IMG/VR virus record: IMGVR_UViG_3300025133_007827
Location: 1 to 52,764 of that record
Origin: a virus
Strand: one strand, 5' to 3'
DNA length: 52,764 nucleotides
The position numbers and the translations under genes are program-made. Positions 1-52,764 of the stretch are shown one piece after another (positions within the stretch are counted from its first letter, which is position 1; each line of letters begins with the position of its first letter). The notes beneath the pieces were generated by a model that was not told the DNA's origin, did not search any database, and saw only the letters and a program-made list of their open reading frames with translations.

Positions 1-65
1 AACAACTCAGACACTGAATTCTCTGACACTCTTTCAGTGGTCCTTCCCTGTAGTTTAAATTTCAT
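1..65 (-). CDS. Partial hypothetical protein, runs off the left edge
   Basis: An open frame starts with ATG at 65 and continues through base 1 without a stop, giving 21 visible residues beginning MKFKLQGRTTERV. It lies just downstream of the SET-domain gene on the same strand, which fits the tight gene packing here. The frame upstream of the ATG is also open to a TAA near 108 but has no other usual start codon. Too little is visible to name a function; it may be a chance frame. Confidence 0.35.
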   Translation of the reverse strand, partial: MKFKLQGRTTERVSENSVSEL

Positions 66-125
66 CTTCTGGTCTCCATATATATTGTCATCCCAACTGC
101 CTGGGCTTTAAATTTTTTCGTTTCT

Positions 126-470
126 TCACGCCCAATCCTCCCCTGGCTGTTCCAACCATGGTTGTCCCGTATAGTCAACAGTCAGTTCCTCCTCTGGAGC
201 GATCTCTTGATTCGCCACTATGACTGCCACAACTCCACCCAAACCGGTCTCAGGGTTCTTCACCTCTACTCGACAGTTCGGACGATAGCTGTGATTGTAA
301 TCCCCTTCTGGGGTCTTCATCCACTGACCATTCTCATGTCTGATGTGAGTGATTGCTATGACTTCTTCCCGATCTATCTCTTTAGTGGGAAACAAACCTA
401 TACCGTGTATCTCGGATGGTCCGGTCTCGACTGGAAATCCACTGAAGGATTTATGTGGATTATTTTCCAT
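126..470 (-). CDS. Small SET-domain protein (putative protein lysine methyltransferase)
   Basis: A 114-residue protein that is almost only a SET core. Visible motifs are HGIGLF at residues 22-27 (the usual HGxGLF N-terminal strand), NHSYRPNC at 59-66 (the NHSxxPNC cofactor and pseudoknot motif) and EEELTVDY at 93-100 (the ExLtxDY motif with the catalytic Tyr). SET proteins transfer methyl from S-adenosylmethionine to lysine. No pre- or post-SET cysteine cluster is present, as in other minimal viral and bacterial SET proteins. It overlaps the next upstream gene by 11 bases, so it is cotranscribed with several hypothetical genes. The substrate (host or phage protein) cannot be told from sequence. 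Confidence 0.85.
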   Translation of the reverse strand: MENNPHKSFSGFPVETGPSEIHGIGLFPTKEIDREEVIAITHIRHENGQWMKTPEGDYNHSYRPNCRVEVKNPETGLGGVVAVIVANQEIAPEEELTVDYTGQPWLEQPGEDWA

Positions 471-726
471 CTACGGGATGCCATCCTCTGGAGTGTACTG
501 GTTCGACATCTATGACTTTTGCCAACCAGGTTCGTTCGTGTATCCTATCCGTCAGGTAGACTCCCGTTCCTGTGAACTTTTTGCCTCTGTTGGTCATCCC
601 CATCAGTTCGTACTCAGCCACACCTCCACTCTCGTACAGAAAGCCACCTTTTTGGTTCCAATACACAATGTGTTTGATGCCCGATTTGCTCACGATTGTG
701 GATTCGTGGAATGTTCCTTCTACCAT
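460..726 (-). CDS. Hypothetical protein, 88 aa
   Basis: Not recognised. An 88-residue soluble protein rich in Gly, Tyr and Trp with alternating hydrophobic strands (GGFLYESGGVAEYELMGMT), suggesting a small beta fold. It overlaps the stop of the upstream gene by 7 bases and the start of the SET gene by 11, so it is part of the same translationally coupled chain. No signal peptide or membrane segment is seen. Confidence 0.7.
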   Translation of the reverse strand: MVEGTFHESTIVSKSGIKHIVYWNQKGGFLYESGGVAEYELMGMTNRGKKFTGTGVYLTDRIHERTWLAKVIDVEPVHSRGWHPVDGK

Positions 727-950
727 GCTGGACCTCCTTTGACCACTCTGGCTGATTTTCTACCAAATCCACCAAATTCGGTTTTTCTGGTTCTTTCCTT
801 TTTACCCAGATCGGATCTGGCATATACTTCACAGGCAGTTTTAACTGCATCTGCTGAATCCTCTCCATCCAGATTCAATAGATCCATTATGTCATCGGAC
901 TCCATCTGACTGACCTTCTTTAGATCGCTCTTAATTATCTCATCTATCAT
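720..950 (-). CDS. Hypothetical protein, 76 aa
   Basis: Not recognised. The N-terminal half is acidic and helical (residues 1-40, with DDIMDLLNLDGED), the C-terminal third is basic and glycine-rich (GKKERTRKTEFGGFGRKSA). The start overlaps the upstream stop in a 4-base overlap and the stop overlaps the next start, supporting this frame over the alternative minus-strand frame at 614-868, which would overlap two genes heavily. Confidence 0.65.
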   Translation of the reverse strand: MIDEIIKSDLKKVSQMESDDIMDLLNLDGEDSADAVKTACEVYARSDLGKKERTRKTEFGGFGRKSARVVKGGPAW

Positions 951-1174
951 TCCGTTTTACCTCTCAATCTTTTATTTTCTGCTGATTCGTAATCATGTTC
1001 ACGAACTTGTTCAACTACAGAAGATACACTGGTTGACTCATTCGGGACAACAATATAATTATAAATTACTTGCTGGTCAGACTGCATCTTTTCCAGTGTT
1101 CGTTCTATCCGTTCCAACTGCTCTCTCATAAAGTATACTGATCTCCTTATATCCGGTGTTGCCATTTTACTCAT
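947..1174 (-). CDS. Hypothetical coiled-coil protein, 75 aa
   Basis: Not recognised. Residues 12-40 form a likely amphipathic helix or coiled coil (MREQLERIERTLEKMQSDQQ). The rest is polar. Start at 1174 or at the Met codon 1165. It overlaps the upstream exported-protein gene and the downstream 76-aa gene by 4 bases each, typical of coupled phage genes. Confidence 0.65.
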   Translation of the reverse strand: MSKMATPDIRRSVYFMREQLERIERTLEKMQSDQQVIYNYIVVPNESTSVSSVVEQVREHDYESAENKRLRGKTE

Positions 1175-1767
1175 AATGTGACCTCTATTCCTATTTTAGC
1201 TTTGTAGTACAGTGAACCCTTTAATTTTGCGACTTCACCTAAATTGTATAATTTTACTTTCTCAGATACCTTCCAAGACACTTTGAATTTGTCTTCATGC
1301 TCGAAATTCTTCAGATCTGTATCACCGCTCTCGTCTGGTGGGAGATATCCATCAAATGAAATCTCTACATCTACTTTGTCCCAATAGGTTTTCTTCTTAC
1401 TCATACCGACTGAGGCGAAGGTTTCATAATAGTCTAATTTGTCAGTAATGGATCGTGTGGTGAATCCCCACGTTATATATTTCCAACTTTTGCGCCAATC
1501 AATTTTAGCATACTTGATAGATTTACTTTCTTTGTTCATGTACTCTGGTTTGAAGTACACTCCAGCACCTTCTATCTTCACCCAAGCCAAGTCATCAACA
1601 TACTTTGTACCAAGCTCTCTTTCCCACTGACGATTAATATGGAAGTAGGAATTACCAAGACCAATGCTGATCTCATAATCGCCTGCTGTGATTGTCGAGT
1701 CATTTGGGGTGCGTGCTGCAAATGAACTAAATAGCATGACTCCTGCTAACAGTGAATCTAATAGCAT
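1171..1767 (-). CDS. Hypothetical exported protein, 198 aa
   Basis: Not recognised. Residues 1-18 look like a Sec signal peptide with a hydrophobic core (LLDSLLAGVMLFSSFAA) and a plausible cleavage after an Ala. The mature part is rich in aromatic residues and alternating strands (for example SWKYITWGFTTRS), suggesting a beta-sandwich or beta-barrel-like fold. No lipobox Cys is present. An exported phage accessory protein could act in the periplasm or outer membrane, but nothing here shows a specific role. Confidence 0.7.
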   Translation of the reverse strand: MLLDSLLAGVMLFSSFAARTPNDSTITAGDYEISIGLGNSYFHINRQWERELGTKYVDDLAWVKIEGAGVYFKPEYMNKESKSIKYAKIDWRKSWKYITWGFTTRSITDKLDYYETFASVGMSKKKTYWDKVDVEISFDGYLPPDESGDTDLKNFEHEDKFKVSWKVSEKVKLYNLGEVAKLKGSLYYKAKIGIEVTL

Positions 1768-1823
1768 GATAGCTCTCTTCCGTACATTTTGTATTTTACT
1801 ATATAACCGTTTAAGTTCTTAAC

Positions 1824-1937
1824 TTAGAATCCAGTCAACACACCTGCGGCAGAAGCCCAACCAGCGACTAAGAATCCGACTACAAATCCTATTCCTAATC
1901 CCCAAATCTTATCTAGGTGCTTTTTTAAAAAATCCAT
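1824..1937 (-). CDS. Small membrane protein, 37 aa
   Basis: A short frame from ATG 1937 to TAA 1824-1826 encodes 37 residues: a charged start (MDFLKKHLDK) and one continuous hydrophobic glycine-rich segment from about residue 12 to 36 (IWGLGIGFVVGFLVAGWASA). It overlaps neither neighbour but sits 1 base after the start-side gene's stop at 1939, filling an otherwise empty gap in the coding chain. A single-pass inner membrane protein is likely; function unknown. Confidence 0.65.
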   Translation of the reverse strand: MDFLKKHLDKIWGLGIGFVVGFLVAGWASAAGVLTGF

Positions 1938-1938
1938 A

Positions 1939-2133
1939 CTACTTAGCTCCTTTGAACTTACTGAAGAAACCTCTTTTCTTCTTTTTGTCTTTTTTGACTT
2001 TCTTTGCTTTCTTCTTTTTCTTCTTCTTTATTTCTTCCATACCAGCACTATTGTTCATGTCTGAAGCAGTAGCAGTTGGTACAGCACCAAAAAAGATAAA
2101 AGCTGACAATATTCCTGTGAGTATTGTTTTCAT
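1939..2133 (-). CDS. Small exported lysine-rich protein, 64 aa
   Basis: Residues 1-23 form a clear signal peptide (ILTGILSAFIFFGAVPTATA) followed by a short acidic stretch. The C-terminal half is almost pure lysine (about 20 Lys in 30 residues) and ends GFFSKFKGAK. The mature product would be a very basic peptide delivered to the periplasm or outside, able to bind nucleic acid, LPS or membranes; that is inference. It is coupled to the SNase-like gene upstream (start overlaps stop at 2133). Confidence 0.65.
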   Translation of the reverse strand: MKTILTGILSAFIFFGAVPTATASDMNNSAGMEEIKKKKKKKAKKVKKDKKKKRGFFSKFKGAK

Positions 2134-2633
2134 TATTCTTCCTCCTGAGTTTCCTCGGCTGGTTTATCAACTAAGTCTTTTTTCTTAGCTGCTTTTTCTG
2201 CTGCCATCTCAGCAACAAAATCTTTTTTCTTTTCACCATGGTATTCATAGGCATGCCCTTCGGCGATCAGTATGTCATTGATACTGACCAATCCATCTGA
2301 ACTTCTATCGATATTCTCGGATACTTCATGACCAACTGCATCAGGCGATACAAAGATCTCTCCTAGTACCCTACCAAACTTACCGGTCCCAAATGAGACT
2401 ATCTTAAATGTCCCTGCTTCCAAGAGTTCTTTGTTTCTGGCCTTAGCAGCCAGTCCTTTGACTTTTTCTTCTTTGTCTCTTGTCCTGCTTTCCCAGGTAT
2501 CAATACCCATGTAACGAATTCTCTTCTTGATCTTCAGGGCAAACCCTAGATCGATATATGCATCAATGGTGTCACCATCAACCACTTTAACCAATGTGCC
2601 GTTATATTCAAACGACGCTACTTTTTTTCCCAC
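2133..2633 (-). CDS. Staphylococcal nuclease-like (SNase/thermonuclease family) protein
   Basis: A 166-residue protein with the SNase OB-fold pattern: VVDGDTIDAYIDLG at about residues 17-30 (first metal Asp and substrate strand), RIRYMGIDTWESR at about 38-50 (the RLxGIDaPE element with Arg), then GKFGRVLGEIF at about 83-93 (the KYGRxLa element with the second Arg), and a later acidic residue. These residues match the Ca-dependent phosphodiesterase site. The C-terminal 35 residues are a Lys/Glu-rich tail. No signal peptide is visible, unlike secreted SNases, so a cytoplasmic role in DNA degradation or processing is more likely. Its position beside exported-protein genes does not fix its role. 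Confidence 0.8.
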   Translation of the reverse strand: MGKKVASFEYNGTLVKVVDGDTIDAYIDLGFALKIKKRIRYMGIDTWESRTRDKEEKVKGLAAKARNKELLEAGTFKIVSFGTGKFGRVLGEIFVSPDAVGHEVSENIDRSSDGLVSINDILIAEGHAYEYHGEKKKDFVAEMAAEKAAKKKDLVDKPAEETQEEE

Positions 2634-2642
2634 CGTACTCTC

Positions 2643-2927
2643 CTAGTTATAAATTACGGATGAATCAAACTCATCCAACACTCTAAAGGTCATTATAAAA
2701 TTTTTATCCTTTCCATCATCCCACTGTTCAAATTCTTCCAAAACACAATTTCCTCTTCCTGTCATTCTATCCATCACACTGTCCATTTGATCATCTGTTC
2801 GGCAGATGATACGAACACATCCGGGCTGAGCATTCACTAGCACTAAATTGTCAGGTTCATTGAGAATTTCGTCTTTCTTAAAAATGCTTGCTAACACTCT
2901 CAAGATGCTGGGAATTATTTTTCCCAT
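2643..2927 (-). CDS. Hypothetical protein, about 94 aa
   Basis: Not recognised. I place the start at ATG 2927; the frame also allows a TTG at 2945. The N-terminal 15 residues are hydrophobic (MGKIIPSILRVLASIF), the rest is a mixed alpha/beta pattern with acidic patches (DQMDSVMDRM, EEFEQWDDGKDK). It overlaps the stop of the phosphoribosyltransferase gene by 13 bases. Confidence 0.6.
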   Translation of the reverse strand: MGKIIPSILRVLASIFKKDEILNEPDNLVLVNAQPGCVRIICRTDDQMDSVMDRMTGRGNCVLEEFEQWDDGKDKNFIMTFRVLDEFDSSVIYN

Positions 2928-3313
2928 GGATATCTTATCCAACAATCGTCATTACTAGCATAATAAAAATCAGGCCCAAAGGCACTCTTATCATCATAAT
3001 GCAACGTATAAAACAAAGACTTTTCCACAGTGTCAGATATTCCAGTCAACGTTTCACCGGTATCGGATATATCGTCCACTACCAGGAGATTTTTTCGCTT
3101 ACCATCATATAACCCTAACGATGAAATCAGTGGCAAATCCAAAGCATGTGATAGAGCTACACCCAAGATGAGACCTCCTCTCGGAACCCCATAGATGGCA
3201 TCAATGTGAATATAATCAATAGCTTCTTTCGCAGCTATGGCCATCTCTTCAACGGCTTCATCAAATTCTTCCCATGTGAAGTTTAAAATCTCTTTTCCTG
3301 GATTAACGTGCAT
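2915..3313 (-). CDS. Phosphoribosyltransferase (type I PRTase family)
   Basis: A 132-residue protein with the type I PRTase PRPP-binding loop LLVVDDISDTGETL at about residues 75-88 (two acidic residues followed by DTGxTL) and the earlier GVPRGGLILG segment at about 43-52, typical of xanthine/hypoxanthine-guanine PRTases. The reaction is transfer of ribose-5-phosphate from PRPP to a base, or the reverse. The length is near the short XPRT-like proteins. With the MazG-like, dNMP kinase and dCTP deaminase genes it fits phage nucleotide metabolism; the base specificity cannot be read from sequence. Confidence 0.85.
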   Translation of the reverse strand: MHVNPGKEILNFTWEEFDEAVEEMAIAAKEAIDYIHIDAIYGVPRGGLILGVALSHALDLPLISSLGLYDGKRKNLLVVDDISDTGETLTGISDTVEKSLFYTLHYDDKSAFGPDFYYASNDDCWIRYPWEK

Positions 3314-3316
3314 GTT

Positions 3317-3688
3317 TTAACCTTTCCTATAAGTATCTGCGTCCGTTACTAACCCCGCATCATAATTGTCCTTACAGGATGTACACCTGGATAGCAAATC
3401 ATCCTGTGATGATTGGACATCCACTTTATAATTTTGATGTTCTTCCGGAAGATATGATATGTCGGGTGGTACAAACTGCTTCTTGGGTGCATACCCTCTA
3501 CAGAGCATCTCATCTCTGATATCTTCAAACCTACTTTCTATCGACTTGGGTTCAACTAGATTGTTCCTGATGTAGCCATCGATCCTTCGCTTCAATCTCA
3601 TTGTTCCAGCAATGGCAAAATGTTCTCTATACTCGCCCATCAAATGATTCTTACATAGTATGCTGGTATCAACCATCCACATTCGCAT
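3317..3688 (-). CDS. DenV-like pyrimidine dimer DNA glycosylase family protein (probable)
   Basis: About 123 residues from the third Met codon, chosen because GGAGG lies 6 bases before it. The segment NHLMGEYREHFAIAGTMR aligns by eye with T4 DenV (QHLMAEYRE...), keeping His, Arg and the Glu that in DenV is the catalytic Glu23. A second match is EMLCRGYAPKK followed by DISYLPEEH, as in DenV (CLKRGFNIKD and DISDIP). DenV cuts at UV-induced cyclobutane dimers by a glycosylase/AP lyase reaction using its N-terminal amine. Here the N-terminus is MRMWMVDT rather than MTR, so the N-terminal nucleophile is not conserved in position and the lyase chemistry is uncertain. Confidence 0.6.
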   Translation of the reverse strand: MRMWMVDTSILCKNHLMGEYREHFAIAGTMRLKRRIDGYIRNNLVEPKSIESRFEDIRDEMLCRGYAPKKQFVPPDISYLPEEHQNYKVDVQSSQDDLLSRCTSCKDNYDAGLVTDADTYRKG

Positions 3689-3953
3689 CAGCATCCTCCA
3701 CTTCTACCTTTTTAAAAGAATATAAATGTCCTACCTTTTTAAGATATAATTTCGCATCTTCCTCATCTCTCGCCCAAAATTTCAATCCCTCAGTGGATTC
3801 CCACTGTATCATGTTATGTTTTAAGTGGTATGGAAGTTTCTTCATACGTTTTTTCTCCTGGTTGTGTGTGACCATCATACCTTGTATCCAATTCTCATAG
3901 GGTACCCCCGTACGATCTTCAAATAGTTCTGATACTGTTTTTTTCTTCTTCAT
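3669..3953 (-). CDS. Hypothetical protein, 94 aa, first gene after a promoter
   Basis: Not recognised. A basic N-terminus (MKKKKTVSELFEDRTGVPYENWIQ) and a charged, helical remainder. A sigma70-like promoter ends at the start codon, so this gene appears to be expressed from a leaderless or almost leaderless transcript and to head the operon running left. It overlaps the DenV-like gene by about 20 bases. Confidence 0.65.
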   Translation of the reverse strand: MKKKKTVSELFEDRTGVPYENWIQGMMVTHNQEKKRMKKLPYHLKHNMIQWESTEGLKFWARDEEDAKLYLKKVGHLYSFKKVEVEDADANVDG

Positions 3954-3982
3954 ACTTTACTATAACCGCTGGTAGGAGTCAA
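3954..3982 (-). promoter_or_regulatory. Sigma70-like promoter
   Basis: Read on the minus strand: TTGACT at 3982-3977, a 17-base spacer, TAAAGT at 3959-3954, directly adjoining the ATG at 3953. An alternative pair is TTGCTT at 3986-3981 with 16 bases to TATAGT at 3964-3959, which would put the transcript start at about the ATG itself. Either reading gives little or no 5' untranslated leader. The -35 element overlaps one arm of the inverted repeat at 3969-4028. Confidence 0.65.
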
Positions 3983-4028
3983 GCAATTTCTATTTATTTT
4001 ATGAGAGAAGTGCTCAAACTCCTACCAG
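3969..4028. repeat. Long inverted repeat (stem-loop) between two genes
   Basis: Bases 3969-3979 (CTGGTAGGAGT) and 4018-4028 (ACTCCTACCAG) are a perfect 11-base inverted repeat. Pairing continues imperfectly inward (AGTCAAGCAATTTC against the complement of GAAGTGCTCAAACT) to an AT-rich loop. The structure lies 4 bases after the stop of the exported-protein gene at 4033 and includes the -35 region of the next promoter. There is no U-tract, so it is not a classical intrinsic terminator; it could be an RNA 3' end stabiliser, a terminator of another kind, or an operator. Confidence 0.75.
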
Positions 4029-4032
4029 GCAT

Positions 4033-4662
4033 TTAATGCAGATGTATAATGATTGAATCAGTATACGATCCGTAAGTTGCTGTGATGACTACCGTTGAAC
4101 CTTTCATCTCTGGAAGTGGTCCAAACATAGTATAAACTTTACCATCCTTGGAATAGCTGGCGGGGTTGACCACCTTGAATTCATCTGTTGCCATTCCATT
4201 GCTCCACATGTATGTCTTATCAGATTTCCATGTGACTCTGTGGTATCCTTCTTTCCGATCTATGAATCCTTCCAACTTGATTAGAGTCTGACTCTTTTTT
4301 GATAATTGCATGTGGTATTCACCTTTCCCGTCTGGTCTGAGCCCATAAAAATCATCCACTCGAATCCGGATTGGTGATTGAGTCGCAGGTGGTTGGATCT
4401 GAAAGTCGAGTGGTCCGACTGAACCCTGGAAGGTACCGTCAAAGTCTAACGACTCAGCTCCGGCGCCATATTTGATCTCTAAGGGTGACATTGGCGGTTC
4501 TGGTGTCCTTACAGCAGGATTCCAACCGACATAAGTCCCCTCATATAGGGAACCTCTTGATGGTTGATGTTGTAACATCTCTCTGTATTTTTCTATTATC
4601 GGAGACTGAGACCAAGTCAGTGATACCAATAACAGAGCAGTTAAAAGTGTTTTGAATTTCAT
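4033..4662 (-). CDS. Hypothetical exported protein, 209 aa
   Basis: Not recognised. Residues 1-18 are a clear Sec signal peptide (FKTLLTALLLVSLTWSQS). The mature part is proline- and glycine-rich with many short strands and ends in a repeated beta pattern (GSTVVITATYGSYTDSIIIHLH), which resembles an immunoglobulin-like or beta-sandwich fold. No lipobox. It ends an operon: a long stem-loop and a new promoter follow. Confidence 0.7.
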   Translation of the reverse strand: MKFKTLLTALLLVSLTWSQSPIIEKYREMLQHQPSRGSLYEGTYVGWNPAVRTPEPPMSPLEIKYGAGAESLDFDGTFQGSVGPLDFQIQPPATQSPIRIRVDDFYGLRPDGKGEYHMQLSKKSQTLIKLEGFIDRKEGYHRVTWKSDKTYMWSNGMATDEFKVVNPASYSKDGKVYTMFGPLPEMKGSTVVITATYGSYTDSIIIHLH

Positions 4663-4682
4663 TTTATTTTTCCTTTTTTTGT

Positions 4683-4919
4683 TTAATCTAAAAAATCATC
4701 TGAATTTTGGTCAGACCATTCATTTAAGTCATTGCACATAGACCTTGAATCAGAATCATTCAGCAAATACCCAATATAATCATCATTGATGGAATTTTCA
4801 TTTTTTTTGGCATTCTTCTTACCAATCGCTTTAAATCTTGCTTTATTGAATGTTGGATCTAGATCCTTTTGCATGTCCATCAATGCTTTCATCTTTGGAT
4901 CGTTCTTGTTTATACTCAT
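4683..4919 (-). CDS. Hypothetical protein, 78 aa
   Basis: Not recognised. Polar, Asn/Asp/Lys-rich and without membrane segments; the C-terminal half is strongly acidic (NDSDSRSMCNDLNEWSDQNSDDFLD). Separated from its neighbours by about 20 bases on each side. Confidence 0.6.
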   Translation of the reverse strand: MSINKNDPKMKALMDMQKDLDPTFNKARFKAIGKKNAKKNENSINDDYIGYLLNDSDSRSMCNDLNEWSDQNSDDFLD

Positions 4920-4938
4920 TTGTTGTTACTCCATTTGT

Positions 4939-5289
4939 TTAAAAGTGTTCAGTTATGTTTATCATGATGATCGCAGCTGCCAGAATGAGACTAATGACGA
5001 TCTTCATCGTAGGGACCTCACCAAGCAGTGACCAGGTAAGTAACCCGAATGTGATTGTCGCTAATCCGAATCCGATCGGTCTAATGGCCCAATAGTATCC
5101 AAAGTGGTCATAAGACATTCTGGTACTGTAGTAGAAGAGAAAACTGATCGGAACTCCTCCCAAGAAGACCCACCAATTAGATTTTGTAAACCATTCATAC
5201 TTGCTACCCATGAACTGACCATTCATGTGAAACCATGCTATGACGTTTCCGATTATAGACAGTATGATTGCCCACTGTAATTTATTCAT
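4939..5289 (-). CDS. Four-helix membrane protein, SMR/DMT-like topology
   Basis: A 116-residue protein with four predicted membrane segments, at about residues 5-22, 39-54, 66-86 and 93-112. The last two (GFGLATITFGLLTWSLLGE then TMKIVISLILAAAIIMI) resemble the C-terminal half of small multidrug resistance and drug/metabolite transporter proteins, where a Glu follows the third segment and Lys/Thr-Met-Lys opens the fourth. The conserved Glu of helix 1 in EmrE is not obvious, so drug export should not be assumed. Start at 5289 overlaps the upstream stop by 4 bases. Confidence 0.65.
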   Translation of the reverse strand: MNKLQWAIILSIIGNVIAWFHMNGQFMGSKYEWFTKSNWWVFLGGVPISFLFYYSTRMSYDHFGYYWAIRPIGFGLATITFGLLTWSLLGEVPTMKIVISLILAAAIIMINITEHF

Positions 5290-5558
5290 TTAGACCTTCT
5301 CCAGACTGATGGGACACGTCGATGTCCTGATTTCATCCAATGCAACTTACCGTCACCATTGTCAAATGCCTGCCAGCCACATTTAGACCAAATGCATTTC
5401 CATTGGTATCTATCTGTCCAGTTTTCGAATGGTTTCATAACCCATCCACAAATACATTCTGGGCTGTGTTTGTAATAAAATCTCAATAGCCACTTGAAGA
5501 ACATTCCAACCACTTCTCTTCTTTTGGCATATACTCCTGGGGATCTTTTTCTACCCAT
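5286..5558 (-). CDS. Hypothetical basic, tryptophan- and cysteine-rich protein, 90 aa
   Basis: Not recognised. It contains four Cys in a CIC...CIWSKC arrangement (residues about 36-61), which could bind zinc, and eight Trp. The N-terminus is very basic (MGRKRSPGVYAKRREVV). Coupled at both ends by short overlaps with membrane-protein genes. Confidence 0.65.
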   Translation of the reverse strand: MGRKRSPGVYAKRREVVGMFFKWLLRFYYKHSPECICGWVMKPFENWTDRYQWKCIWSKCGWQAFDNGDGKLHWMKSGHRRVPSVWRRSK

Positions 5559-5641
5559 TAGATGGTTACCAAAATCAACACCAACAAAAGAAAAAATATG
5601 ATTCCCAAAACCTTGCAGGTGACTTCTTCAAAATGACTCAT
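5558..5641 (-). CDS. Small membrane protein, 27 aa
   Basis: A short frame from ATG 5641 to TAA 5558-5560. It encodes a polar start (MSHFEEVTCKV) and one hydrophobic segment (LGIIFFLLLVLILVTI). Its start overlaps the upstream stop (bases 5638-5641, ATGA) and its stop shares a base with the next start, exactly filling the gap between two real genes, which supports it as coding. Probably a single-pass membrane peptide. Confidence 0.6.
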   Translation of the reverse strand: MSHFEEVTCKVLGIIFFLLLVLILVTI

Positions 5642-5991
5642 TTCCAACTCTTCTTATTTTTTGTAACGAAATAATTCCATCTATGATTACCTGGTTCGGC
5701 TAGTTTATCTTGGGACCACCTGGCTTGAATGTCTTCCCACTCAAAATGAATGCTACAATACTGTGTTAATTTTCTATTATGTTTGGGAAAAGTAAAATTC
5801 GATACGTCACCTTTGTATTGATGTTCTACCCCATTGTAATCAAGCAAAGGATAAGTTCGCTGAACAACTGTCGGTGCTCCACCGTCTGTCCATCCTACAG
5901 TAGTTCCACCGGTAGCACAATTCCAATTGAATAATACTACCACCAAACACATTAATAAAAAAACAAATGTCGGCGTGTATCTATTCATCAT
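5638..5991 (-). CDS. Hypothetical exported or membrane-anchored protein, 117 aa
   Basis: Residues 5-24 form a strong hydrophobic segment (TPTFVFLLMCLVVVLFNW) followed by NCATGGTT. The Cys at 25 could be a lipoprotein attachment site but the residues before it (NWN) do not fit a normal lipobox, so signal peptide, lipoprotein or membrane anchor remain open. The rest is soluble and aromatic. It overlaps the MazG-like gene by 11 bases. No specific function recognised. Confidence 0.65.
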   Translation of the reverse strand: MMNRYTPTFVFLLMCLVVVLFNWNCATGGTTVGWTDGGAPTVVQRTYPLLDYNGVEHQYKGDVSNFTFPKHNRKLTQYCSIHFEWEDIQARWSQDKLAEPGNHRWNYFVTKNKKSWK

Positions 5992-6259
5992 ATAGACTGC
6001 TCCACTTTTTGAGTTTCTCTTTCTTCTCTAAGACTCTCTCATCTATATCTGTCCAGCTGATGATATCATACTCATGTAGTAACTCGATCATGCACATAAC
6101 ATCACCGACCTCTTCAGTTAATTTTTTGTTATCATAATAATTATCACTTCTGATGCTTTTGCTGCACTGCTGTATCAGTTCACCACACTCTTCCATCATG
6201 ATGGTCATCAGTTCCTGTAAATTATCCAATGTCTCTCTTTGCCTTTTTGTAGTGATCAT
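5981..6259 (-). CDS. MazG-like nucleotide pyrophosphohydrolase
   Basis: About 92 residues from the ATG at 6259, preceded by a purine-rich AAAGGGG; the frame also extends to 6289. The all-alpha NTP pyrophosphatase signature is visible: MMEECGELIQQ (ExxE) and then KLTEEVGDVMCMIELL (ExxD), the four acidic Mg ligands. The family removes pyrophosphate from (d)NTPs or related nucleotides. Small single-domain MazG-like proteins are common in marine phages. With the PRTase it belongs to nucleotide housekeeping. Confidence 0.8.
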   Translation of the reverse strand: MITTKRQRETLDNLQELMTIMMEECGELIQQCSKSIRSDNYYDNKKLTEEVGDVMCMIELLHEYDIISWTDIDERVLEKKEKLKKWSSLYDE

Positions 6260-6368
6260 AATAAAACTGCCCCTTTCCCCGATCCTCAATGACCAACTTT
6301 TCTAATATCTCGACTCGATTCTCTACACTCTCTATGTAGTCATGAATTTCAAACAGATTCATGGTCAT
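6222..6368 (-). CDS. Small coiled-coil protein, 48 aa (probable)
   Basis: A short frame with ATG at 6368 (or 6362) and TAA at 6222-6224 encodes 48 residues with heptad-like spacing (IHDYIESVENRVEILEKLV), then a charged tail. It overlaps the MazG-like start by 38 bases, more than usual here, which lowers confidence. It fills the gap between the MazG-like gene and a tiny membrane frame upstream. Confidence 0.45.
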   Translation of the reverse strand: MTMNLFEIHDYIESVENRVEILEKLVIEDRGKGQFYYDHYKKAKRDIG

Positions 6369-6375
6369 CAATTTC

Positions 6376-6456
6376 TTATTTTTTTCTTTTGCTTTCACGA
6401 TCTATCAATACATACATAATTAAACACCCCACAAACATAATTGTAAACTCTACCAC
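6376..6456 (-). CDS. Very small membrane peptide, 26 aa (possible)
   Basis: A frame opening with GTG at 6456, overlapping the clpP stop, and ending with TAA at 6376-6378 encodes one hydrophobic segment (FTIMFVGCLIMYVLI) and a basic tail (DRESKRKK), the usual positive-inside layout. A shorter version starts with ATG at 6438. Similar tiny membrane frames recur in this region, but chance cannot be excluded for so short a frame. Confidence 0.4.
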   Translation of the reverse strand: MVEFTIMFVGCLIMYVLIDRESKRKK

Positions 6457-7055
6457 TACACTACCTCATCTATCAGTCCATAAGCAAGACACTGTTCAGC
6501 ATCCCATAACAGATCACGTTTCAATATATCATTCAGGTCCTTCATTGGCACGTTAGTGTGTTCCTTATATACTTTTTTAATTGTCTTCATCATTAAATCT
6601 AAATTTTTCTTTTCATCCTCAAAGTTGGCATATGTTCCCCAAAAGCTACTACTCAATTGATGGATCAACATATAAGAGTTTCTGCTCATGAACCGTTTAT
6701 TCCCAACCACACTGATGAAGGTGGCTGCACTTGCTGCAAATCCGTCCACGTACGTGTGGACCGGTACCTTAGATCTCAAAATGGTATCCATACATGATAT
6801 ACCAGCTGTGATGGATCCCCCACCAGAGTTGATTAACAGCTTTATGGGTGGAGCTTCGATATCTAACGTGTTGGATAAATTTAAACTCTTTGATTCTATC
6901 TCACCGAGCTTCTTGTTCAGCTCAGCCGCACTCTCACGATTCACTCCTGCATAGTAGTATATCTTACTATCCTGCACAGCAATGTGTTTTTCGACCTTCC
7001 CAGGTGAACCTGCTTTCTTGTCTGGATTAGACTCGCCCCAATACTTATTTCTCAT
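6456..7055 (-). CDS. clpP: ClpP-like serine protease (ATP-dependent Clp protease proteolytic subunit family)
   Basis: A 199-residue protein matching the ClpP fold. The catalytic triad is visible: Ser109 in DGFAASAATF (GxAASxA motif), His132 in YMLIHQL (MIHQP-like) and Asp181 in KRDLLWDAEQ. INSGGGSITAG at 75-85 is the oxyanion-loop region and AYGLIDEVV is the usual C-terminal end. ClpP forms a 14-subunit chamber working with an AAA+ unfoldase; no ClpX/ClpA is in the window, so it may use the host ATPase. Phage ClpP-like proteins may act in capsid maturation or host protein turnover, but there are no head genes here, so turnover is the likelier role. Confidence 0.92.
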   Translation of the reverse strand: MRNKYWGESNPDKKAGSPGKVEKHIAVQDSKIYYYAGVNRESAAELNKKLGEIESKSLNLSNTLDIEAPPIKLLINSGGGSITAGISCMDTILRSKVPVHTYVDGFAASAATFISVVGNKRFMSRNSYMLIHQLSSSFWGTYANFEDEKKNLDLMMKTIKKVYKEHTNVPMKDLNDILKRDLLWDAEQCLAYGLIDEVV

Positions 7056-7077
7056 TTTTCAAGACTTCCTTATACAA

Positions 7078-7428
7078 TTATATTCCTCCAAATTTCCAAT
7101 GATACGTGTCTCGTATCGATTCATGTTCAGCTCTCCACTGAGTCCATATGTTCTGTGATACCCATACCTCAACATACAGCGATTCAGGAACGAACACAAC
7201 GGTAAAGTTCCTGTGGATGAATGGTGCTATAAAACCTATACCCCAAAAGTTGAGTTCATCCGGATGGCTCGGATCAGGTCCATACCATTTACACCACCAA
7301 AAACTTCCGCGATGGCGTTGCCACCAAGTTGGATCTTCATATCCGTCCATATAGGAGCATGTGTTTATGGGATTTGTTCTGATATCATCCAATCTGATCT
7401 TTCTTATGTCACAATATTTTTTTTTCAC
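7078..7428 (-). CDS. Hypothetical protein, 116 aa, tryptophan-rich
   Basis: Not recognised. The start codon is GTG at 7428, immediately following the stop of the upstream 55-aa gene. The protein holds about 12 Trp and many aromatic residues (WWQRHRGSFWWCKWYG) and ends in alternating strands (FTVVFVPESLYVEVWVSQN). No membrane segment is clear. Confidence 0.65.
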   Translation of the reverse strand: MKKKYCDIRKIRLDDIRTNPINTCSYMDGYEDPTWWQRHRGSFWWCKWYGPDPSHPDELNFWGIGFIAPFIHRNFTVVFVPESLYVEVWVSQNIWTQWRAEHESIRDTYHWKFGGI

Positions 7429-7596
7429 TTATGAAGTCTTCCGGTCAAGCAATGCAGTCAACTTGGCGGTCTCTTTTGCTGATTCGCCCGGCCTGGTTTT
7501 AATCAGAGCTAGCTGCTGTTGTGGTGTCCTAGCATCTCTGAGCTGCTGTCGCTCTAGAGCTTCTTCTCGACGCTGTCTCCGACCATGTTTTGTCAT
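7429..7596 (-). CDS. Small basic hypothetical protein, 55 aa
   Basis: ATG at 7596, TAA at 7429-7431. The product is Arg/Gln/Glu-rich and helical: MTKHGRRQRREEALERQQL, then RTPQQQLALIKTRPGESAKE and a short tail. The pattern (basic start, xPQQQLA, RPGESAKE) recalls small phage proteins of unknown role seen in many tailed phages. Its start overlaps the ligase stop by 4 bases and it ends where the next gene starts. Confidence 0.7.
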   Translation of the reverse strand: MTKHGRRQRREEALERQQLRDARTPQQQLALIKTRPGESAKETAKLTALLDRKTS

Positions 7597-8876
7597 ACCG
7601 TTCTCCTACCCTCTTCAAATACGTACTTGACTACAGGAAACCTTAAAGACTCTTTTCCGTCTTTGTCTTTTGATTTCTCAAAGTATTGTACGGTTATATC
7701 TTTTCCAACGATCAGCTCAGGATTGGCATAATACTTGACTCTATCATCAAGACTGAATCCGGATCCTACAGAAACCGTATTTCCTTTATGCTCAATGAGT
7801 ACGTTGGTGAGAGTTTCAATGGTCTTCTCGAGACCGGTCTCCTTATCTATCATGCGAAATGGTCCGACTTCAATATCCTTAACCACATATTCATCATCAT
7901 GCATCTTCTTCATCTTCAACAGAGCTCTGGTTCTCTTACCTTCGTAGGGAGCATCTGCTCTTCGAATCATATATCCTTCCCAACCACTCTCTACCGCACT
8001 GTCTAATTTTGCAACAGCATCTGCCTCTGAAGTGATCCTTTCCATTTCTAATTTATTGATGTGCTCACAAGCCGCGAAACGAACGATTCTTAACATTCTG
8101 GACCGAGTCGTCTGATCGGAGTATCCTTTATCGAATTCATCCAATGTGAGTGAATCAAATACGATGAACATCGGATCTTCAATCGTGTAATCTTTGCGTT
8201 TGATCTGACTAACGATAGCTTTGTAATCTTCAGTACCACTTTCATCCATCACGCACATTTCACCATCAAGGACAAAATTGTCTGTCTCTATTTCTTCCAA
8301 CTCTTTCTTCAACACATCTAGTGTTGTGAACTCATTACCAGCTCGAGAGAAGAACTTCACAATACCGTTTTCTTTTCGAGCGAGTACTCTAACACCATCG
8401 AGCTTTCTTGATCCTAACCACTGCTCTTTATTCCAATCAATCTTATGAGCATGGTCCTCAAACTTCTGAGCAAGAGCCACATCGAATTGTGGAATGAGTT
8501 TTAGCCAAACCTTGTTGATCAGCTTGGCATCTGTGCGAGTCTTGAGATTCTTATCGAGAATCTTATAAATTAATTCAGTCCATTCGTCTTCCGTATCAGC
8601 AATAAAACCATTAAGGATACCAATAGCATCATGACCTGTAAGTTTTCTATCCACTAAATCATCAAGAATATCAAACAGATTATCATAATGACAATCAGCA
8701 ACTAAATCGCTTTTCTTAATAAGCTGAGAAGACTTGACACCGTACTTCCGATACGGATCATAAGTGTATTCGAGTACCTTCTTCAGGTCAGGATATTTTC
8801 TCAAGATATCCATTTTTTCATTTTTTGAATTAGTGTCGTTGAGCTCGTCAACCATTTGGGATAATCTATAAAACAT
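7593..8876 (-). CDS. ATP-dependent DNA ligase
   Basis: About 427 residues. I use the ATG at 8876, preceded by GGAGA at about 8 bases, instead of an upstream frame extension to 8909 that overlaps another gene. The adenylation-domain motifs are visible: the nucleotidylated Lys in GSRKLDGVRV (about residue 158), FVLDGEMCV (motif III-like), GWEGYMIRR (motif IV) and ALLKMKKMHDDEYVV (motif V). A C-terminal OB domain follows. Ligase seals nicks during replication and repair, as T4 gp30 does. The N-terminal 140 residues form the DNA-binding domain. Confidence 0.93.
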   Translation of the reverse strand: MFYRLSQMVDELNDTNSKNEKMDILRKYPDLKKVLEYTYDPYRKYGVKSSQLIKKSDLVADCHYDNLFDILDDLVDRKLTGHDAIGILNGFIADTEDEWTELIYKILDKNLKTRTDAKLINKVWLKLIPQFDVALAQKFEDHAHKIDWNKEQWLGSRKLDGVRVLARKENGIVKFFSRAGNEFTTLDVLKKELEEIETDNFVLDGEMCVMDESGTEDYKAIVSQIKRKDYTIEDPMFIVFDSLTLDEFDKGYSDQTTRSRMLRIVRFAACEHINKLEMERITSEADAVAKLDSAVESGWEGYMIRRADAPYEGKRTRALLKMKKMHDDEYVVKDIEVGPFRMIDKETGLEKTIETLTNVLIEHKGNTVSVGSGFSLDDRVKYYANPELIVGKDITVQYFEKSKDKDGKESLRFPVVKYVFEEGRRTV

Positions 8877-8878
8877 AT

Positions 8879-9325
8879 TTATCTGTCTCCTAAATGCTCT
8901 GGTTCCCAAATCTCACCCGATACCTGTGGATAGGCATCCCATGGATCGTAATCATCCCAAGTGGATTTCCACTCAGACTCTGTCTTTGCAAGGTCCCAAC
9001 CTTCCTGGAACTCTCTCTCATCGTCTGGTGAAAAACTTTGTGCGTTCCGCGTTTCCCCAAAATCTTTTTCAGTGACATCTTGTACTTTGATGTCAGGTCC
9101 ACCATCAACGACTAGAAAGACATCCACGAGTTCGAACCTGTCACGATAGATTGGATCCGAGTACAAACTGAGTTCATGAAATAAGTCATTTTCCCAATAC
9201 ATTGTCTCCGTGTAAGTGTACGACTTGCCATGTTCTTTATACTGTATGCGATACGTCTGTGGTTGATCAAGACGATCGTCATCCTTATCAGTTTGATCAA
9301 AATGCTTATCAGTGTTGTATTCCAT
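8879..9325 (-). CDS. Hypothetical acidic protein, 148 aa
   Basis: Not recognised. Very rich in Asp, Glu, Trp and Tyr, with an acidic tail (KSTWDDYDPWDAYPQVSGE). AAAGGAG lies before the ATG at 9325. It is the first gene after a roughly 200-base leader and promoter, directly upstream of the ligase. A DNA-mimic role would fit such acidity but there is no direct sign of it. Confidence 0.65.
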   Translation of the reverse strand: MEYNTDKHFDQTDKDDDRLDQPQTYRIQYKEHGKSYTYTETMYWENDLFHELSLYSDPIYRDRFELVDVFLVVDGGPDIKVQDVTEKDFGETRNAQSFSPDDEREFQEGWDLAKTESEWKSTWDDYDPWDAYPQVSGEIWEPEHLGDR

Positions 9326-9536
9326 TGTGCTACTCCTTTTAAGGTTTTTGTCCGTGAGAACCCTAACTCATCGCCTGTGATGTCTCGTCACACCACTCAG
9401 GACTTTTGGTGATGTGGTTAGTACATTCTACCCTAGCTCGTTTTTACCAGCCTAACTTGGTGAGCTTCAAATGGGCTTTCTCTAATTCATCGGTATTGTC
9501 TCCTTTTGATAGTATTCTCCTTTTTTAACATGCTCT
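9326..9536 (-). promoter_or_regulatory. Long untranslated leader of the ligase operon with a stem-loop
   Basis: Between the promoter at 9537-9565 and the ATG at 9325 lie about 200 bases with no convincing gene. On the minus strand it contains a hairpin at 9396-9377 (7-base arms GTGGTGT and ACATCAC, one G-T wobble, loop GACGAG) extended by CCT/AGG to 9374-9401, and two AAGGAG-like sites (about 9498 and 9517). A short peptide-like frame lies near 9450-9515 but has no normal start codon. No known riboswitch family was recognised. Confidence 0.45.
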
Positions 9537-9576
9537 AATATACACCAAATATCAACGCAAGGCAACAGTTTATTTT
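9517..9576 (-). repeat. Duplicated 60-base promoter block, copy 1
   Basis: Bases 9517-9543 are identical to 10973-10999 (27 bases), and 9553-9576 match 11009-11032 with two differences in 24 bases; the 9 bases between differ. The conserved parts are the -35 with its upstream AT-rich side, the -10, the start region and the AAGGAG site. Confidence 0.85.
9537..9565 (-). promoter_or_regulatory. Sigma70-like promoter, copy 1 of a duplicated promoter
   Basis: Minus strand: TTGCCT at 9565-9560, 17-base spacer, TATATT at 9542-9537. The whole block is nearly identical to the promoter at 10993-11021. It would drive the 148-aa gene, ligase and genes further left. Confidence 0.7.
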
Positions 9577-9602
9577 AAATGAGCTTGTAACTCTGATTTC
9601 AT

Positions 9603-9917
9603 TTAATCTGCGTACCATCGTGTATGTCCGTCATATGGCAATTTCATTAAAAAGTAGTACTTATCGTCGATGGAAAATGCTTCATTGACCGCAAATGGGT
9701 TTGTTTCTTCAAAGATGACACGCTCCTTCAGTATCTCCATGGTTTCATCAGACTGCACTGGTACTAAGGATTCTACTTGAATTGGACGTAAGATTTCAAT
9801 CTCAAACGGACACTCTAAATCATATGTTGGTATGAGCCTGTAAGGCACCATCTCCACTGATTGCTGTCCCGACAGTATAGTGAAAAACAACAGTATCAGT
9901 ATTCTGTTAATCATCAT
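9603..9917 (-). CDS. Small exported protein, 104 aa
   Basis: Not recognised. Residues 1-18 form a signal peptide (MINRILILLFFTILSGQQS). The mature part is soluble and acidic with many Pro and Glu (ECPFEIEILRPIQVES). It is the last gene before the promoter at 9537-9565 and overlaps the stop of the SWIM-like gene by 4 bases. Confidence 0.65.
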   Translation of the reverse strand: MMINRILILLFFTILSGQQSVEMVPYRLIPTYDLECPFEIEILRPIQVESLVPVQSDETMEILKERVIFEETNPFAVNEAFSIDDKYYFLMKLPYDGHTRWYAD

Positions 9918-10129
9918 GATGACATCCTTTTCTTAAATGAATTACTCAGTTCTGTAACATGGTTGCACTTCTTACGGAACATGTGTCCCTTACAGTTACA
10001 TGAGTATTTTCTCTGATAGGGGTCCCAGGTGACCGTATAGTGATCACCTTTGGAACCTGTAACCCTCCACTGGTTCTCCACGAGGATTTCCCCGTCAAAT
10101 TTTTCTATCAGGTAATCAACCAGATTCAT
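9914..10129 (-). CDS. SWIM-type zinc finger protein, 71 aa
   Basis: I use the ATG at 10129, which overlaps the upstream TGA; the frame extends to 10141. The protein contains YSCNCKGHMFRKKCNHV, matching the SWIM CxCx(n)CxH zinc motif, preceded by WDPYQRKY. SWIM domains bind DNA or protein partners. It is short for a SWIM protein and has little else, so it is probably an adaptor or DNA-binding accessory protein. Confidence 0.7.
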   Translation of the reverse strand: MNLVDYLIEKFDGEILVENQWRVTGSKGDHYTVTWDPYQRKYSCNCKGHMFRKKCNHVTELSNSFKKRMSS

Positions 10130-10410
10130 GCAGGAAGCCATTCAGTCCGGACCGGTTTGACTACATGATTACCAAACTGATCCCTCGAATGCATCATGTA
10201 AGTGTAATATTCCGGTGCGTCCGGATCAGCCTCGCTGACCAACTCAATAGTGTCTTCGTATATTTCAACAAGTTCACCTACTGATTCCACACCAACAGCT
10301 GTGTATTCATTACCAGCTTCATCATAACCGAGAACTTCAACTTCTCTGTCATGACCGTGATTGTCACAGACATCTACGACTTCACTAAAAGTAATTCCAT
10401 TAATTTTCAT
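10126..10410 (-). CDS. Hypothetical acidic protein, 94 aa
   Basis: Not recognised. Strongly acidic in the middle (VGELVEIYEDTIELVSEADP), alternating strands at both ends, no membrane segment. GGAG lies 8 bases before its ATG, inside the end of the upstream 43-aa gene with which it overlaps by 11 bases. Confidence 0.65.
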   Translation of the reverse strand: MKINGITFSEVVDVCDNHGHDREVEVLGYDEAGNEYTAVGVESVGELVEIYEDTIELVSEADPDAPEYYTYMMHSRDQFGNHVVKPVRTEWLPA

Positions 10411-10531
10411 TTTTGACTCCTTTTTTAATTTTTATTGTTCCTATCACGCGTTCTCTGATCTTACCTCTACCAGCATCGATACATAACACGCGTTTACCGT
10501 TACGCCATTGAATCCAAACATCTCCCCGCAT
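10400..10531 (-). CDS. Small basic hypothetical protein, 43 aa
   Basis: ATG at 10531 with GGAG about 8 bases upstream, TAA at 10400-10402. The product starts MRGDVWIQWRNGKRVLCID and ends in a lysine-rich tail. Its pattern of two short strands and basic turns could be an SH3-like or OB-like mini fold. Overlap with the downstream start supports it as a coupled gene. Confidence 0.6.
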   Translation of the reverse strand: MRGDVWIQWRNGKRVLCIDAGRGKIRERVIGTIKIKKGVKNEN

Positions 10532-10561
10532 TATCGGACTCCTACGATTGTAGGCTGCATA

Positions 10562-10966
10562 TTATTTTGTCTCCTGAAGCTTCTTTAAACTGTCCATGTA
10601 CAGTGGTCCTGTCCATCTATTCCACTCATCATATGTTTCTTGATTTGCAAAGATTGAACCCCGCACATGCTTAGCTGGTTGTAGACGAGTAGCTGATTTG
10701 AATACGTCACCTATCCTGTAAGGTATGCCCTTGTGTACACCATCAACTTTTGCTACAAAGGCCATCACACTGTTCTGAAAAGAAATCTTATCAAACTTCC
10801 GTCCGGGACGTACAATTGCATGAGCCCCTACCAGATCTTTTTTGTGCAGCGATTTCCGAAACTCATCCGTTAAGTCTCTATCTTTCCATTTCCACTCCAT
10901 GAAATTTGTGTGATAGTGTCCAACGTACTTCTTTAAATGCTCAGAATACATCTCTCGATTGTTCAT
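10562..10966 (-). CDS. Hypothetical protein, 134 aa
   Basis: Not recognised. The ATG at 10966 is preferred over 10987 because AAAAAAGGAG lies 6-7 bases before it and the upstream ATG falls within the presumed transcript start. Soluble, basic, with DLVGAHAIVRPGRKFDKISF and an aromatic end (DEWNRWTGPLYMDSLKKL). It is the first gene behind promoter copy 2 and would have a very short leader. Confidence 0.65.
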   Translation of the reverse strand: MNNREMYSEHLKKYVGHYHTNFMEWKWKDRDLTDEFRKSLHKKDLVGAHAIVRPGRKFDKISFQNSVMAFVAKVDGVHKGIPYRIGDVFKSATRLQPAKHVRGSIFANQETYDEWNRWTGPLYMDSLKKLQETK

Positions 10967-10972
10967 GCTTAA

Positions 10973-11032
10973 CTCCTTTTTTAACATGCTCTAATATACG
11001 GTAAAAAACAACGCGAGGCAACGGTTTATTTT
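10973..11032 (-). repeat. Duplicated 60-base promoter block, copy 2
   Basis: Same arrangement as 9517-9576: 27 identical bases, a 9-base variable spacer, 24 bases with two differences. Here the AAGGAG site of the block directly serves the ATG at 10966. Confidence 0.85.
10993..11021 (-). promoter_or_regulatory. Sigma70-like promoter, copy 2
   Basis: Minus strand: TTGCCT at 11021-11016, 17-base spacer, TATATT at 10998-10993; expected transcript start near 10986. The stop of the upstream gene is at 11052, so the promoter fills the whole intergenic space. Confidence 0.7.
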
Positions 11033-11051
11033 GGATAAATATGTTTTTTAA

Positions 11052-11294
11052 TCACGCATCGCCCCCAACTTCATTTGTTTGAAGTTTAACTAATTCTACC
11101 GCATCTTTTATAGGATCATCATCTTCTATCAATTTATCTATATCATCATTGATGAAACCCTTGGTCAGACCAGTAACAAACGTTTTTGCTACTTCCAGCC
11201 TTCGCTTGAATTCGATTTTTCTTTTCTTTTGATCCTGTTCTGATAACTCTTCAAATGGAGTTTTCATTAATTTCATATAATCTTTATGTTTCAT
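11052..11294 (-). CDS. Hypothetical protein, 80 aa
   Basis: Not recognised. The ATG at 11294 overlaps the stop of the 54-aa membrane protein gene (ATGA), which makes it a better start than the frame extension to 11363. Charged and helical, with KLMKTPFEELSEQDQKKRK and an acidic end region (INDDIDKLIEDDDPIKDAVE). Confidence 0.6.
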   Translation of the reverse strand: MKHKDYMKLMKTPFEELSEQDQKKRKIEFKRRLEVAKTFVTGLTKGFINDDIDKLIEDDDPIKDAVELVKLQTNEVGGDA

Positions 11295-11455
11295 ATTCCC
11301 CATCCCATTATTACAAAATGAAAAAACAAATACCCAGCTAAAATCCATATGACCATTTTCCAATATTCACTTCGCACGTCAGAGTGAGTTACTCTTTTTT
11401 TGGTGTATAAATCTTCTTTAGTTAGTCTTTTGTCACCATACCAGTTTCTAGCCAT
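11291..11455 (-). CDS. Small membrane protein, 54 aa
   Basis: ATG at 11455, TGA at 11291-11293. Residues 1-32 are polar and basic (MARNWYGDKRLTKEDLYTKK...), and residues 33-53 form one hydrophobic segment (MVIWILAGYLFFHFVIMGWG). Start and stop overlap both neighbours by 4-8 bases, so it is very likely a coupled gene encoding a single-pass protein with the N-terminus inside. Confidence 0.7.
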   Translation of the reverse strand: MARNWYGDKRLTKEDLYTKKRVTHSDVRSEYWKMVIWILAGYLFFHFVIMGWGI

Positions 11456-11594
11456 ACAATACCCACATCACTAATTTATAGACACCATACCAACTAAAAA
11501 AAGTAAATGCAGGTATAAACACTAACCACACAAATACTCTAAACCAATCAATTCTTCTTTTCAATCTGTCTGTTCTTTCTACTGTTAGCTTCAC
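11448..11594 (-). CDS. Small membrane protein, 48 aa, GTG start
   Basis: GTG at 11594 overlaps the upstream stop (GTGA), TAG at 11448-11450. A basic N-terminus (KLTVERTDRLKRRIDW) is followed by a hydrophobic segment (FRVFVWLVFIPAFTFFSWYG) and a second hydrophobic end (YKLVMWVLYG). Coupled to the next membrane protein by an 8-base overlap. Confidence 0.65.
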   Translation of the reverse strand: MKLTVERTDRLKRRIDWFRVFVWLVFIPAFTFFSWYGVYKLVMWVLYG

Positions 11595-11824
11595 TCGTGC
11601 GTCTTTTCCATGTCATATATCCAATCAATAATATAATAAAACGGATTTACGTTTTTTTTGACCTTCTCAGTTTTTTCTTTTCTTTGTCGATCGACACCAA
11701 ATATTTTATCCCATCTATCTGACCACTCTTTTACGGATATACCTATTCTTGGGACATCTCCCTTTCCAGCATCTGATTTTTTCCGGAAAAGTGGTTTGGA
11801 AGATCCCTTCTTTGTTTTCTTCAT
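11591..11824 (-). CDS. Hypothetical basic protein, 77 aa
   Basis: Not recognised as a family with known function. It contains SDAGKGDVPRIGISVKEWSDRW; the DAGKGDxPR motif is recurrent in small phage proteins. Basic at the N-terminus (MKKTKKGSSKPLFRKK), aromatic near the end. It overlaps both neighbours by 4 bases. Confidence 0.65.
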   Translation of the reverse strand: MKKTKKGSSKPLFRKKSDAGKGDVPRIGISVKEWSDRWDKIFGVDRQRKEKTEKVKKNVNPFYYIIDWIYDMEKTHE

Positions 11825-12264
11825 TTACTGACCTCTTTAATCCGACGATTGAACTTCTTATACATCCTATTCAGAGCTACCATTTGACCATCAGTGATAC
11901 TAAATCTCCACGTAGCCTGTTGCTCGATGCTGTTTATAAATAGTTTTGTCCGTTCCACATAATCCGCAGAATAATTAGCCCCCTCGAGTCTATTTCTCAG
12001 CCGGTTTAGCTTTCTGAAGATTCTTTCTCGGTCGGTGCGTTTTTGTACCGACTTGTTTGGATCCTTCCAATCATGATAGGTTTTGATGATTTTATTAATT
12101 GCCGTGAACATCTTTGGTGTGATATATCTTCCTGTATCCACGGCCGTCTTCATATCAGCGATGAACCCACGATAGCTGCTGCTATCATGTGGCAAGTATG
12201 TTTTGTCTTTGAGTATTTCACCTAACGTATCTCGTTGAACTCTTTTAGTCGTGGGGTATTGCAT
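11821..12264 (-). CDS. Hypothetical basic helical protein, 147 aa
   Basis: Not recognised. I place the start at ATG 12264 because the promoter at 12270-12298 would start transcription at about 12263, excluding the frame extension to 12291. The protein is basic and helical with many Arg and Lys (KLNRLRNRLEG, YKKFNRRIKEVSK). Nucleic-acid binding is plausible but not shown. The transcript appears leaderless. Confidence 0.6.
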   Translation of the reverse strand: MQYPTTKRVQRDTLGEILKDKTYLPHDSSSYRGFIADMKTAVDTGRYITPKMFTAINKIIKTYHDWKDPNKSVQKRTDRERIFRKLNRLRNRLEGANYSADYVERTKLFINSIEQQATWRFSITDGQMVALNRMYKKFNRRIKEVSK

Positions 12265-12269
12265 ACAAG

Positions 12270-12298
12270 AGAATACGCTAAAATTTGACACAAGTCAA
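12270..12298 (-). promoter_or_regulatory. Strong sigma70-like promoter
   Basis: Minus strand: TTGACT at 12298-12293, 17-base spacer, TATTCT at 12275-12270. The ATG at 12264 starts 5 bases after the -10, so translation would begin at the very 5' end of the transcript. Confidence 0.75.
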
Positions 12299-12317
12299 CA
12301 GCTTTTTTTGTGTTTTT

Positions 12318-12350
12318 GACCCATCCGTTGAATTGCTCAACGGAGGCGTC
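12318..12350 (-). other. Stem-loop after the stop of the 60-aa gene
   Basis: The minus strand folds into a hairpin with 14-base arms, 12 of 14 paired (perfect core CCGTTGA/TCAACGG at 12325-12343, loop GCAAT). It begins 3 bases after the TAG at 12354-12356. An A-rich, not U-rich, tract follows, so it is not a standard intrinsic terminator in this direction. Confidence 0.65.
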
Positions 12351-12353
12351 AGA

Positions 12354-12536
12354 CTAGATCGGTTCGCTCACCGTCCATGGATCAACGTTATGTCCATCAT
12401 CTAGATCATCAACATCTTGGATCAACCGATAAACTAAATCCTGTATGTCAAACAATTCAGCGGAATCCGGAAGTTTCATGTCATCCAGTTGATCTTGAAT
12501 TTCTCTGAGTCGGTTTAATAATTCTGCAACGGTCAT
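12354..12536 (-). CDS. Hypothetical acidic protein, 60 aa
   Basis: Not recognised. Helical and acidic, with heptad-like leucines (VAELLNRLREIQDQLDDM) and a polar end (DDLDDGHNVDPWTVSEPI). Last gene before the stem-loop and promoter at 12270-12350. Confidence 0.6.
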   Translation of the reverse strand: MTVAELLNRLREIQDQLDDMKLPDSAELFDIQDLVYRLIQDVDDLDDGHNVDPWTVSEPI

Positions 12537-12547
12537 TTTCTAACTCC

Positions 12548-12760
12548 TTAATCTGCTTCTACTTCTATACTAATGGTGTTATCGCTTCCTGGTCTTTCAT
12601 TTTCTAAATCCCAATCTAATTCCCACACCCAATCAGGGACATTTGCGATGTCTCCGTCTCTTTTTTGCCATTTAAGATATTCTTCTTTTTGGTCTTCTGT
12701 GATTTCAGCTTGAAACCAACATTCATTTTCTTGTATTTCAAATTTTTCCAATATTGGCAT
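12548..12760 (-). CDS. Hypothetical acidic protein, 70 aa
   Basis: Not recognised. Glu, Asp and Trp-rich (WVWELDWDLENERPG), beginning with alternating strands. No membrane segment. Separated by only 3 bases from the upstream gene. Confidence 0.6.
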   Translation of the reverse strand: MPILEKFEIQENECWFQAEITEDQKEEYLKWQKRDGDIANVPDWVWELDWDLENERPGSDNTISIEVEAD

Positions 12761-12763
12761 TAT

Positions 12764-12991
12764 CTATCCTTCATATTTCTTCTTTACTATCACAGCGTCA
12801 GTAATTCTATCTTTGACTTCCTGGTGCTGCAGAACAGGAGATAGCCCATGGACGAAATGATAACTCCCACTCATTTCCGATGGTTCTTCTGTGTAATCTG
12901 TTACCACTTCAGTAGCCAACTCAGAAATCTCATCCATCAGCTGTTGTAGTTCAGCTTCCTGACTAGGAGTCTTTTTTAGTTCTTTGCCCAT
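12764..12991 (-). CDS. Hypothetical protein, 75 aa
   Basis: Not recognised. Acidic helical N-terminal half (QEAELQQLMDEISELATEV) and a mixed C-terminus. Overlaps the upstream gene by 29 bases, long for this region, so the first Met codon may not be the true start; no later Met is well placed, the next being at residue 19. Confidence 0.55.
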   Translation of the reverse strand: MGKELKKTPSQEAELQQLMDEISELATEVVTDYTEEPSEMSGSYHFVHGLSPVLQHQEVKDRITDAVIVKKKYEG

Positions 12992-13172
12992 ATGCTTCTA
13001 TATCCAGTTCATCAATATACCAGATTCTACCTACCGGGTCAGTCACCCGTAGATCATGATCTGGGAATCCTATCTCTTCAATCTTTACGATGGTACCTTC
13101 TTCCAACAATCCATCAACGGTGTATATGTTACGTTTAACCTGTACCTTATCGCCTGTGCTGACTTTTATCAT
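12963..13172 (-). CDS. Hypothetical small beta protein (SH3-like), 69 aa
   Basis: Not named. The sequence GDKVQVKRNIYTVDG...GTIVKIEEIGFPDHDLRV...GRIWYIDELDIEAYG has the strand-turn pattern of SH3-like or KOW-type folds. Phages carry many such small proteins. It overlaps the 75-aa gene downstream and the 50-aa basic gene upstream. Confidence 0.6.
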   Translation of the reverse strand: MIKVSTGDKVQVKRNIYTVDGLLEEGTIVKIEEIGFPDHDLRVTDPVGRIWYIDELDIEAYGQRTKKDS

Positions 13173-13321
13173 CTTCTTCCAAACCCGGGTGTCTGTGGAC
13201 CGTTTGATTTCTCCTTAGCCAACCACTTTTTGTGTTGAACTGCAGTTCTGCCTTCAGTAGCCCACTTTTTATTTAATGCTGCTTTTTTACGTTTTCTGTC
13301 TTTAGCTTTTTTGTTTGGCAT
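13169..13321 (-). CDS. Small very basic protein, 50 aa
   Basis: I place the start at ATG 13321, just after the stop of the HNH-like gene; the frame extends to 13351. The product is Lys/Arg-rich (MPNKKAKDRKRKKAALNKKW) and ends GPQTPGFGRR. It could bind nucleic acid. No family recognised. Confidence 0.6.
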   Translation of the reverse strand: MPNKKAKDRKRKKAALNKKWATEGRTAVQHKKWLAKEKSNGPQTPGFGRR

Positions 13322-13322
13322 A

Positions 13323-13829
13323 TTACTTACAAAAATTCCTGGCTGACTCAAATGTACCGTTATTGCTATAATAGCAACTCGGACAGAGCAGTCTTAAATT
13401 ATCTCTCTGGTAATTTGATGTGTCTCCATCGACAAAATCAAGTTTCAAACATATTGTATCAGTAACGATATTTTTCTCATTAAAGGCACAAATTCCACAC
13501 TCTTCTATGAGATATCCCTCATCACATAATCTTCGTTTAATTCTGGCTAGTGTGTATGGGCTGGATCGCGATCCCGACAAGATATCAGCGATATCAATTC
13601 TGTAGCTTCCGTACCCTTTTTTGATCCCCACACCAGATTGGTTCAGTCCCTTTTCAAAAACTCCATACCTTTTAGCATACTTCTTATACGTAGTGTAATC
13701 GACCCCAATCCACCGCGCTGCTGCTGCATTGGACTTAGTGTTCTGGATAGCACTTTCAATCATATTTTTCGTCAGTATGATCCGTTTCCCGGGAATCCTG
13801 AGCGGTCTATGCGAGATTGGTCTATCCAT
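13323..13829 (-). CDS. HNH-like zinc protein with N-terminal helix-turn-helix; catalytic His apparently lost
   Basis: A 168-residue protein. Residues about 20-60 look like a DNA-binding helix-turn-helix (IESAIQNTKSNAAAARWIGVDYTTYKKYA). The C-terminal part has the paired CxxC zinc ligands of HNH proteins (CGIC at about 113-116, CPSC at about 151-154) and DNLRLLCPSC, but the usual LDHxxG is LDFVDGD, with Phe in place of the first His. It is therefore likely a DNA-binding protein or regulator descended from an HNH homing-type endonuclease, rather than an active nuclease. Confidence 0.65.
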   Translation of the reverse strand: MDRPISHRPLRIPGKRIILTKNMIESAIQNTKSNAAAARWIGVDYTTYKKYAKRYGVFEKGLNQSGVGIKKGYGSYRIDIADILSGSRSSPYTLARIKRRLCDEGYLIEECGICAFNEKNIVTDTICLKLDFVDGDTSNYQRDNLRLLCPSCYYSNNGTFESARNFCK

Positions 13830-13831
13830 TC

Positions 13832-14071
13832 CTATGTTTTTTGATATACCGTTAAACGATATCCAAATTTGTGATATTCACGCGTTCGCAGGTCTTGACC
13901 CTCCTGATCATTTATTTTTCTGTGAGCGTGATTACTATCATGTCTAGTCTGCTCAAGCCAGAAAAGGTCCCCTTCTTCGATTTCATCAAATCGTAGTGTA
14001 TCAAACTCAGTCATTCCGGCTCGTGGAGTATCTGTCCAGATACCGTCATGAGCTGGATTATTTTCAGCCAT
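13832..14071 (-). CDS. Hypothetical protein, 79 aa
   Basis: Not recognised. Acidic and histidine-containing (EEGDLFWLEQTRHDSNHAHRK), with a short strand-rich end (HKFGYRLTVYQKT). No signal peptide or membrane segment. Confidence 0.6.
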   Translation of the reverse strand: MAENNPAHDGIWTDTPRAGMTEFDTLRFDEIEEGDLFWLEQTRHDSNHAHRKINDQEGQDLRTREYHKFGYRLTVYQKT

Positions 14072-14248
14072 CTATACCTTCTCCCAAGAAGTCTTCGCAT
14101 CTTGGATTATATCAGCAATGTAGCTCATGAGCTCAGTAACCTCTTGATTTCCGCCCAAATTGTTACGTTCTAGAATATCAAATAGCGCGTCCAATGCATT
14201 CTTTGCGTGTTCTAGCTTTTCTATACCCTGTTGGTCAATCTTTGGCAT
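14072..14248 (-). CDS. Small helical protein, 58 aa
   Basis: ATG at 14248, TAG at 14072-14074. The product is a helical protein (IEKLEHAKNALDALFDILER, then VTELMSYIADIIQDAKTSWE). It overlaps the upstream gene by 14 bases; GGAGA lies about 9 bases before its ATG. Composition matches its neighbours. Function unknown. Confidence 0.65.
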   Translation of the reverse strand: MPKIDQQGIEKLEHAKNALDALFDILERNNLGGNQEVTELMSYIADIIQDAKTSWEKV

Positions 14249-14453
14249 TTTGTTTCTCCTGTAATAATATTTTTTTGGTTTCTTCTTGTTCCTGGGAATC
14301 GTCTATGGGATTGTTCTTATTTAAGATCTCATCCATAGCAGCCTTCAACCGGTTAAGTTCTGACCAGGCCAACATTTGAACAAATTCATCTTGTTCAGAA
14401 TCTATAACCACAGTCATCAATTTTTGTATATATGGACCATACTTGTCTGTCAT
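14235..14453 (-). CDS. Hypothetical helical protein, 72 aa
   Basis: Not recognised. Helical with charged C-terminal tail (SQEQEETKKILLQEKQNAKD). GAGGAAA lies before the ATG at 14453. It is the first gene left of the carbohydrate locus and is preceded by an AT-rich gap. Confidence 0.6.
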   Translation of the reverse strand: MTDKYGPYIQKLMTVVIDSEQDEFVQMLAWSELNRLKAAMDEILNKNNPIDDSQEQEETKKILLQEKQNAKD

Positions 14454-14466
14454 GATTGATTTCCTC

Positions 14467-14474
14467 TATTTATA
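14467..14474 (-). promoter_or_regulatory. Possible T4-type late promoter element
   Basis: The minus strand reads TATAAATA here, the exact consensus of T4 late promoters recognised through gp55. It lies 13 bases upstream of the ATG at 14453. The surroundings are AT repeats, so chance is likely enough, and no gp55 gene is in the window. Confidence 0.25.
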
Positions 14475-14503
14475 TATATATAGATATAACCCAAACCACA
14501 ATA

Positions 14504-15739
14504 TTATATCTGTTTTTTGTCGACTCGGATTAAATCTTGTTCACGCGTCTGTAAGGACTTGATGTGAAATTTGAAAATATCATATTCCATCTCACCTATC
14601 TCTCCACTATCCTGTATCAATTTTGATAAATTAACTAATATCTGAAAATTGTCCGGTGTGAGTTGTTGTGCATCAAACTCCACTACAATGTCATGATACT
14701 TTGTTGTGTCTGTAACCCCGTACATCTTTATCCTTTCACTCAAATTAAATTGAGTGTTCGGTTGTTCTTCTTTGATATAATCAATCCTGTAGTCAGAACC
14801 AGAATCTAAATATATCTTATCACACCATGGTTCTAATTCTCTCAATAAATTGATATCGGTACGATATACCTTAAATCCTATATCATATTTTGGAGGTATG
14901 ATTGGGTTCATGAACAGATCATGTTGTACCATGTGACCCCACTTGCGGATGAAATTACGAGTGCTTCTGAGATTCTGGGCTAGCCATTCATCCGACTCTC
15001 TACCTTTCATGAAGACCTGGCCCGCTGGATTCCTCAGTGCTCCATCTTTGAATCTACTACCACGGCAGGTCATGTGATAGACAAATCCTTCCCAAGTCTG
15101 TATCAGGTCATAACCAGCCAATACAAATCTATTGAATATATCAGAGTCTTCTTTGGACTGCGGAGCATATAGTGGATCGTGTCCACCTATTGCGAGAAAG
15201 TCATCCTTGTACATCGCCCAAGGTGCAAATATACCTTCTGTTGTCGGGACGTTATCAAACTGTCCCACCCTTTCATCAACATACTGCAGTAATTCTTGTT
15301 CTTTAAATTCTTCGGGTTCTATCCCGTAATCCATCAATATCTTCTCAGGTCCATCCGGATGCAGTGGTGGTTCTATCCGTGTCGCGCTCACTACCTTACC
15401 TGGCTCAAGATGTTTCAATACTGCATCATCCATACCCGGACAGGCATACATGTCAGCATGATATATCATCACGATATCGTTACTGGCCATGTCGACTAGT
15501 GTGTCATACAGGATGGTGTGACCTAATCGGGCCGGCCCTTCATTCCTGTGAATCTTTACATTCGAATCCTTCTCTGCTGTGGCTTTCATCCATTCCCACG
15601 TTCCATCATCCGAGAAGTCATCAGCCCAACAGATTTCATGCCCGTATCCTAGATTCTTCCTGATACTGTTGTAGGACCACTTCAGGTACTTTAGGTTGTT
15701 CCGGCTGGGTTGTATAAAACTTATTGCTCTATCGTTCAC
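14504..15739 (-). CDS. Family 2-like glycosyltransferase (GT-A fold), GTG start
   Basis: About 411 residues from the GTG at 15739, which overlaps the upstream TGA. The N-terminal GT-A domain starts NDRAISFIQPSRNNLKYL, has an acidic CWADDFSDDGTWEWM segment (UDP/nucleotide-binding) and IVMIYHADMYACPG at about 118-131, a DxD-like site. EDSDIFNRFVLAGYDLIQT is the usual acceptor-side Asp region. The last 120 residues are a separate part of unknown role. It is the last gene of the carbohydrate locus. Confidence 0.8.
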   Translation of the reverse strand: MNDRAISFIQPSRNNLKYLKWSYNSIRKNLGYGHEICWADDFSDDGTWEWMKATAEKDSNVKIHRNEGPARLGHTILYDTLVDMASNDIVMIYHADMYACPGMDDAVLKHLEPGKVVSATRIEPPLHPDGPEKILMDYGIEPEEFKEQELLQYVDERVGQFDNVPTTEGIFAPWAMYKDDFLAIGGHDPLYAPQSKEDSDIFNRFVLAGYDLIQTWEGFVYHMTCRGSRFKDGALRNPAGQVFMKGRESDEWLAQNLRSTRNFIRKWGHMVQHDLFMNPIIPPKYDIGFKVYRTDINLLRELEPWCDKIYLDSGSDYRIDYIKEEQPNTQFNLSERIKMYGVTDTTKYHDIVVEFDAQQLTPDNFQILVNLSKLIQDSGEIGEMEYDIFKFHIKSLQTREQDLIRVDKKQI

Positions 15740-15894
15740 TTCAACATCCACATAGCGAACACTACAGCACCTACAAAGCTCATCCAGAACATCGCAATAA
15801 ACAGAATTGACAACAATGGTTCCCACCATTGGATCTTACCATCTCTGTTCCAGTCCGTTAATGTTAATAATATCTTTTTTATGTTTTTACCCAT
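15736..15894 (-). CDS. Small membrane protein, 52 aa
   Basis: ATG at 15894, overlapping the upstream stop by 8 bases; TGA at 15736-15738, overlapping the next GTG. The product starts MGKNIKKILLTLTDWNRDGK (an EF-hand-like DWNRDGKI stretch) and continues into a hydrophobic segment (PLLSILFIAMFWMSFVGAVV). The DxNxDGxI pattern followed by a membrane helix recurs in small phage membrane proteins. Its place inside a glycosyltransferase operon suggests a membrane partner, by context only. Confidence 0.7.
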   Translation of the reverse strand: MGKNIKKILLTLTDWNRDGKIQWWEPLLSILFIAMFWMSFVGAVVFAMWMLK

Positions 15895-16798
15895 GTGTAT
15901 TTCTCCATTTTTTTAACCAAGCTTTTTCCGTGTAGTGTTTTTGAAACCGCCGACCGGCTGTTTCGCTACAAAGTTTATAAAATTTTTCATTACTCTTTAA
16001 CTGCTTACCTATTTCGACTGCACGGTCTAAATCACCAACATCCACTGTGGTGAGTGGATGGCATAATTCTTGTGTATCCAATCCCTTGTATCCGATAGAT
16101 GGTATTCCGTGCCAAGCACAATTCATTGCAAACGTGCCGGCCGCATGGGTTCGCATTAAATGTACTCCAATGTTGAATTGACTGAGTGCGGTTATCCATT
16201 CCCTCCAATTCATGTAGGCCATGTAATTGATATCTTGGATAGCGTCCTCCTGTGGTTGTTTTCTACCCATCGATGGAGCAGCAATTGGATCTCCTATTTC
16301 TCTTGCCACCATATAAGAATCAAATCCACCATACCAAGAAACAAAATTACCACCAATGATGGTTGCATCAGTCCACTCATTCCGCGGTACTAATCCATCT
16401 GGTATCATGAGACTCCTCATGACTCTTACATCTTTGCAACCTAAACCCATGTAGTACTTGACATCACTTTCATTGTGACAATAAACCCAATCAGCATCCA
16501 TGAGACAGTTATAATAGTGAAACTGATTACCTATATCATAATCTTGAAAATACCAATGTGGACCTTCTTGCATCACTGCGACTTTATCACAGCATTTTCT
16601 GATGAAGTCTAAACTGACTTTTGGTTCATTCTTTGGTATAATGACAATCCCCAAATCGAAATGTTCTTTCGGATGCACGTCTAGCGCGCACATTGGAGCA
16701 TCTAGCGCCAAACACCAAGCAACTTCTGTACGAGCGTTGGGGAAATTTCTTGGATACTTCTGATTCGTACCCGTCTCTGAAAAGAATGCTATTTTCAT
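15887..16798 (-). CDS. Glycosyltransferase-like protein (GT-B type)
   Basis: 303 residues. It opens with KIAFFSETG (N-terminal Rossmann strand) and has a C-terminal half with GVHLMRTHAAGTFAMNCAWH and GIPSIGYKGLDTQELCHPLT, the arrangement of the nucleotide-sugar binding half of GT-B enzymes (acidic or His-rich loop, then xGIPxIG). No exact CAZy family can be assigned by eye. Overlaps by 4 bases with the NodB-like gene upstream. Confidence 0.65.
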   Translation of the reverse strand: MKIAFFSETGTNQKYPRNFPNARTEVAWCLALDAPMCALDVHPKEHFDLGIVIIPKNEPKVSLDFIRKCCDKVAVMQEGPHWYFQDYDIGNQFHYYNCLMDADWVYCHNESDVKYYMGLGCKDVRVMRSLMIPDGLVPRNEWTDATIIGGNFVSWYGGFDSYMVAREIGDPIAAPSMGRKQPQEDAIQDINYMAYMNWREWITALSQFNIGVHLMRTHAAGTFAMNCAWHGIPSIGYKGLDTQELCHPLTTVDVGDLDRAVEIGKQLKSNEKFYKLCSETAGRRFQKHYTEKAWLKKWRNTHG

Positions 16799-17460
16799 AA
16801 CTCACTGATCGTTTTGTAACTGAGCTGTCTATCTGTCGAGAGAAAACTCAATATGTTTCTAAAATTTTCATAATTGGATTCATTCCATTGATTGTCATTC
16901 CAATCACCTGCAATGTGAGATTGAAACATGAAAGCACCTGCCCATTCACTAATTTGGTCAATCTCGTTGATGCCATCACATCCATACAGAGTACGTGTAT
17001 CAAAATTGATTCCACGATTGATCTGATCATGTGCAGCAACCCAGTCAAAGGCTAATCCGACAGCCTGTGCTGATTCTTGATTACAACCCCATCCAGGCAT
17101 TCTAAATCCTTTGGGTTTATAGTCAAGTGCAGTCCACTCTTTAAATGATTCTATCAATCTATTCTGTGCTTGTTGGAAATTTAATTCTAAAAATTCTTGT
17201 TCACCTATCCCATTCGACTGACAGTCGTGATAATGACCATGAGCTGCTAACTCTACCCACTCTCTGTCCAACCAAAACTTAACCCAATCTGGATACTGAG
17301 ACAACGGATACTTGTGATGATAATTCGATGGTACAAACAGAGTGAATTTACATCCAAACTCTTCATTCAGTGCTTCTAAGTACCCAACTGACTCATCACC
17401 TTCACAGCCCCATCCCTGCTCTGGATGCAAGTCGTCTATCGCGATGATGACATTATTCAA
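16795..17460 (-). CDS. Polysaccharide deacetylase-like (NodB/CE4 family)
   Basis: 221 residues with the NodB pattern: IAIDDLHP at about 5-12 (motif 1 with two Asp), ELAAHGHYHDC at about 70-80 (motif 2, HxxxH zinc ligands), GFRMPGWG at about 119-126 (motif 3, RxPxG) and AFMFQSHIAG near 190 (His of the last motif). CE4 enzymes remove N- or O-acetyl groups from sugars with a bound metal. Without a signal peptide it probably acts in the cytoplasm on a nucleotide sugar or lipid-linked glycan. Confidence 0.8.
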   Translation of the reverse strand: MNNVIIAIDDLHPEQGWGCEGDESVGYLEALNEEFGCKFTLFVPSNYHHKYPLSQYPDWVKFWLDREWVELAAHGHYHDCQSNGIGEQEFLELNFQQAQNRLIESFKEWTALDYKPKGFRMPGWGCNQESAQAVGLAFDWVAAHDQINRGINFDTRTLYGCDGINEIDQISEWAGAFMFQSHIAGDWNDNQWNESNYENFRNILSFLSTDRQLSYKTISEL

Positions 17461-18416
17461 AACGTCGCCTTTATGGTTTCCAGCAAACCGGTATAATCAT
17501 TAAGTCCGGTTCTGTTGATCTTATGACCAAATTCTTCTGCCTGTTCCACGTTGTTCATCTCATCAATCACGTCAAAGACTGGAATGACATTTGTTCCTGA
17601 GAATTTTCTCCAATAGCTGTCCGGACCAAAGTAGTTCGGTCTCAATTCTCTCCCCTGAGTGATGTACACAACGGTTGTGCCACCAAAGAGACAACTAAAG
17701 ATTGCATTTCCGCCACACACGCTGATGAACCTCTCACAGTTTGCTAACAGTCTGAGCTGAAACTCGTTATATGAGAGTCCGGTTGCCGCATTTGCGTCCT
17801 GCCATAGATCATCAAACAGATACACATTATCCATCATGGATGGTAACTGTCTGTCTATGATGACTTTCCCATTAGCAATCGCTGTGATGTGTTCATTCAT
17901 CTGAGCAGCATTCCGCTCGTTCTGATCAATCGCGAATGATGTCTCTCTGTTTGTGGGTCTCTTATAGACCACTGCATAACCCTGCTCCGTCAGATAATCG
18001 AACATCTCATAGAGACACTTCACATCAAAGAAATGAAATCTTGGAGGTCTACCGTGCTCAAAATTATAAATATTGCTGATGAAGACCATTGGTTTGTCGC
18101 CTGGAAAAAACTCATTGTTCCGGAATACTGATTTGTATGGTGGTGCCATCCACTGCGAGTAATCTAAGACTGCCGGTTTGTCATGTGGACTCTTTCCGTG
18201 AATCCAATCGTTCGGTAAACTACCTAACCCGGCTGCTTGGTTGTCTATGGTACGCTCCGTAAATAATTCTTGCACGTTATCGCAGAAGTAATAAAATGGA
18301 GTCATCCCCGTAGAGGTCACGACTCCCTTCAATTGATCATTCCTGTGTAACCAATACGCATAAGGAACCGATAAGGCAAGCTCTACACCAAATTCTGGAT
18401 TTGTCTGGACTATCAT
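17457..18416 (-). CDS. Glycosyltransferase-like protein of unknown family
   Basis: 319 residues, soluble, alpha/beta. The segment CERFISVCGGNAIFSCLFGG followed by TTVVYITQG is typical of GT-B-like or GT61-like proteins (Gly-rich loop presenting a nucleotide-binding site). KPMVFISNIYNF and YAVVYKRPTN are Rossmann-like strands. No specific family or donor can be assigned. Coupled by 4-base overlaps to both neighbours. Confidence 0.55.
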   Translation of the reverse strand: MIVQTNPEFGVELALSVPYAYWLHRNDQLKGVVTSTGMTPFYYFCDNVQELFTERTIDNQAAGLGSLPNDWIHGKSPHDKPAVLDYSQWMAPPYKSVFRNNEFFPGDKPMVFISNIYNFEHGRPPRFHFFDVKCLYEMFDYLTEQGYAVVYKRPTNRETSFAIDQNERNAAQMNEHITAIANGKVIIDRQLPSMMDNVYLFDDLWQDANAATGLSYNEFQLRLLANCERFISVCGGNAIFSCLFGGTTVVYITQGRELRPNYFGPDSYWRKFSGTNVIPVFDVIDEMNNVEQAEEFGHKINRTGLNDYTGLLETIKATF

Positions 18417-19078
18417 GATACCGTCTTGATCACTTGAAACGCTTCTGCGAATGTAGTATTCGCTTGAATACCACGGTACCTAGCAAGGGTTTCAAGATTT
18501 TTTGGAACATCAAATCCAACCTTCGCATATTTTTTAATTTGACTTTTGTGACAATTTGCAATACGTAACTTGTCTTCAAAATGAGCGGTGATGTCACTGT
18601 AGTAGGTGGGTTTCATTTCGTTTTCTGTGTGCCTTGGAATCGGTATCTGTTCATAACAGAATACATTTGGCACATACCGAGCCGCAGCTATAGAAGCTCT
18701 ATATGTTGCAATATGATCTTGATTTGAATCCCCAGCCCAGTGCGTGTATAGAGTATCGATCTGATCTCGTTTAATATACCTCTCGATATCGGAAACTGAA
18801 TCAAAACTAAAAGGTACATACAAATCTGTATAAGATAGCATAATCAGTTCAGCTCCTATGATCTCAGCCGCATTACCCGCTTCTTCATACAGTTGTGTAC
18901 CGGTCCGGATCACCTTTCCAGTCACCCCATCTGTGGACTGAGAATTTGTCATAACCAATATGGTTACATCATCTCCATCCTGGACGTGACGCATCAGTGT
19001 ACCGCTACATCCAAATTCAATATCATCCGGATGAGCACCAATCGCCATAACATTCTTTTTAGAATCGTGAAATATCAT
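18413..19078 (-). CDS. LmbE-like deacetylase (PIG-L family)
   Basis: 221 residues with the PIG-L signature: AIGAHPDDIEFGC at about 12-24 (zinc-binding HPDDxE) and THWAGDSNQDHIAT at about 112-125 (the HxxDxxxDH-like element). The family deacetylates N-acetylglucosamine-type groups in lipids, mycothiol and polysaccharides, or acts on other amides. Together with the WbqC-like and aminotransferase neighbours it suggests an amino sugar made, acylated or deacylated in the locus. Confidence 0.85.
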   Translation of the reverse strand: MIFHDSKKNVMAIGAHPDDIEFGCSGTLMRHVQDGDDVTILVMTNSQSTDGVTGKVIRTGTQLYEEAGNAAEIIGAELIMLSYTDLYVPFSFDSVSDIERYIKRDQIDTLYTHWAGDSNQDHIATYRASIAAARYVPNVFCYEQIPIPRHTENEMKPTYYSDITAHFEDKLRIANCHKSQIKKYAKVGFDVPKNLETLARYRGIQANTTFAEAFQVIKTVS

Positions 19079-19647
19079 ATATGTGTCAACGCAGTATAAT
19101 AGTCTGGAACGTCTGGTTGAAAATAACTCACTGCGATATCACCGAATAGCGGTTCATCTAAATAATTTTCCCCATGGGGACCTGATATGTAATGAGTCGC
19201 TCCGACCTCTTCACAGATATCTACTAATCTTTGAGTCTTCTTCGTCTTTAAGTGCATTTCAGATGCAAAGGTCATTGGGGTCTTCACACCAAGCATCGAT
19301 CTAAGAAACTGTATTGATTGTATGTTGATCTGACATAGTTGATCTGTCCTGTACAGAGATGTAAAATCATAACCAAAATTCATCTTCATCTGTCTAATAA
19401 GTTTTTTTCTCCATCTGGGGTCTTTTGAAACTCGAACCTCATTTATGAGCTTACTGTTTGCCTTCTTCTCAACTGGAACTGTAAACCATTCATCTTGACC
19501 CGCCTTATTACGGAATTTATTCCTGTTGTAGAATTCATTCTTACTGAACTTGGCGTCGTCCAACACGACAAAAAGATCTGCTGCTTTCATCTTTTGAAAG
19601 AAACCCAAATAGGGAAAATGAAGTGGTTGATGTATTGTGACCTTCAA
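19075..19647 (-). CDS. WbqC-like protein (amino sugar modification)
   Basis: 190 residues. The start VTIHQPLHFPYLGFFQKM, then LFVVLDDAKFSKNEFYNRNK and WFTVPVEK, match the WbqC family (IHQPxYxPxxGyF..D.fv.LDdvqyxKnxfqNR). WbqC-like proteins occur in O-antigen loci beside DegT aminotransferases and are thought to modify an amino sugar. The gene lies directly next to a DegT aminotransferase here, the typical partner. Confidence 0.85.
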   Translation of the reverse strand: MKVTIHQPLHFPYLGFFQKMKAADLFVVLDDAKFSKNEFYNRNKFRNKAGQDEWFTVPVEKKANSKLINEVRVSKDPRWRKKLIRQMKMNFGYDFTSLYRTDQLCQINIQSIQFLRSMLGVKTPMTFASEMHLKTKKTQRLVDICEEVGATHYISGPHGENYLDEPLFGDIAVSYFQPDVPDYYTALTHI

Positions 19648-20843
19648 TCAATTTCCGGAATATTTGGATGATTCTTAAAATGCTCAATTGTTTCACGAGC
19701 TGCATCACTTATATAAGTTATATCGTCTTTTTTCAATTCTACGTACATGGGGAGTGAAAAATGTCTACCTAGCAATTTCTCAGCATTTGGATATTCTCCA
19801 TCGCTAGTGAATTCGCTAAAGGCTGGTTGTTCATGACAGGCTGGTTTATACGCATTTGCTGTTGGTATACCGAATCTATTTAATAAATATCGGCAAAATG
19901 TGTCCCGGGATACAGATCCAAAATCTAACTGGCAGATGTATTGCCACCATGTCTGTCTGATCGTTTCCCACCTAGGTGGTAGCTTGATTTCATCTGTGTC
20001 TTTGAATTCTTCTTCATACCAATCAGCTATCTGATTGCGCTTCTTAATAAATTCATCTATGTGCTCCATCTGAGAATTGCCTATCAAGGCAGCAACTTCA
20101 GTCATCCGATAATTCGATGATGGGATCTCACAAGTCACTCCACCATCCATACCTGGAGTTTCTGGTGTGTTGACATACATACCGTGACTTCGTAACAATT
20201 GAGCCTTTTCGTATATATCTTTGTCATTGGTTGTAATCATACCACCCTCACCAGTCGTGATAATCTTGGTGGGATAAAAACTGAAGCATCCTGCTACACC
20301 CAGATTACCTGCCCTGTCTATTTCATCTTCAGTTTCATTGTAGATCTGAGCACCTAATGCGTGTGCATCGTCAGTGACCAGATGGATATTTTTTTCTCTA
20401 CAGAACTCCTGTATATCATAAATTTCAGGTGTTATCAAACCAGCCATATTCACAAGTAATACACCCAATGTGATATTATGTTTATATTGTCTCTCTATTA
20501 CATCTCTAGTTAAACACTGTGTAATTGGATCCACATCAACAATGACCGGTCTGTATCCTGCTCGTATGATACAACTAACACTCGCCACAAAAGTTTGTGT
20601 TGGAACTATCCACTCGTATCTAAAACTCGCTGAAGGTATACTTCTCAGCGTGATTTCTAAAGCCGTACCACAGCTATTAGTTGCAACTGCATACTTTGTA
20701 CCCACGTAATCAGCGACTTTTGATTCAAACTGTTCAACTAACTCACCCTGCACGAATTGTCCGGAATCTAAAATGTCAGAAAACCCACGACTCAGTGAAG
20801 TCTTGTGTGGGAAGAATGGTTTACTTCTGTAGAGCTTTCTCAT
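19644..20843 (-). CDS. DegT/DnrJ/EryC1/StrS family PLP-dependent aminotransferase
   Basis: 399 residues. Landmarks are ATNSCGTALEITLR at about 54-67 (substrate/PLP phosphate site), IVPTQTFVASVSCIIRAG, DDAHALGAQ (Asp and the aromatic-ring stacking region) and FSFYPTKIITTGEGGMI, with the PLP-binding Lys. These enzymes convert keto-sugar nucleotides to amino sugars. It overlaps the epimerase-like gene upstream by 23 bases. With the WbqC-like gene it probably makes an unusual N-acyl amino sugar. Confidence 0.9.
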   Translation of the reverse strand: MRKLYRSKPFFPHKTSLSRGFSDILDSGQFVQGELVEQFESKVADYVGTKYAVATNSCGTALEITLRSIPSASFRYEWIVPTQTFVASVSCIIRAGYRPVIVDVDPITQCLTRDVIERQYKHNITLGVLLVNMAGLITPEIYDIQEFCREKNIHLVTDDAHALGAQIYNETEDEIDRAGNLGVAGCFSFYPTKIITTGEGGMITTNDKDIYEKAQLLRSHGMYVNTPETPGMDGGVTCEIPSSNYRMTEVAALIGNSQMEHIDEFIKKRNQIADWYEEEFKDTDEIKLPPRWETIRQTWWQYICQLDFGSVSRDTFCRYLLNRFGIPTANAYKPACHEQPAFSEFTSDGEYPNAEKLLGRHFSLPMYVELKKDDITYISDAARETIEHFKNHPNIPEID

Positions 20844-21651
20844 ATTCCTCTACTAGACGTTTTACGCCAGAATTTAATTCCACGAAGTGAGTTGGTTCAA
20901 TCTTATCTGGAAAAACAACTCTCTTGTTATCAAAGGGGCTGTCTGGTGAATCAAAAAACAGCTCTGCTTTCTTTTTGGAGTGTTTCTCAAATATCTTGAT
21001 CAAATCGATCACCGTGATGGGACTGTTGGCTAAATTGACTTCCCGATGAGCTGGGTCCAAGCTATCATTCCACCGGTGAAAGATCATCGTTGTTATCGTC
21101 CGGATGACATCATCCGCAAAAGTGAAACTCAATTCAGCTTCCCCATCTCCATCGATCTGTATCGGGACGCCATTGTATAGACAATCGAGAAAGTATTGAT
21201 CTCTTGCTATATGTGAATGTACCCCCGGTGAGCTCAACACGTAGGTTGGTCGCACTATGCAATTCTTCCAAACCGTTCCGCGGATCTCTTCCTCCAGAAG
21301 TAATTTTTGACGGCCATAGTCTTCAAACCCACTCAATACCGGGTCCAACTGAGATGCTATGCTACTCACAAATACGTAGTTTTTCCTCTTCACGTACTTT
21401 GATATTTTATCAAACTGAGCAGTCTTATACAGACACATATCCACCACATAGTCTATAAACCCCCACGGTATCTGTTCAAGATCTTTGGAGACGTTACGAT
21501 CTCCTATGAGGAGTCTAACTTTTTTACTTTTGTAGTGCCCTCGTCCTGTCCTGTTGAAGACGTATATCATCTCACATTCGGACCACTCCGAAAGAACGCG
21601 AACTATATCCTTACCCACAAAGCGGTTACCTCCAATGACCAACACAATCAT
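20821..21651 (-). CDS. NAD(P)-dependent epimerase/dehydratase family protein
   Basis: 276 residues, extended SDR type. GGNRFVGKDIV at about 7-17 is the nucleotide-binding GxxxxxG loop, VSSIAS is at the catalytic Ser strand and YGRQKLLLEE the YxxxK pair. The sequence resembles the group with GGxxFxG rather than GGAGFIG, often annotated as sugar nucleotide reductase or epimerase. It probably acts on the same nucleotide sugar as the CapD-like enzyme beside it. Confidence 0.8.
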   Translation of the reverse strand: MIVLVIGGNRFVGKDIVRVLSEWSECEMIYVFNRTGRGHYKSKKVRLLIGDRNVSKDLEQIPWGFIDYVVDMCLYKTAQFDKISKYVKRKNYVFVSSIASQLDPVLSGFEDYGRQKLLLEEEIRGTVWKNCIVRPTYVLSSPGVHSHIARDQYFLDCLYNGVPIQIDGDGEAELSFTFADDVIRTITTMIFHRWNDSLDPAHREVNLANSPITVIDLIKIFEKHSKKKAELFFDSPDSPFDNKRVVFPDKIEPTHFVELNSGVKRLVEEYEKALQK

Positions 21652-22511
21652 TAAATGAGTTCCTGAATTTCCTCTACTGTGAACTGCTCTACTTCGTTAG
21701 AATACTTTCCAGTCTCGAGAATTTTTTCATGTTGATTCTCACCTGGCTGAAGCCCAATCGCTTTCACTTTAAGTAACTCTGTTTCCGGGAGGTACTTATT
21801 AGCCATCGCTTGGAGGAGATTTTCAATTGACATTGATTTCATCTCTGGTACATATGGGGATGCATTCGTAGCGTTTTCAAGACAATCAAATATCAGATCC
21901 ACAGCCTGATCGATTGTCCAAAAATACCTCGTAGCGGTCGGATCTGTCACTATGACTTCCTGTCCAGCTTCAAGTAGGTCTCTCCACTTACAGAGAACTG
22001 AACCAGTCGAATACAGAACATTACCGTATCGGACCATCCGATAGTCACATTCAGAGTGCAAATCCTCATATTCTTCAAACATCTTTTCCATGATGTACTT
22101 GGTTGCTCCGTATACACCTGCTATCTGTGCTGCTTTATCAGTACTGATCCCCAAGACGAACTCTGGATTATACTTCACTGATGAGTTTAACAGATTCAAG
22201 GATCCCTGCACATTTGATAATGTACACTGACGAGCCTGTTGTTCAGCCATGGGAACGTGCTTGAATGCTGCAAGGTGAAACACTCCGGTCACATCACGCA
22301 TACAGACCTCCCACACGATTGGATCTGATATATCACCGGTGTAAATCTCAACGTCTGGAAATTTCTGTTTCAGTTTAAGTAGATTACCTTCATTCCTAGC
22401 AACTGTAACGACTCGACCGCCTTGGTCAAAAATTCTCTCTATGAGCGCTCCACCAAGAAATCCAGATCCCCCGGTGACTAAATATTTTTGTCCCTGTTTA
22501 ATTTTTATCAT
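21651..22511 (-). CDS. CapD/PseB-like NAD-dependent nucleotide sugar dehydratase
   Basis: About 286 residues from the ATG at 22511, directly before KIKQGQKYLVTGGSGFLGG; the frame reaches 22574 but overlaps the upstream gene. TGGSGFLG is the NAD-binding loop, ISTDKAAQ and YGATKYIMEKMF (YxxxK) match the polysaccharide biosynthesis protein CapD/FlaA1/PseB family, and RYFWTIDQAVDLI is a late family motif. Members are UDP-N-acetylhexosamine 4,6-dehydratases or 5-epimerases, giving the keto sugar that the DegT enzyme downstream could aminate. Confidence 0.88.
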   Translation of the reverse strand: MIKIKQGQKYLVTGGSGFLGGALIERIFDQGGRVVTVARNEGNLLKLKQKFPDVEIYTGDISDPIVWEVCMRDVTGVFHLAAFKHVPMAEQQARQCTLSNVQGSLNLLNSSVKYNPEFVLGISTDKAAQIAGVYGATKYIMEKMFEEYEDLHSECDYRMVRYGNVLYSTGSVLCKWRDLLEAGQEVIVTDPTATRYFWTIDQAVDLIFDCLENATNASPYVPEMKSMSIENLLQAMANKYLPETELLKVKAIGLQPGENQHEKILETGKYSNEVEQFTVEEIQELI

Positions 22512-23529
22512 TGAATACATCCTCCCATTTATAGAGTTTTTTTTGGTTAAATAAATTGTATGTGTTAAATTCACTCATCTGTGAAGCTTTTTTATACCAC
22601 TCGTGACGATCCCTGGCTGGTCCTACATCTCCTGGATTGATTCCTTCTTCGCCAAGTATGTATCTTCTCTTCTTAGTGTGTTTCCGATTATGCACCAGTA
22701 GTATGTTTTTAAAAATATACTGTATAATTGAATTGCCAAACATGCGCTGTAATACTTGCATAAATGCTGTATCTTCATGTATAAAGAAAGATCCACGTGG
22801 TATGTTGACACCCGACTTCACTACTTCTGAAGAGAATACTAGTCCACATCCATTAAATTTTAAATTGTTGGTCTGTTGAACATCCAAATCCTCAACCTTA
22901 TCATTGAATGAATTCATCTCATCTATGGACATATTATATCTAAGGCTCCACCATCGTTCCGTATCTACGGTGGACATGTCCACAAACGGTTTATCTGTGA
23001 ATTCTGGATGTTCTAGTACTTCCCACGTTTGATCCCACATCTTGCACGTAGCAAAGAAAGCCACGTATTTAGGTGTCTGATCCTTCACCGAGCTGTGTAA
23101 GTGATCAAGCACCTGAAAGGTCTGTCTAGGAATCAGCGCATCGCTCTCACCCCACATCAGTACATCAACTTCTGTACAATACTTATCATTGAAGTCTCTC
23201 CGATAGTCAGCTACTGTGTATATGAGATCGGATCGATGATTTATCTCAAAACGTAAATTGTGGTGGTGCCCTACTGTGGCATCAACGTCATAATCAAATA
23301 CTTCTTCCAACAGGGATTTAAATTTCTCCTTGATATCGCTGATCGTTATTTGTGTCTCATCAACACTCTCTAGAGATTCATTACAATTCAAATATAAATC
23401 CACGATCACATTCTCTCTATTATCTACGACGTCTAACGCATTTTTTACACTACGTAGATACTCACCGATCATTTCAATCTCATACCACTGTACAAGACAC
23501 CCTATTGCGAATTTATTTTTCAATTCCAT
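22498..23529 (-). CDS. Glycosyltransferase-like protein, 343 aa
   Basis: The N-terminus (KFAIGCLVQWYEIEMIGEYLRSV) resembles the first strand and helix of family 2-like GT-A proteins and DVLMWGESDALIPRQTF at about 118-134 holds an acidic ES-D site where DxD usually lies. RGSFFIHEDTAFMQVLQ supplies the later acceptor-side acidic residues (ED). No precise family can be given. Overlaps the upstream gene by 17 bases. Confidence 0.65.
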   Translation of the reverse strand: MELKNKFAIGCLVQWYEIEMIGEYLRSVKNALDVVDNRENVIVDLYLNCNESLESVDETQITISDIKEKFKSLLEEVFDYDVDATVGHHHNLRFEINHRSDLIYTVADYRRDFNDKYCTEVDVLMWGESDALIPRQTFQVLDHLHSSVKDQTPKYVAFFATCKMWDQTWEVLEHPEFTDKPFVDMSTVDTERWWSLRYNMSIDEMNSFNDKVEDLDVQQTNNLKFNGCGLVFSSEVVKSGVNIPRGSFFIHEDTAFMQVLQRMFGNSIIQYIFKNILLVHNRKHTKKRRYILGEEGINPGDVGPARDRHEWYKKASQMSEFNTYNLFNQKKLYKWEDVFNDKN

Positions 23530-24268
23530 TTATCAAATCTCCATAAAGGTATTTATATGTTTTCTCCATCCAGAACGGTACACTTGTTTCCTTTTCTGGA
23601 ATACCATTAAAGTGCATAATGTAACCTAATTTTGCATGCAACATATCTTCGCCGAGAATTTCTTTTTTAAGCATGCAAGTCATATTATACTCATACGGTA
23701 GCAATTTCACATCAATATCGTGCTTAGACAACATTAAATTTAATATCGTTTGATCTCTCCCTATCCCGTACTTTGCCACTAAATCGTGTATAAGTTGTTT
23801 ATGTCCACAATACAACTCAATCATTTCTTTAAAAAACACTCTATGAGTCTTATTTACAATCTGAAACCCTCCGTTGCCATAATCCCAAAAATCTAACCAA
23901 TCATTGGGAAACAGATGTTTTTTATAGTGCTCCATACCTCTCAGGATCCAATCATAACTACCATCATCGTGTACCAGACAGTACTTGTTATCCGTCATAT
24001 TAAAAAAATTAGGACAATCCGGATGAACGATGGTATCCGCATCAACAATGAGAACTTGATTGTAATCAATCTCATTATGATCCAACATATCAAACAGATA
24101 ATATCTCTGAAAGATGACATGCATGTCGTTAGTGTCCACCACTGGGTTCTCCAACAGAAATAACTCTGCATCATTTTTCTCACAGAAATGCTTCCAAGAA
24201 TTTATCGAGTATTGATACTCCTTCTTGCTCTCAGCGTTTATAGCTAACATGAATACAATATTCTTCAT
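23513..24268 (-). CDS. GT-A glycosyltransferase with DxD motif
   Basis: 251 residues. QVLIVDADTIVHPD at about 71-84 holds the DxD that binds metal and nucleotide sugar; GNGGFQIVNK is the following acceptor region and KLGYIMHFNGIPEK the late His region seen in GT8-like and related folds. It is clearly related to the N-terminal half of the next gene upstream (24265-25635): both share the IVDAD/FLADS strand, DCPNFF/NAPNPF, LTDxR/MTDNK and MHFNGIP/IFNGIPK positions, so they are paralogues. Confidence 0.8.
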   Translation of the reverse strand: MKNIVFMLAINAESKKEYQYSINSWKHFCEKNDAELFLLENPVVDTNDMHVIFQRYYLFDMLDHNEIDYNQVLIVDADTIVHPDCPNFFNMTDNKYCLVHDDGSYDWILRGMEHYKKHLFPNDWLDFWDYGNGGFQIVNKTHRVFFKEMIELYCGHKQLIHDLVAKYGIGRDQTILNLMLSKHDIDVKLLPYEYNMTCMLKKEILGEDMLHAKLGYIMHFNGIPEKETSVPFWMEKTYKYLYGDLINGIEK

Positions 24269-25635
24269 TTAAAGTTGCAGATCACTCCTTCCATGTCAAA
24301 AAATTTTGTTCCTTTTGCAGATACGAGATCTTCCGGGTTCTCTCCCATGAACTTATGAACTTGCAAGGTACCATCATTAATTTTCTCATCTATGGCAGCT
24401 TTAACTTCACCTGGTGGCCATCCATAGTCATCAAAAATAAAAATCGGTTTATCAAAATAATTGACTGAATTGTTAATGTCCTGCAGCACATTTAAGTACC
24501 GATGATCCGCATCAATGAATACTACCTGACACTGTTCAAACTCCCATGGGTCTTTATATAGATCCATCTTCATAAATTGTACATTATCTCTACCTGCACA
24601 ATTCTTTTCAGCTTGTTCAAGATTCCAATCATCCCAATCCACAGCAATGACTTTTCCAAAAATGTGACTGAGAACGCGGGAAGATTGGCCCTGCGAGCAG
24701 CAAATTTCCAGGCACGTCATCTGTTTGTATTTGTCGTCCGAGAAAGTCTCCAGAAGATCCCGTTTGAATTTCCGACTAGTAGTATATTTGGCTGTATCCT
24801 TGTGCTTCACCTGATCTAAAATCTTATCATACTGAGCTGTGTCCATGTTATAATTATCCTTCACCAAATTCCACGTCTGCTCAATCAATTGTGTGCGTTC
24901 GTTTTTGGGGATCCCATTAAAGATCCAATTATATCCATACTTGATAAAAAATGGTGTCGTGTCATCTCCGTCCTGCCAATTATGAGAGAGCAATTCTTTT
25001 CTGTGCATGTGTGTGAGTTTAAACCCTAGTGGTAGATCCAGATTCACATCTACGTCGTTCATCTGGAGCCAATAATTCAGTGGTGTCTGCTCCGTACCCT
25101 TCTTGACCAGATTATCTTGAAGCTCTATAAATGCATCCGTGTTATCCAGATAGAGCTGCTTAAATCCCTGGATGAGCTCTTTATGTGATTCATTAAAAAT
25201 GATAACTCCACTGTTAATGTACCGCATCTGATCAAGTTCAAAACCATCAAAAAAATCTTTATATCCCTGTATACTGTCATGGATCCATCTCATATTATCA
25301 GTATCTCGCCATCCGGTGAATCTATGATCTGTCAATTCAAACGGATTTGGTGCATTCCATTTGATCATGCACGTGCTGTCGGCGAGAAAGATCTGATCAT
25401 ACTTGATGCCCATGTCATCCAAGATGTCAAATACATACATGATCTTTTGCCAATTTGGGCGAAACCTGAACAGGTCGTCCTGGACCGGTTGTATAAACGG
25501 TACGAGTAAACAATCATTTCGTTCACACCAATATTCCCATGATTTTCGAATATATTCAAAATATCCATATCCACCATACTTTTCCGTATTGTCCTGATGG
25601 ACTATCATAGGTAACCAAACTATGTTCTTTTTCAT
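24265..25635 (-). CDS. Fusion of a GT-A glycosyltransferase-like domain and a SAM-dependent methyltransferase
   Basis: About 456 residues from the Met at 25635. Residues 1-265 match the neighbouring GT-A protein, but the DxD is replaced: FLADSTCM stands where the paralogue has VDADTIV. Residues about 300-456 form a class I SAM methyltransferase: CLEICCSQGQSSRVL (motif I), GKVIAVDWDDWN (acidic end of strand 2), QCQVVFIDADHRY (metal-binding Asp pair region) and FIFDDYGWP. The C-terminal part resembles metal-dependent O-methyltransferases acting on sugars. A product that is transferred and capped by methylation is a reasonable inference. Confidence 0.8.
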   Translation of the reverse strand: MKKNIVWLPMIVHQDNTEKYGGYGYFEYIRKSWEYWCERNDCLLVPFIQPVQDDLFRFRPNWQKIMYVFDILDDMGIKYDQIFLADSTCMIKWNAPNPFELTDHRFTGWRDTDNMRWIHDSIQGYKDFFDGFELDQMRYINSGVIIFNESHKELIQGFKQLYLDNTDAFIELQDNLVKKGTEQTPLNYWLQMNDVDVNLDLPLGFKLTHMHRKELLSHNWQDGDDTTPFFIKYGYNWIFNGIPKNERTQLIEQTWNLVKDNYNMDTAQYDKILDQVKHKDTAKYTTSRKFKRDLLETFSDDKYKQMTCLEICCSQGQSSRVLSHIFGKVIAVDWDDWNLEQAEKNCAGRDNVQFMKMDLYKDPWEFEQCQVVFIDADHRYLNVLQDINNSVNYFDKPIFIFDDYGWPPGEVKAAIDEKINDGTLQVHKFMGENPEDLVSAKGTKFFDMEGVICNFK

Positions 25636-26696
25636 GCGAAACACTCTTTCAATTTATTCAAGTCGACCATCCAAGGAGAATTCATTCCACCAGAAATTGA
25701 CAGAGCGCTTTCGCCGGTAATAACATCATCTTTCCTATCTACAAATTTTGTATCGTTGAACATATGAATGTCCGTGTGAGTCAAAGCGTACTCAAGTCTT
25801 TTATTTATATCAAAAAACTCTGGACTGTTCAAAGATATGACTTTAGTGTCTGGTTTACAGAAAAGAACATTTGACATGCCTCCTCCTATCGGACCCACAA
25901 CGCTCTCTGCAGATCTAAACACGCTGATCTTTTCTTCCATTGATAAGTTTTCGCAGAAAATCTCTTCAAACCCATAACTTCGTAACAATTCAACGACATC
26001 ATCCTCATTTACACACATCCTTTCGGCAGTGTAATCAGTTCCGATATTATCAGATTTAGGTTGTGTCCAAGTCCGTCTGGACACATATATTTTTTTCCTT
26101 TCACCATCTTCAGCATCCATCGAATTGATTATAGAAAAAACTCCTTTATGTGGTGGATCCAATGACATCCTGTTATGAGTCAACGAAGACCCAACAAGTA
26201 TAGTTTCATATTGCGTTGCTCTATCGAGAAAAATTAAATCTTCTCTCTTAATCCCCAACAAATCCAAAGTCTCGTACACGAATGGATACAGATCGCGTTT
26301 GCCTTCGGGTACACTTACCAGTAATTTTAAATTGCTGATCTTCTTTTTTTCTTCAAAATAAGAATACAGATAAGGAACTGTGTCATAGATCCAGTGAAAA
26401 TAATTCGCACAATTATACACAAAATAAAAAACTGGTGTAGTTTCTATTTTGTTTGTATCCGTATTTGTGCATTCCCATTCCATATCCGATTCATAACTTG
26501 TACCTCTACCAAGAGACATGAACATCTCTATCGTAGGGAGAAGTAATTCACCATTGGACTTAATGAGTGGTAGTGGATAATGAATGCTAGCGCCATCGAT
26601 TACACAATTCTTGAAATATCCAATGTTTATATTTCTCTCAGCATCAAGAACTCTAATATCTGTCTTGTCTGACTTATCCCAATATTTGATCTTCAT
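25632..26696 (-). CDS. GT61-family glycosyltransferase
   Basis: 354 residues. NYFHWIYDTVPYLYSYFEE at about 110-128 is the first conserved motif (N-xxHW-xxDxxPrl), KKIYVSRRTW near 201-210 the second, and SVVGPIGGGMSNVLFCKPDT at about 268-287 the third (GxHGAgxxNxlF-like, here GGGMSN). These define the DUF563/GT61 family, which transfers xylose and other sugars onto glycoproteins or polysaccharides. The usual HGA is GGG here, a small deviation. Confidence 0.85.
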   Translation of the reverse strand: MKIKYWDKSDKTDIRVLDAERNINIGYFKNCVIDGASIHYPLPLIKSNGELLLPTIEMFMSLGRGTSYESDMEWECTNTDTNKIETTPVFYFVYNCANYFHWIYDTVPYLYSYFEEKKKISNLKLLVSVPEGKRDLYPFVYETLDLLGIKREDLIFLDRATQYETILVGSSLTHNRMSLDPPHKGVFSIINSMDAEDGERKKIYVSRRTWTQPKSDNIGTDYTAERMCVNEDDVVELLRSYGFEEIFCENLSMEEKISVFRSAESVVGPIGGGMSNVLFCKPDTKVISLNSPEFFDINKRLEYALTHTDIHMFNDTKFVDRKDDVITGESALSISGGMNSPWMVDLNKLKECFA

Positions 26697-27405
26697 AAAA
26701 TTCCTTTGGAGTTCCCCAGCAACGATACTCGTCTACATCAAATACCTTTATGTCTAAATCCGTTAAAGTATTAAAAATATTATCTATGTAGAATTCACCA
26801 TTACTTCTAATGTTATTCTCATATATCCTGGTCAGCCCTTCTAAAAAATACTTAGCTCGTTTAAAATAAAAAGTTCCGACTATTGCGCGCTCGTTATATG
26901 AATCTTCAAATATTTTTTGTTTCACATACGTTTTTAATAAATTTCCAGTTTCATCAACATCTAACCAACTATACGAATCCGGATCGTCCGAAAATGCCTT
27001 ATTATGGATTGTCGTCCAAACCACAATATCAGATTCCAACAACTCATCATATTTATTTTCATCCCATCTGAGACCATAATCGCAACAACTGATAAGCAGT
27101 GATTCCTCTGGACGGATGCTTGATTGCAAAATGCCCAGTTCTGCTGTCATGGCCTGTCCCTCAGTGACTCCTTCCATGAAAACTAATTCAGAATTTGGGT
27201 ACCTATCCGTCAGCATTATATCGATGTTGTATTTTTTCCGATGCTCTTCCAAACATACAAAAACATATCTGTCCGGAACCGGTAAACAATCTACAGCTTC
27301 ACATACCATGTAATTATCGTTCACTCTCAGTAGGGGTTTTGGCAACTCGTATCCTTTATCTACAAATCTCTGACCCCTGCCCGCCAATGTTATCAAATTA
27401 ACCAT
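26674..27405 (-). CDS. Sugar-phosphate nucleotidyltransferase-like protein (NTP_transferase fold), first copy
   Basis: 243 residues. LAGRGQRFVDKGYELPKPLL at about 7-26 is the signature loop (GxGxRxxxxxxxxPKPL) of RmlA/GlmU/CTP-sugar type pyrophosphorylases, with the catalytic Arg and Lys. LISCCDYGL holds the Mg-binding Asp and GTFYFKR a later conserved strand. It activates a sugar- or polyol-phosphate with an NTP. It overlaps the GDPD-like gene at its start and shares its motif spacing with the second copy at 28148. Confidence 0.82.
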   Translation of the reverse strand: MVNLITLAGRGQRFVDKGYELPKPLLRVNDNYMVCEAVDCLPVPDRYVFVCLEEHRKKYNIDIMLTDRYPNSELVFMEGVTEGQAMTAELGILQSSIRPEESLLISCCDYGLRWDENKYDELLESDIVVWTTIHNKAFSDDPDSYSWLDVDETGNLLKTYVKQKIFEDSYNERAIVGTFYFKRAKYFLEGLTRIYENNIRSNGEFYIDNIFNTLTDLDIKVFDVDEYRCWGTPKEFYEDQILG

Positions 27406-27841
27406 TCCATGCTCCTATATAGTCAGAACAAATCCCATAAACATCTGCTGGATTCCACTTCATTAATTCATCATCGCTTAATAGTGGTATTATACATTTA
27501 TTATCAATATTATTTAAATTATGAGCCCATATATGATTATCACTTATTATAGTGTAATCTTCTTTTTGGTGATAAAAAACTCTTATCTTTGTATCGATTA
27601 GTTCACTCAAGGCTTCAAAATCTTTACAATGTACCCACAGCTTATCCTTTCTATTCAATAACCATTGTAACTCGACTTCATACTGACCAAAATCATGTCC
27701 AAATAAAAATTTATCATCTACGTATCTAACATCCACTTCAACATCATAACCTAGATCAATAGCTTCTTGAATATAAGATTTTGTATTTTCTCGTTTGAGA
27801 ATTACACCATCTATATTTCCTCTGTGAGAGATTAAAATCAT
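27398..27841 (-). CDS. GDPD-like (glycerophosphodiester phosphodiesterase family) protein, short
   Basis: 147 residues. The start ILISHRGNIDG, then ENTKSYIQEAIDLGYDVEVDV and KFLFGHDFG follow the GDPD pattern (HRG, xENT, E-x-D metal site, HD). The usual family length is about 230-300, so this is about half size and lacks a clear C-terminal part of the TIM barrel, though a later WVHCKDFEALSEL strand is present. An active hydrolase of a phosphodiester is possible. It lies between two nucleotidyltransferases and a phosphatase. Confidence 0.7.
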   Translation of the reverse strand: MILISHRGNIDGVILKRENTKSYIQEAIDLGYDVEVDVRYVDDKFLFGHDFGQYEVELQWLLNRKDKLWVHCKDFEALSELIDTKIRVFYHQKEDYTIISDNHIWAHNLNNIDNKCIIPLLSDDELMKWNPADVYGICSDYIGAWNG

Positions 27842-28167
27842 ATTTCTTCTATTCTCTTTGCTTTATCACATATTAATAAATCGTAAAATGGTTTATCACC
27901 AACTCTCAATTTATGATATTTTGCGCCCCAGTGATCTAACTGCTGTTCGGTCAATCCGTAATAATTTACTTTAGTCACCGAACCCCTTGCTGTCCAATAA
28001 ACAATTTTCTTGCCCTCATGATATAATTTATTAATCTTACTGATATTTTCATGATTGGGGATTGCTTTTTCATATACTCTTTCATTTTTATAAAAACAGA
28101 TTGTCTCATCTATATCTACATAAACAGTAAAAACGTCATTATTTAATTTATGTGCGACTTCTTTCAT
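27838..28167 (-). CDS. Small HAD-family phosphatase
   Basis: 109 residues. VYVDIDETICFY at about 15-26 is HAD motif I (DxDxT), IVYWTARGS at about 55-63 motif II (Thr/Ser), and KPFYDLLICDKAK at about 92-104 the Lys/Asp of motifs III/IV. Cap-less small HADs of this type occur in capsule and glycan loci beside nucleotidyltransferases. It probably removes phosphate from a sugar or polyol bisphosphate. It overlaps the second nucleotidyltransferase by 20 bases. Confidence 0.8.
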   Translation of the reverse strand: MKEVAHKLNNDVFTVYVDIDETICFYKNERVYEKAIPNHENISKINKLYHEGKKIVYWTARGSVTKVNYYGLTEQQLDHWGAKYHKLRVGDKPFYDLLICDKAKRIEEI

Positions 28168-28975
28168 ATTCTTTCCAATAGTTATAACATTTTACTAAAT
28201 CCTCTTCTGAATCAACCTGCAGTCCAGAAATTATAGTATTCCATGCTTCATAATTTTCTACTTCATCCGGAGTACCAAATACCGTGACATGATCTGTATC
28301 GTAAATTCTCACATCAAGTCTGTCTGTGACCATAAGATTGTAAACTAAAGTGACATAATATTCCCCATTAGTGTGTTTAACTTCATTATCAATAGCAGCT
28401 CGAAAATACTTTTTTATATAAGAACCCTTACTAAAATAATATGTTCCTGTTGATGCATGTTCATTCATATGATCATCTGTATAGGGTTCTTTTTCCTTTA
28501 TCTCTACCAACGAATCACCTTCTGTTTTACAATACGCCATGTAAGTAGAACTTAATCTATGTGGATGAAATCCAGAATGAGTTAAAATACAACCCTCAAC
28601 TTTATTTTCTGTTACATATTTTTTAAAATCTTCATAATCCCATAAATAAGGATTATCACAATAACAAACAATAACTTCTTCATCATCGTGTATATTATCT
28701 AAATGCGGCATAACAGTAAAAACTGGACCTTTGGTATGTTGTGGCACTGATAATATCGTGCAACCTCTTTTTATTCCTTGTAAATATGACTCTGTCTCAT
28801 TAGTTTGCAAATGTCTTTCATTACAAATAAAAATCATCTCATCATCTTCATCAAACATATTAACAATTCTATCAATTATTTTTTGACCTGCTACTTCAAT
28901 AAATGGTTTAGGTTTTTTATAACCAGCGTCCACAAATCGTTGACCTAAACCCGCCATTGGTATTATCACCTTCAT
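28148..28975 (-). CDS. Sugar-phosphate nucleotidyltransferase-like protein, second copy
   Basis: 275 residues. IPMAGLGQRFVDAGYKKPKP at about 5-24 is the same signature loop as in the gene at 26674. CYCDNPYL supplies the catalytic acidic residue, ASTGTYYFSKGSYI a later strand, and the C-terminal part has the usual TVFGTPDEVENYEAW (TPxE/D). Together with the HAD phosphatase and the kinase-aldolase it suggests a short route to an activated sugar or polyol. Confidence 0.85.
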   Translation of the reverse strand: MKVIIPMAGLGQRFVDAGYKKPKPFIEVAGQKIIDRIVNMFDEDDEMIFICNERHLQTNETESYLQGIKRGCTILSVPQHTKGPVFTVMPHLDNIHDDEEVIVCYCDNPYLWDYEDFKKYVTENKVEGCILTHSGFHPHRLSSTYMAYCKTEGDSLVEIKEKEPYTDDHMNEHASTGTYYFSKGSYIKKYFRAAIDNEVKHTNGEYYVTLVYNLMVTDRLDVRIYDTDHVTVFGTPDEVENYEAWNTIISGLQVDSEEDLVKCYNYWKEYERSRT

Positions 28976-30345
28976 GATAATTTTCTCCTGTATTTTTCAT
29001 CTTCCATGTTCTTAATTTTATTGACCTCTTCAGTGGTTAAATATTTAGGCATCAACCCTGCTTCTTTTTGTATGTGCAGAATATAATCATTTATAGGTTT
29101 ATTCTCTTCCATCAAAGCTACAGCATCCGGAAAAATAAAATGCTCTGAATCTGAGTCATTGAATTTTGTAGAATATGTAGTGAATGTTTTTGAATTTTGT
29201 ACAAGCCAATCTTTACACATTTTATTAATTTTTAAACTCATATCCAAAGTTTCTTTAAAAGAGTCACCACAACAAATCAAACCATGATTCTCTAATAAAA
29301 TTACTTTATTGTCCGACTTGATAAAAGTAGATGCCAATTCTTTTCCGGGTGATGTGTACTCTATCCAATCAAATTCATCTAAAATGTCATCTAATATTAT
29401 TGCTGAATTTTCTGAACATAGGATGGTATTAAGATATATGGGATGCGTGTGTAACACGACAGGATCCGCACATTTTATATGTAACCCAATCTCCATAGAT
29501 GGTTTCTTTTGATTTTCATTTATAAGAGAGCCACTCAAATCACAAACAGAATACCCATTCAACATAGATACGTCAGACATACTATACCCAGATGATGTAA
29601 TTATTATCTTGTCATCAAACTTATAAGACAAATTGCCGCCGGCGGACTGAACCAGCTCATATTCAAAAGATAAACTTCTGCAAGTCATCAAAAAATCTTT
29701 ATGTAAATCATAAAACCGTTTAACCTTTCTAAGTATAATCGCGTTACTACCTACGTTGTTTACAATTTCATAATTTAAATTGACCGTTTCATACTTTTTT
29801 TTACTAAAAGTGACAACAGCGTCAGCTTTTTCTATTTGCGGTTGAATATATTTTTTATCATCAACTTCTCTTCTCTTTATGACTGATAAAACCTTTTCTT
29901 CTGTGTAGCCTCTACTCTCTACATCCCTACTTACCTTCCACTCCCTCGTCAATACTTCATCGGTATTAATGAAGATATTCAAATCAGCAATGAGGCACAC
30001 TTCATCATCGTACAGACTATGAAGTCCTTCGTGGATGATTATATCAGCAGAATCTACATTTACATTAGAAATAAATTTACCAGAATCGTGACTATAAATG
30101 TCTCTTGCGATCGACTTACCGTCAACTAAATCATATAATTGTTTTTTACCAATATCAAGATTATTTGCTTTAGGATTAAAGTGTGTAAAGTAATCCCATT
30201 TAAGGTTGTCTCTTTCCCACTTGTGTAAATCATCTCCGTGTAAGTGTAAAACCTGTTCTTTTGCGGACGATAAAATCAAAACGATCATGGTCGCAATAGT
30301 AGTTTTACCTACACCGGAACTACCGGAAATGTTTATTAATTTCAA
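28972..30345 (-). CDS. Fusion of a P-loop kinase (uridine/pantothenate-kinase-like) and a class II aldolase
   Basis: About 457 residues from a TTG at 30345, which has AAGGAG 10 bases upstream; the frame extends to 30405 and overlaps the upstream gene further. Residues 8-16 are the Walker A GSSGVGKTT, followed by a kinase pattern (LHLHGDDLHKW, IIIHEGLHSLY, VSRDVESRGY) as in the uridine kinase/PRK family. Residues about 210-457 form a class II aldolase/adducin domain: SAGGNLS, KPSMEIGLH (catalytic Glu), VVLHTHPIY (HxH zinc ligands) and LLENHGLI (third His). This kinase-aldolase fusion would phosphorylate a small sugar and join or cleave it. Confidence 0.8.
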   Translation of the reverse strand: MKLINISGSSGVGKTTIATMIVLILSSAKEQVLHLHGDDLHKWERDNLKWDYFTHFNPKANNLDIGKKQLYDLVDGKSIARDIYSHDSGKFISNVNVDSADIIIHEGLHSLYDDEVCLIADLNIFINTDEVLTREWKVSRDVESRGYTEEKVLSVIKRREVDDKKYIQPQIEKADAVVTFSKKKYETVNLNYEIVNNVGSNAIILRKVKRFYDLHKDFLMTCRSLSFEYELVQSAGGNLSYKFDDKIIITSSGYSMSDVSMLNGYSVCDLSGSLINENQKKPSMEIGLHIKCADPVVLHTHPIYLNTILCSENSAIILDDILDEFDWIEYTSPGKELASTFIKSDNKVILLENHGLICCGDSFKETLDMSLKINKMCKDWLVQNSKTFTTYSTKFNDSDSEHFIFPDAVALMEENKPINDYILHIQKEAGLMPKYLTTEEVNKIKNMEDEKYRRKLS

Positions 30346-31168
30346 TTGGGCTCCACTCCTTTGATGGTCCGTGATAATAATCTGAACCATAATATCTCGG
30401 ATCAAATTTTCTAGTATCAGCTAAACTAAAATTATCAATTATGGATTGATATGTATCTTGTAATGTGTAATGCATGTTTTGATATGGACCGCAATCATCT
30501 GGATTATCTGTTCGAGATAATAATTTTCCTCCATGGGTCAAGTGAATAAATTGGAAAAACGGCATGCTGCCAAAGTGGCCACAGTTGATATATGATTCCC
30601 AATACAATTTAAATATTCGGTATTGTTGACAGAATGATTGCATCGATGCTGATTCAATGGTCCTGTAAGTCTCATTTTGAAATCTTGACATTATTTCCAT
30701 GAGCGTGGACACTTTCCAGATAGAAGGTTGAACATTGTAAATATAATGATTGACATTCTCCTGTTTATTCAGATAGACTTTTGAATCATTATATTCAACT
30801 AAAAGTGTCTCAGTGTCCGGATTATGAATAATATTCTTGTACTGTAGATCTATCCTATCTATGTTATGTTCTATCATCCTACCCAACAAGTGCTCTACAG
30901 TTGCATCATCTCGCTTTACTACGATATCAATATCATGTATGAATAAAACATAATCCAGATCCAATTCAGTCAATTTTAATAATCTGCTAGCATACGGTAG
31001 GGTGTCATCATAAAACAACACTTGTTTATATTTTGAACACAAATCAGTCAACTCTGCTCCAGACTTGTCGATCAGTAACACTTTATTTTCATAAGATGAT
31101 AAATAATGCGTCTGAGCGGACAGAATGTCTGAATATTCTGAGTGTGAGTATACTACGTATGTTAACAT
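30320..31168 (-). CDS. GT-A glycosyltransferase-like protein with DxD
   Basis: 282 residues. VLFIHDIDIVVKRDDATVEH at about 74-93 carries DIDIV, a DxD-like metal site. The first 50 residues (LTYVVYSHSEYSDILSAQT) are a GT-A start, and FIHLTHGGKLLSR gives a late His pair. Family not assigned. It overlaps the kinase-aldolase gene by 26 bases or more. Confidence 0.65.
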   Translation of the reverse strand: MLTYVVYSHSEYSDILSAQTHYLSSYENKVLLIDKSGAELTDLCSKYKQVLFYDDTLPYASRLLKLTELDLDYVLFIHDIDIVVKRDDATVEHLLGRMIEHNIDRIDLQYKNIIHNPDTETLLVEYNDSKVYLNKQENVNHYIYNVQPSIWKVSTLMEIMSRFQNETYRTIESASMQSFCQQYRIFKLYWESYINCGHFGSMPFFQFIHLTHGGKLLSRTDNPDDCGPYQNMHYTLQDTYQSIIDNFSLADTRKFDPRYYGSDYYHGPSKEWSPIEINKHFR

Positions 31169-31172
31169 GTCG

Positions 31173-31814
31173 TCAATTCTTCCTAAATCTAAATACAGTC
31201 ATAATATAACATGTGGGATCAATTATCTCTTTATGCACCATATCAAAGGTTAAATTATATTTTTCTACCATCTCTTTGTGAGCACGTGCTTCCGCAACGG
31301 AATATTCATATTCTTCAGATAATCCACTTGAACGATATGCTCCCCAATCATCATAAACTAATATAGAGCCATCGCACAATAGATCATTTTCCACAATAAA
31401 ATCCAATACTTCAACCGTTGATGTATATATGTCACAGTCAATATGTGCGATACCAATTTTTTTATTTCCAAATCTCGTTAGTAGTGATTCATTCAACGTA
31501 TCAGAAAACCAACCATTGACAATATTAATTTCCGGGACCGCCAATAAATTTGAATGAATTTCACCACGCATTGAAAACTGACCAGTTTTCCACGGAGAAT
31601 GTTGATCGAGTTTTTCTTCCGGAAGCCCTAGAAAAGCATCAAACCCAAAAAAATCACTTTCAATTTTATTCGACTTGTATTGATTGTAAAAATCTATTAT
31701 CGATGGGCCATCCATGACACCAAATTCCAAAAAAAGTTTATCTTGCAAAAAATCAGCATATTTTGAAACCAACATACTTCTAAAGTTTAATTTTTTTACT
31801 CCATAGGGATCCAT
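31173..31814 (-). CDS. SAM-dependent methyltransferase, TylF-like
   Basis: 213 residues. LFLEFGVMDGPSIIDFYN at about 28-45 (motif I region), FFGFDAFLGLPE (acidic strand 2), GIAHIDCDIYTSTVEVLDF (metal-binding Asp pair) and ILVYDDWGAYRS match TylF-type macrocin O-methyltransferases and related sugar O-methyltransferases. It presumably methylates a sugar hydroxyl of the glycan. Second methyltransferase of the locus. Confidence 0.82.
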   Translation of the reverse strand: MDPYGVKKLNFRSMLVSKYADFLQDKLFLEFGVMDGPSIIDFYNQYKSNKIESDFFGFDAFLGLPEEKLDQHSPWKTGQFSMRGEIHSNLLAVPEINIVNGWFSDTLNESLLTRFGNKKIGIAHIDCDIYTSTVEVLDFIVENDLLCDGSILVYDDWGAYRSSGLSEEYEYSVAEARAHKEMVEKYNLTFDMVHKEIIDPTCYIMTVFRFRKN

Positions 31815-31826
31815 ATTATTTTTCCT

Positions 31827-32567
31827 TTATTTTAAATTTCCTAATTCTTTCAATTGAGAATAAATATCCTCCACGATGGGATCATCAAAAATTTCATCAC
31901 TAGAATTTTCTATTCTACTTTCATCGTAGCTGTATACGTTTTTCGACACACCAAGCTCTTCAAACAATCTGTCTGTCTGTGCATCTACATCCCCGTTGAA
32001 ATCCAACATCCATTTTGTTTTAGCGTAGTGTCCAAATGTGTAAATCAGTGATTGATTAAATCTCTTCCAGTATTCTAACATATTGACAAAACCCTCTTCC
32101 TTAGATTCTCCTGGATAGTATACATCTAACAGTTTCATATACGAATTCACTACTTCGACTGGATTTCGAAATACTCCCACAACGACATCACAGTGTTCAA
32201 CCCACATATCATGTAACAGTGTAGATCTCGGATCTTTAAAGAGCCAACTAGTTGTTGACTCATTCCACCAATTGGATCCACCTGAAAATTGGTGGTTCAT
32301 GTCATCGATAAATCTGATAGCGTGCTCTTTATACTCAGGGGTTACCTTAATTTCATCATTCGGTAAGATCCCGTATGGAAGTTTACTCCTCGTTTTAGCC
32401 TGATAGTGCTGTTCCAAATACGAATCATTCAATTGTCTCACCGCTAGATTCTCAAGTGTACCACCGGTGCATTCACCGGTATAGATTCCATTATCATGTA
32501 ACAGATTAGAAAGAAAGGATGTTCCACTCCTACCTGAACCCAAAATAATTATACTGCGTGTGCTCAT
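31827..32567 (-). CDS. Sulfotransferase-like protein
   Basis: 246 residues. IILGSGRSGTSFLSNLL at about 7-23 is the 5'-phosphosulfate loop that binds PAPS, and VGVFRNPVEVVNSYMK at about 133-148 the 3'-phosphate element (RxP...S). The family puts sulfate on hydroxyl or amino groups of glycans or small molecules. Phage-borne sulfotransferase-like proteins are known in marine phages. It could sulfate the glycan made in this locus. Overlaps the GT-D-like gene by 4 bases. Confidence 0.85.
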   Translation of the reverse strand: MSTRSIIILGSGRSGTSFLSNLLHDNGIYTGECTGGTLENLAVRQLNDSYLEQHYQAKTRSKLPYGILPNDEIKVTPEYKEHAIRFIDDMNHQFSGGSNWWNESTTSWLFKDPRSTLLHDMWVEHCDVVVGVFRNPVEVVNSYMKLLDVYYPGESKEEGFVNMLEYWKRFNQSLIYTFGHYAKTKWMLDFNGDVDAQTDRLFEELGVSKNVYSYDESRIENSSDEIFDDPIVEDIYSQLKELGNLK

Positions 32568-33253
32568 ACTAATTCTCCGGTTGTATATTGAGAGTGATAA
32601 CTCCTAGTAAATCTACCTATGAAGGGTTCCCATATGGAACCGAAATCGATCATCCAACACTCATCGCCTATCTGATCATACATCTCATCAACAATCACAT
32701 TGGTTGCCATCGATGCCGAAAAAGCAAATACCGGATTGTCAAATTGTTCCATCACAGACATCATCGCCTGTTTAATTTGATCTTTGGCAAGAAAACAATC
32801 CGTGGATGGAATTTCAATAAATCCAGCACGCCGGATTGGTAGTTTTTGTTTATCGGACTCTGTGACAAAGACTAGATCCATCTTCTCAAGCTGTGAAATC
32901 AATAATTGTATCTCTCCGGACATGGCCGCGCTTTCCCAAACCCGAGCATCATACCACTCCTTAGAAAGATTATATCTGTCCAAGTAGTCTTCTACTTGAG
33001 GTTTAATTCGAGCCAACATAGGAGCCGAATATGGCCATGTAGCTTTCTGGTACCCCTTGTCTTCCTTGAGTGCAGTTCGCAATCCTTCAGCCATCTCTGG
33101 AAAGTATTCATGACCGTCGCAATTATGACCAGATGCACCAAAAACACAGCCCCACTCACCATCTCCCCATCTGGTGAAACTGAACTTTTCTCCCATATTC
33201 ATCATATCAACATACTGCTTCAATGATAGTGATGTTAATTCAAGTTCACCCAT
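32564..33253 (-). CDS. GT-D-like glycosyltransferase (DUF1792-related)
   Basis: 229 residues. FSFTRWGDGEWGCV at about 24-37 matches the RxGDGE signature of the GT-D fold (DUF1792), where Asp and Glu bind metal and nucleotide sugar. VFVTESDKQKL and FAFSASMATNVIVDEMYDQI resemble later conserved strands (glycine-poor here). GT-D is a third glycosyltransferase fold known from serine-rich adhesin glycosylation. The assignment rests mainly on the GDGE motif and overall length. Confidence 0.65.
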   Translation of the reverse strand: MGELELTSLSLKQYVDMMNMGEKFSFTRWGDGEWGCVFGASGHNCDGHEYFPEMAEGLRTALKEDKGYQKATWPYSAPMLARIKPQVEDYLDRYNLSKEWYDARVWESAAMSGEIQLLISQLEKMDLVFVTESDKQKLPIRRAGFIEIPSTDCFLAKDQIKQAMMSVMEQFDNPVFAFSASMATNVIVDEMYDQIGDECWMIDFGSIWEPFIGRFTRSYHSQYTTGELV

Positions 33254-34040
33254 TTAAAACCGCCTGTGTCTCTTCATAGTATTTTTGCCATAAATCATAA
33301 TATGGCTTATCTGGAGCTATTGGGACATTTCCAATCTTCAGATCCGGATAGGGATAGGCAGGTACATCTTGAAACAATTCTACTTTTTCTGCCCACTCTT
33401 GAACCACCCATGGTTTGATATGATCGTAGTGTGCCCAATGAAGTATCCTGGTATCCAAAGTGGTCTCTCTGAGTGGATAATCATTATAAATTCTCGGTAT
33501 GGGTTCTTCTCTACCTCGAAAATAATTATTCATTACACCTTGATCCATTCCATCTCCATTATGATCCACAATCATTTTGATTAAATCCTGATACACTCCT
33601 TCCGTTCTGTATTTCTCTCCTAGGACGACCAGTCCAGTATTTCCACCAACTTGTCCATATTGGACATCATAGTCAAACAATTCACTGATGTCTCCAATAC
33701 AGAGCATATCGATATCAAATAGGATCACTTTATCGTATCCAGTCTCTGCAAAACTCTCTAGAGTCAAATAAGCCGACTTACACTCTGCAGCCCGATTACC
33801 CGCACCTGGTATTCTCGCCGGCATGTACTTTGCCGGATCTACTTCTTGGAATTTAACATTTGGAGCTATCGCTTGTATCTTGCTACGATTCTTCTCACTC
33901 AAGTCCGCTATTCCTGGGCTGTGGAAAAACTTGACAGTACAATCATCGAACCCCCTGATGTTCTTTCTCATAGAGTAGAGCATTACTTGTGCTCCTACTG
34001 CATATTTGTCATTGCAGACTGTTGTGAATAAAATTTTCAT
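33246..34040 (-). CDS. GT8-like glycosyltransferase
   Basis: 264 residues. KILFTTVCNDKYAVGAQVML at residues 2-21 is the GT8/glycogenin start, DKVILFDIDMLCIGDIS at about 102-118 holds the DxD, and GDGMDQGVMNNYF near 162-174 the DQ..N acceptor loop. GT8 enzymes transfer glucose, galactose or similar from UDP sugars with retention. Start at 34040 overlaps the aminotransferase stop by 4 bases. Confidence 0.88.
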   Translation of the reverse strand: MKILFTTVCNDKYAVGAQVMLYSMRKNIRGFDDCTVKFFHSPGIADLSEKNRSKIQAIAPNVKFQEVDPAKYMPARIPGAGNRAAECKSAYLTLESFAETGYDKVILFDIDMLCIGDISELFDYDVQYGQVGGNTGLVVLGEKYRTEGVYQDLIKMIVDHNGDGMDQGVMNNYFRGREEPIPRIYNDYPLRETTLDTRILHWAHYDHIKPWVVQEWAEKVELFQDVPAYPYPDLKIGNVPIAPDKPYYDLWQKYYEETQAVLNG

Positions 34041-35170
34041 TTGAAGCTCCTAATTTTTTCTGCGATGTATTCGACTTCTTCGACTTTGAGTGCTTGATGT
34101 AAGGGAATGCATAGTGTGATATTTGCTGCCTTCTCGGCATTTGGTAATTGTTCATGGTACTGGTCATAATATTTTACCAGATGGAGTGGATAGTATCTGA
34201 AAGTAGTGTATATGTTATTCTCTTTCAAGTGTACTGCTAATTTGTCCCTGGTGCGTTCGTCCTGCAGTTGAATCCAATACATGTAGTATGATGATTCCCT
34301 ATCACCTAATCCGGATTCATATATTGGAGTGGGAGTCTTAATCCAATTCCGATCTCCTAAAAACGCATTATAATGATCATGGATTTGTTTTCGTCTATCT
34401 ATAAATTCTTCAAGTCTTGACAGCTGAACCAGCCCTATAGCGGATGTGATGTCATTGACCACCGATCTTCTTCCTGGATAGCTGATATCATATTCCCACC
34501 ACTTCTGATCTACTGAAGATGAATATCCACTCTGTGAGAGAAGACCTAAGTAGCTCCGGGTTTTAATTTCTGCCAGCATGTCTGGATCTTTAGCATGAAT
34601 AATGCTTCCGTCACCCGTAACTAATATTTTCATACTGTCAAAGGACCAGACTCCAAAATCTCCCAATGTACCGGTCGGTCGACCTTTATAGGTGGTAGCG
34701 ACACTGCAAGCATTGTCTTCGATGACCCAGATTTCTTTTTCTTCACAGAGTTCGATAATCGGATCCATATTACACGACCACCCAGCATAATGGATTAATA
34801 GAACAGCTCTAGTTTTATCTGTAATCTTCTCTTCGATGCATGCAGCGGTCGTGTTAAGTGAGAGAGGATCAACGTCGCAGAATACAGGCGTTCCTCCATT
34901 ACCAATCACGGCGTTAGCTGCCCCCACAAAGCCTATCGTCGGAATGATTACTTCATCACCAGGTTCCAGTATCCAATCCAATACTTGAAACATTCCCTCT
35001 GTGCAGCTGTTTGTCATCGTGACATTCTCTCTGTCCGTGCTGATAAATCTTGAGAATCGTTCTTCAAACTCAGCTGTTTTTGGTCCGGGACCAATCCAGT
35101 TTGATTCAAAGACTTCTTTGATTGCTTGGAGCTCTTGTTCTCCTAGACTTGGTTGAAATATATTAATCAC
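34037..35170 (-). CDS. DegT/DnrJ/EryC1/StrS family aminotransferase, second copy
   Basis: 377 residues. TNSCTEGMFQVLDW at about 53-66, EVIIPTIGFVGAANAVIGNG, IEDNACSVATTYKG and VWSFDSMKILVTGDGS, with the PLP Lys, all match the family. The second half has RRSVVNDITSAIGLVQL (the Ser/Asn region) and a C-terminal helix bundle. Unlike the first copy it has no WbqC-like neighbour, and sits between GT8-like and unknown proteins, so it likely makes a different amino sugar. Confidence 0.9.
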   Translation of the reverse strand: MINIFQPSLGEQELQAIKEVFESNWIGPGPKTAEFEERFSRFISTDRENVTMTNSCTEGMFQVLDWILEPGDEVIIPTIGFVGAANAVIGNGGTPVFCDVDPLSLNTTAACIEEKITDKTRAVLLIHYAGWSCNMDPIIELCEEKEIWVIEDNACSVATTYKGRPTGTLGDFGVWSFDSMKILVTGDGSIIHAKDPDMLAEIKTRSYLGLLSQSGYSSSVDQKWWEYDISYPGRRSVVNDITSAIGLVQLSRLEEFIDRRKQIHDHYNAFLGDRNWIKTPTPIYESGLGDRESSYYMYWIQLQDERTRDKLAVHLKENNIYTTFRYYPLHLVKYYDQYHEQLPNAEKAANITLCIPLHQALKVEEVEYIAEKIRSFK

Positions 35171-36189
35171 GATAAATCCCCAACCAGTGCATTAATGTTT
35201 AAATCTTCATACGAATATGGTATCATTTGTCCTCCGAACTGAAATACGTTTTTGTTCCAAAAATCTATTGGTGCTGAGTGCAAGTCGTATATTTCTGAAT
35301 GGGCTACGATCCGGACATTTCTACCCAAGAATGGTGGCACGTAAAGATGACTCCGAAAATCTCCCTCAACGAAAAATACACAATCGTTAGCATATTTGAT
35401 CAGACAGCCCTGTTCGTCAAATCCATCACATTTATACTGGTGCACATTATCCAAAGGTTCGGTGGATTTGCTATCACCCTCTCTACCGGTGTCAAAGTTC
35501 AAATATACAACTCTACGGTGCTTTGATAGTTCGGATATAACTTTTTCATGATCGATGGTCTCTTTTGATTTAGTGGTCATGAATGAATCTCTCTTAGCTG
35601 ACTGACATAAAATATAGTCCCCATCTAGGTTGAATCCAAGTTCTTTTTCAATATTTTCTTTATGACCTTCCAATTGCTGAATCTCGATAGGTGCATATCT
35701 ATTATTGTTGAGATCCAAATAAGACCATGGTGTTCTTTTCTGACTGTATATTCCACCCTGTTGAGGTCCTATTTTGCCAAATGCACAATCCTTGAGATAT
35801 TGTGGATCTGAACTCCATATCCACTTCGGGTTATCCAACATCGTTCTAGACATCACCATGTTCTGTACATCTATCTTAATATCATCAACACACTTTCGAT
35901 TCAATTCCGAACATCCTTCTTGATCGTATCCAAATTCTAATTCTAGAACAGCAATGTAAATTCCAGCTGTGCTTTTACGATAGGACTCAATGTTCGATAT
36001 TTCATAATACTCATCGGCATACTCGTATACAGATTGCAAACCCCTTCGTCCACAAATAATAACTCGGTCGCTCGGTCGCTTGTATAGTTGGACCCATTTC
36101 CGAATAACTCCCTGCCAGTTAAACATCTCATAACCAAATTCGCCCAAAAAGGTAAAGATGTAGTCATTATTTTTTTTTCCAATACTCAT
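35167..36189 (-). CDS. Glycosyltransferase-like protein of unknown family, 340 aa
   Basis: Not firmly recognised. Soluble alpha/beta protein. FLGEFGYEMFNWQGVIRKW near the start and the later CVFFVEGDFRSHLYVPPFLG and VRIVAHSEIYDL give the feel of a GT-B or ADP-heptose-type transferase. It is fully embedded in the locus with 4-base overlaps on both sides, which supports a carbohydrate role by context. Confidence 0.5.
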   Translation of the reverse strand: MSIGKKNNDYIFTFLGEFGYEMFNWQGVIRKWVQLYKRPSDRVIICGRRGLQSVYEYADEYYEISNIESYRKSTAGIYIAVLELEFGYDQEGCSELNRKCVDDIKIDVQNMVMSRTMLDNPKWIWSSDPQYLKDCAFGKIGPQQGGIYSQKRTPWSYLDLNNNRYAPIEIQQLEGHKENIEKELGFNLDGDYILCQSAKRDSFMTTKSKETIDHEKVISELSKHRRVVYLNFDTGREGDSKSTEPLDNVHQYKCDGFDEQGCLIKYANDCVFFVEGDFRSHLYVPPFLGRNVRIVAHSEIYDLHSAPIDFWNKNVFQFGGQMIPYSYEDLNINALVGDLS

Positions 36190-37165
36190 AGATGCCTTTT
36201 TCTATTTCATACGTTTCCCAAAACCTTTGATTCTTTTGTGGTTGTTTCTGTGCCCAATCCCACATCTCTTTCAGTCCGTCACGTAGTGAGTATGAATCTT
36301 CATAGCCCAATAACTCAACGGATTTTTCCCATGTGGGATGAGCATCTTTTACTTCATGTCTTTTCTCTTTGTAGATCTTTTCACCAGTACCAATAACTTC
36401 TCTGAGTATCTTATTAGTTTCATTGATTGAATAGTGTGTCATCCCACCCAGATTGATAATCTGTTTAGAGCAGTTTTCTTGTATACCGGCTCTGTAGAGT
36501 GGTTCTAGCGTGTCATCGATATAACTGAAGGCTCGCTGTTGCTCACCATCACCAAAAACCGTCATAGGTTGATTCTTCATGTGCTGATACATCCATATAC
36601 CCAAAACATTACGATATTTGTCCCAAATATTTTGTTTAATGCCATAAACATTATGTGGTCTAATTATACACCAATCCAATCCATGCTGGTCTCCAGCTAT
36701 CTTTAGATCCATTTCGCATGCATATTTGGCTACACCGTATGGATCAATCGGATCAGGTGGATCAGTTTCTGAGAATGGTGGAGTTCCGTGTCCATAAACT
36801 GCCATGGTTGATGTGAAGATTAACCGGTTAACATCATGATTAATACAGTTGTTAATAATATGCGCCGTAGACAGGAGATTGTTCTTATAATTGAAGGTTC
36901 TCATGAACGGGCTCAAACCTTCAGCAGCGTATGCTGCCATGTGGTATACTAGATCGGGTTTATTCAAAGTAAAAACTTGCTGCAGTCGCTTACCATCGAT
37001 CAGATCAAATTCATAAAAGGCATGGATATCATCATTAACATTTTCGATATACCCACCACTCAGGTCATCTATTCCAATCACTTTGTGTTCAGGATGATTT
37101 TTTATAATCCAATCCGCTAGGTTGCTACCTATCAATCCCGCAACACCAGTTATCAAAATATTCAT
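36167..37165 (-). CDS. NAD-dependent nucleotide sugar epimerase/dehydratase (GalE-like)
   Basis: 332 residues, extended SDR. TGVAGLIGSNLADWI at about 6-20 is the NAD-binding loop, VIGIDDLSGGY the acidic strand-2 end, FTSTMAVYG the catalytic Ser/Thr, and YGVAKYACEMDL the YxxxK. IRPHNVYG is the substrate-binding RPxNVYG. The family includes UDP-hexose 4-epimerases and UDP-glucuronate epimerases; the substrate cannot be fixed. It overlaps the next gene downstream by 23 bases. Confidence 0.92.
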   Translation of the reverse strand: MNILITGVAGLIGSNLADWIIKNHPEHKVIGIDDLSGGYIENVNDDIHAFYEFDLIDGKRLQQVFTLNKPDLVYHMAAYAAEGLSPFMRTFNYKNNLLSTAHIINNCINHDVNRLIFTSTMAVYGHGTPPFSETDPPDPIDPYGVAKYACEMDLKIAGDQHGLDWCIIRPHNVYGIKQNIWDKYRNVLGIWMYQHMKNQPMTVFGDGEQQRAFSYIDDTLEPLYRAGIQENCSKQIINLGGMTHYSINETNKILREVIGTGEKIYKEKRHEVKDAHPTWEKSVELLGYEDSYSLRDGLKEMWDWAQKQPQKNQRFWETYEIEKGIYEYWKKK

Positions 37166-38118
37166 TCAGTGATCTCCTGTATCTTATTAAATTGTTTCTG
37201 TGTGGCTTCAAACGAATACATATCATTGGCTTTATCAAAAGCATCTTTGATCCGAGAGATCCTATACTCAGTATCACCGATATACTTTATAAATTCTTCT
37301 TCCAGTGCTGCAAAGTCATTGTTAGCTGTTTGAGGAAATAATGTGTGATGTGAATCATTCACTCCTCCAATGTTAACCACACCTAAGATTGCACACTGTA
37401 TGCCTTGTTGACCCTGCTGTGGTTCTGGATCGCAGTTTACACAAAACGTCGACTCTGAAAACATATTCAGAAAGTCTAGCCATTGGGTTGGCGAATAACC
37501 AGTTTCTCTGCGGGTCACTGGAATGTCGTACTTGTCACCCAGATAGTTGGCAAATTCTTCAGTATGTCCCCTTCGAGGTGGATGGGGTGGAATGTAACTA
37601 AAAATCCGTTCAAGTCTGTTCTGTTTGTAAAACCTCTCATATAAAAAGTCAATGTCGTATGGTTGTGGTAGATAATGAAGAGTGTGACCGACATCCTTTT
37701 CTAGGTTGGGAAAAATCTCATATATAGATTCTTTATACGGAATCACTACAGCATCTGCTTTTTGGAATAAATCTATTCTTGCTTCATACCCATCATAGAA
37801 GTACAATTCTTTGATCGTGGCATAAATTTTAGCATTTGGATATTTCTTTCGAACCTGATCTATATCATAAATGTGATTGTTCTTCTCTATGACCAAAAAA
37901 ATTACATCTAGGTCCAGTTCTGGAAGAACATCCCACTCTGGCCAATTTATCAGATGTCCTTCAAATAAAAATGGGTACGCAAAAGGACCCATTGAACATC
38001 TACCATCAATGCTATGATGCCATACGTATGGAGAATCGTCTACCATCTTGTAGGCTTGTTTATCCTTCACATAGAAGGAATTTTGCACACACTTATCTAC
38101 TATTAGAGCAAAATTCAT
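37162..38118 (-). CDS. Glycosyltransferase-like protein, 318 aa (GT-B type)
   Basis: A GT-B-like layout: N-terminal half with ADAVVIPYKESIYEIFPN near 128-145, and a C-terminal half with WLDFLNMFSESTFCVNCDP, GIQCAILGVVNIGGVNDS near 236-253. The last piece resembles the nucleotide-sugar binding loop (E/QxxxxxxxPxIG). No CAZy family assigned. It lies between an epimerase and another transferase. Confidence 0.6.
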   Translation of the reverse strand: MNFALIVDKCVQNSFYVKDKQAYKMVDDSPYVWHHSIDGRCSMGPFAYPFLFEGHLINWPEWDVLPELDLDVIFLVIEKNNHIYDIDQVRKKYPNAKIYATIKELYFYDGYEARIDLFQKADAVVIPYKESIYEIFPNLEKDVGHTLHYLPQPYDIDFLYERFYKQNRLERIFSYIPPHPPRRGHTEEFANYLGDKYDIPVTRRETGYSPTQWLDFLNMFSESTFCVNCDPEPQQGQQGIQCAILGVVNIGGVNDSHHTLFPQTANNDFAALEEEFIKYIGDTEYRISRIKDAFDKANDMYSFEATQKQFNKIQEITE

Positions 38119-39134
38119 TCATGTCCCATTCCGGAAAGTTCTGAAAGGATGCCATGAACGTGGGTAACAAATCTCTGTGGGGTGTAGAGTCTACTATACA
38201 GATTTCTCATATTCTCTACATAGAATGGTTGTAACCGTTTGTAATCCATTGTAACCTCTTTTACTTTTTCATTTAAGTCGGACCAGTCATAGTTGACTCC
38301 AACGTATGTCTCTCCGCTCTTATATATATTAGGCTCAGTCTTCAAAAAGTCAATATTTGGCTTCACTAAGACTGATCCCATCATACAAGATTCAAGATCC
38401 CTTGGAGCCATAGCTCCATATCCAAGTGGAGCTAATATGATTTTACTCCTGTACATGTTATTGTAATATTCTTCAATTGGTATCCGAACCCCATCCTGGA
38501 GCTGTATTGTATTGAATGTTGGATCTAATGTGTCGAAGAGAGTTTTTCTGTGTGGATCATAATAATCCGTCTGACAGAGATCGTGTTCGTATACTGGTTC
38601 TTTGGTGGGATATCCAAACATACATGAAACATCATACTCTTTATCTGGACCGTATGCATACCAGTTGGTCTGAACCGTACTGAGCCAATTGCATCCACTG
38701 AGTCTTATCCGCGGTAACAGATCCGTAATATCTGGTATGGTGTATGTTCCCTCACCCCAATAATACCGTCCATTTGCCAATGGGGTCTTGTAGAGAAATG
38801 GGTCATTCAACATGACATTTTTTAACATCATGACGGCGTTGCCTTCTCTGAGGATCTCTGCCGTCCCTATCAGACTGTGGGAGTCCTGACCATCTACTAT
38901 GATGTAATCTCCAGTCACTTTAGAGAGGAATTCTAATCCCTTTTCTACTGATTCGTTTAGTGGAACTTTCTTGTCGATAATGCTGGCTTGACCCACGAAT
39001 GCATAATCGTACGAATCACCATCCCCGATAAATTCAATCCCGGCTTGACTGAACCATTCCGAAGCTGCTAGGAATGGTCGAAAGGTTGTTTCGTTTCGAT
39101 GTATATCGTATTCAAGTAGTTTAATTTTTATCAT
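38115..39134 (-). CDS. Glycosyltransferase-like protein, 339 aa
   Basis: Start placed at the Met codon 39134. KIILAPLGYGAMAPRDLESCMMGSVLVKPN at about 235-264 is a C-terminal GT-B or exostosin-like pattern (xPxGxGxxxxRxxExxxxGxVxV) seen in several uncharacterised glycosyltransferases. The N-terminal half is Rossmann-like. It overlaps the GT2 gene upstream by 4 bases. Donor and acceptor are unknown. Confidence 0.6.
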   Translation of the reverse strand: MIKIKLLEYDIHRNETTFRPFLAASEWFSQAGIEFIGDGDSYDYAFVGQASIIDKKVPLNESVEKGLEFLSKVTGDYIIVDGQDSHSLIGTAEILREGNAVMMLKNVMLNDPFLYKTPLANGRYYWGEGTYTIPDITDLLPRIRLSGCNWLSTVQTNWYAYGPDKEYDVSCMFGYPTKEPVYEHDLCQTDYYDPHRKTLFDTLDPTFNTIQLQDGVRIPIEEYYNNMYRSKIILAPLGYGAMAPRDLESCMMGSVLVKPNIDFLKTEPNIYKSGETYVGVNYDWSDLNEKVKEVTMDYKRLQPFYVENMRNLYSRLYTPQRFVTHVHGILSELSGMGHE

Positions 39135-39769
39135 TGATTCTTCCAAAATTCACCATTGGAATAGAATGCGTTTTGTTTTTCCTGCCGCTCGATCGTCTTG
39201 TGATGAGTCAGACAATATTCAGATTCCGTTGGAAGAAAACTATATTCCGCGTACCCTTCCATGATTTCATGTACTGGTTTTATCCATCGAATATTTGATC
39301 TGTTTCTATGTATCCGTGGTTGCCAATCTGGGAAGTTAATCCACCCTCGTTCATTGACGTTCCATCCCCAATACTTCACATGATCATCTGTCAGTCCATC
39401 TACGGTATTAATCCTAGGGACTAGAAGTAGATCAATTTTTGGATTGGTTTCCAATATTGATTTGAGGTTTCCAATTAATTGTTTGGTCGGTAACTCATCA
39501 GCATCAATGTTAAAAATAAAATCACCGTTACACATCTTACGCAAATAATTTTTCTGGCCGGCAAAATCCTTCATGAGATGTCTCTGTTCATACCGAAGGT
39601 CGTATATACTCGAATATGTCTCTAGCAGCTCTATTGTTTTTTCATTGTCGGAGTAGTCATCTACAATGACGATTTCATCATCTGGATCCTTATACTCAAA
39701 TAACTGGCCAAGCAGCTGATCTAGGGAATCCGTTTCGTTGTGTGTGAGTATACTGTAACTGATTTTCAT
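39131..39769 (-). CDS. Family 2 glycosyltransferase
   Basis: 212 residues. YSILTHNETDSLDQLLGQL at about 4-22 is the GT2 start, DDEIVIVDDYSDNEKT (VDDxSxDxT), and DFIFNIDADELPTKQLIGNL near 83-102 with the DxD. DWQPRIHRNRSNIRW and PVHEIMEGY are later GT2 motifs of the WaaE-type subgroup. It starts exactly where the next gene's stop ends. Clear member; donor unknown. Confidence 0.9.
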   Translation of the reverse strand: MKISYSILTHNETDSLDQLLGQLFEYKDPDDEIVIVDDYSDNEKTIELLETYSSIYDLRYEQRHLMKDFAGQKNYLRKMCNGDFIFNIDADELPTKQLIGNLKSILETNPKIDLLLVPRINTVDGLTDDHVKYWGWNVNERGWINFPDWQPRIHRNRSNIRWIKPVHEIMEGYAEYSFLPTESEYCLTHHKTIERQEKQNAFYSNGEFWKNQ

Positions 39770-40299
39770 TAACGAGCAAATTTCGGTATTTTGAATTTTA
39801 ACCCACGAACGCCTGATATCTCATTTATGATATATTTCCGATAAGCATCTTTCTTTGTGAGGATCGAATCTGCAACATTCCCATATATCTCGGCTATCAT
39901 GGGTCGTATCTGACCGGTGTTTCTATTCCGGATGGTTGTGGGTAAGCTCAATCTGGTGTACCTCTGAGATGCTGTAATATATCTACCCTTACTATCGCGG
40001 ATCTGTTCCACCATATCTAAATCTTCACCTCGAACCGGTACAGCCGCCATCACATAGAATAATCGTCCCATCTCATACTTAGACAGATAGTTCAGATTGA
40101 TTCCATGCATGAGTATATTATTTTTTGAATTAACTAATCGGTCCGTCAGACCATTCGCTAGAACCAATACAATTGGTTTTTTATCATGAGCACCTTCGAC
40201 AGCGTATTTGAACTCGATGAGCGACCCCGGGAGAACGTGGGCACGTGGCATTGCCGTGTATCCGCGGATTTCGCCTCTATGATTGTATAGACGCGGCAT
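39769..40299 (-). CDS. Hypothetical phage protein, 176 aa
   Basis: Not named. VLPGSLIEFKYAVEG, KPIVLVLANG and ILMHGINLNYLSKYEMGRLF follow a recurrent phage pattern (xPGxxxxFxYxxK....PxVxVLxx.....xHGINLxYL), so it is likely a conserved structural-like or DNA-associated phage protein. It is not a carbohydrate enzyme: it sits as a non-carbohydrate insertion between glycosyltransferases. Basic C-terminus (GLKFKIPKFAR). Confidence 0.6.
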   Translation of the reverse strand: MPRLYNHRGEIRGYTAMPRAHVLPGSLIEFKYAVEGAHDKKPIVLVLANGLTDRLVNSKNNILMHGINLNYLSKYEMGRLFYVMAAVPVRGEDLDMVEQIRDSKGRYITASQRYTRLSLPTTIRNRNTGQIRPMIAEIYGNVADSILTKKDAYRKYIINEISGVRGLKFKIPKFAR

Positions 40300-40744
40300 T
40301 TTCCTTCATGAATTTTATTCTGTTGAGAGCTTCTAAACAATCATAAAAGTTCTCAAACAGGATTTGGTTCTCTGTGTCGTATCGCTTTTGATAAAACCCA
40401 CCATTTGAATCTGGATAATTTTTTTGCTCTTCCTCTGGTATCATCTTCATGGGTGCATACGACCACATCGGTTTACCCAAATGATCTTCTACCATGTGAA
40501 TCATGCCTTCCGGAAGTGTCAAGATTCCAGGTATCCATGTTCTATCTTCGTCTTGTTTTGCAAATTTTCTAATAGACTCTTCCACCCCTAAGAGTTCCTT
40601 TTCGGCCTGAGTTCCTAGGAATTTATCACTGGATGCGTATCCACAATACAAACACTGTAGCATGGACCCATCCGACAGATTTATCACATGCAAAGATTGT
40701 TCTGTGCAAAGTGGACAATAAGTGAGCAATTTGTGACTATCCAT
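40277..40744 (-). CDS. Zinc-ribbon-like hypothetical protein, 155 aa
   Basis: The first 40 residues hold CPLC and CLYCGY (two CxxC pairs about 20 apart), a zinc ribbon. The rest is soluble, with MEDHL-type helices (GMIHMVEDHLGKPMWSY) and an aromatic loop. Not recognised beyond the zinc ribbon. It overlaps the hypothetical phage protein by 23 bases, so the pair is cotranscribed. Confidence 0.6.
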   Translation of the reverse strand: MDSHKLLTYCPLCTEQSLHVINLSDGSMLQCLYCGYASSDKFLGTQAEKELLGVEESIRKFAKQDEDRTWIPGILTLPEGMIHMVEDHLGKPMWSYAPMKMIPEEEQKNYPDSNGGFYQKRYDTENQILFENFYDCLEALNRIKFMKENAASIQS

Positions 40745-42048
40745 TACGTGACTTTTTTTAATTTCGGAAGATTGAGACTTACTGGTTGAGCTATATGCTG
40801 CGTTCGTTCGTCAATAATCCTATTCAATAATTGCGACATACCCACCAACGTGAATTTATCTCTGTTGATCCTTCCAAGCTGTTTAGCCTTCTCTTTAATC
40901 ACATTAATATTCTCAGAAGCATACTTGAGTGCTGAAAAGGCCTGATGTTCGTCGATGACAAACCACCCGGACTCTTTTATCAAAATATTATCCCAAACGG
41001 CTGATTGTGGTATCTGTTCTATCTTTCCGTCCACCAATATAGAATGCTCTTTGGTTAAGAAATCTACTGGTCCGGACCAGTTTGAACAAATTACTGGTAA
41101 GTCGACCATAGATGCTTCCAACATGGGACGACCAAAGCCTTCCCCATGAGTAAAGCTAACCATGCACTTTATTTTTGGATGATTGTATAGTTGATTCATC
41201 TGATGTTCTGATAGGTCTCCATGAAGAAGGTACACTGGTGGTAGTTTCCACTCTTTGGGAAAAGAGTTCCTGACTCCATTGATCTTTCCTTTTATGTCCG
41301 TCTTATCCAGGATCGAAAATGTAGCTCCACTCGTCTTTAATATCAAGGCTGGTGGGTTTGACAAGTTCGCAAAACTTTCAGAAAATATTTTTATCGTCTT
41401 ATAAATATCTTTCCGGTCTTCACCAAAGCCACCCTTAACCCACTGACCGACAAATAGAAAAGCAAATTTCTCTTTCACCGTATCATTGATCTGATTTAAG
41501 AATGATCTGTCTATCTGGTCAACAGTTAGTGGTTTAATGATGTCTTCATCTACACCCTCAAAGACTACTTCGATGGGAGTTGTGACCTTAGTCTCACCAA
41601 CTTTCTGTGTAGATCCATCAGGTAAGTTGTTTATCTTATCATATATAGTATTGATAAAACCGTTACGAGAGTGTTCTGATGGAACAATCACTAGATCCAT
41701 TTTATTGCAGCCTTCGATCCATTCCTGTGACACTGCTGTAGTCTCTATCCCGGCTGTGATTCCGATATTATATTTACCGATGTTCTCAAACTCGTTGGGT
41801 ATTCGCACGTCGAAGTAAATGTCTGGCTGTCTATCTAAGGGCTTTGTGAGAAAACAATCTAATAATTTTTTATGTTCCGGAATATCCGGCAGTAAAAAAT
41901 TTCTTGGTGTATCTCCCCACCTGACATCTATGACGACAATTTCATACTTGTTGGAATCATGCAGAGCATAAAAAATTGATCTAGCATGGTCTCCATATCC
42001 GGACCTCGTGTTAAATGGTCCTTGCATTGCGACTAGTTTTTTATCCAT
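40744..42048 (-). CDS. GT4-family glycosyltransferase
   Basis: About 434 residues from the ATG at 42048; the frame extends to 42102 but would overlap the next gene. AMQGPFNTRSGYGDHAR at about 7-23 is the Gly-rich start of GT-B, DLVIVPSEHSRNGF the linker loop, VSFTHGEGFGRPMLEASMVD the conserved ExFGxPxxEA motif and LPVICSNWSGPVDFL the next strand. GT4 enzymes are retaining transferases using nucleotide sugars. It is paired with another GT4 gene directly upstream. Confidence 0.88.
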   Translation of the reverse strand: MDKKLVAMQGPFNTRSGYGDHARSIFYALHDSNKYEIVVIDVRWGDTPRNFLLPDIPEHKKLLDCFLTKPLDRQPDIYFDVRIPNEFENIGKYNIGITAGIETTAVSQEWIEGCNKMDLVIVPSEHSRNGFINTIYDKINNLPDGSTQKVGETKVTTPIEVVFEGVDEDIIKPLTVDQIDRSFLNQINDTVKEKFAFLFVGQWVKGGFGEDRKDIYKTIKIFSESFANLSNPPALILKTSGATFSILDKTDIKGKINGVRNSFPKEWKLPPVYLLHGDLSEHQMNQLYNHPKIKCMVSFTHGEGFGRPMLEASMVDLPVICSNWSGPVDFLTKEHSILVDGKIEQIPQSAVWDNILIKESGWFVIDEHQAFSALKYASENINVIKEKAKQLGRINRDKFTLVGMSQLLNRIIDERTQHIAQPVSLNLPKLKKVT

Positions 42049-43411
42049 TGATCTGCTCCAAGGTAAATCGTTCTTTAGGTTTCCAATTCTCAAATGCCCC
42101 ATCCATGGATTCTATAAAACCATCACCCATGTGTTGTGCAGTCATTCCACTGACGTTATCGTTTACAAACTTTCTCCCAAGTTCTCCATTCCGCTCTCGC
42201 TCTTCGGGACCCATATCATACCATTCCAGAAGAGCATCTCCAGCATCTTCCCAGGTACAACGATCATCAAAGATGTACGGTGTTGGTGGTGATCCTAACA
42301 GTGATATGGTTTTTGGCCAAGCCGGTCTAACCCATGGACCGTGGTCCGTGTATTCGCCTCTATGATTTGAACCCAGCTCTATATAATCCTCAGCTGTAAG
42401 GTATTCATCACCATTTTTAAAACCACACTGATCTTGAAGACCTCCTGTGACATTTATGACTATTGGTACACCGACCGTTAAAGCTTCACAGCTCCCTAGA
42501 CCGAACCCCTCATTGGATGCAAGGTTAATGTATACGTCACAGGCATTGAACAGATAATTCATTGCTTTATCATCAAAGGGTCCACCCCTATCATATGTAA
42601 ATATTGCTCTATATTCGGGCATCATCGTTCTACAGACTTCTCTGAGGTCCGTTCCATTATCATCACTGACTTGTGTGTGAAATACGAGTGCACAGTCTTT
42701 CCGCTGTTTTTCTGGTAGCTGATCCACCATATGCTTAAAAGCTAATACGACATCACCAGGCATCTTTCGTCGAATATTCCGATTGCTGTATAGAACTTTG
42801 AACTTATACCGGTCTAACTCATAGTGCTTCATGAAGTCCAAAAACTCTGTACTGGATCTATTCACCGGAAAGAATCTCTTCTCATTTATCCCATGTGGGA
42901 CATATTTGATCTGCCAATCTTCGTAGTCGGGTAGCATCCTCTTATTGATCCCATATGTTTGCTTTGAAATAGCAATTAAGAGATCACAGCTCCGATAGAA
43001 ATTTTCATTCCACAGTGGGTCAGGAAGATCATCCCAGATATTATTATAAAAGATTGGAATTTGAGTTCTAACTTCATGTTCCATCTGATACAACCAGAGC
43101 CAGAATCTTGGATCTGTATAGTGGAGTATTGCATCTGGCTTTTCAATCGCCATGACCTCTCTGAGGAGATCCGGATTACCATAACCACTTACTGGATAGA
43201 TTCTCAGATAGGCATCTTGGACACCCGTCTCTTGCTGCATTAACTGACTCATATCCGCCATCTTACCTTCTTCTGGATGTTGGATAGCTCCTCCAATTTG
43301 AACCCAGTCATAATGATGAAGCGTAGTTGACACGATATCCTTCGAAACGCATGCAACTCCGCTATGCATTCGAAGGTCATCACTCAACATTAATATTTTT
43401 TTCTTTGCCAT
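42041..43411 (-). CDS. GT4-family glycosyltransferase, second copy
   Basis: 456 residues. KILMLSDDLRMHSGVACVSK at about 5-24, LLIAISKQTYGINKRM, KYVPHGINEKRFFPV, KVLYSNRNIRRKMP and INLASNEGFGLGSCEALTVG near 296-315 (the ExFGxxxxEA motif) with VPIVINVTGGLQDQ. All are usual GT4 elements. It lies at the right edge of the locus, 14 bases from the small protein gene at 43426. Confidence 0.88.
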   Translation of the reverse strand: MAKKKILMLSDDLRMHSGVACVSKDIVSTTLHHYDWVQIGGAIQHPEEGKMADMSQLMQQETGVQDAYLRIYPVSGYGNPDLLREVMAIEKPDAILHYTDPRFWLWLYQMEHEVRTQIPIFYNNIWDDLPDPLWNENFYRSCDLLIAISKQTYGINKRMLPDYEDWQIKYVPHGINEKRFFPVNRSSTEFLDFMKHYELDRYKFKVLYSNRNIRRKMPGDVVLAFKHMVDQLPEKQRKDCALVFHTQVSDDNGTDLREVCRTMMPEYRAIFTYDRGGPFDDKAMNYLFNACDVYINLASNEGFGLGSCEALTVGVPIVINVTGGLQDQCGFKNGDEYLTAEDYIELGSNHRGEYTDHGPWVRPAWPKTISLLGSPPTPYIFDDRCTWEDAGDALLEWYDMGPEERERNGELGRKFVNDNVSGMTAQHMGDGFIESMDGAFENWKPKERFTLEQING

Positions 43412-43425
43412 GTTTTCCTCTAAGG

Positions 43426-43620
43426 TTAAAAATTACTACCACTCGGTATCAACTGATCCGTAGTTTCGATTTGATCTTTAAAGTTTGGGTCACTCAAATA
43501 CAAGTACATCGATCTATTAGTGAGCTTTTGTAGTGTGGTGGCAGAATTAATAATTTCAACTTTAAAGCTATTATATAGACTCTCCAACACTTTCACTGAT
43601 GTCAATTTTACATTATTCAT
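43426..43620 (-). CDS. Small ribbon-helix-helix-like protein, 64 aa
   Basis: Start placed at ATG 43620, preceded by CGGAGAA; the frame extends to 43653. The product (KLTSVKVLESLYNSFKVEII, TTLQKLTNRSMYLYLSDPNF) has the strand-helix-helix pattern of small ribbon-helix-helix proteins with xLQKLxNRsxxxYL. Such phage proteins are usually DNA-binding. It would be a plausible local regulator of the locus to its left, by position only. Confidence 0.6.
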   Translation of the reverse strand: MNNVKLTSVKVLESLYNSFKVEIINSATTLQKLTNRSMYLYLSDPNFKDQIETTDQLIPSGSNF

Positions 43621-43646
43621 AATATTTCTCCGTATTACATATGTTG

Positions 43647-43668
43647 TATACATATATATATATGTATA
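43647..43668. repeat. 22-base perfect palindrome upstream of the small RHH-like gene
   Basis: Bases 43647-43668 read TATACATATAT followed by its reverse complement ATATATGTATA. It lies in an AT-rich stretch before the ATG at 43620. Dimeric ribbon-helix-helix proteins often bind such sites, which suggests an autoregulatory operator; low complexity AT sequence makes chance plausible. Confidence 0.4.
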
Positions 43669-43691
43669 TAAATATATAAACGTCTAGAAAT

Positions 43692-44093
43692 TTATGATAA
43701 GATAATTATCTTTTTCCTAAATTTTTCTGCATATTTTAATGTAGAGTTTGTTCCATTTGATATGATTCCTTCTGGGATGAATCCTACCACCATATCAGAA
43801 GCCTTAGCGATCTGTTTATTCCGGACAAAAAAGTATGAAACTTTATACGATCGGCCATATAACTCTTCAGGTAGCACGCAGTACAGATTGTATGGGTGAT
43901 GAAATGGTGGATATTCCTGATACTGCACTTCTAGTTCAAGTGCATACTTCTTAGCCAGATAATCCGCTCCATCCTTACACCCACCACTCACTATTATGAG
44001 CTTATCTTGAAATTTTCTCTTTAATTCATAAATGAAATCTTTAACTTTTCGCTTGTCTTGATATTTACGCGAACCGACAATTCCTATCTTCAT
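43692..44093 (-). CDS. SLOG/DprA-like (YspA, DUF2493-type) protein
   Basis: 133 residues. KIGIVGSRKYQDKRKVKDF at residues 2-20 and IVSGGCKDGADYLAKKYALE near 34-53 are the family signature (GSRxxxD....VSGGxxxGxDxxA). SLOG-fold proteins bind nucleotides or nucleotide-derived signals. Phage copies are widespread with unknown role. It overlaps the next gene upstream by 4 bases. Confidence 0.8.
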   Translation of the reverse strand: MKIGIVGSRKYQDKRKVKDFIYELKRKFQDKLIIVSGGCKDGADYLAKKYALELEVQYQEYPPFHHPYNLYCVLPEELYGRSYKVSYFFVRNKQIAKASDMVVGFIPEGIISNGTNSTLKYAEKFRKKIIILS

Positions 44094-44446
44094 TTATATC
44101 CCTCTACCATGCGAACGTCGATATGCTTCAATAATTTTATAAAATGATCTAATCCCTGAATTGTGTCTCCCATATAGCCGTACCGGTGTACTGGTCTAAC
44201 ATTTATATTAAAGAGAGATCCATCAATCAATTTTTTTGTTACTGTTACATTCAGTTTAGAGATCTTATCTGAGTGTTTTTTAAATAACTCATCAACCGTC
44301 TTGCTATCATATGATTCATTATAGAATACGATGCTAAACTTTTTATTAACTCTGTTCTGGCATTCTACTAGTTTGTCTAAAATGTTTGATGTGTTGGCAA
44401 ATAACTCTGTCAGTGGTATCCCCACTGACTTGACCAGACCGCTCAT
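44090..44446 (-). CDS. Hypothetical protein, 118 aa
   Basis: Not recognised. Start placed at the Met codon 44446, which overlaps the nuclease stop; the frame extends to 44464. Soluble, with KFSIVFYNESYDSKT, strand NVTVTKKLIDGS and a helical C-terminus (GLDHFIKLLKHIDVRMVEGY). It lies between the Cas4-like nuclease and the SLOG gene, perhaps linked to replication or repair. Confidence 0.6.
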   Translation of the reverse strand: MSGLVKSVGIPLTELFANTSNILDKLVECQNRVNKKFSIVFYNESYDSKTVDELFKKHSDKISKLNVTVTKKLIDGSLFNINVRPVHRYGYMGDTIQGLDHFIKLLKHIDVRMVEGYK

Positions 44447-45300
44447 CAAACTCCCTCCGTGCAATGTTCTGTGCGTTTGAATTCACAAAACCTACAAGAT
44501 TTTTTACTGGGTGTGGCTGACTGCTCAGCAATATGCTGACCTTGTGGGTCGAAGCCCTTTGTTACAAATTCTGTCATTGATTGAATTGCTCTGTTCACAC
44601 TCACTGAACCATTTGCTGGTATGAATGATTGTACTCTCTTCTGCGGAAAATCTACTTTTTCATAAAGCCGTCTTTTTACTATGAAGTATTCAATATCAAC
44701 GTTATTGATATCCAAACCTCGCTGCTCAGAAAAATATTTCTTATACAGGAGAAGTTGAGCTGTTTTGGATTTATCCTTTTTCTGATACTTGTTCCAACCC
44801 ATAGTTGATGTCTTGATATCTATTATTTTATATCTGTTAGTTGGTGGATGATACAACACGACGTCTAAATATCCAATAAACCTGATGGAGTCGCTCAGTG
44901 GTACGTTCACTGGTATTTCACAACCAACCAGTTCCCAATGCTTCTTAGAAAAATAATCAGCTCTTCTCTTTTTGAAGAAATCTATAATATTGATACCATC
45001 TTGAAAAAATTCTTGCATCTCTTCTTTAGATGCTGGTTTAGAGTCGTATTTCTTCACAGCCTTTTCAAATTCAATGACCATTTCTTCTTGTAATCTGGTT
45101 GGTAAATCTAATCCGTCTGCAATCTTTATAGATCGATTGTACATGCAATCTAAATATTCTTGTAACACAGTATGCATGGCTGATCCAAACACCAGATAGA
45201 TATTCGAATCCTGTTCCGTCAGTTTATCAACATAACGGAGTTTCCACTGTAGTGGACAATTGTGCCAAAGTGACATCTGACTGTAACTTACTCTGTTCAT
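44446..45300 (-). CDS. Cas4/RecB-like PD-(D/E)XK nuclease with Cys cluster
   Basis: 284 residues. MNRVSYSQMSLWHNCPLQWK (first Cys at about residue 15), GSAMHTVLQEYL (the GSxxH of the family), RFIGYLDVVLYHPP (metal Asp), YKIIDIKTSTMGW (DxK), AQLLLYKKYF (QxxxY) and the C-terminal CRFCEFKRTEHC, three Cys, together with the first Cys fit a 4Fe-4S RecB/Cas4/AddB nuclease. Acts as an exonuclease or end-processing nuclease in replication and recombination. It follows the clamp loader genes directly. Confidence 0.88.
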   Translation of the reverse strand: MNRVSYSQMSLWHNCPLQWKLRYVDKLTEQDSNIYLVFGSAMHTVLQEYLDCMYNRSIKIADGLDLPTRLQEEMVIEFEKAVKKYDSKPASKEEMQEFFQDGINIIDFFKKRRADYFSKKHWELVGCEIPVNVPLSDSIRFIGYLDVVLYHPPTNRYKIIDIKTSTMGWNKYQKKDKSKTAQLLLYKKYFSEQRGLDINNVDIEYFIVKRRLYEKVDFPQKRVQSFIPANGSVSVNRAIQSMTEFVTKGFDPQGQHIAEQSATPSKKSCRFCEFKRTEHCTEGV

Positions 45301-45731
45301 ATTTTTAACGTCTTTATTTTTTTCTCTTCAGTGCCGTATCGAGTCAGGATACTAATTAAGTGTTCTTTACCTTGTTGGGTCTTCATCATAAGTCCCAAGT
45401 ATTCCTCGGTCTGTTTACTGCTCTGTTGAAAGTGTTTATTAAATAAGTCTACCAACCATCCATCATATTGGAACTTGGTCTTACTTTTGATATATCGGTG
45501 AAATCTTTTGTTCTTTGGAATCAGTGATGCATAGAACTTATACACAACTTTAGGTTTAAGCAACGATATACTGTATTTTTGAAAATAGTTTACTATCTCT
45601 ACGAGTGCCTCGTTCATAGATAAGAGCCGATTGATCATATAGGGCTGGAACGCTTTTTGATCTGATTCAGAAAAGGTGTTCCAATCTCGTTTATTGTGAT
45701 TGACTTCCTTGAGCCAATCGAATAGCTTCAC
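45297..45731 (-). CDS. DNA polymerase clamp loader small subunit (T4 gp62-like)
   Basis: 144 residues. KLFDWLKEVNHNKRDW, FQPYMINRLLSMNEALVEI and KVVYKFYASLIPKNKRFHRY follow the pattern of gp62 in T4-like and marine myoviruses (F.w.n.inxkkd, yxPfxiNRxLSxxxdxv, YxfxxxxIpkkkRf..w). With gp44 it makes the clamp loader that opens the sliding clamp on primed DNA. Placement after gp45-gp44 in transcription order is exactly that of T4 (45-44-62), with two small genes between 44 and 62. Confidence 0.82.
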   Translation of the reverse strand: MKLFDWLKEVNHNKRDWNTFSESDQKAFQPYMINRLLSMNEALVEIVNYFQKYSISLLKPKVVYKFYASLIPKNKRFHRYIKSKTKFQYDGWLVDLFNKHFQQSSKQTEEYLGLMMKTQQGKEHLISILTRYGTEEKKIKTLKI

Positions 45732-45940
45732 TGAGTTGTCGCATCGACCATGTCTTTATTGACATGACCACATTTCTCACAAGCAAATACGCCAATTGGC
45801 ACTAACGTCTCCTCCCCGGTGGGGGAAATGATTGCAGAGAGCTTTTTTATGATTATCGTCTGCTTAAATGTCTTATTTGCGCATGATTCACATTCTACCA
45901 TTGTGGCTCTAGAGAGATCCAGTTCTTGTTTAGTTGTCAT
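45728..45940 (-). CDS. Small zinc-ribbon protein, 70 aa
   Basis: Two CxxC pairs: CESCANKTF near the start and CEKCGHVNKD near the end, 30-40 residues apart, with ISPTGEETLVPIGVFACEKCG between. Phage proteins with the same ISPTGxExxVPxxVFAC...C pattern are usually found beside the clamp loader genes. Could be a replication or transcription accessory. It overlaps its neighbours by 3-4 bases. Confidence 0.7.
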   Translation of the reverse strand: MTTKQELDLSRATMVECESCANKTFKQTIIIKKLSAIISPTGEETLVPIGVFACEKCGHVNKDMVDATTQ

Positions 45941-46071
45941 TTCTTTCTCCGGGTAACTTTCCTCTTTGAGCGCTTTTTCCGGACTTTCTTTATTCTTTGG
46001 TCCTCGCCCGTTCGCCTGTCGTATCCAATCCAGGCAATGACTGTGTCGATCGCATTCATGAAATTATCCAT
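45937..46071 (-). CDS. Small basic protein, 44 aa
   Basis: ATG at 46071, TGA at 45937-45939, overlapping the next ATG. The product is helical at first (DNFMNAIDTVIAWIGYD) and then strongly basic (KKVRKKRSKRKVTRRKK). It sits between gp44- and gp62-like genes. Probably nucleic-acid or protein binding; no family recognised. Confidence 0.65.
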   Translation of the reverse strand: MDNFMNAIDTVIAWIGYDRRTGEDQRIKKVRKKRSKRKVTRRKK

Positions 46072-46072
46072 G

Positions 46073-46984
46073 TTATTTCTCCAACTTTAGTATATTAATA
46101 ATTAATGCCATAAAATTTATCTCCTTATCTACTGCATGAGCATCCTTGTATTGTGCTTCGCTAATCTTTAAAATTGCATCTGGAACCGCATTTGGTGCAT
46201 ACGTATCGACTTCATCATACAGCAGTCTAAACAATTCACTGTAATCTTCGATGTGATTGTCAGCAGTCAGCTGTCTGATGTCTTTGAATGGGTTTCTGCT
46301 AATAAGTAGCTCAATCAACCGTAACTTATAATTTTTTTCTATAATTGATGATGTATCAATTACGAGCTTTTTATCAACGACCTGCCTCTGTGCAGAATTT
46401 ATAACTTGGCGGATATCTGGATATGATGCATTCACCAATACGGCTATCTCATCAATCTGAAAATCTACTCCCTCTCCATGAAGTATCTTGTACAGATGAG
46501 ATCCTACATCCCTCTTGGATGGTGGTGTTATATTGTATGATTGACATCGTGATTGAATTGGATCAATAATCCGCTCAACATAATTACACGTCAATATAAA
46601 TCTCGTATGTTGACTGAAAGTCTCCATGACGTTCCTCAGTGCTGCTTGACTGATAGGTGTCAAATAATCTGATTCATCTAAGATGACAACCTTCAAGGGT
46701 TTAAACCCCACAGAAGAGGCGAAGACCTTAATCTTATCTCTAACGGTGTCTATGTTCCGTTCATCGCTAGCGTTCAGATAGAGATAATCACACTGTATGT
46801 TCTTCACTATGATCTTTGCTAATGTGGTTTTACCGGTTCCAGCTTTGCCATAAAAGAGCAAGTGCGGAATATCTCCACTCTCCAGATATTGAGTAAACTT
46901 TGACTTTAGGTGTTCATTGCCAATGTATCCACTCAGAGTTTCTGGTCTATACTTCTCACACCAAATGTATTGGGTCTGCCCCAT
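46073..46984 (-). CDS. Clamp loader large subunit, AAA+ ATPase (T4 gp44-like, RFC small subunit-like)
   Basis: 303 residues from ATG 46984 (an extra TTG lies one codon upstream). IWCEKYRPETLSGYIG is the RFC box start, LLFYGKAGTGKTTLAKII at about 40-57 Walker A, LKVVILDESDYLTPIS Walker B (DE-like DES), RFILTCNYVERIIDPIQSRC sensor 1 and the SRC arginine finger. Loads the gp45 clamp with gp62. The gene overlaps the clamp gene by one base (TGATG), the usual T4-like coupling. Confidence 0.93.
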   Translation of the reverse strand: MGQTQYIWCEKYRPETLSGYIGNEHLKSKFTQYLESGDIPHLLFYGKAGTGKTTLAKIIVKNIQCDYLYLNASDERNIDTVRDKIKVFASSVGFKPLKVVILDESDYLTPISQAALRNVMETFSQHTRFILTCNYVERIIDPIQSRCQSYNITPPSKRDVGSHLYKILHGEGVDFQIDEIAVLVNASYPDIRQVINSAQRQVVDKKLVIDTSSIIEKNYKLRLIELLISRNPFKDIRQLTADNHIEDYSELFRLLYDEVDTYAPNAVPDAILKISEAQYKDAHAVDKEINFMALIINILKLEK

Positions 46985-47700
46985 CAATCTGTATCCTGTA
47001 GCGCTGTCAGATAATACTCGCTAAAGTAGTCTCCTGAATCAAACACTATATGCGCTAAGCCTTTATCTGAAATTCTCAGTTTGGCTGATTGGCATTCTCT
47101 GTTTGCTGCGAGGATCTCTTTAAAGAAATTAGCATTAAAGGTTTGATTTTTCGATAAAAAGGTTTCATTGGATTTCACCGGAATGGTAACTGTATGTGAA
47201 TTTGTCTTAGAGTGTCCAATCACAATTTTAGTCGATCCATTATATATAACCGTGAAAGTCTCGACATCTGATAATGCTGACTTACCCCTGATGAAAGTAT
47301 TGATAAAGTTGCTGTCTACGTCGATTTCCGTTTCAAATTCTGGAAGGCTTTTTAGATCTGGTGGAGTGAGGAATACACTTAGATCTGCTAGCGCATAACT
47401 CACTTCAGAGTACCCACCAGTGATCTTTAACGCAATTGGTTTTTCATCTATCATGAGTATATTCATATCAAGGTTTCCGTCCATAACACTGAGCAGTCTG
47501 GACAGTAAATTAGTTGAATAAACCCCCAACACAGTATCCTGAAATTGTACGTTCTTCACGAGTACCTTTCCAAGTAAAGCCTTATCTGGTGTCATGAATG
47601 ATGTGTAGAGCTTGTCATCCTTGAAGACCCACTTCACAGAATCGACGGTTCCACCAAGACTGTATTTGAGTATAAAGCGTTCTAATTTAGTCTTATTCAT
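46984..47700 (-). CDS. Sliding DNA clamp (T4 gp45-like)
   Basis: About 238 residues from ATG 47700, 5 bases into the end of the previous gene; the frame extends to 47757 but this start is the first that leaves the neighbour intact. The repeated clamp pattern is visible: KWVFKDDKLYTSFMTPDKAL, FTVIYNGSTKIVIGHSK, FFKEILAANRECQSAKL, and the C-terminal GDYFSEYYLTALQD. The acidic, beta-rich sequence and length match gp45, which forms a trimeric ring. Adjacent to the clamp loader genes in T4 order. Confidence 0.85.
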   Translation of the reverse strand: MNKTKLERFILKYSLGGTVDSVKWVFKDDKLYTSFMTPDKALLGKVLVKNVQFQDTVLGVYSTNLLSRLLSVMDGNLDMNILMIDEKPIALKITGGYSEVSYALADLSVFLTPPDLKSLPEFETEIDVDSNFINTFIRGKSALSDVETFTVIYNGSTKIVIGHSKTNSHTVTIPVKSNETFLSKNQTFNANFFKEILAANRECQSAKLRISDKGLAHIVFDSGDYFSEYYLTALQDTD

Positions 47701-48187
47701 GCCACATGTCTCCCTCTTCGACATTATAACCACCGGCATACACTCCGGCACTATCACTACTTGCCAATATGAATTGAGCTACCCTAGAATCTCGTTCTAT
47801 CTTAGTCTTACCGATCAAATTATACAAAATCCCACAAACGTGTCCTTTAAAGCCAGAATCATACAGGCCACTCAATACAAATACCCCATTCCGATTCAGT
47901 GTTGATCTCGTCACCAACCATCCAACTACCCCTTCGGGAACTTCCACATAAGCCGGAGAAGTAAAATCATATGCACAATTAGGATCTAATGTCCACAAAC
48001 CACCCTCAGTTTGCATTTCTTTAACTCCTCTGTGGGTCTTCCCATTCCTGTATAAGGTGAATTCTCGATTCTGATTGATTTGTGACAACCCATCAGCTGC
48101 AATGTCTACAGCATTTGGTTGTACATCTTCTTCCGGAATTCCTCTGAGCCATCCTTCCTCTAGAGCTTGTTTTGGATTTATAAACAT
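47693..48187 (-). CDS. dCTP deaminase / dUTPase-like protein
   Basis: 164 residues. VGWLVTRSTLNRNGVFVLSG at about 88-107 (the RSS/T motif), LYDSGFKGHVCGILYNL at about 108-124 (DxGFxGxxxxxxxN) and RDSRVAQFIL (QxxF) match the dCTP deaminase/dUTPase superfamily. QPNAVDIAADGL at about 23-34 (QPxSxDxxxG) is typical of dCTP deaminases. The likely reaction is dCTP to dUTP or dUTP to dUMP, keeping uracil out of DNA and supplying dTMP. It overlaps the FolE2 stop by one base. Confidence 0.85.
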   Translation of the reverse strand: MFINPKQALEEGWLRGIPEEDVQPNAVDIAADGLSQINQNREFTLYRNGKTHRGVKEMQTEGGLWTLDPNCAYDFTSPAYVEVPEGVVGWLVTRSTLNRNGVFVLSGLYDSGFKGHVCGILYNLIGKTKIERDSRVAQFILASSDSAGVYAGGYNVEEGDMWHE

Positions 48188-49077
48188 TATCTGAGTCCTC
48201 CCTCAATCCCTTTATAGATTACTGAAATTGCATCGTGCTTGTGTAACGATTCATGATGTGCACATACGACCGAAAAGTCTAATACTCGATCATCACCGTC
48301 TAAAGCATCATATGCTATCCTGGCGGCATCTTCACAGAACAGTAGGTTCGAGCCATTCAATCGAGCAAATTCTGCTTCATCCTCACGTTTACACATGACG
48401 AGTACCTCTGTCGGTATAGCAGCTCTCATCATCTCAACTAAATCTTCAATCAGTAAAACGTTAGTGGGATCTAATTCCACAGTGACGGTTGCTGTACTGC
48501 GTTGACTGTGAGAAACAACCGGTTCACCGGTTTGTTCTGTCACATACTGCCCCATCTCATAAGAACACGGACAGGCACTGGAATACACATAATCGACTGT
48601 CAAGTATATTTTAACCTGATCATCGTCACCCATACGTCCTTCTAAGACTGAAGAGTAATATTGCCACCCCTCGAGATTTGACCTCAGGGACATTTGCGTC
48701 ATTGGGTAATCAAACCTAAACTTCACATACGACTCTTTAGAATCTAGTTTATCCTTGTAGTCTTTCAAAACATCTTGTAAGAGACTAACACTCAGACTCC
48801 CGTCTATGTGATCATATAGCGTTCTAACTAACCGCGACATGTTGATGCCCTTAGTCTCACTCGTCAGAGACACATATGCAGAAACATTAGTCTTCAGCTT
48901 GATGGGATCCCCACTCCTAGCTCGATATCGAATTGGGATCTCAACTCCCTTCACTCCCACTTTCTGTATGTTAGTTTCTGCTCCCCTAGCACTCAAATAA
49001 TTCTGAACGTCTGGAAGGTTGTCCCAATCTACATTGGTAGGTAGATCAGATTGATGTACTGCGTTTTTATTATTCAT
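48187..49077 (-). CDS. folE2: GTP cyclohydrolase FolE2 (type IB)
   Basis: 296 residues from the ATG at 49077, chosen because GGAGA lies 8 bases upstream; the frame reaches 49143. TKGINMSRLVRTL (FolE2 RGxHMSRxxE region), DYVYSSACPCSYEMGQ (conserved Cys metal ligand) and AHHESLHKHDAISVI (HExxH-like ending) match the family. FolE2 makes dihydroneopterin triphosphate from GTP, the first step of both folate and 7-deazaguanine synthesis. With QueD, QueE and DpdA-like genes nearby it most likely feeds the 7-deazaguanine route. Confidence 0.85.
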   Translation of the reverse strand: MNNKNAVHQSDLPTNVDWDNLPDVQNYLSARGAETNIQKVGVKGVEIPIRYRARSGDPIKLKTNVSAYVSLTSETKGINMSRLVRTLYDHIDGSLSVSLLQDVLKDYKDKLDSKESYVKFRFDYPMTQMSLRSNLEGWQYYSSVLEGRMGDDDQVKIYLTVDYVYSSACPCSYEMGQYVTEQTGEPVVSHSQRSTATVTVELDPTNVLLIEDLVEMMRAAIPTEVLVMCKREDEAEFARLNGSNLLFCEDAARIAYDALDGDDRVLDFSVVCAHHESLHKHDAISVIYKGIEGGLR

Positions 49078-49081
49078 AGGG

Positions 49082-49906
49082 CTATTCTCCATTATTAATT
49101 GTTGTCCATGCTGCAAAGTTATGGTCGACTGACTTGAGCTCATCGTCCGTCAGGACCTTATTAAAATCTAATTTTTCCATTACGATCTCATCCACATAAC
49201 CATCATGGATCTCATTTCCGGTATACCCATACACGAAAGGCATCGATGTGTCATTTGATCTGATAAATTTATAGTCCTGATCGTAATAGTATTGTAATTC
49301 ATTTACTCCTACATTATCTGAACCCAACAGATGCATCTGTTTTCCAAATACGTCAGGAGTCATCTTGTGCTCATGAAGAAAGTCTATACATTTTATTCTA
49401 CCTCTGCTGCAGTTACCTTCCTCATAATGGTTCCCAACAAAACTTTCCGGGACTGCAAGTTTGGAAAAGCCTATCACGTCAATATCTTCTAACCGCACTA
49501 ATCTTTCATAACAACCTAACCACTCATCTTCTGTTCTACCTTGTGGGATAGCCATGAACCATGTTGAGTCATATCTGTATGGATCCTTCTTCTGTACGTA
49601 TTTCATGAAATCCTTAACTGATGCTACTGTGTCCGGACCATTAAACAGAATGTCGATCGCACATATCTCATCTGGTTCTACCAGCTTGGCTGCATCCAGC
49701 ACAAGGTCCTGTGGTACTCCTCTACCCTCTTCTTCAAACTCAAATGCTGAGTTGTCCATGATTAAGTATTTCTTGGACTTCCTATAAAAGTCCGCATATT
49801 GTTTATCTTTGTGTATCATATGAGCCAGACAAAGATGTCTATCCCCTAGATTGGCATGGCTCTCCAAATGTGGAGTGCTAGTTATCATACAGATGTCAAT
49901 GTTCAA
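49082..49906 (-). CDS. DpdA-like transglycosylase (TGT superfamily), likely inserting 7-deazaguanine in DNA
   Basis: About 274 residues from a TTG at 49906 that has AAGGAGG 5 bases upstream; ATG alternatives are at 49888 and, without Shine-Dalgarno fit, 49966. KYLIMDNSAFEFEEE at about residue 47-61 and ICAIDILFNGPD near 81-92 resemble the two catalytic Asp regions of phage DpdA proteins (DNxAFE and a later Asp), in a TIM-barrel pattern with a STPHL start and GFSKLAVPES. DpdA swaps guanine for preQ0-type bases in DNA. No tRNA-TGT zinc site (CxCxxC) is seen. Confidence 0.72.
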   Translation of the reverse strand: MNIDICMITSTPHLESHANLGDRHLCLAHMIHKDKQYADFYRKSKKYLIMDNSAFEFEEEGRGVPQDLVLDAAKLVEPDEICAIDILFNGPDTVASVKDFMKYVQKKDPYRYDSTWFMAIPQGRTEDEWLGCYERLVRLEDIDVIGFSKLAVPESFVGNHYEEGNCSRGRIKCIDFLHEHKMTPDVFGKQMHLLGSDNVGVNELQYYYDQDYKFIRSNDTSMPFVYGYTGNEIHDGYVDEIVMEKLDFNKVLTDDELKSVDHNFAAWTTINNGE

Positions 49907-50255
49907 TGATTCCTCCTTGTATATCGTCTTCGAAGACAGAAACCTTCCAGTCTCTATATTCACCATATTTCTCGTTAAGTTGTTTAAGTATAGTCTCTGC
50001 TATCATCTCACAGCTAGATGGACCGAATCGCTTTATCCATTTCCCGGGCCACGAATTATGTATTATCTTCATCAACTCTACTCGTAGCATGATGAATTCT
50101 ATTTCTCTATCATGATGTTCGACTCCACACTCAACGTAAAAATGAAAGTCATGATGATGCTCATGTTTAAGAAATCCCACTTCTGGGAAATGTTTGTCTG
50201 CGTCAGGCCAATTATGAGTTCCCAGGACCGTATGTTTTACTTTGATTCTTGCCAT
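49896..50255 (-). CDS. 6-pyruvoyl-tetrahydropterin synthase-like protein (third PTPS/QueD relative)
   Basis: 119 residues, the pterin synthase fold in small form. LGTHNWPDA (first His), FLKHEHHHDFHFYVECGVEH (HxH-type zinc site) and FGPSSCEMIAETILKQL then KVSVFEDDIQGG (PTxE..V.E-like) are visible. Members of this subfamily with SCEMIA are of uncertain activity. The gene ends within the DpdA-like start region, so the two are coupled. It may act on the same pterin or deazapurine pathway. Confidence 0.7.
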   Translation of the reverse strand: MARIKVKHTVLGTHNWPDADKHFPEVGFLKHEHHHDFHFYVECGVEHHDREIEFIMLRVELMKIIHNSWPGKWIKRFGPSSCEMIAETILKQLNEKYGEYRDWKVSVFEDDIQGGIIEH

Positions 50256-50833
50256 TCCATTATAACCTCTATTTGATCATACAAATTTTTTAGTGATTTG
50301 CTATTATCAAGTATTGTATCACATTTTTCTTTAGCGGTGGAGTTTACAAAATCCTCAGAGATGTGTTTACTCTGTTCTTCTGTTAATCCTGTTCTACCTT
50401 CAATATAAGCCACATCGCCGCCATTATTCTTGATCCAATCAAATTCAATCTCAAATCTCACATCAGATACAACTATCTTAGGATTATGTTCGGACTTTAA
50501 TTTTAGATTTTCTACCTTTGCTCTTATTGATCTCTCGAGCCAATATGTGTCCGCAATTCTATATCTCATATCCATACCATACAGCTGTAAAAATCTTCTA
50601 ATGGAAAATTTTCCATGATTTACTATCTTAGCGTCCTGCATATCCCATAACGACAGTTCTTTGTTTTTAATAGTTTCAAGGGTCTTCAAATCCATATCAA
50701 GATACTTACATAAATCGACTTTCATGGCGTCAGCTGCTGCAACTCTATGATAACCATAGTTATCAACTAAATAATCAGCTACAGTGTCTTTACCTGAACC
50801 GCCTTTGCCACACATACCAATTATTTTCATCAC
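50237..50833 (-). CDS. Deoxynucleoside monophosphate kinase (T4 gp1-like)
   Basis: 198 residues. IIGMCGKGGSGKDTVADYL at about 4-22 is the Walker A loop typical of dNMP kinases, FSIRRFLQLYGMDMRYRIAD a middle conserved part, and IVVSDVRFEIEFDWIKNNGG with VRFxxE a late motif of the family. Makes dNDPs from dNMPs. Placed amid the deazaguanine genes, it could also phosphorylate a deazaguanine nucleotide, by context only. Overlaps both neighbours. Confidence 0.85.
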   Translation of the reverse strand: MMKIIGMCGKGGSGKDTVADYLVDNYGYHRVAAADAMKVDLCKYLDMDLKTLETIKNKELSLWDMQDAKIVNHGKFSIRRFLQLYGMDMRYRIADTYWLERSIRAKVENLKLKSEHNPKIVVSDVRFEIEFDWIKNNGGDVAYIEGRTGLTEEQSKHISEDFVNSTAKEKCDTILDNSKSLKNLYDQIEVIMEWQESK

Positions 50834-51588
50834 ACCTCCCTATCTGTATCGAATGCTATAATATGGTCTCTGCCTGTCATCCTGTACCCACGCTCAGCAC
50901 AGAGTTCAAATACCTTTGGATACATCTTTATCAGAGTCTCTCTGGTGTCTCCTGCCGGCATTATATATGTTTTGCTTTTCAGTATACCCAATTTGAGTCT
51001 AAATGCTTCTATCTCGTTGATGTTTTCTTCTGTTCCATCCCATACAGGTTTAAAATGATAATCTGAGTGGTATAATAAAAGTTTTTCAATAGTATCTAAA
51101 TTCAACCGGTATCTGTTATGCGTGTCAACAAATTTTTGGTCCACGACCTTACCTTTTGGTGTAACGGCTCCAATCACTGGAACTGAATTGCTGAACTTGG
51201 GGCTCAGACTGATCAGATCAATTGGTATATCTGTTTTGATCGCATGTGAACCTTCCGTTTCCATTGTGACAAAAATACCACGCTCATGAGCAAACCACAT
51301 CAGATCATTTACTAACTCTGGATGCATGCTTGGTGATCCACCTGTGAGCATCATTTCTTTGATGTGTGGATTATCATCATATATCTTATGAACGTCTCCC
51401 CGTATATAGCGCCCCTTCTCAGGATGGATACTGGTATACCAGCTATCACACCAACCACCTTCTCCAAAATAACATCTATGTGTACATCCTGTTGTTCTTA
51501 CTGCGATGGTTGGTATACCAAATCTGCTACCTTCTGATTGTACACATCTGTACAATTCTAGTATTGGAAGTATTTTATTTCCTGTCAC
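50830..51588 (-). CDS. queE: 7-carboxy-7-deazaguanine synthase (QueE-like radical SAM enzyme)
   Basis: 252 residues. QSEGSRFGIPTIAVRTTGC at about 17-35 is the QueE substrate-loop start and CTHRC at 35-39 plus Cys47 (in GGWCDS) form the 4Fe-4S cysteines, spaced CX3CX7C, wider than the common CX3CX2C. MMLTGGSPSMHPEL gives the SAM-binding GGSP. QueE rearranges 6-carboxy-tetrahydropterin to 7-carboxy-7-deazaguanine. It lies between QueD and the dNMP kinase. The odd Cys spacing is seen in other phage or bacterial QueE variants. Confidence 0.88.
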   Translation of the reverse strand: MTGNKILPILELYRCVQSEGSRFGIPTIAVRTTGCTHRCYFGEGGWCDSWYTSIHPEKGRYIRGDVHKIYDDNPHIKEMMLTGGSPSMHPELVNDLMWFAHERGIFVTMETEGSHAIKTDIPIDLISLSPKFSNSVPVIGAVTPKGKVVDQKFVDTHNRYRLNLDTIEKLLLYHSDYHFKPVWDGTEENINEIEAFRLKLGILKSKTYIMPAGDTRETLIKMYPKVFELCAERGYRMTGRDHIIAFDTDREV

Positions 51589-52097
51589 TATGCACCCTCA
51601 AATAAGTCTTCGTTCCATTCTCTATGTCCTTGACGATACGCCATATTGGTTTGAGTTTCACGTACTTCTACTCTAAAACACCAAAGTCTTTCTGCTTCTC
51701 CTGGTCCCCATCCATCCGGAATGAATACTCCATTTATATACTTGTATAATTGATCGGCTATGGCTTCACATCCAAGGTTTGGTAATATAGTAAGTCTTGC
51801 TAATCCTTGCTTTTCTAATTCTTTATATCGATCCATTTCTGGTTCATCTTCAGCTACTAATAATGTATGATCGAATTGCTCATCAAGAAGTTGTTTAAGT
51901 TCTCTGAGTCCACCATAATCGGCAACCCAATTCCTAACATCTAAATGATCTGTACCAAAATAGAATTTAAAGCTAAAACTATATCCATGGATTACATTAC
52001 AATGACTATCTGCTCTCCATTGTCTATATGCGACTGGAAACTTATCTACATATTCTTTTGTACTAACATATTTGTATGATACTGGTGTTGTATTCAT
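51588..52097 (-). CDS. queD: QueD-like 6-carboxy-tetrahydropterin synthase, copy 1
   Basis: 169 residues. FPVAYRQWRADSHCNVIHGYS at about 20-40 replaces the usual AAHRL..C..HGH by AYRQW, SHC and HGYS: the first zinc His and the last His are changed to Tyr, while Cys33, His32 and His37 remain. Then VADYGGLRELK (the DFxxLK), FDHTLLVAED (DHxxL) and the C-terminal RVEVRET (E) match QueD. Such AxRQWxADSHCxxxHGYxF forms are a recurring phage variety. Overlaps the QueE gene by 1 base. Confidence 0.82.
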   Translation of the reverse strand: MNTTPVSYKYVSTKEYVDKFPVAYRQWRADSHCNVIHGYSFSFKFYFGTDHLDVRNWVADYGGLRELKQLLDEQFDHTLLVAEDEPEMDRYKELEKQGLARLTILPNLGCEAIADQLYKYINGVFIPDGWGPGEAERLWCFRVEVRETQTNMAYRQGHREWNEDLFEGA

Positions 52098-52549
52098 TTT
52101 TGACTCCCTAAATAATATTCAGCCATATTATCGTTGTGTTCCCAAACCTGACATTTATGTATCCTCACTCGACCATCAGTTTCTGCTTGTATTACCTCAT
52201 CAAGTTGGTTTGCTATCAATTCTGCAAACTTCTCGCAACCGACACCACCTTCAAGTATCCTTAGATCAATTATACCACGATTGTGCATTTTCTTAAACAG
52301 TGAAAGTTCCGGATCATCGGATGATACACATGTTGTGTGATCAAACATATCCTTCAACCACTTTTTCACTCCATTACGTTTGAAACATCCAAAATCAATG
52401 ACCCATCCTTTATCATCTAATTCTCCTTCAAACCAAACCTTAAATGCAAATGCATACCCGTGCATCTTACTACAGTGTGAATCAGCCTTCCATTGACGGA
52501 ATGCCGTACTGTATCCTATAAATCGTTTATAACTTCTATACTTTCCCAT
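52094..52549 (-). CDS. queD: QueD-like 6-carboxy-tetrahydropterin synthase, copy 2
   Basis: 151 residues, a tandem paralogue of the previous gene: GYSTAFRQWKADSHCSKMHG at about 12-31 and AFKVWFEG, VIDFGCFKRN, MFDHTTCVSSDDPE and CQVWEHNDNMAEY follow the same order. The same Tyr replaces the first zinc His region and the HGH last His (HGY). A one-codon overlap links the two copies. Which of the two is the active enzyme cannot be told; they may act as partners or on different substrates. Confidence 0.82.
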   Translation of the reverse strand: MGKYRSYKRFIGYSTAFRQWKADSHCSKMHGYAFAFKVWFEGELDDKGWVIDFGCFKRNGVKKWLKDMFDHTTCVSSDDPELSLFKKMHNRGIIDLRILEGGVGCEKFAELIANQLDEVIQAETDGRVRIHKCQVWEHNDNMAEYYLGSQK

Positions 52550-52558
52550 AATGTTCTC

Positions 52559-52756
52559 CTATACCGTATTAATGTAGATGGGTGTAAATTCTCCCATATA
52601 AGAACCATCTACGTTGTAATAAAAATGATCATAAGCGTCTTCCTCAGTCATTCCCTCTGATACTAAAATATCAATTATAGCATCTATGGAATATACTGCA
52701 CATCCTTTAGTGGTGTATCCTATGAGGGCTTCATCGAATCCGTCAGCAAACAGCAT
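52559..52756 (-). CDS. Conserved phage hypothetical protein, 65 aa or more
   Basis: A 65-residue reading from ATG at 52756, near the right edge. FDEALIGYTTKGCAVYSIDAIIDILVSEGM with TEEDAYDHFYYNVDGSYMGE recalls a phage family of small proteins (FDDAxIG, then a DAxxxxEGMTxEEAxxxxxYNVxGxxxGE). The start may be further right, outside the window. Function unknown. The 9-base gap before queD copy 2 suggests cotranscription. Confidence 0.65.
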   Translation of the reverse strand: MLFADGFDEALIGYTTKGCAVYSIDAIIDILVSEGMTEEDAYDHFYYNVDGSYMGEFTPIYINTV

Positions 52757-52764
52757 CTCTGCGT

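Follow-up and report, generated by a model that had tools for sequence, protein, structure and literature searches.

The window, a viral record of 52,764 bases from a marine-type phage, ends at an operon (the 52.8-kb fragment is cut there) whose genes are listed in Table 1. They are transcribed from the minus strand in the order QueD, QueD, QueE, deoxynucleoside monophosphate (dNMP) kinase, phrog_17812, DpdA-like, FolE2 and dCTP deaminase/dUTPase-like (DCD), and downstream of the last follow a probable sliding clamp gene and then a clamp loader gene. Because neighboring genes of the operon directly adjoin or share a few bases, they are likely carried on a single transcript. An earlier note, made from the DNA alone, had described a cluster of FolE2, QueE, two QueD-like proteins, a PTPS-like protein, a DpdA-like protein, a dNMP kinase and a DCD-like protein; all the genes that it named are present at the coordinates it gave, and profile searches and fold comparison confirm these identifications.

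Table 1. Genes of the operon at the end of the window, in order of transcription
Gene product	Coordinates	Strand	Evidence
QueD 1 (CPH4 synthase-like, phrog_2389)	52094..52549	-	PTPS and phrog_2389 profiles
QueD 2, second copy	51588..52097	-	PTPS and phrog_2389 profiles
QueE (7-carboxy-7-deazaguanine (CDG) synthase, radical SAM)	50830..51588	-	phrog_2076
Deoxynucleoside monophosphate kinase	50237..50833	-	phrog_139, PF21448
phrog_17812 T-fold protein, 119 aa; proposed CDG decarboxylase (candidate DpdL), in QueC's place	49896..50255	-	Model, fold match, residues, QueC exclusion
DpdA-like predicted base-exchange enzyme, TGT fold, 274 aa (phrog_20335; immuto/CP220 kind)	49082..49906	-	Fold, motifs, homologues
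FolE2-type GTP cyclohydrolase, first step	48187..49143	-	PF02649, NCBIfam FolE2
dCTP deaminase/dUTPase-like, frequent operon neighbor	47693..48187	-	Profile matches

Both QueD copies match the Pfam PTPS profile (E 2.5e-18 for QueD 1 and 8e-15 for QueD 2) and phrog_2389 (E 3e-36 and 6e-37, respectively), and both keep the equivalents of the catalytic residues Cys27, Asp70, His71 and Glu110. From the zinc triad H16/H31/H33, H31 alone is kept; in QueD 1, Phe and Tyr replace the other two. Because the triad is incomplete, we label both copies QueD-like, although their position within the operon remains consistent with QueD; an incomplete triad is common to most phage QueD, with Tyr at zinc position 33 in 133 of 143. 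Two adjacent QueD copies occur, besides the window, only in one relative (L104) among the loci examined. QueE matches phrog_2076 (E 9.5e-46), scores below the NCBIfam equivalog cut-offs, has its cysteines arranged as C35-x3-C39-x7-C47, and is 60 to 62% identical to the QueE proteins of Cellulophaga phage phiST and Flavobacterium phage immuto. FolE2 matches PF02649 (E 3.4e-69) and passes the NCBIfam GCHY-1/FolE2 profile (262.9 bits against a cut-off of 215). Its true start likely lies inside the open reading frame, because this frame overlaps the end of the DpdA-like gene. FolE and FolE2 were never found together in the same locus among the loci examined here, 18 of which, the window included, have the FolE2 version. 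A search of 50,697 phage records for FolE2 gave three matches, all unannotated; 7-deazaguanine DNA is known from phages, and hardly any sequenced isolate carries its FolE2-based version. Profile matches also confirm the identities of the dNMP kinase and the DCD/dUTPase-like protein.

Sequence searches of Pfam, NCBIfam and the PDB with the DpdA-like protein returned zero matches. The earlier note had proposed comparison of a predicted structure with the folds of tRNA-guanine transglycosylases (TGT) as a check. In an AlphaFold model built from 62 sequences (pLDDT 94.6), the protein shows the TIM-barrel fold of TGT, and all 50 of the 50 Foldseek matches listed were TGTs (E from 9.6e-9, TMq 0.58 to 0.65). 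The catalytic set consisted of the equivalents of TGT D102, D156, Q203 and D280 (Zymomonas numbering). An hhalign alignment with E. coli TGT (E 0.013) pairs D85, Q122 and D219 with the TGT motifs, while D51 is assigned as catalytic via its DNS/DSG motif only; D51, D85 and D219 are each conserved in 62/62 sequences and Q122 in 60/62. From the fold and the catalytic residues, we infer base-exchange activity for the predicted DpdA. Its gene starts with TTG at 49906, preceded by AAGGAGG, in agreement with the earlier coordinates, and this start overlaps the end of the phrog_17812 gene. Relatives of the protein are found in Cellulophaga phage phiST, Vibrio phage D479, Aeromonas phage Ahp1 and Chryseobacterium phage MA9V-3, and include the annotated DpdA of immuto (homologous, E 3e-6), which in turn shares 44% identity with CP220-type proteins from Campylobacter phages. 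This immuto/CP220 type may be the one named DpdA3. A search for related loci with the DpdA-like protein alone gave one locus. An obvious extra DNA-binding domain was not seen in the 274-aa model; net charge was considered as an indicator of DNA binding and is uninformative, E. coli TGT being acidic as well. Judged by its motifs, which align with those of E. coli TGT (hhalign E 3.7e-6), phrog_10773 is a second TGT-like family, and window-type loci did not contain it.

Queuosine and folate/biopterin pathways also employ FolE2 and QueD families, and the genes could serve the supply of these compounds to the host rather than DNA modification. We consider this extremely unlikely: the operon has a TGT-fold enzyme that is a relative of phage DpdA and whose sequence is distant from that of tRNA TGT, and the kinase and the replication-gene neighbors (clamp and clamp loader; DNA polymerase B in relatives) fit a role in DNA. 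The earlier note's proposal of a locus that modifies DNA with a 7-deazaguanine, with an enzyme of the TGT/DpdA fold and with no QueC in the window, is supported.

phrog_17812 is a PHROG family annotated as being of unknown function, and the protein in the window is weak by sequence, with 13.8 bits to Pfam PTPS (below the cut-off) and E 4e-18 to phrog_17812. The best solved match of its AlphaFold model (pLDDT 95.7) is E. coli QueD (E 1.9e-5, TM 0.74), and the model confirms a T-fold of the QueD type. In 74 of 74 phrog_17812 sequences, H14, H33, H35, H47, R50, E53, S81, C82, E83, E109 and D110 are invariant. Among these, the histidines H14, H33 and H35 are equivalent to the QueD zinc ligands, E109 matches the ligand-binding Glu of QueD, and Arg50 is an added invariant residue relative to QueD. 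However, the position of the QueD catalytic Cys27 is occupied by Leu29 in 74/74 sequences, and the Asp70-His71 dyad is missing. The description of this protein as PTPS-like in the earlier note is, therefore, right for the fold, but the protein is not a QueD. We rejected phrog_17812 as a third QueD, given the lack of the catalytic Cys and the Asp-His dyad. We also rejected a pairing of phrog_17812 with zinc-poor QueD as halves of one enzyme, because phages that have QueC and no phrog_17812 possess zinc-poor QueD as well. The matches listed in the fold search with phrog_17812 included no T-fold decarboxylase.

The QueC family (PF06508) has no match in the 52,764-base window or in the contigs of window-type relatives (10.6 to 57 kb); by gene content, the window and these relatives are not a QueC- or Gat-QueC-bearing preQ0/G+ phage system. 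The earlier note had allowed for a QueC to the right of the window. As the window breaks off at the operon, and as hosts that make queuosine carry QueC, QueC could be provided by an unseen part of the phage genome or by the host, in which case the base would be preQ0 or ADG. This is very unlikely, because relatives with the same operon are without QueC in their contigs, one of which (L103) starts inside phrog_17812 and covers 57 kb on the side missing from the window, and because the window-type DpdA separates in sequence from the DpdA of QueC loci.

We compared phrog_17812 and QueC across loci drawn by conserved peptide patterns with flanks of up to 10 kb, many of the contigs being fragments. 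First, 105 of all 181 loci have phrog_17812 and 48 have QueC, while none has both. Among the 80 loci chosen by QueE, QueC was found in 44, phrog_17812 in 16, neither in 20 and both in none (Fisher p 2.7e-7, kinship among loci not corrected for). Second, a QueC match is absent from 39 of 40 IMG/VR contigs with phrog_17812, and the remaining one has a match of 56 positions. Likewise, a complete QueC is present in none of the 11 distinct genomes among phage records that have both phrog_17812 and QueE; with phrog_17812, Vibrio phage D479 has a partial QueC-family match (69 positions, 32.8 bits) and phage X1 a QueC match below the cut-off. Third, because the loci are related to each other, we counted exchanges between phrog_17812 and QueC on the QueE tree and found at least 11; supported branches require 7 of these. 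Fourth, the window-type loci (L001, L022, L102, L104 and L108) have the order QueD-QueE-kinase-17812-DpdA-FolE2, followed by DCD in contigs that extend far enough, and have no QueC in the contigs; their nearest QueC-bearing relatives (L106 and L107, QueE 84 to 86% identical) have the order QueD-QueE-DpdA-kinase-FolE-QueC-DCD, with another DpdA and without phrog_17812. As judged by these gene contents, phrog_17812 most likely stands in the place of QueC, acts on CDG and sets the base that DpdA inserts. Because CDG is the substrate of QueC (PMC13329287), action of phrog_17812 on CDG is the simplest reading.

The DpdA phylogeny follows the choice between phrog_17812 and QueC. In quick trees of the same 59 loci, a single change parts the two groups for DpdA compared to six for QueE, and the DpdA split has an SH-aLRT support of only 86. 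The DpdA residues that separate the groups lie beside the catalytic motifs, i.e., at 54-55 after D51-N52, at 121 before Q122, and at 146-153 in a loop that we take to match GGLAVGE of TGT. Such a split would be expected if phrog_17812 and QueC delivered different free bases and DpdA were adapted to each.

Replacement of QueC by phrog_17812, together with a DpdA phylogeny that follows it, argues for an enzyme that converts CDG before insertion. The main rival is that CDG itself is inserted to give dCDG, as the earlier note had also raised; phrog_17812 would then be an accessory protein, e.g., a carrier handing CDG to DpdA. CDG is the last product of the recognized enzymes, QueC is absent, and Cui et al. 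(2023) reportedly found dCDG in phage DNA. The same possibility was raised by Hutinet 2019 for the QueC-less phage Bipper (PMC6884629). Nevertheless, insertion of CDG would leave unexplained why the absence of QueC is so consistently paired with phrog_17812, an enzyme-like protein that has an invariant metal site as well as Arg/Glu/Cys residues. The mutual exclusion with QueC across the 181 loci, the repeated exchanges and the DpdA phylogeny make insertion of CDG less likely than the earlier note suggested, and we consider it unlikely.

On balance, we favor a mechanism in which a free 7-deazaguanine base, synthesized by the operon without QueC, takes the place of guanine in phage DNA, with phrog_17812 decarboxylating CDG. 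Based on family membership, FolE2 would convert GTP to dihydroneopterin triphosphate, from which QueD would give CPH4 and QueE CDG. As a zinc-type T-fold protein, phrog_17812 would then remove the carboxyl group of CDG to give 7-deazaguanine at the step where QueC acts elsewhere, and DpdA, with an active site matched to this product, would exchange guanine for 7-deazaguanine. Loss of the guanine N7 would shield the genome from restriction enzymes. While its point of action comes from comparative genomics, the chemistry of phrog_17812 is what we infer, and we regard a CDG decarboxylase yielding 7-deazaguanine as fairly probable. As the final base, plain 7-deazaguanine is more likely than CDG.

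Besides the lack of a T-fold decarboxylase among the fold matches listed, another observation speaks against a decarboxylase: in many phrog_17812 loci without this DpdA type, a glycosyltransferase adjoins phrog_17812. Because plain 7-deazaguanine has no evident attachment point for a sugar, this neighbor could mean another product, and phrog_17812 might turn CDG into a different C7 derivative, e.g., an ester, a reduced form or an acceptor for glycosylation. A glycosyltransferase is present in none of the 48 QueC loci. However, it is present in only 1/41 loci that combine phrog_17812 with a DpdA of the window kind, and a T-fold protein of 119 aa without a nucleotide- or flavin-binding motif would be poorly suited to reduction or activation; we, therefore, consider such a derivative doubtful for the window.

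The decarboxylation mechanism has DpdA acting on DNA. A tentative variant, to which we assign a low probability, is that the small DpdA exchanges the base of free deoxyguanylate and that the dNMP kinase builds a pool of 7-deaza-dGTP for the polymerase. If so, replacement of G would be complete and would occur during replication, as in Z-genome phages. A hint in this direction is that a P-loop kinase lies at most four genes from DpdA in 19/54 loci compared to 1/14 for the phrog_10773 type. Hypothetical proteins of Campylobacter phages belong to this DpdA family, and a modified-dGTP route was once proposed for these phages (PMC6884629). Elsewhere, neighbors that such a route could use are MazG in phiST and a nucleotide pyrophosphohydrolase in immuto.

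phrog_17812 is essentially viral: it was found in at least 587 IMG/VR contigs, whereas a set of about 85,000 genomes gave 11 contigs, all from metagenomes, several of which have the same phage-like gene order. Our analysis names phrog_17812 as the probable switch for the kind of 7-deazaguanine that a phage makes, and the active site of its partner DpdA appears changed to match this choice. With at least 587 contigs, QueC-free replacement of guanine may be among the commoner DNA modifications of aquatic phages.

7-Deazaguanines in phage DNA, their insertion enzyme DpdA and the resulting protection against restriction are established (PMC6884629). As in the classical systems of phages 9g, CAjan and Rosebush, the base in the window would be made from GTP and put into DNA by an enzyme of the TGT superfamily; by contrast, the classical systems use FolE, QueC or Gat-QueC, and another DpdA family (PMC6884629). 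In the tubercidin pathway, CDG is likewise made and then, as proposed, decarboxylated without QueC; however, this is an antibiotic pathway in which the UbiD-type TubF, which is unrelated to phrog_17812, would act on the CDG nucleotide (PMC6112128). The phiST locus (NC_020842, CGPG_00065-00071) resembles the window in having FolE, QueE, QueD, phrog_17812, a P-loop kinase and a DpdA of the same family, and in having no QueC in the complete 79-kb record. It differs in having FolE rather than FolE2, one QueD, a MazG gene, another gene order and a DpdA that is only about 30% identical to that of the window. The DpdA proteins of immuto and CP220 are small and homologous to that of the window, with a nucleotide kinase beside or near DpdA, and immuto QueE is 62% identical to its counterpart; however, QueC, QueF and a formyltransferase are present in immuto, whereas phrog_17812 is not. 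Cui et al. (2023) are said to have reported dDG and dCDG in phages; they also reportedly predicted that DpdL decarboxylates CDG and described a subfamily, DpdA3, that can exchange every guanine. The reaction and product reportedly proposed for DpdL match those that we suggest for phrog_17812, which is, thus, a candidate DpdL. If the two are the same, the window is a FolE2-based member of the dDG/DpdL kind.

In other phages (ACP17, Paride/PA5oct type, BUCT-ZZ01 and X1; loci L010, L011, L012 and L013, and ∼50 IMG/VR loci), a glycosyltransferase gene lies near the gene for phrog_17812, the T-fold family that stands in place of QueC in the window. Many of these loci also encode phrog_10773, a second TGT-like family. 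None of the 48 QueC loci has this glycosyltransferase. The pattern suggests a sugar-bearing deazaguanine in these phages. Vibrio phage Bakedbeans and Chryseobacterium phage MA9V-3 each encode a longer protein whose C-terminal part is phrog_17812.

Features and their locations
Feature	Location	Phage or source
Longer protein ending in phrog_17812	L009:7182-8333	Vibrio phage Bakedbeans
Longer protein ending in phrog_17812	L004:7716-8597	Chryseobacterium phage MA9V-3
TonB-dependent-receptor-like protein, 909 aa	L001:1540-4269	Window's lineage
DegT aminotransferases (two)	within 14504-43411	Window
PIG-L deacetylase	within 14504-43411	Window
WbqC	within 14504-43411	Window
Polysaccharide-synthesis epimerase	within 14504-43411	Window
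Glycosyltransferases GT2, GT4 and GT61	within 14504-43411	Window
Uridine-kinase/aldolase fusion	within 14504-43411	Window
Methyltransferase	within 14504-43411	Window
QueD-like proteins	51588-52549	Window

Sugar and glycan genes are abundant over ∼29 kb of the window. In its lineage, DNA polymerase B is adjoined by a TonB-dependent-receptor-like protein, and the relatives L102, L108 and L022 encode proteins of equal length and place.

In a set of 143 QueD proteins that includes those of the window, most phage members lack two of the three residues that bind zinc in E. coli QueD (position 33 is Tyr in 133 of the 143) but retain the catalytic residues.

Finally, five loci (L006, L129, L131, L136 and L168) form a subgroup with QueF, and also with QueC where the contig extends far enough, in which a formyltransferase-like gene lies between DpdA and the kinase; the Flavobacterium phage immuto has the same arrangement.
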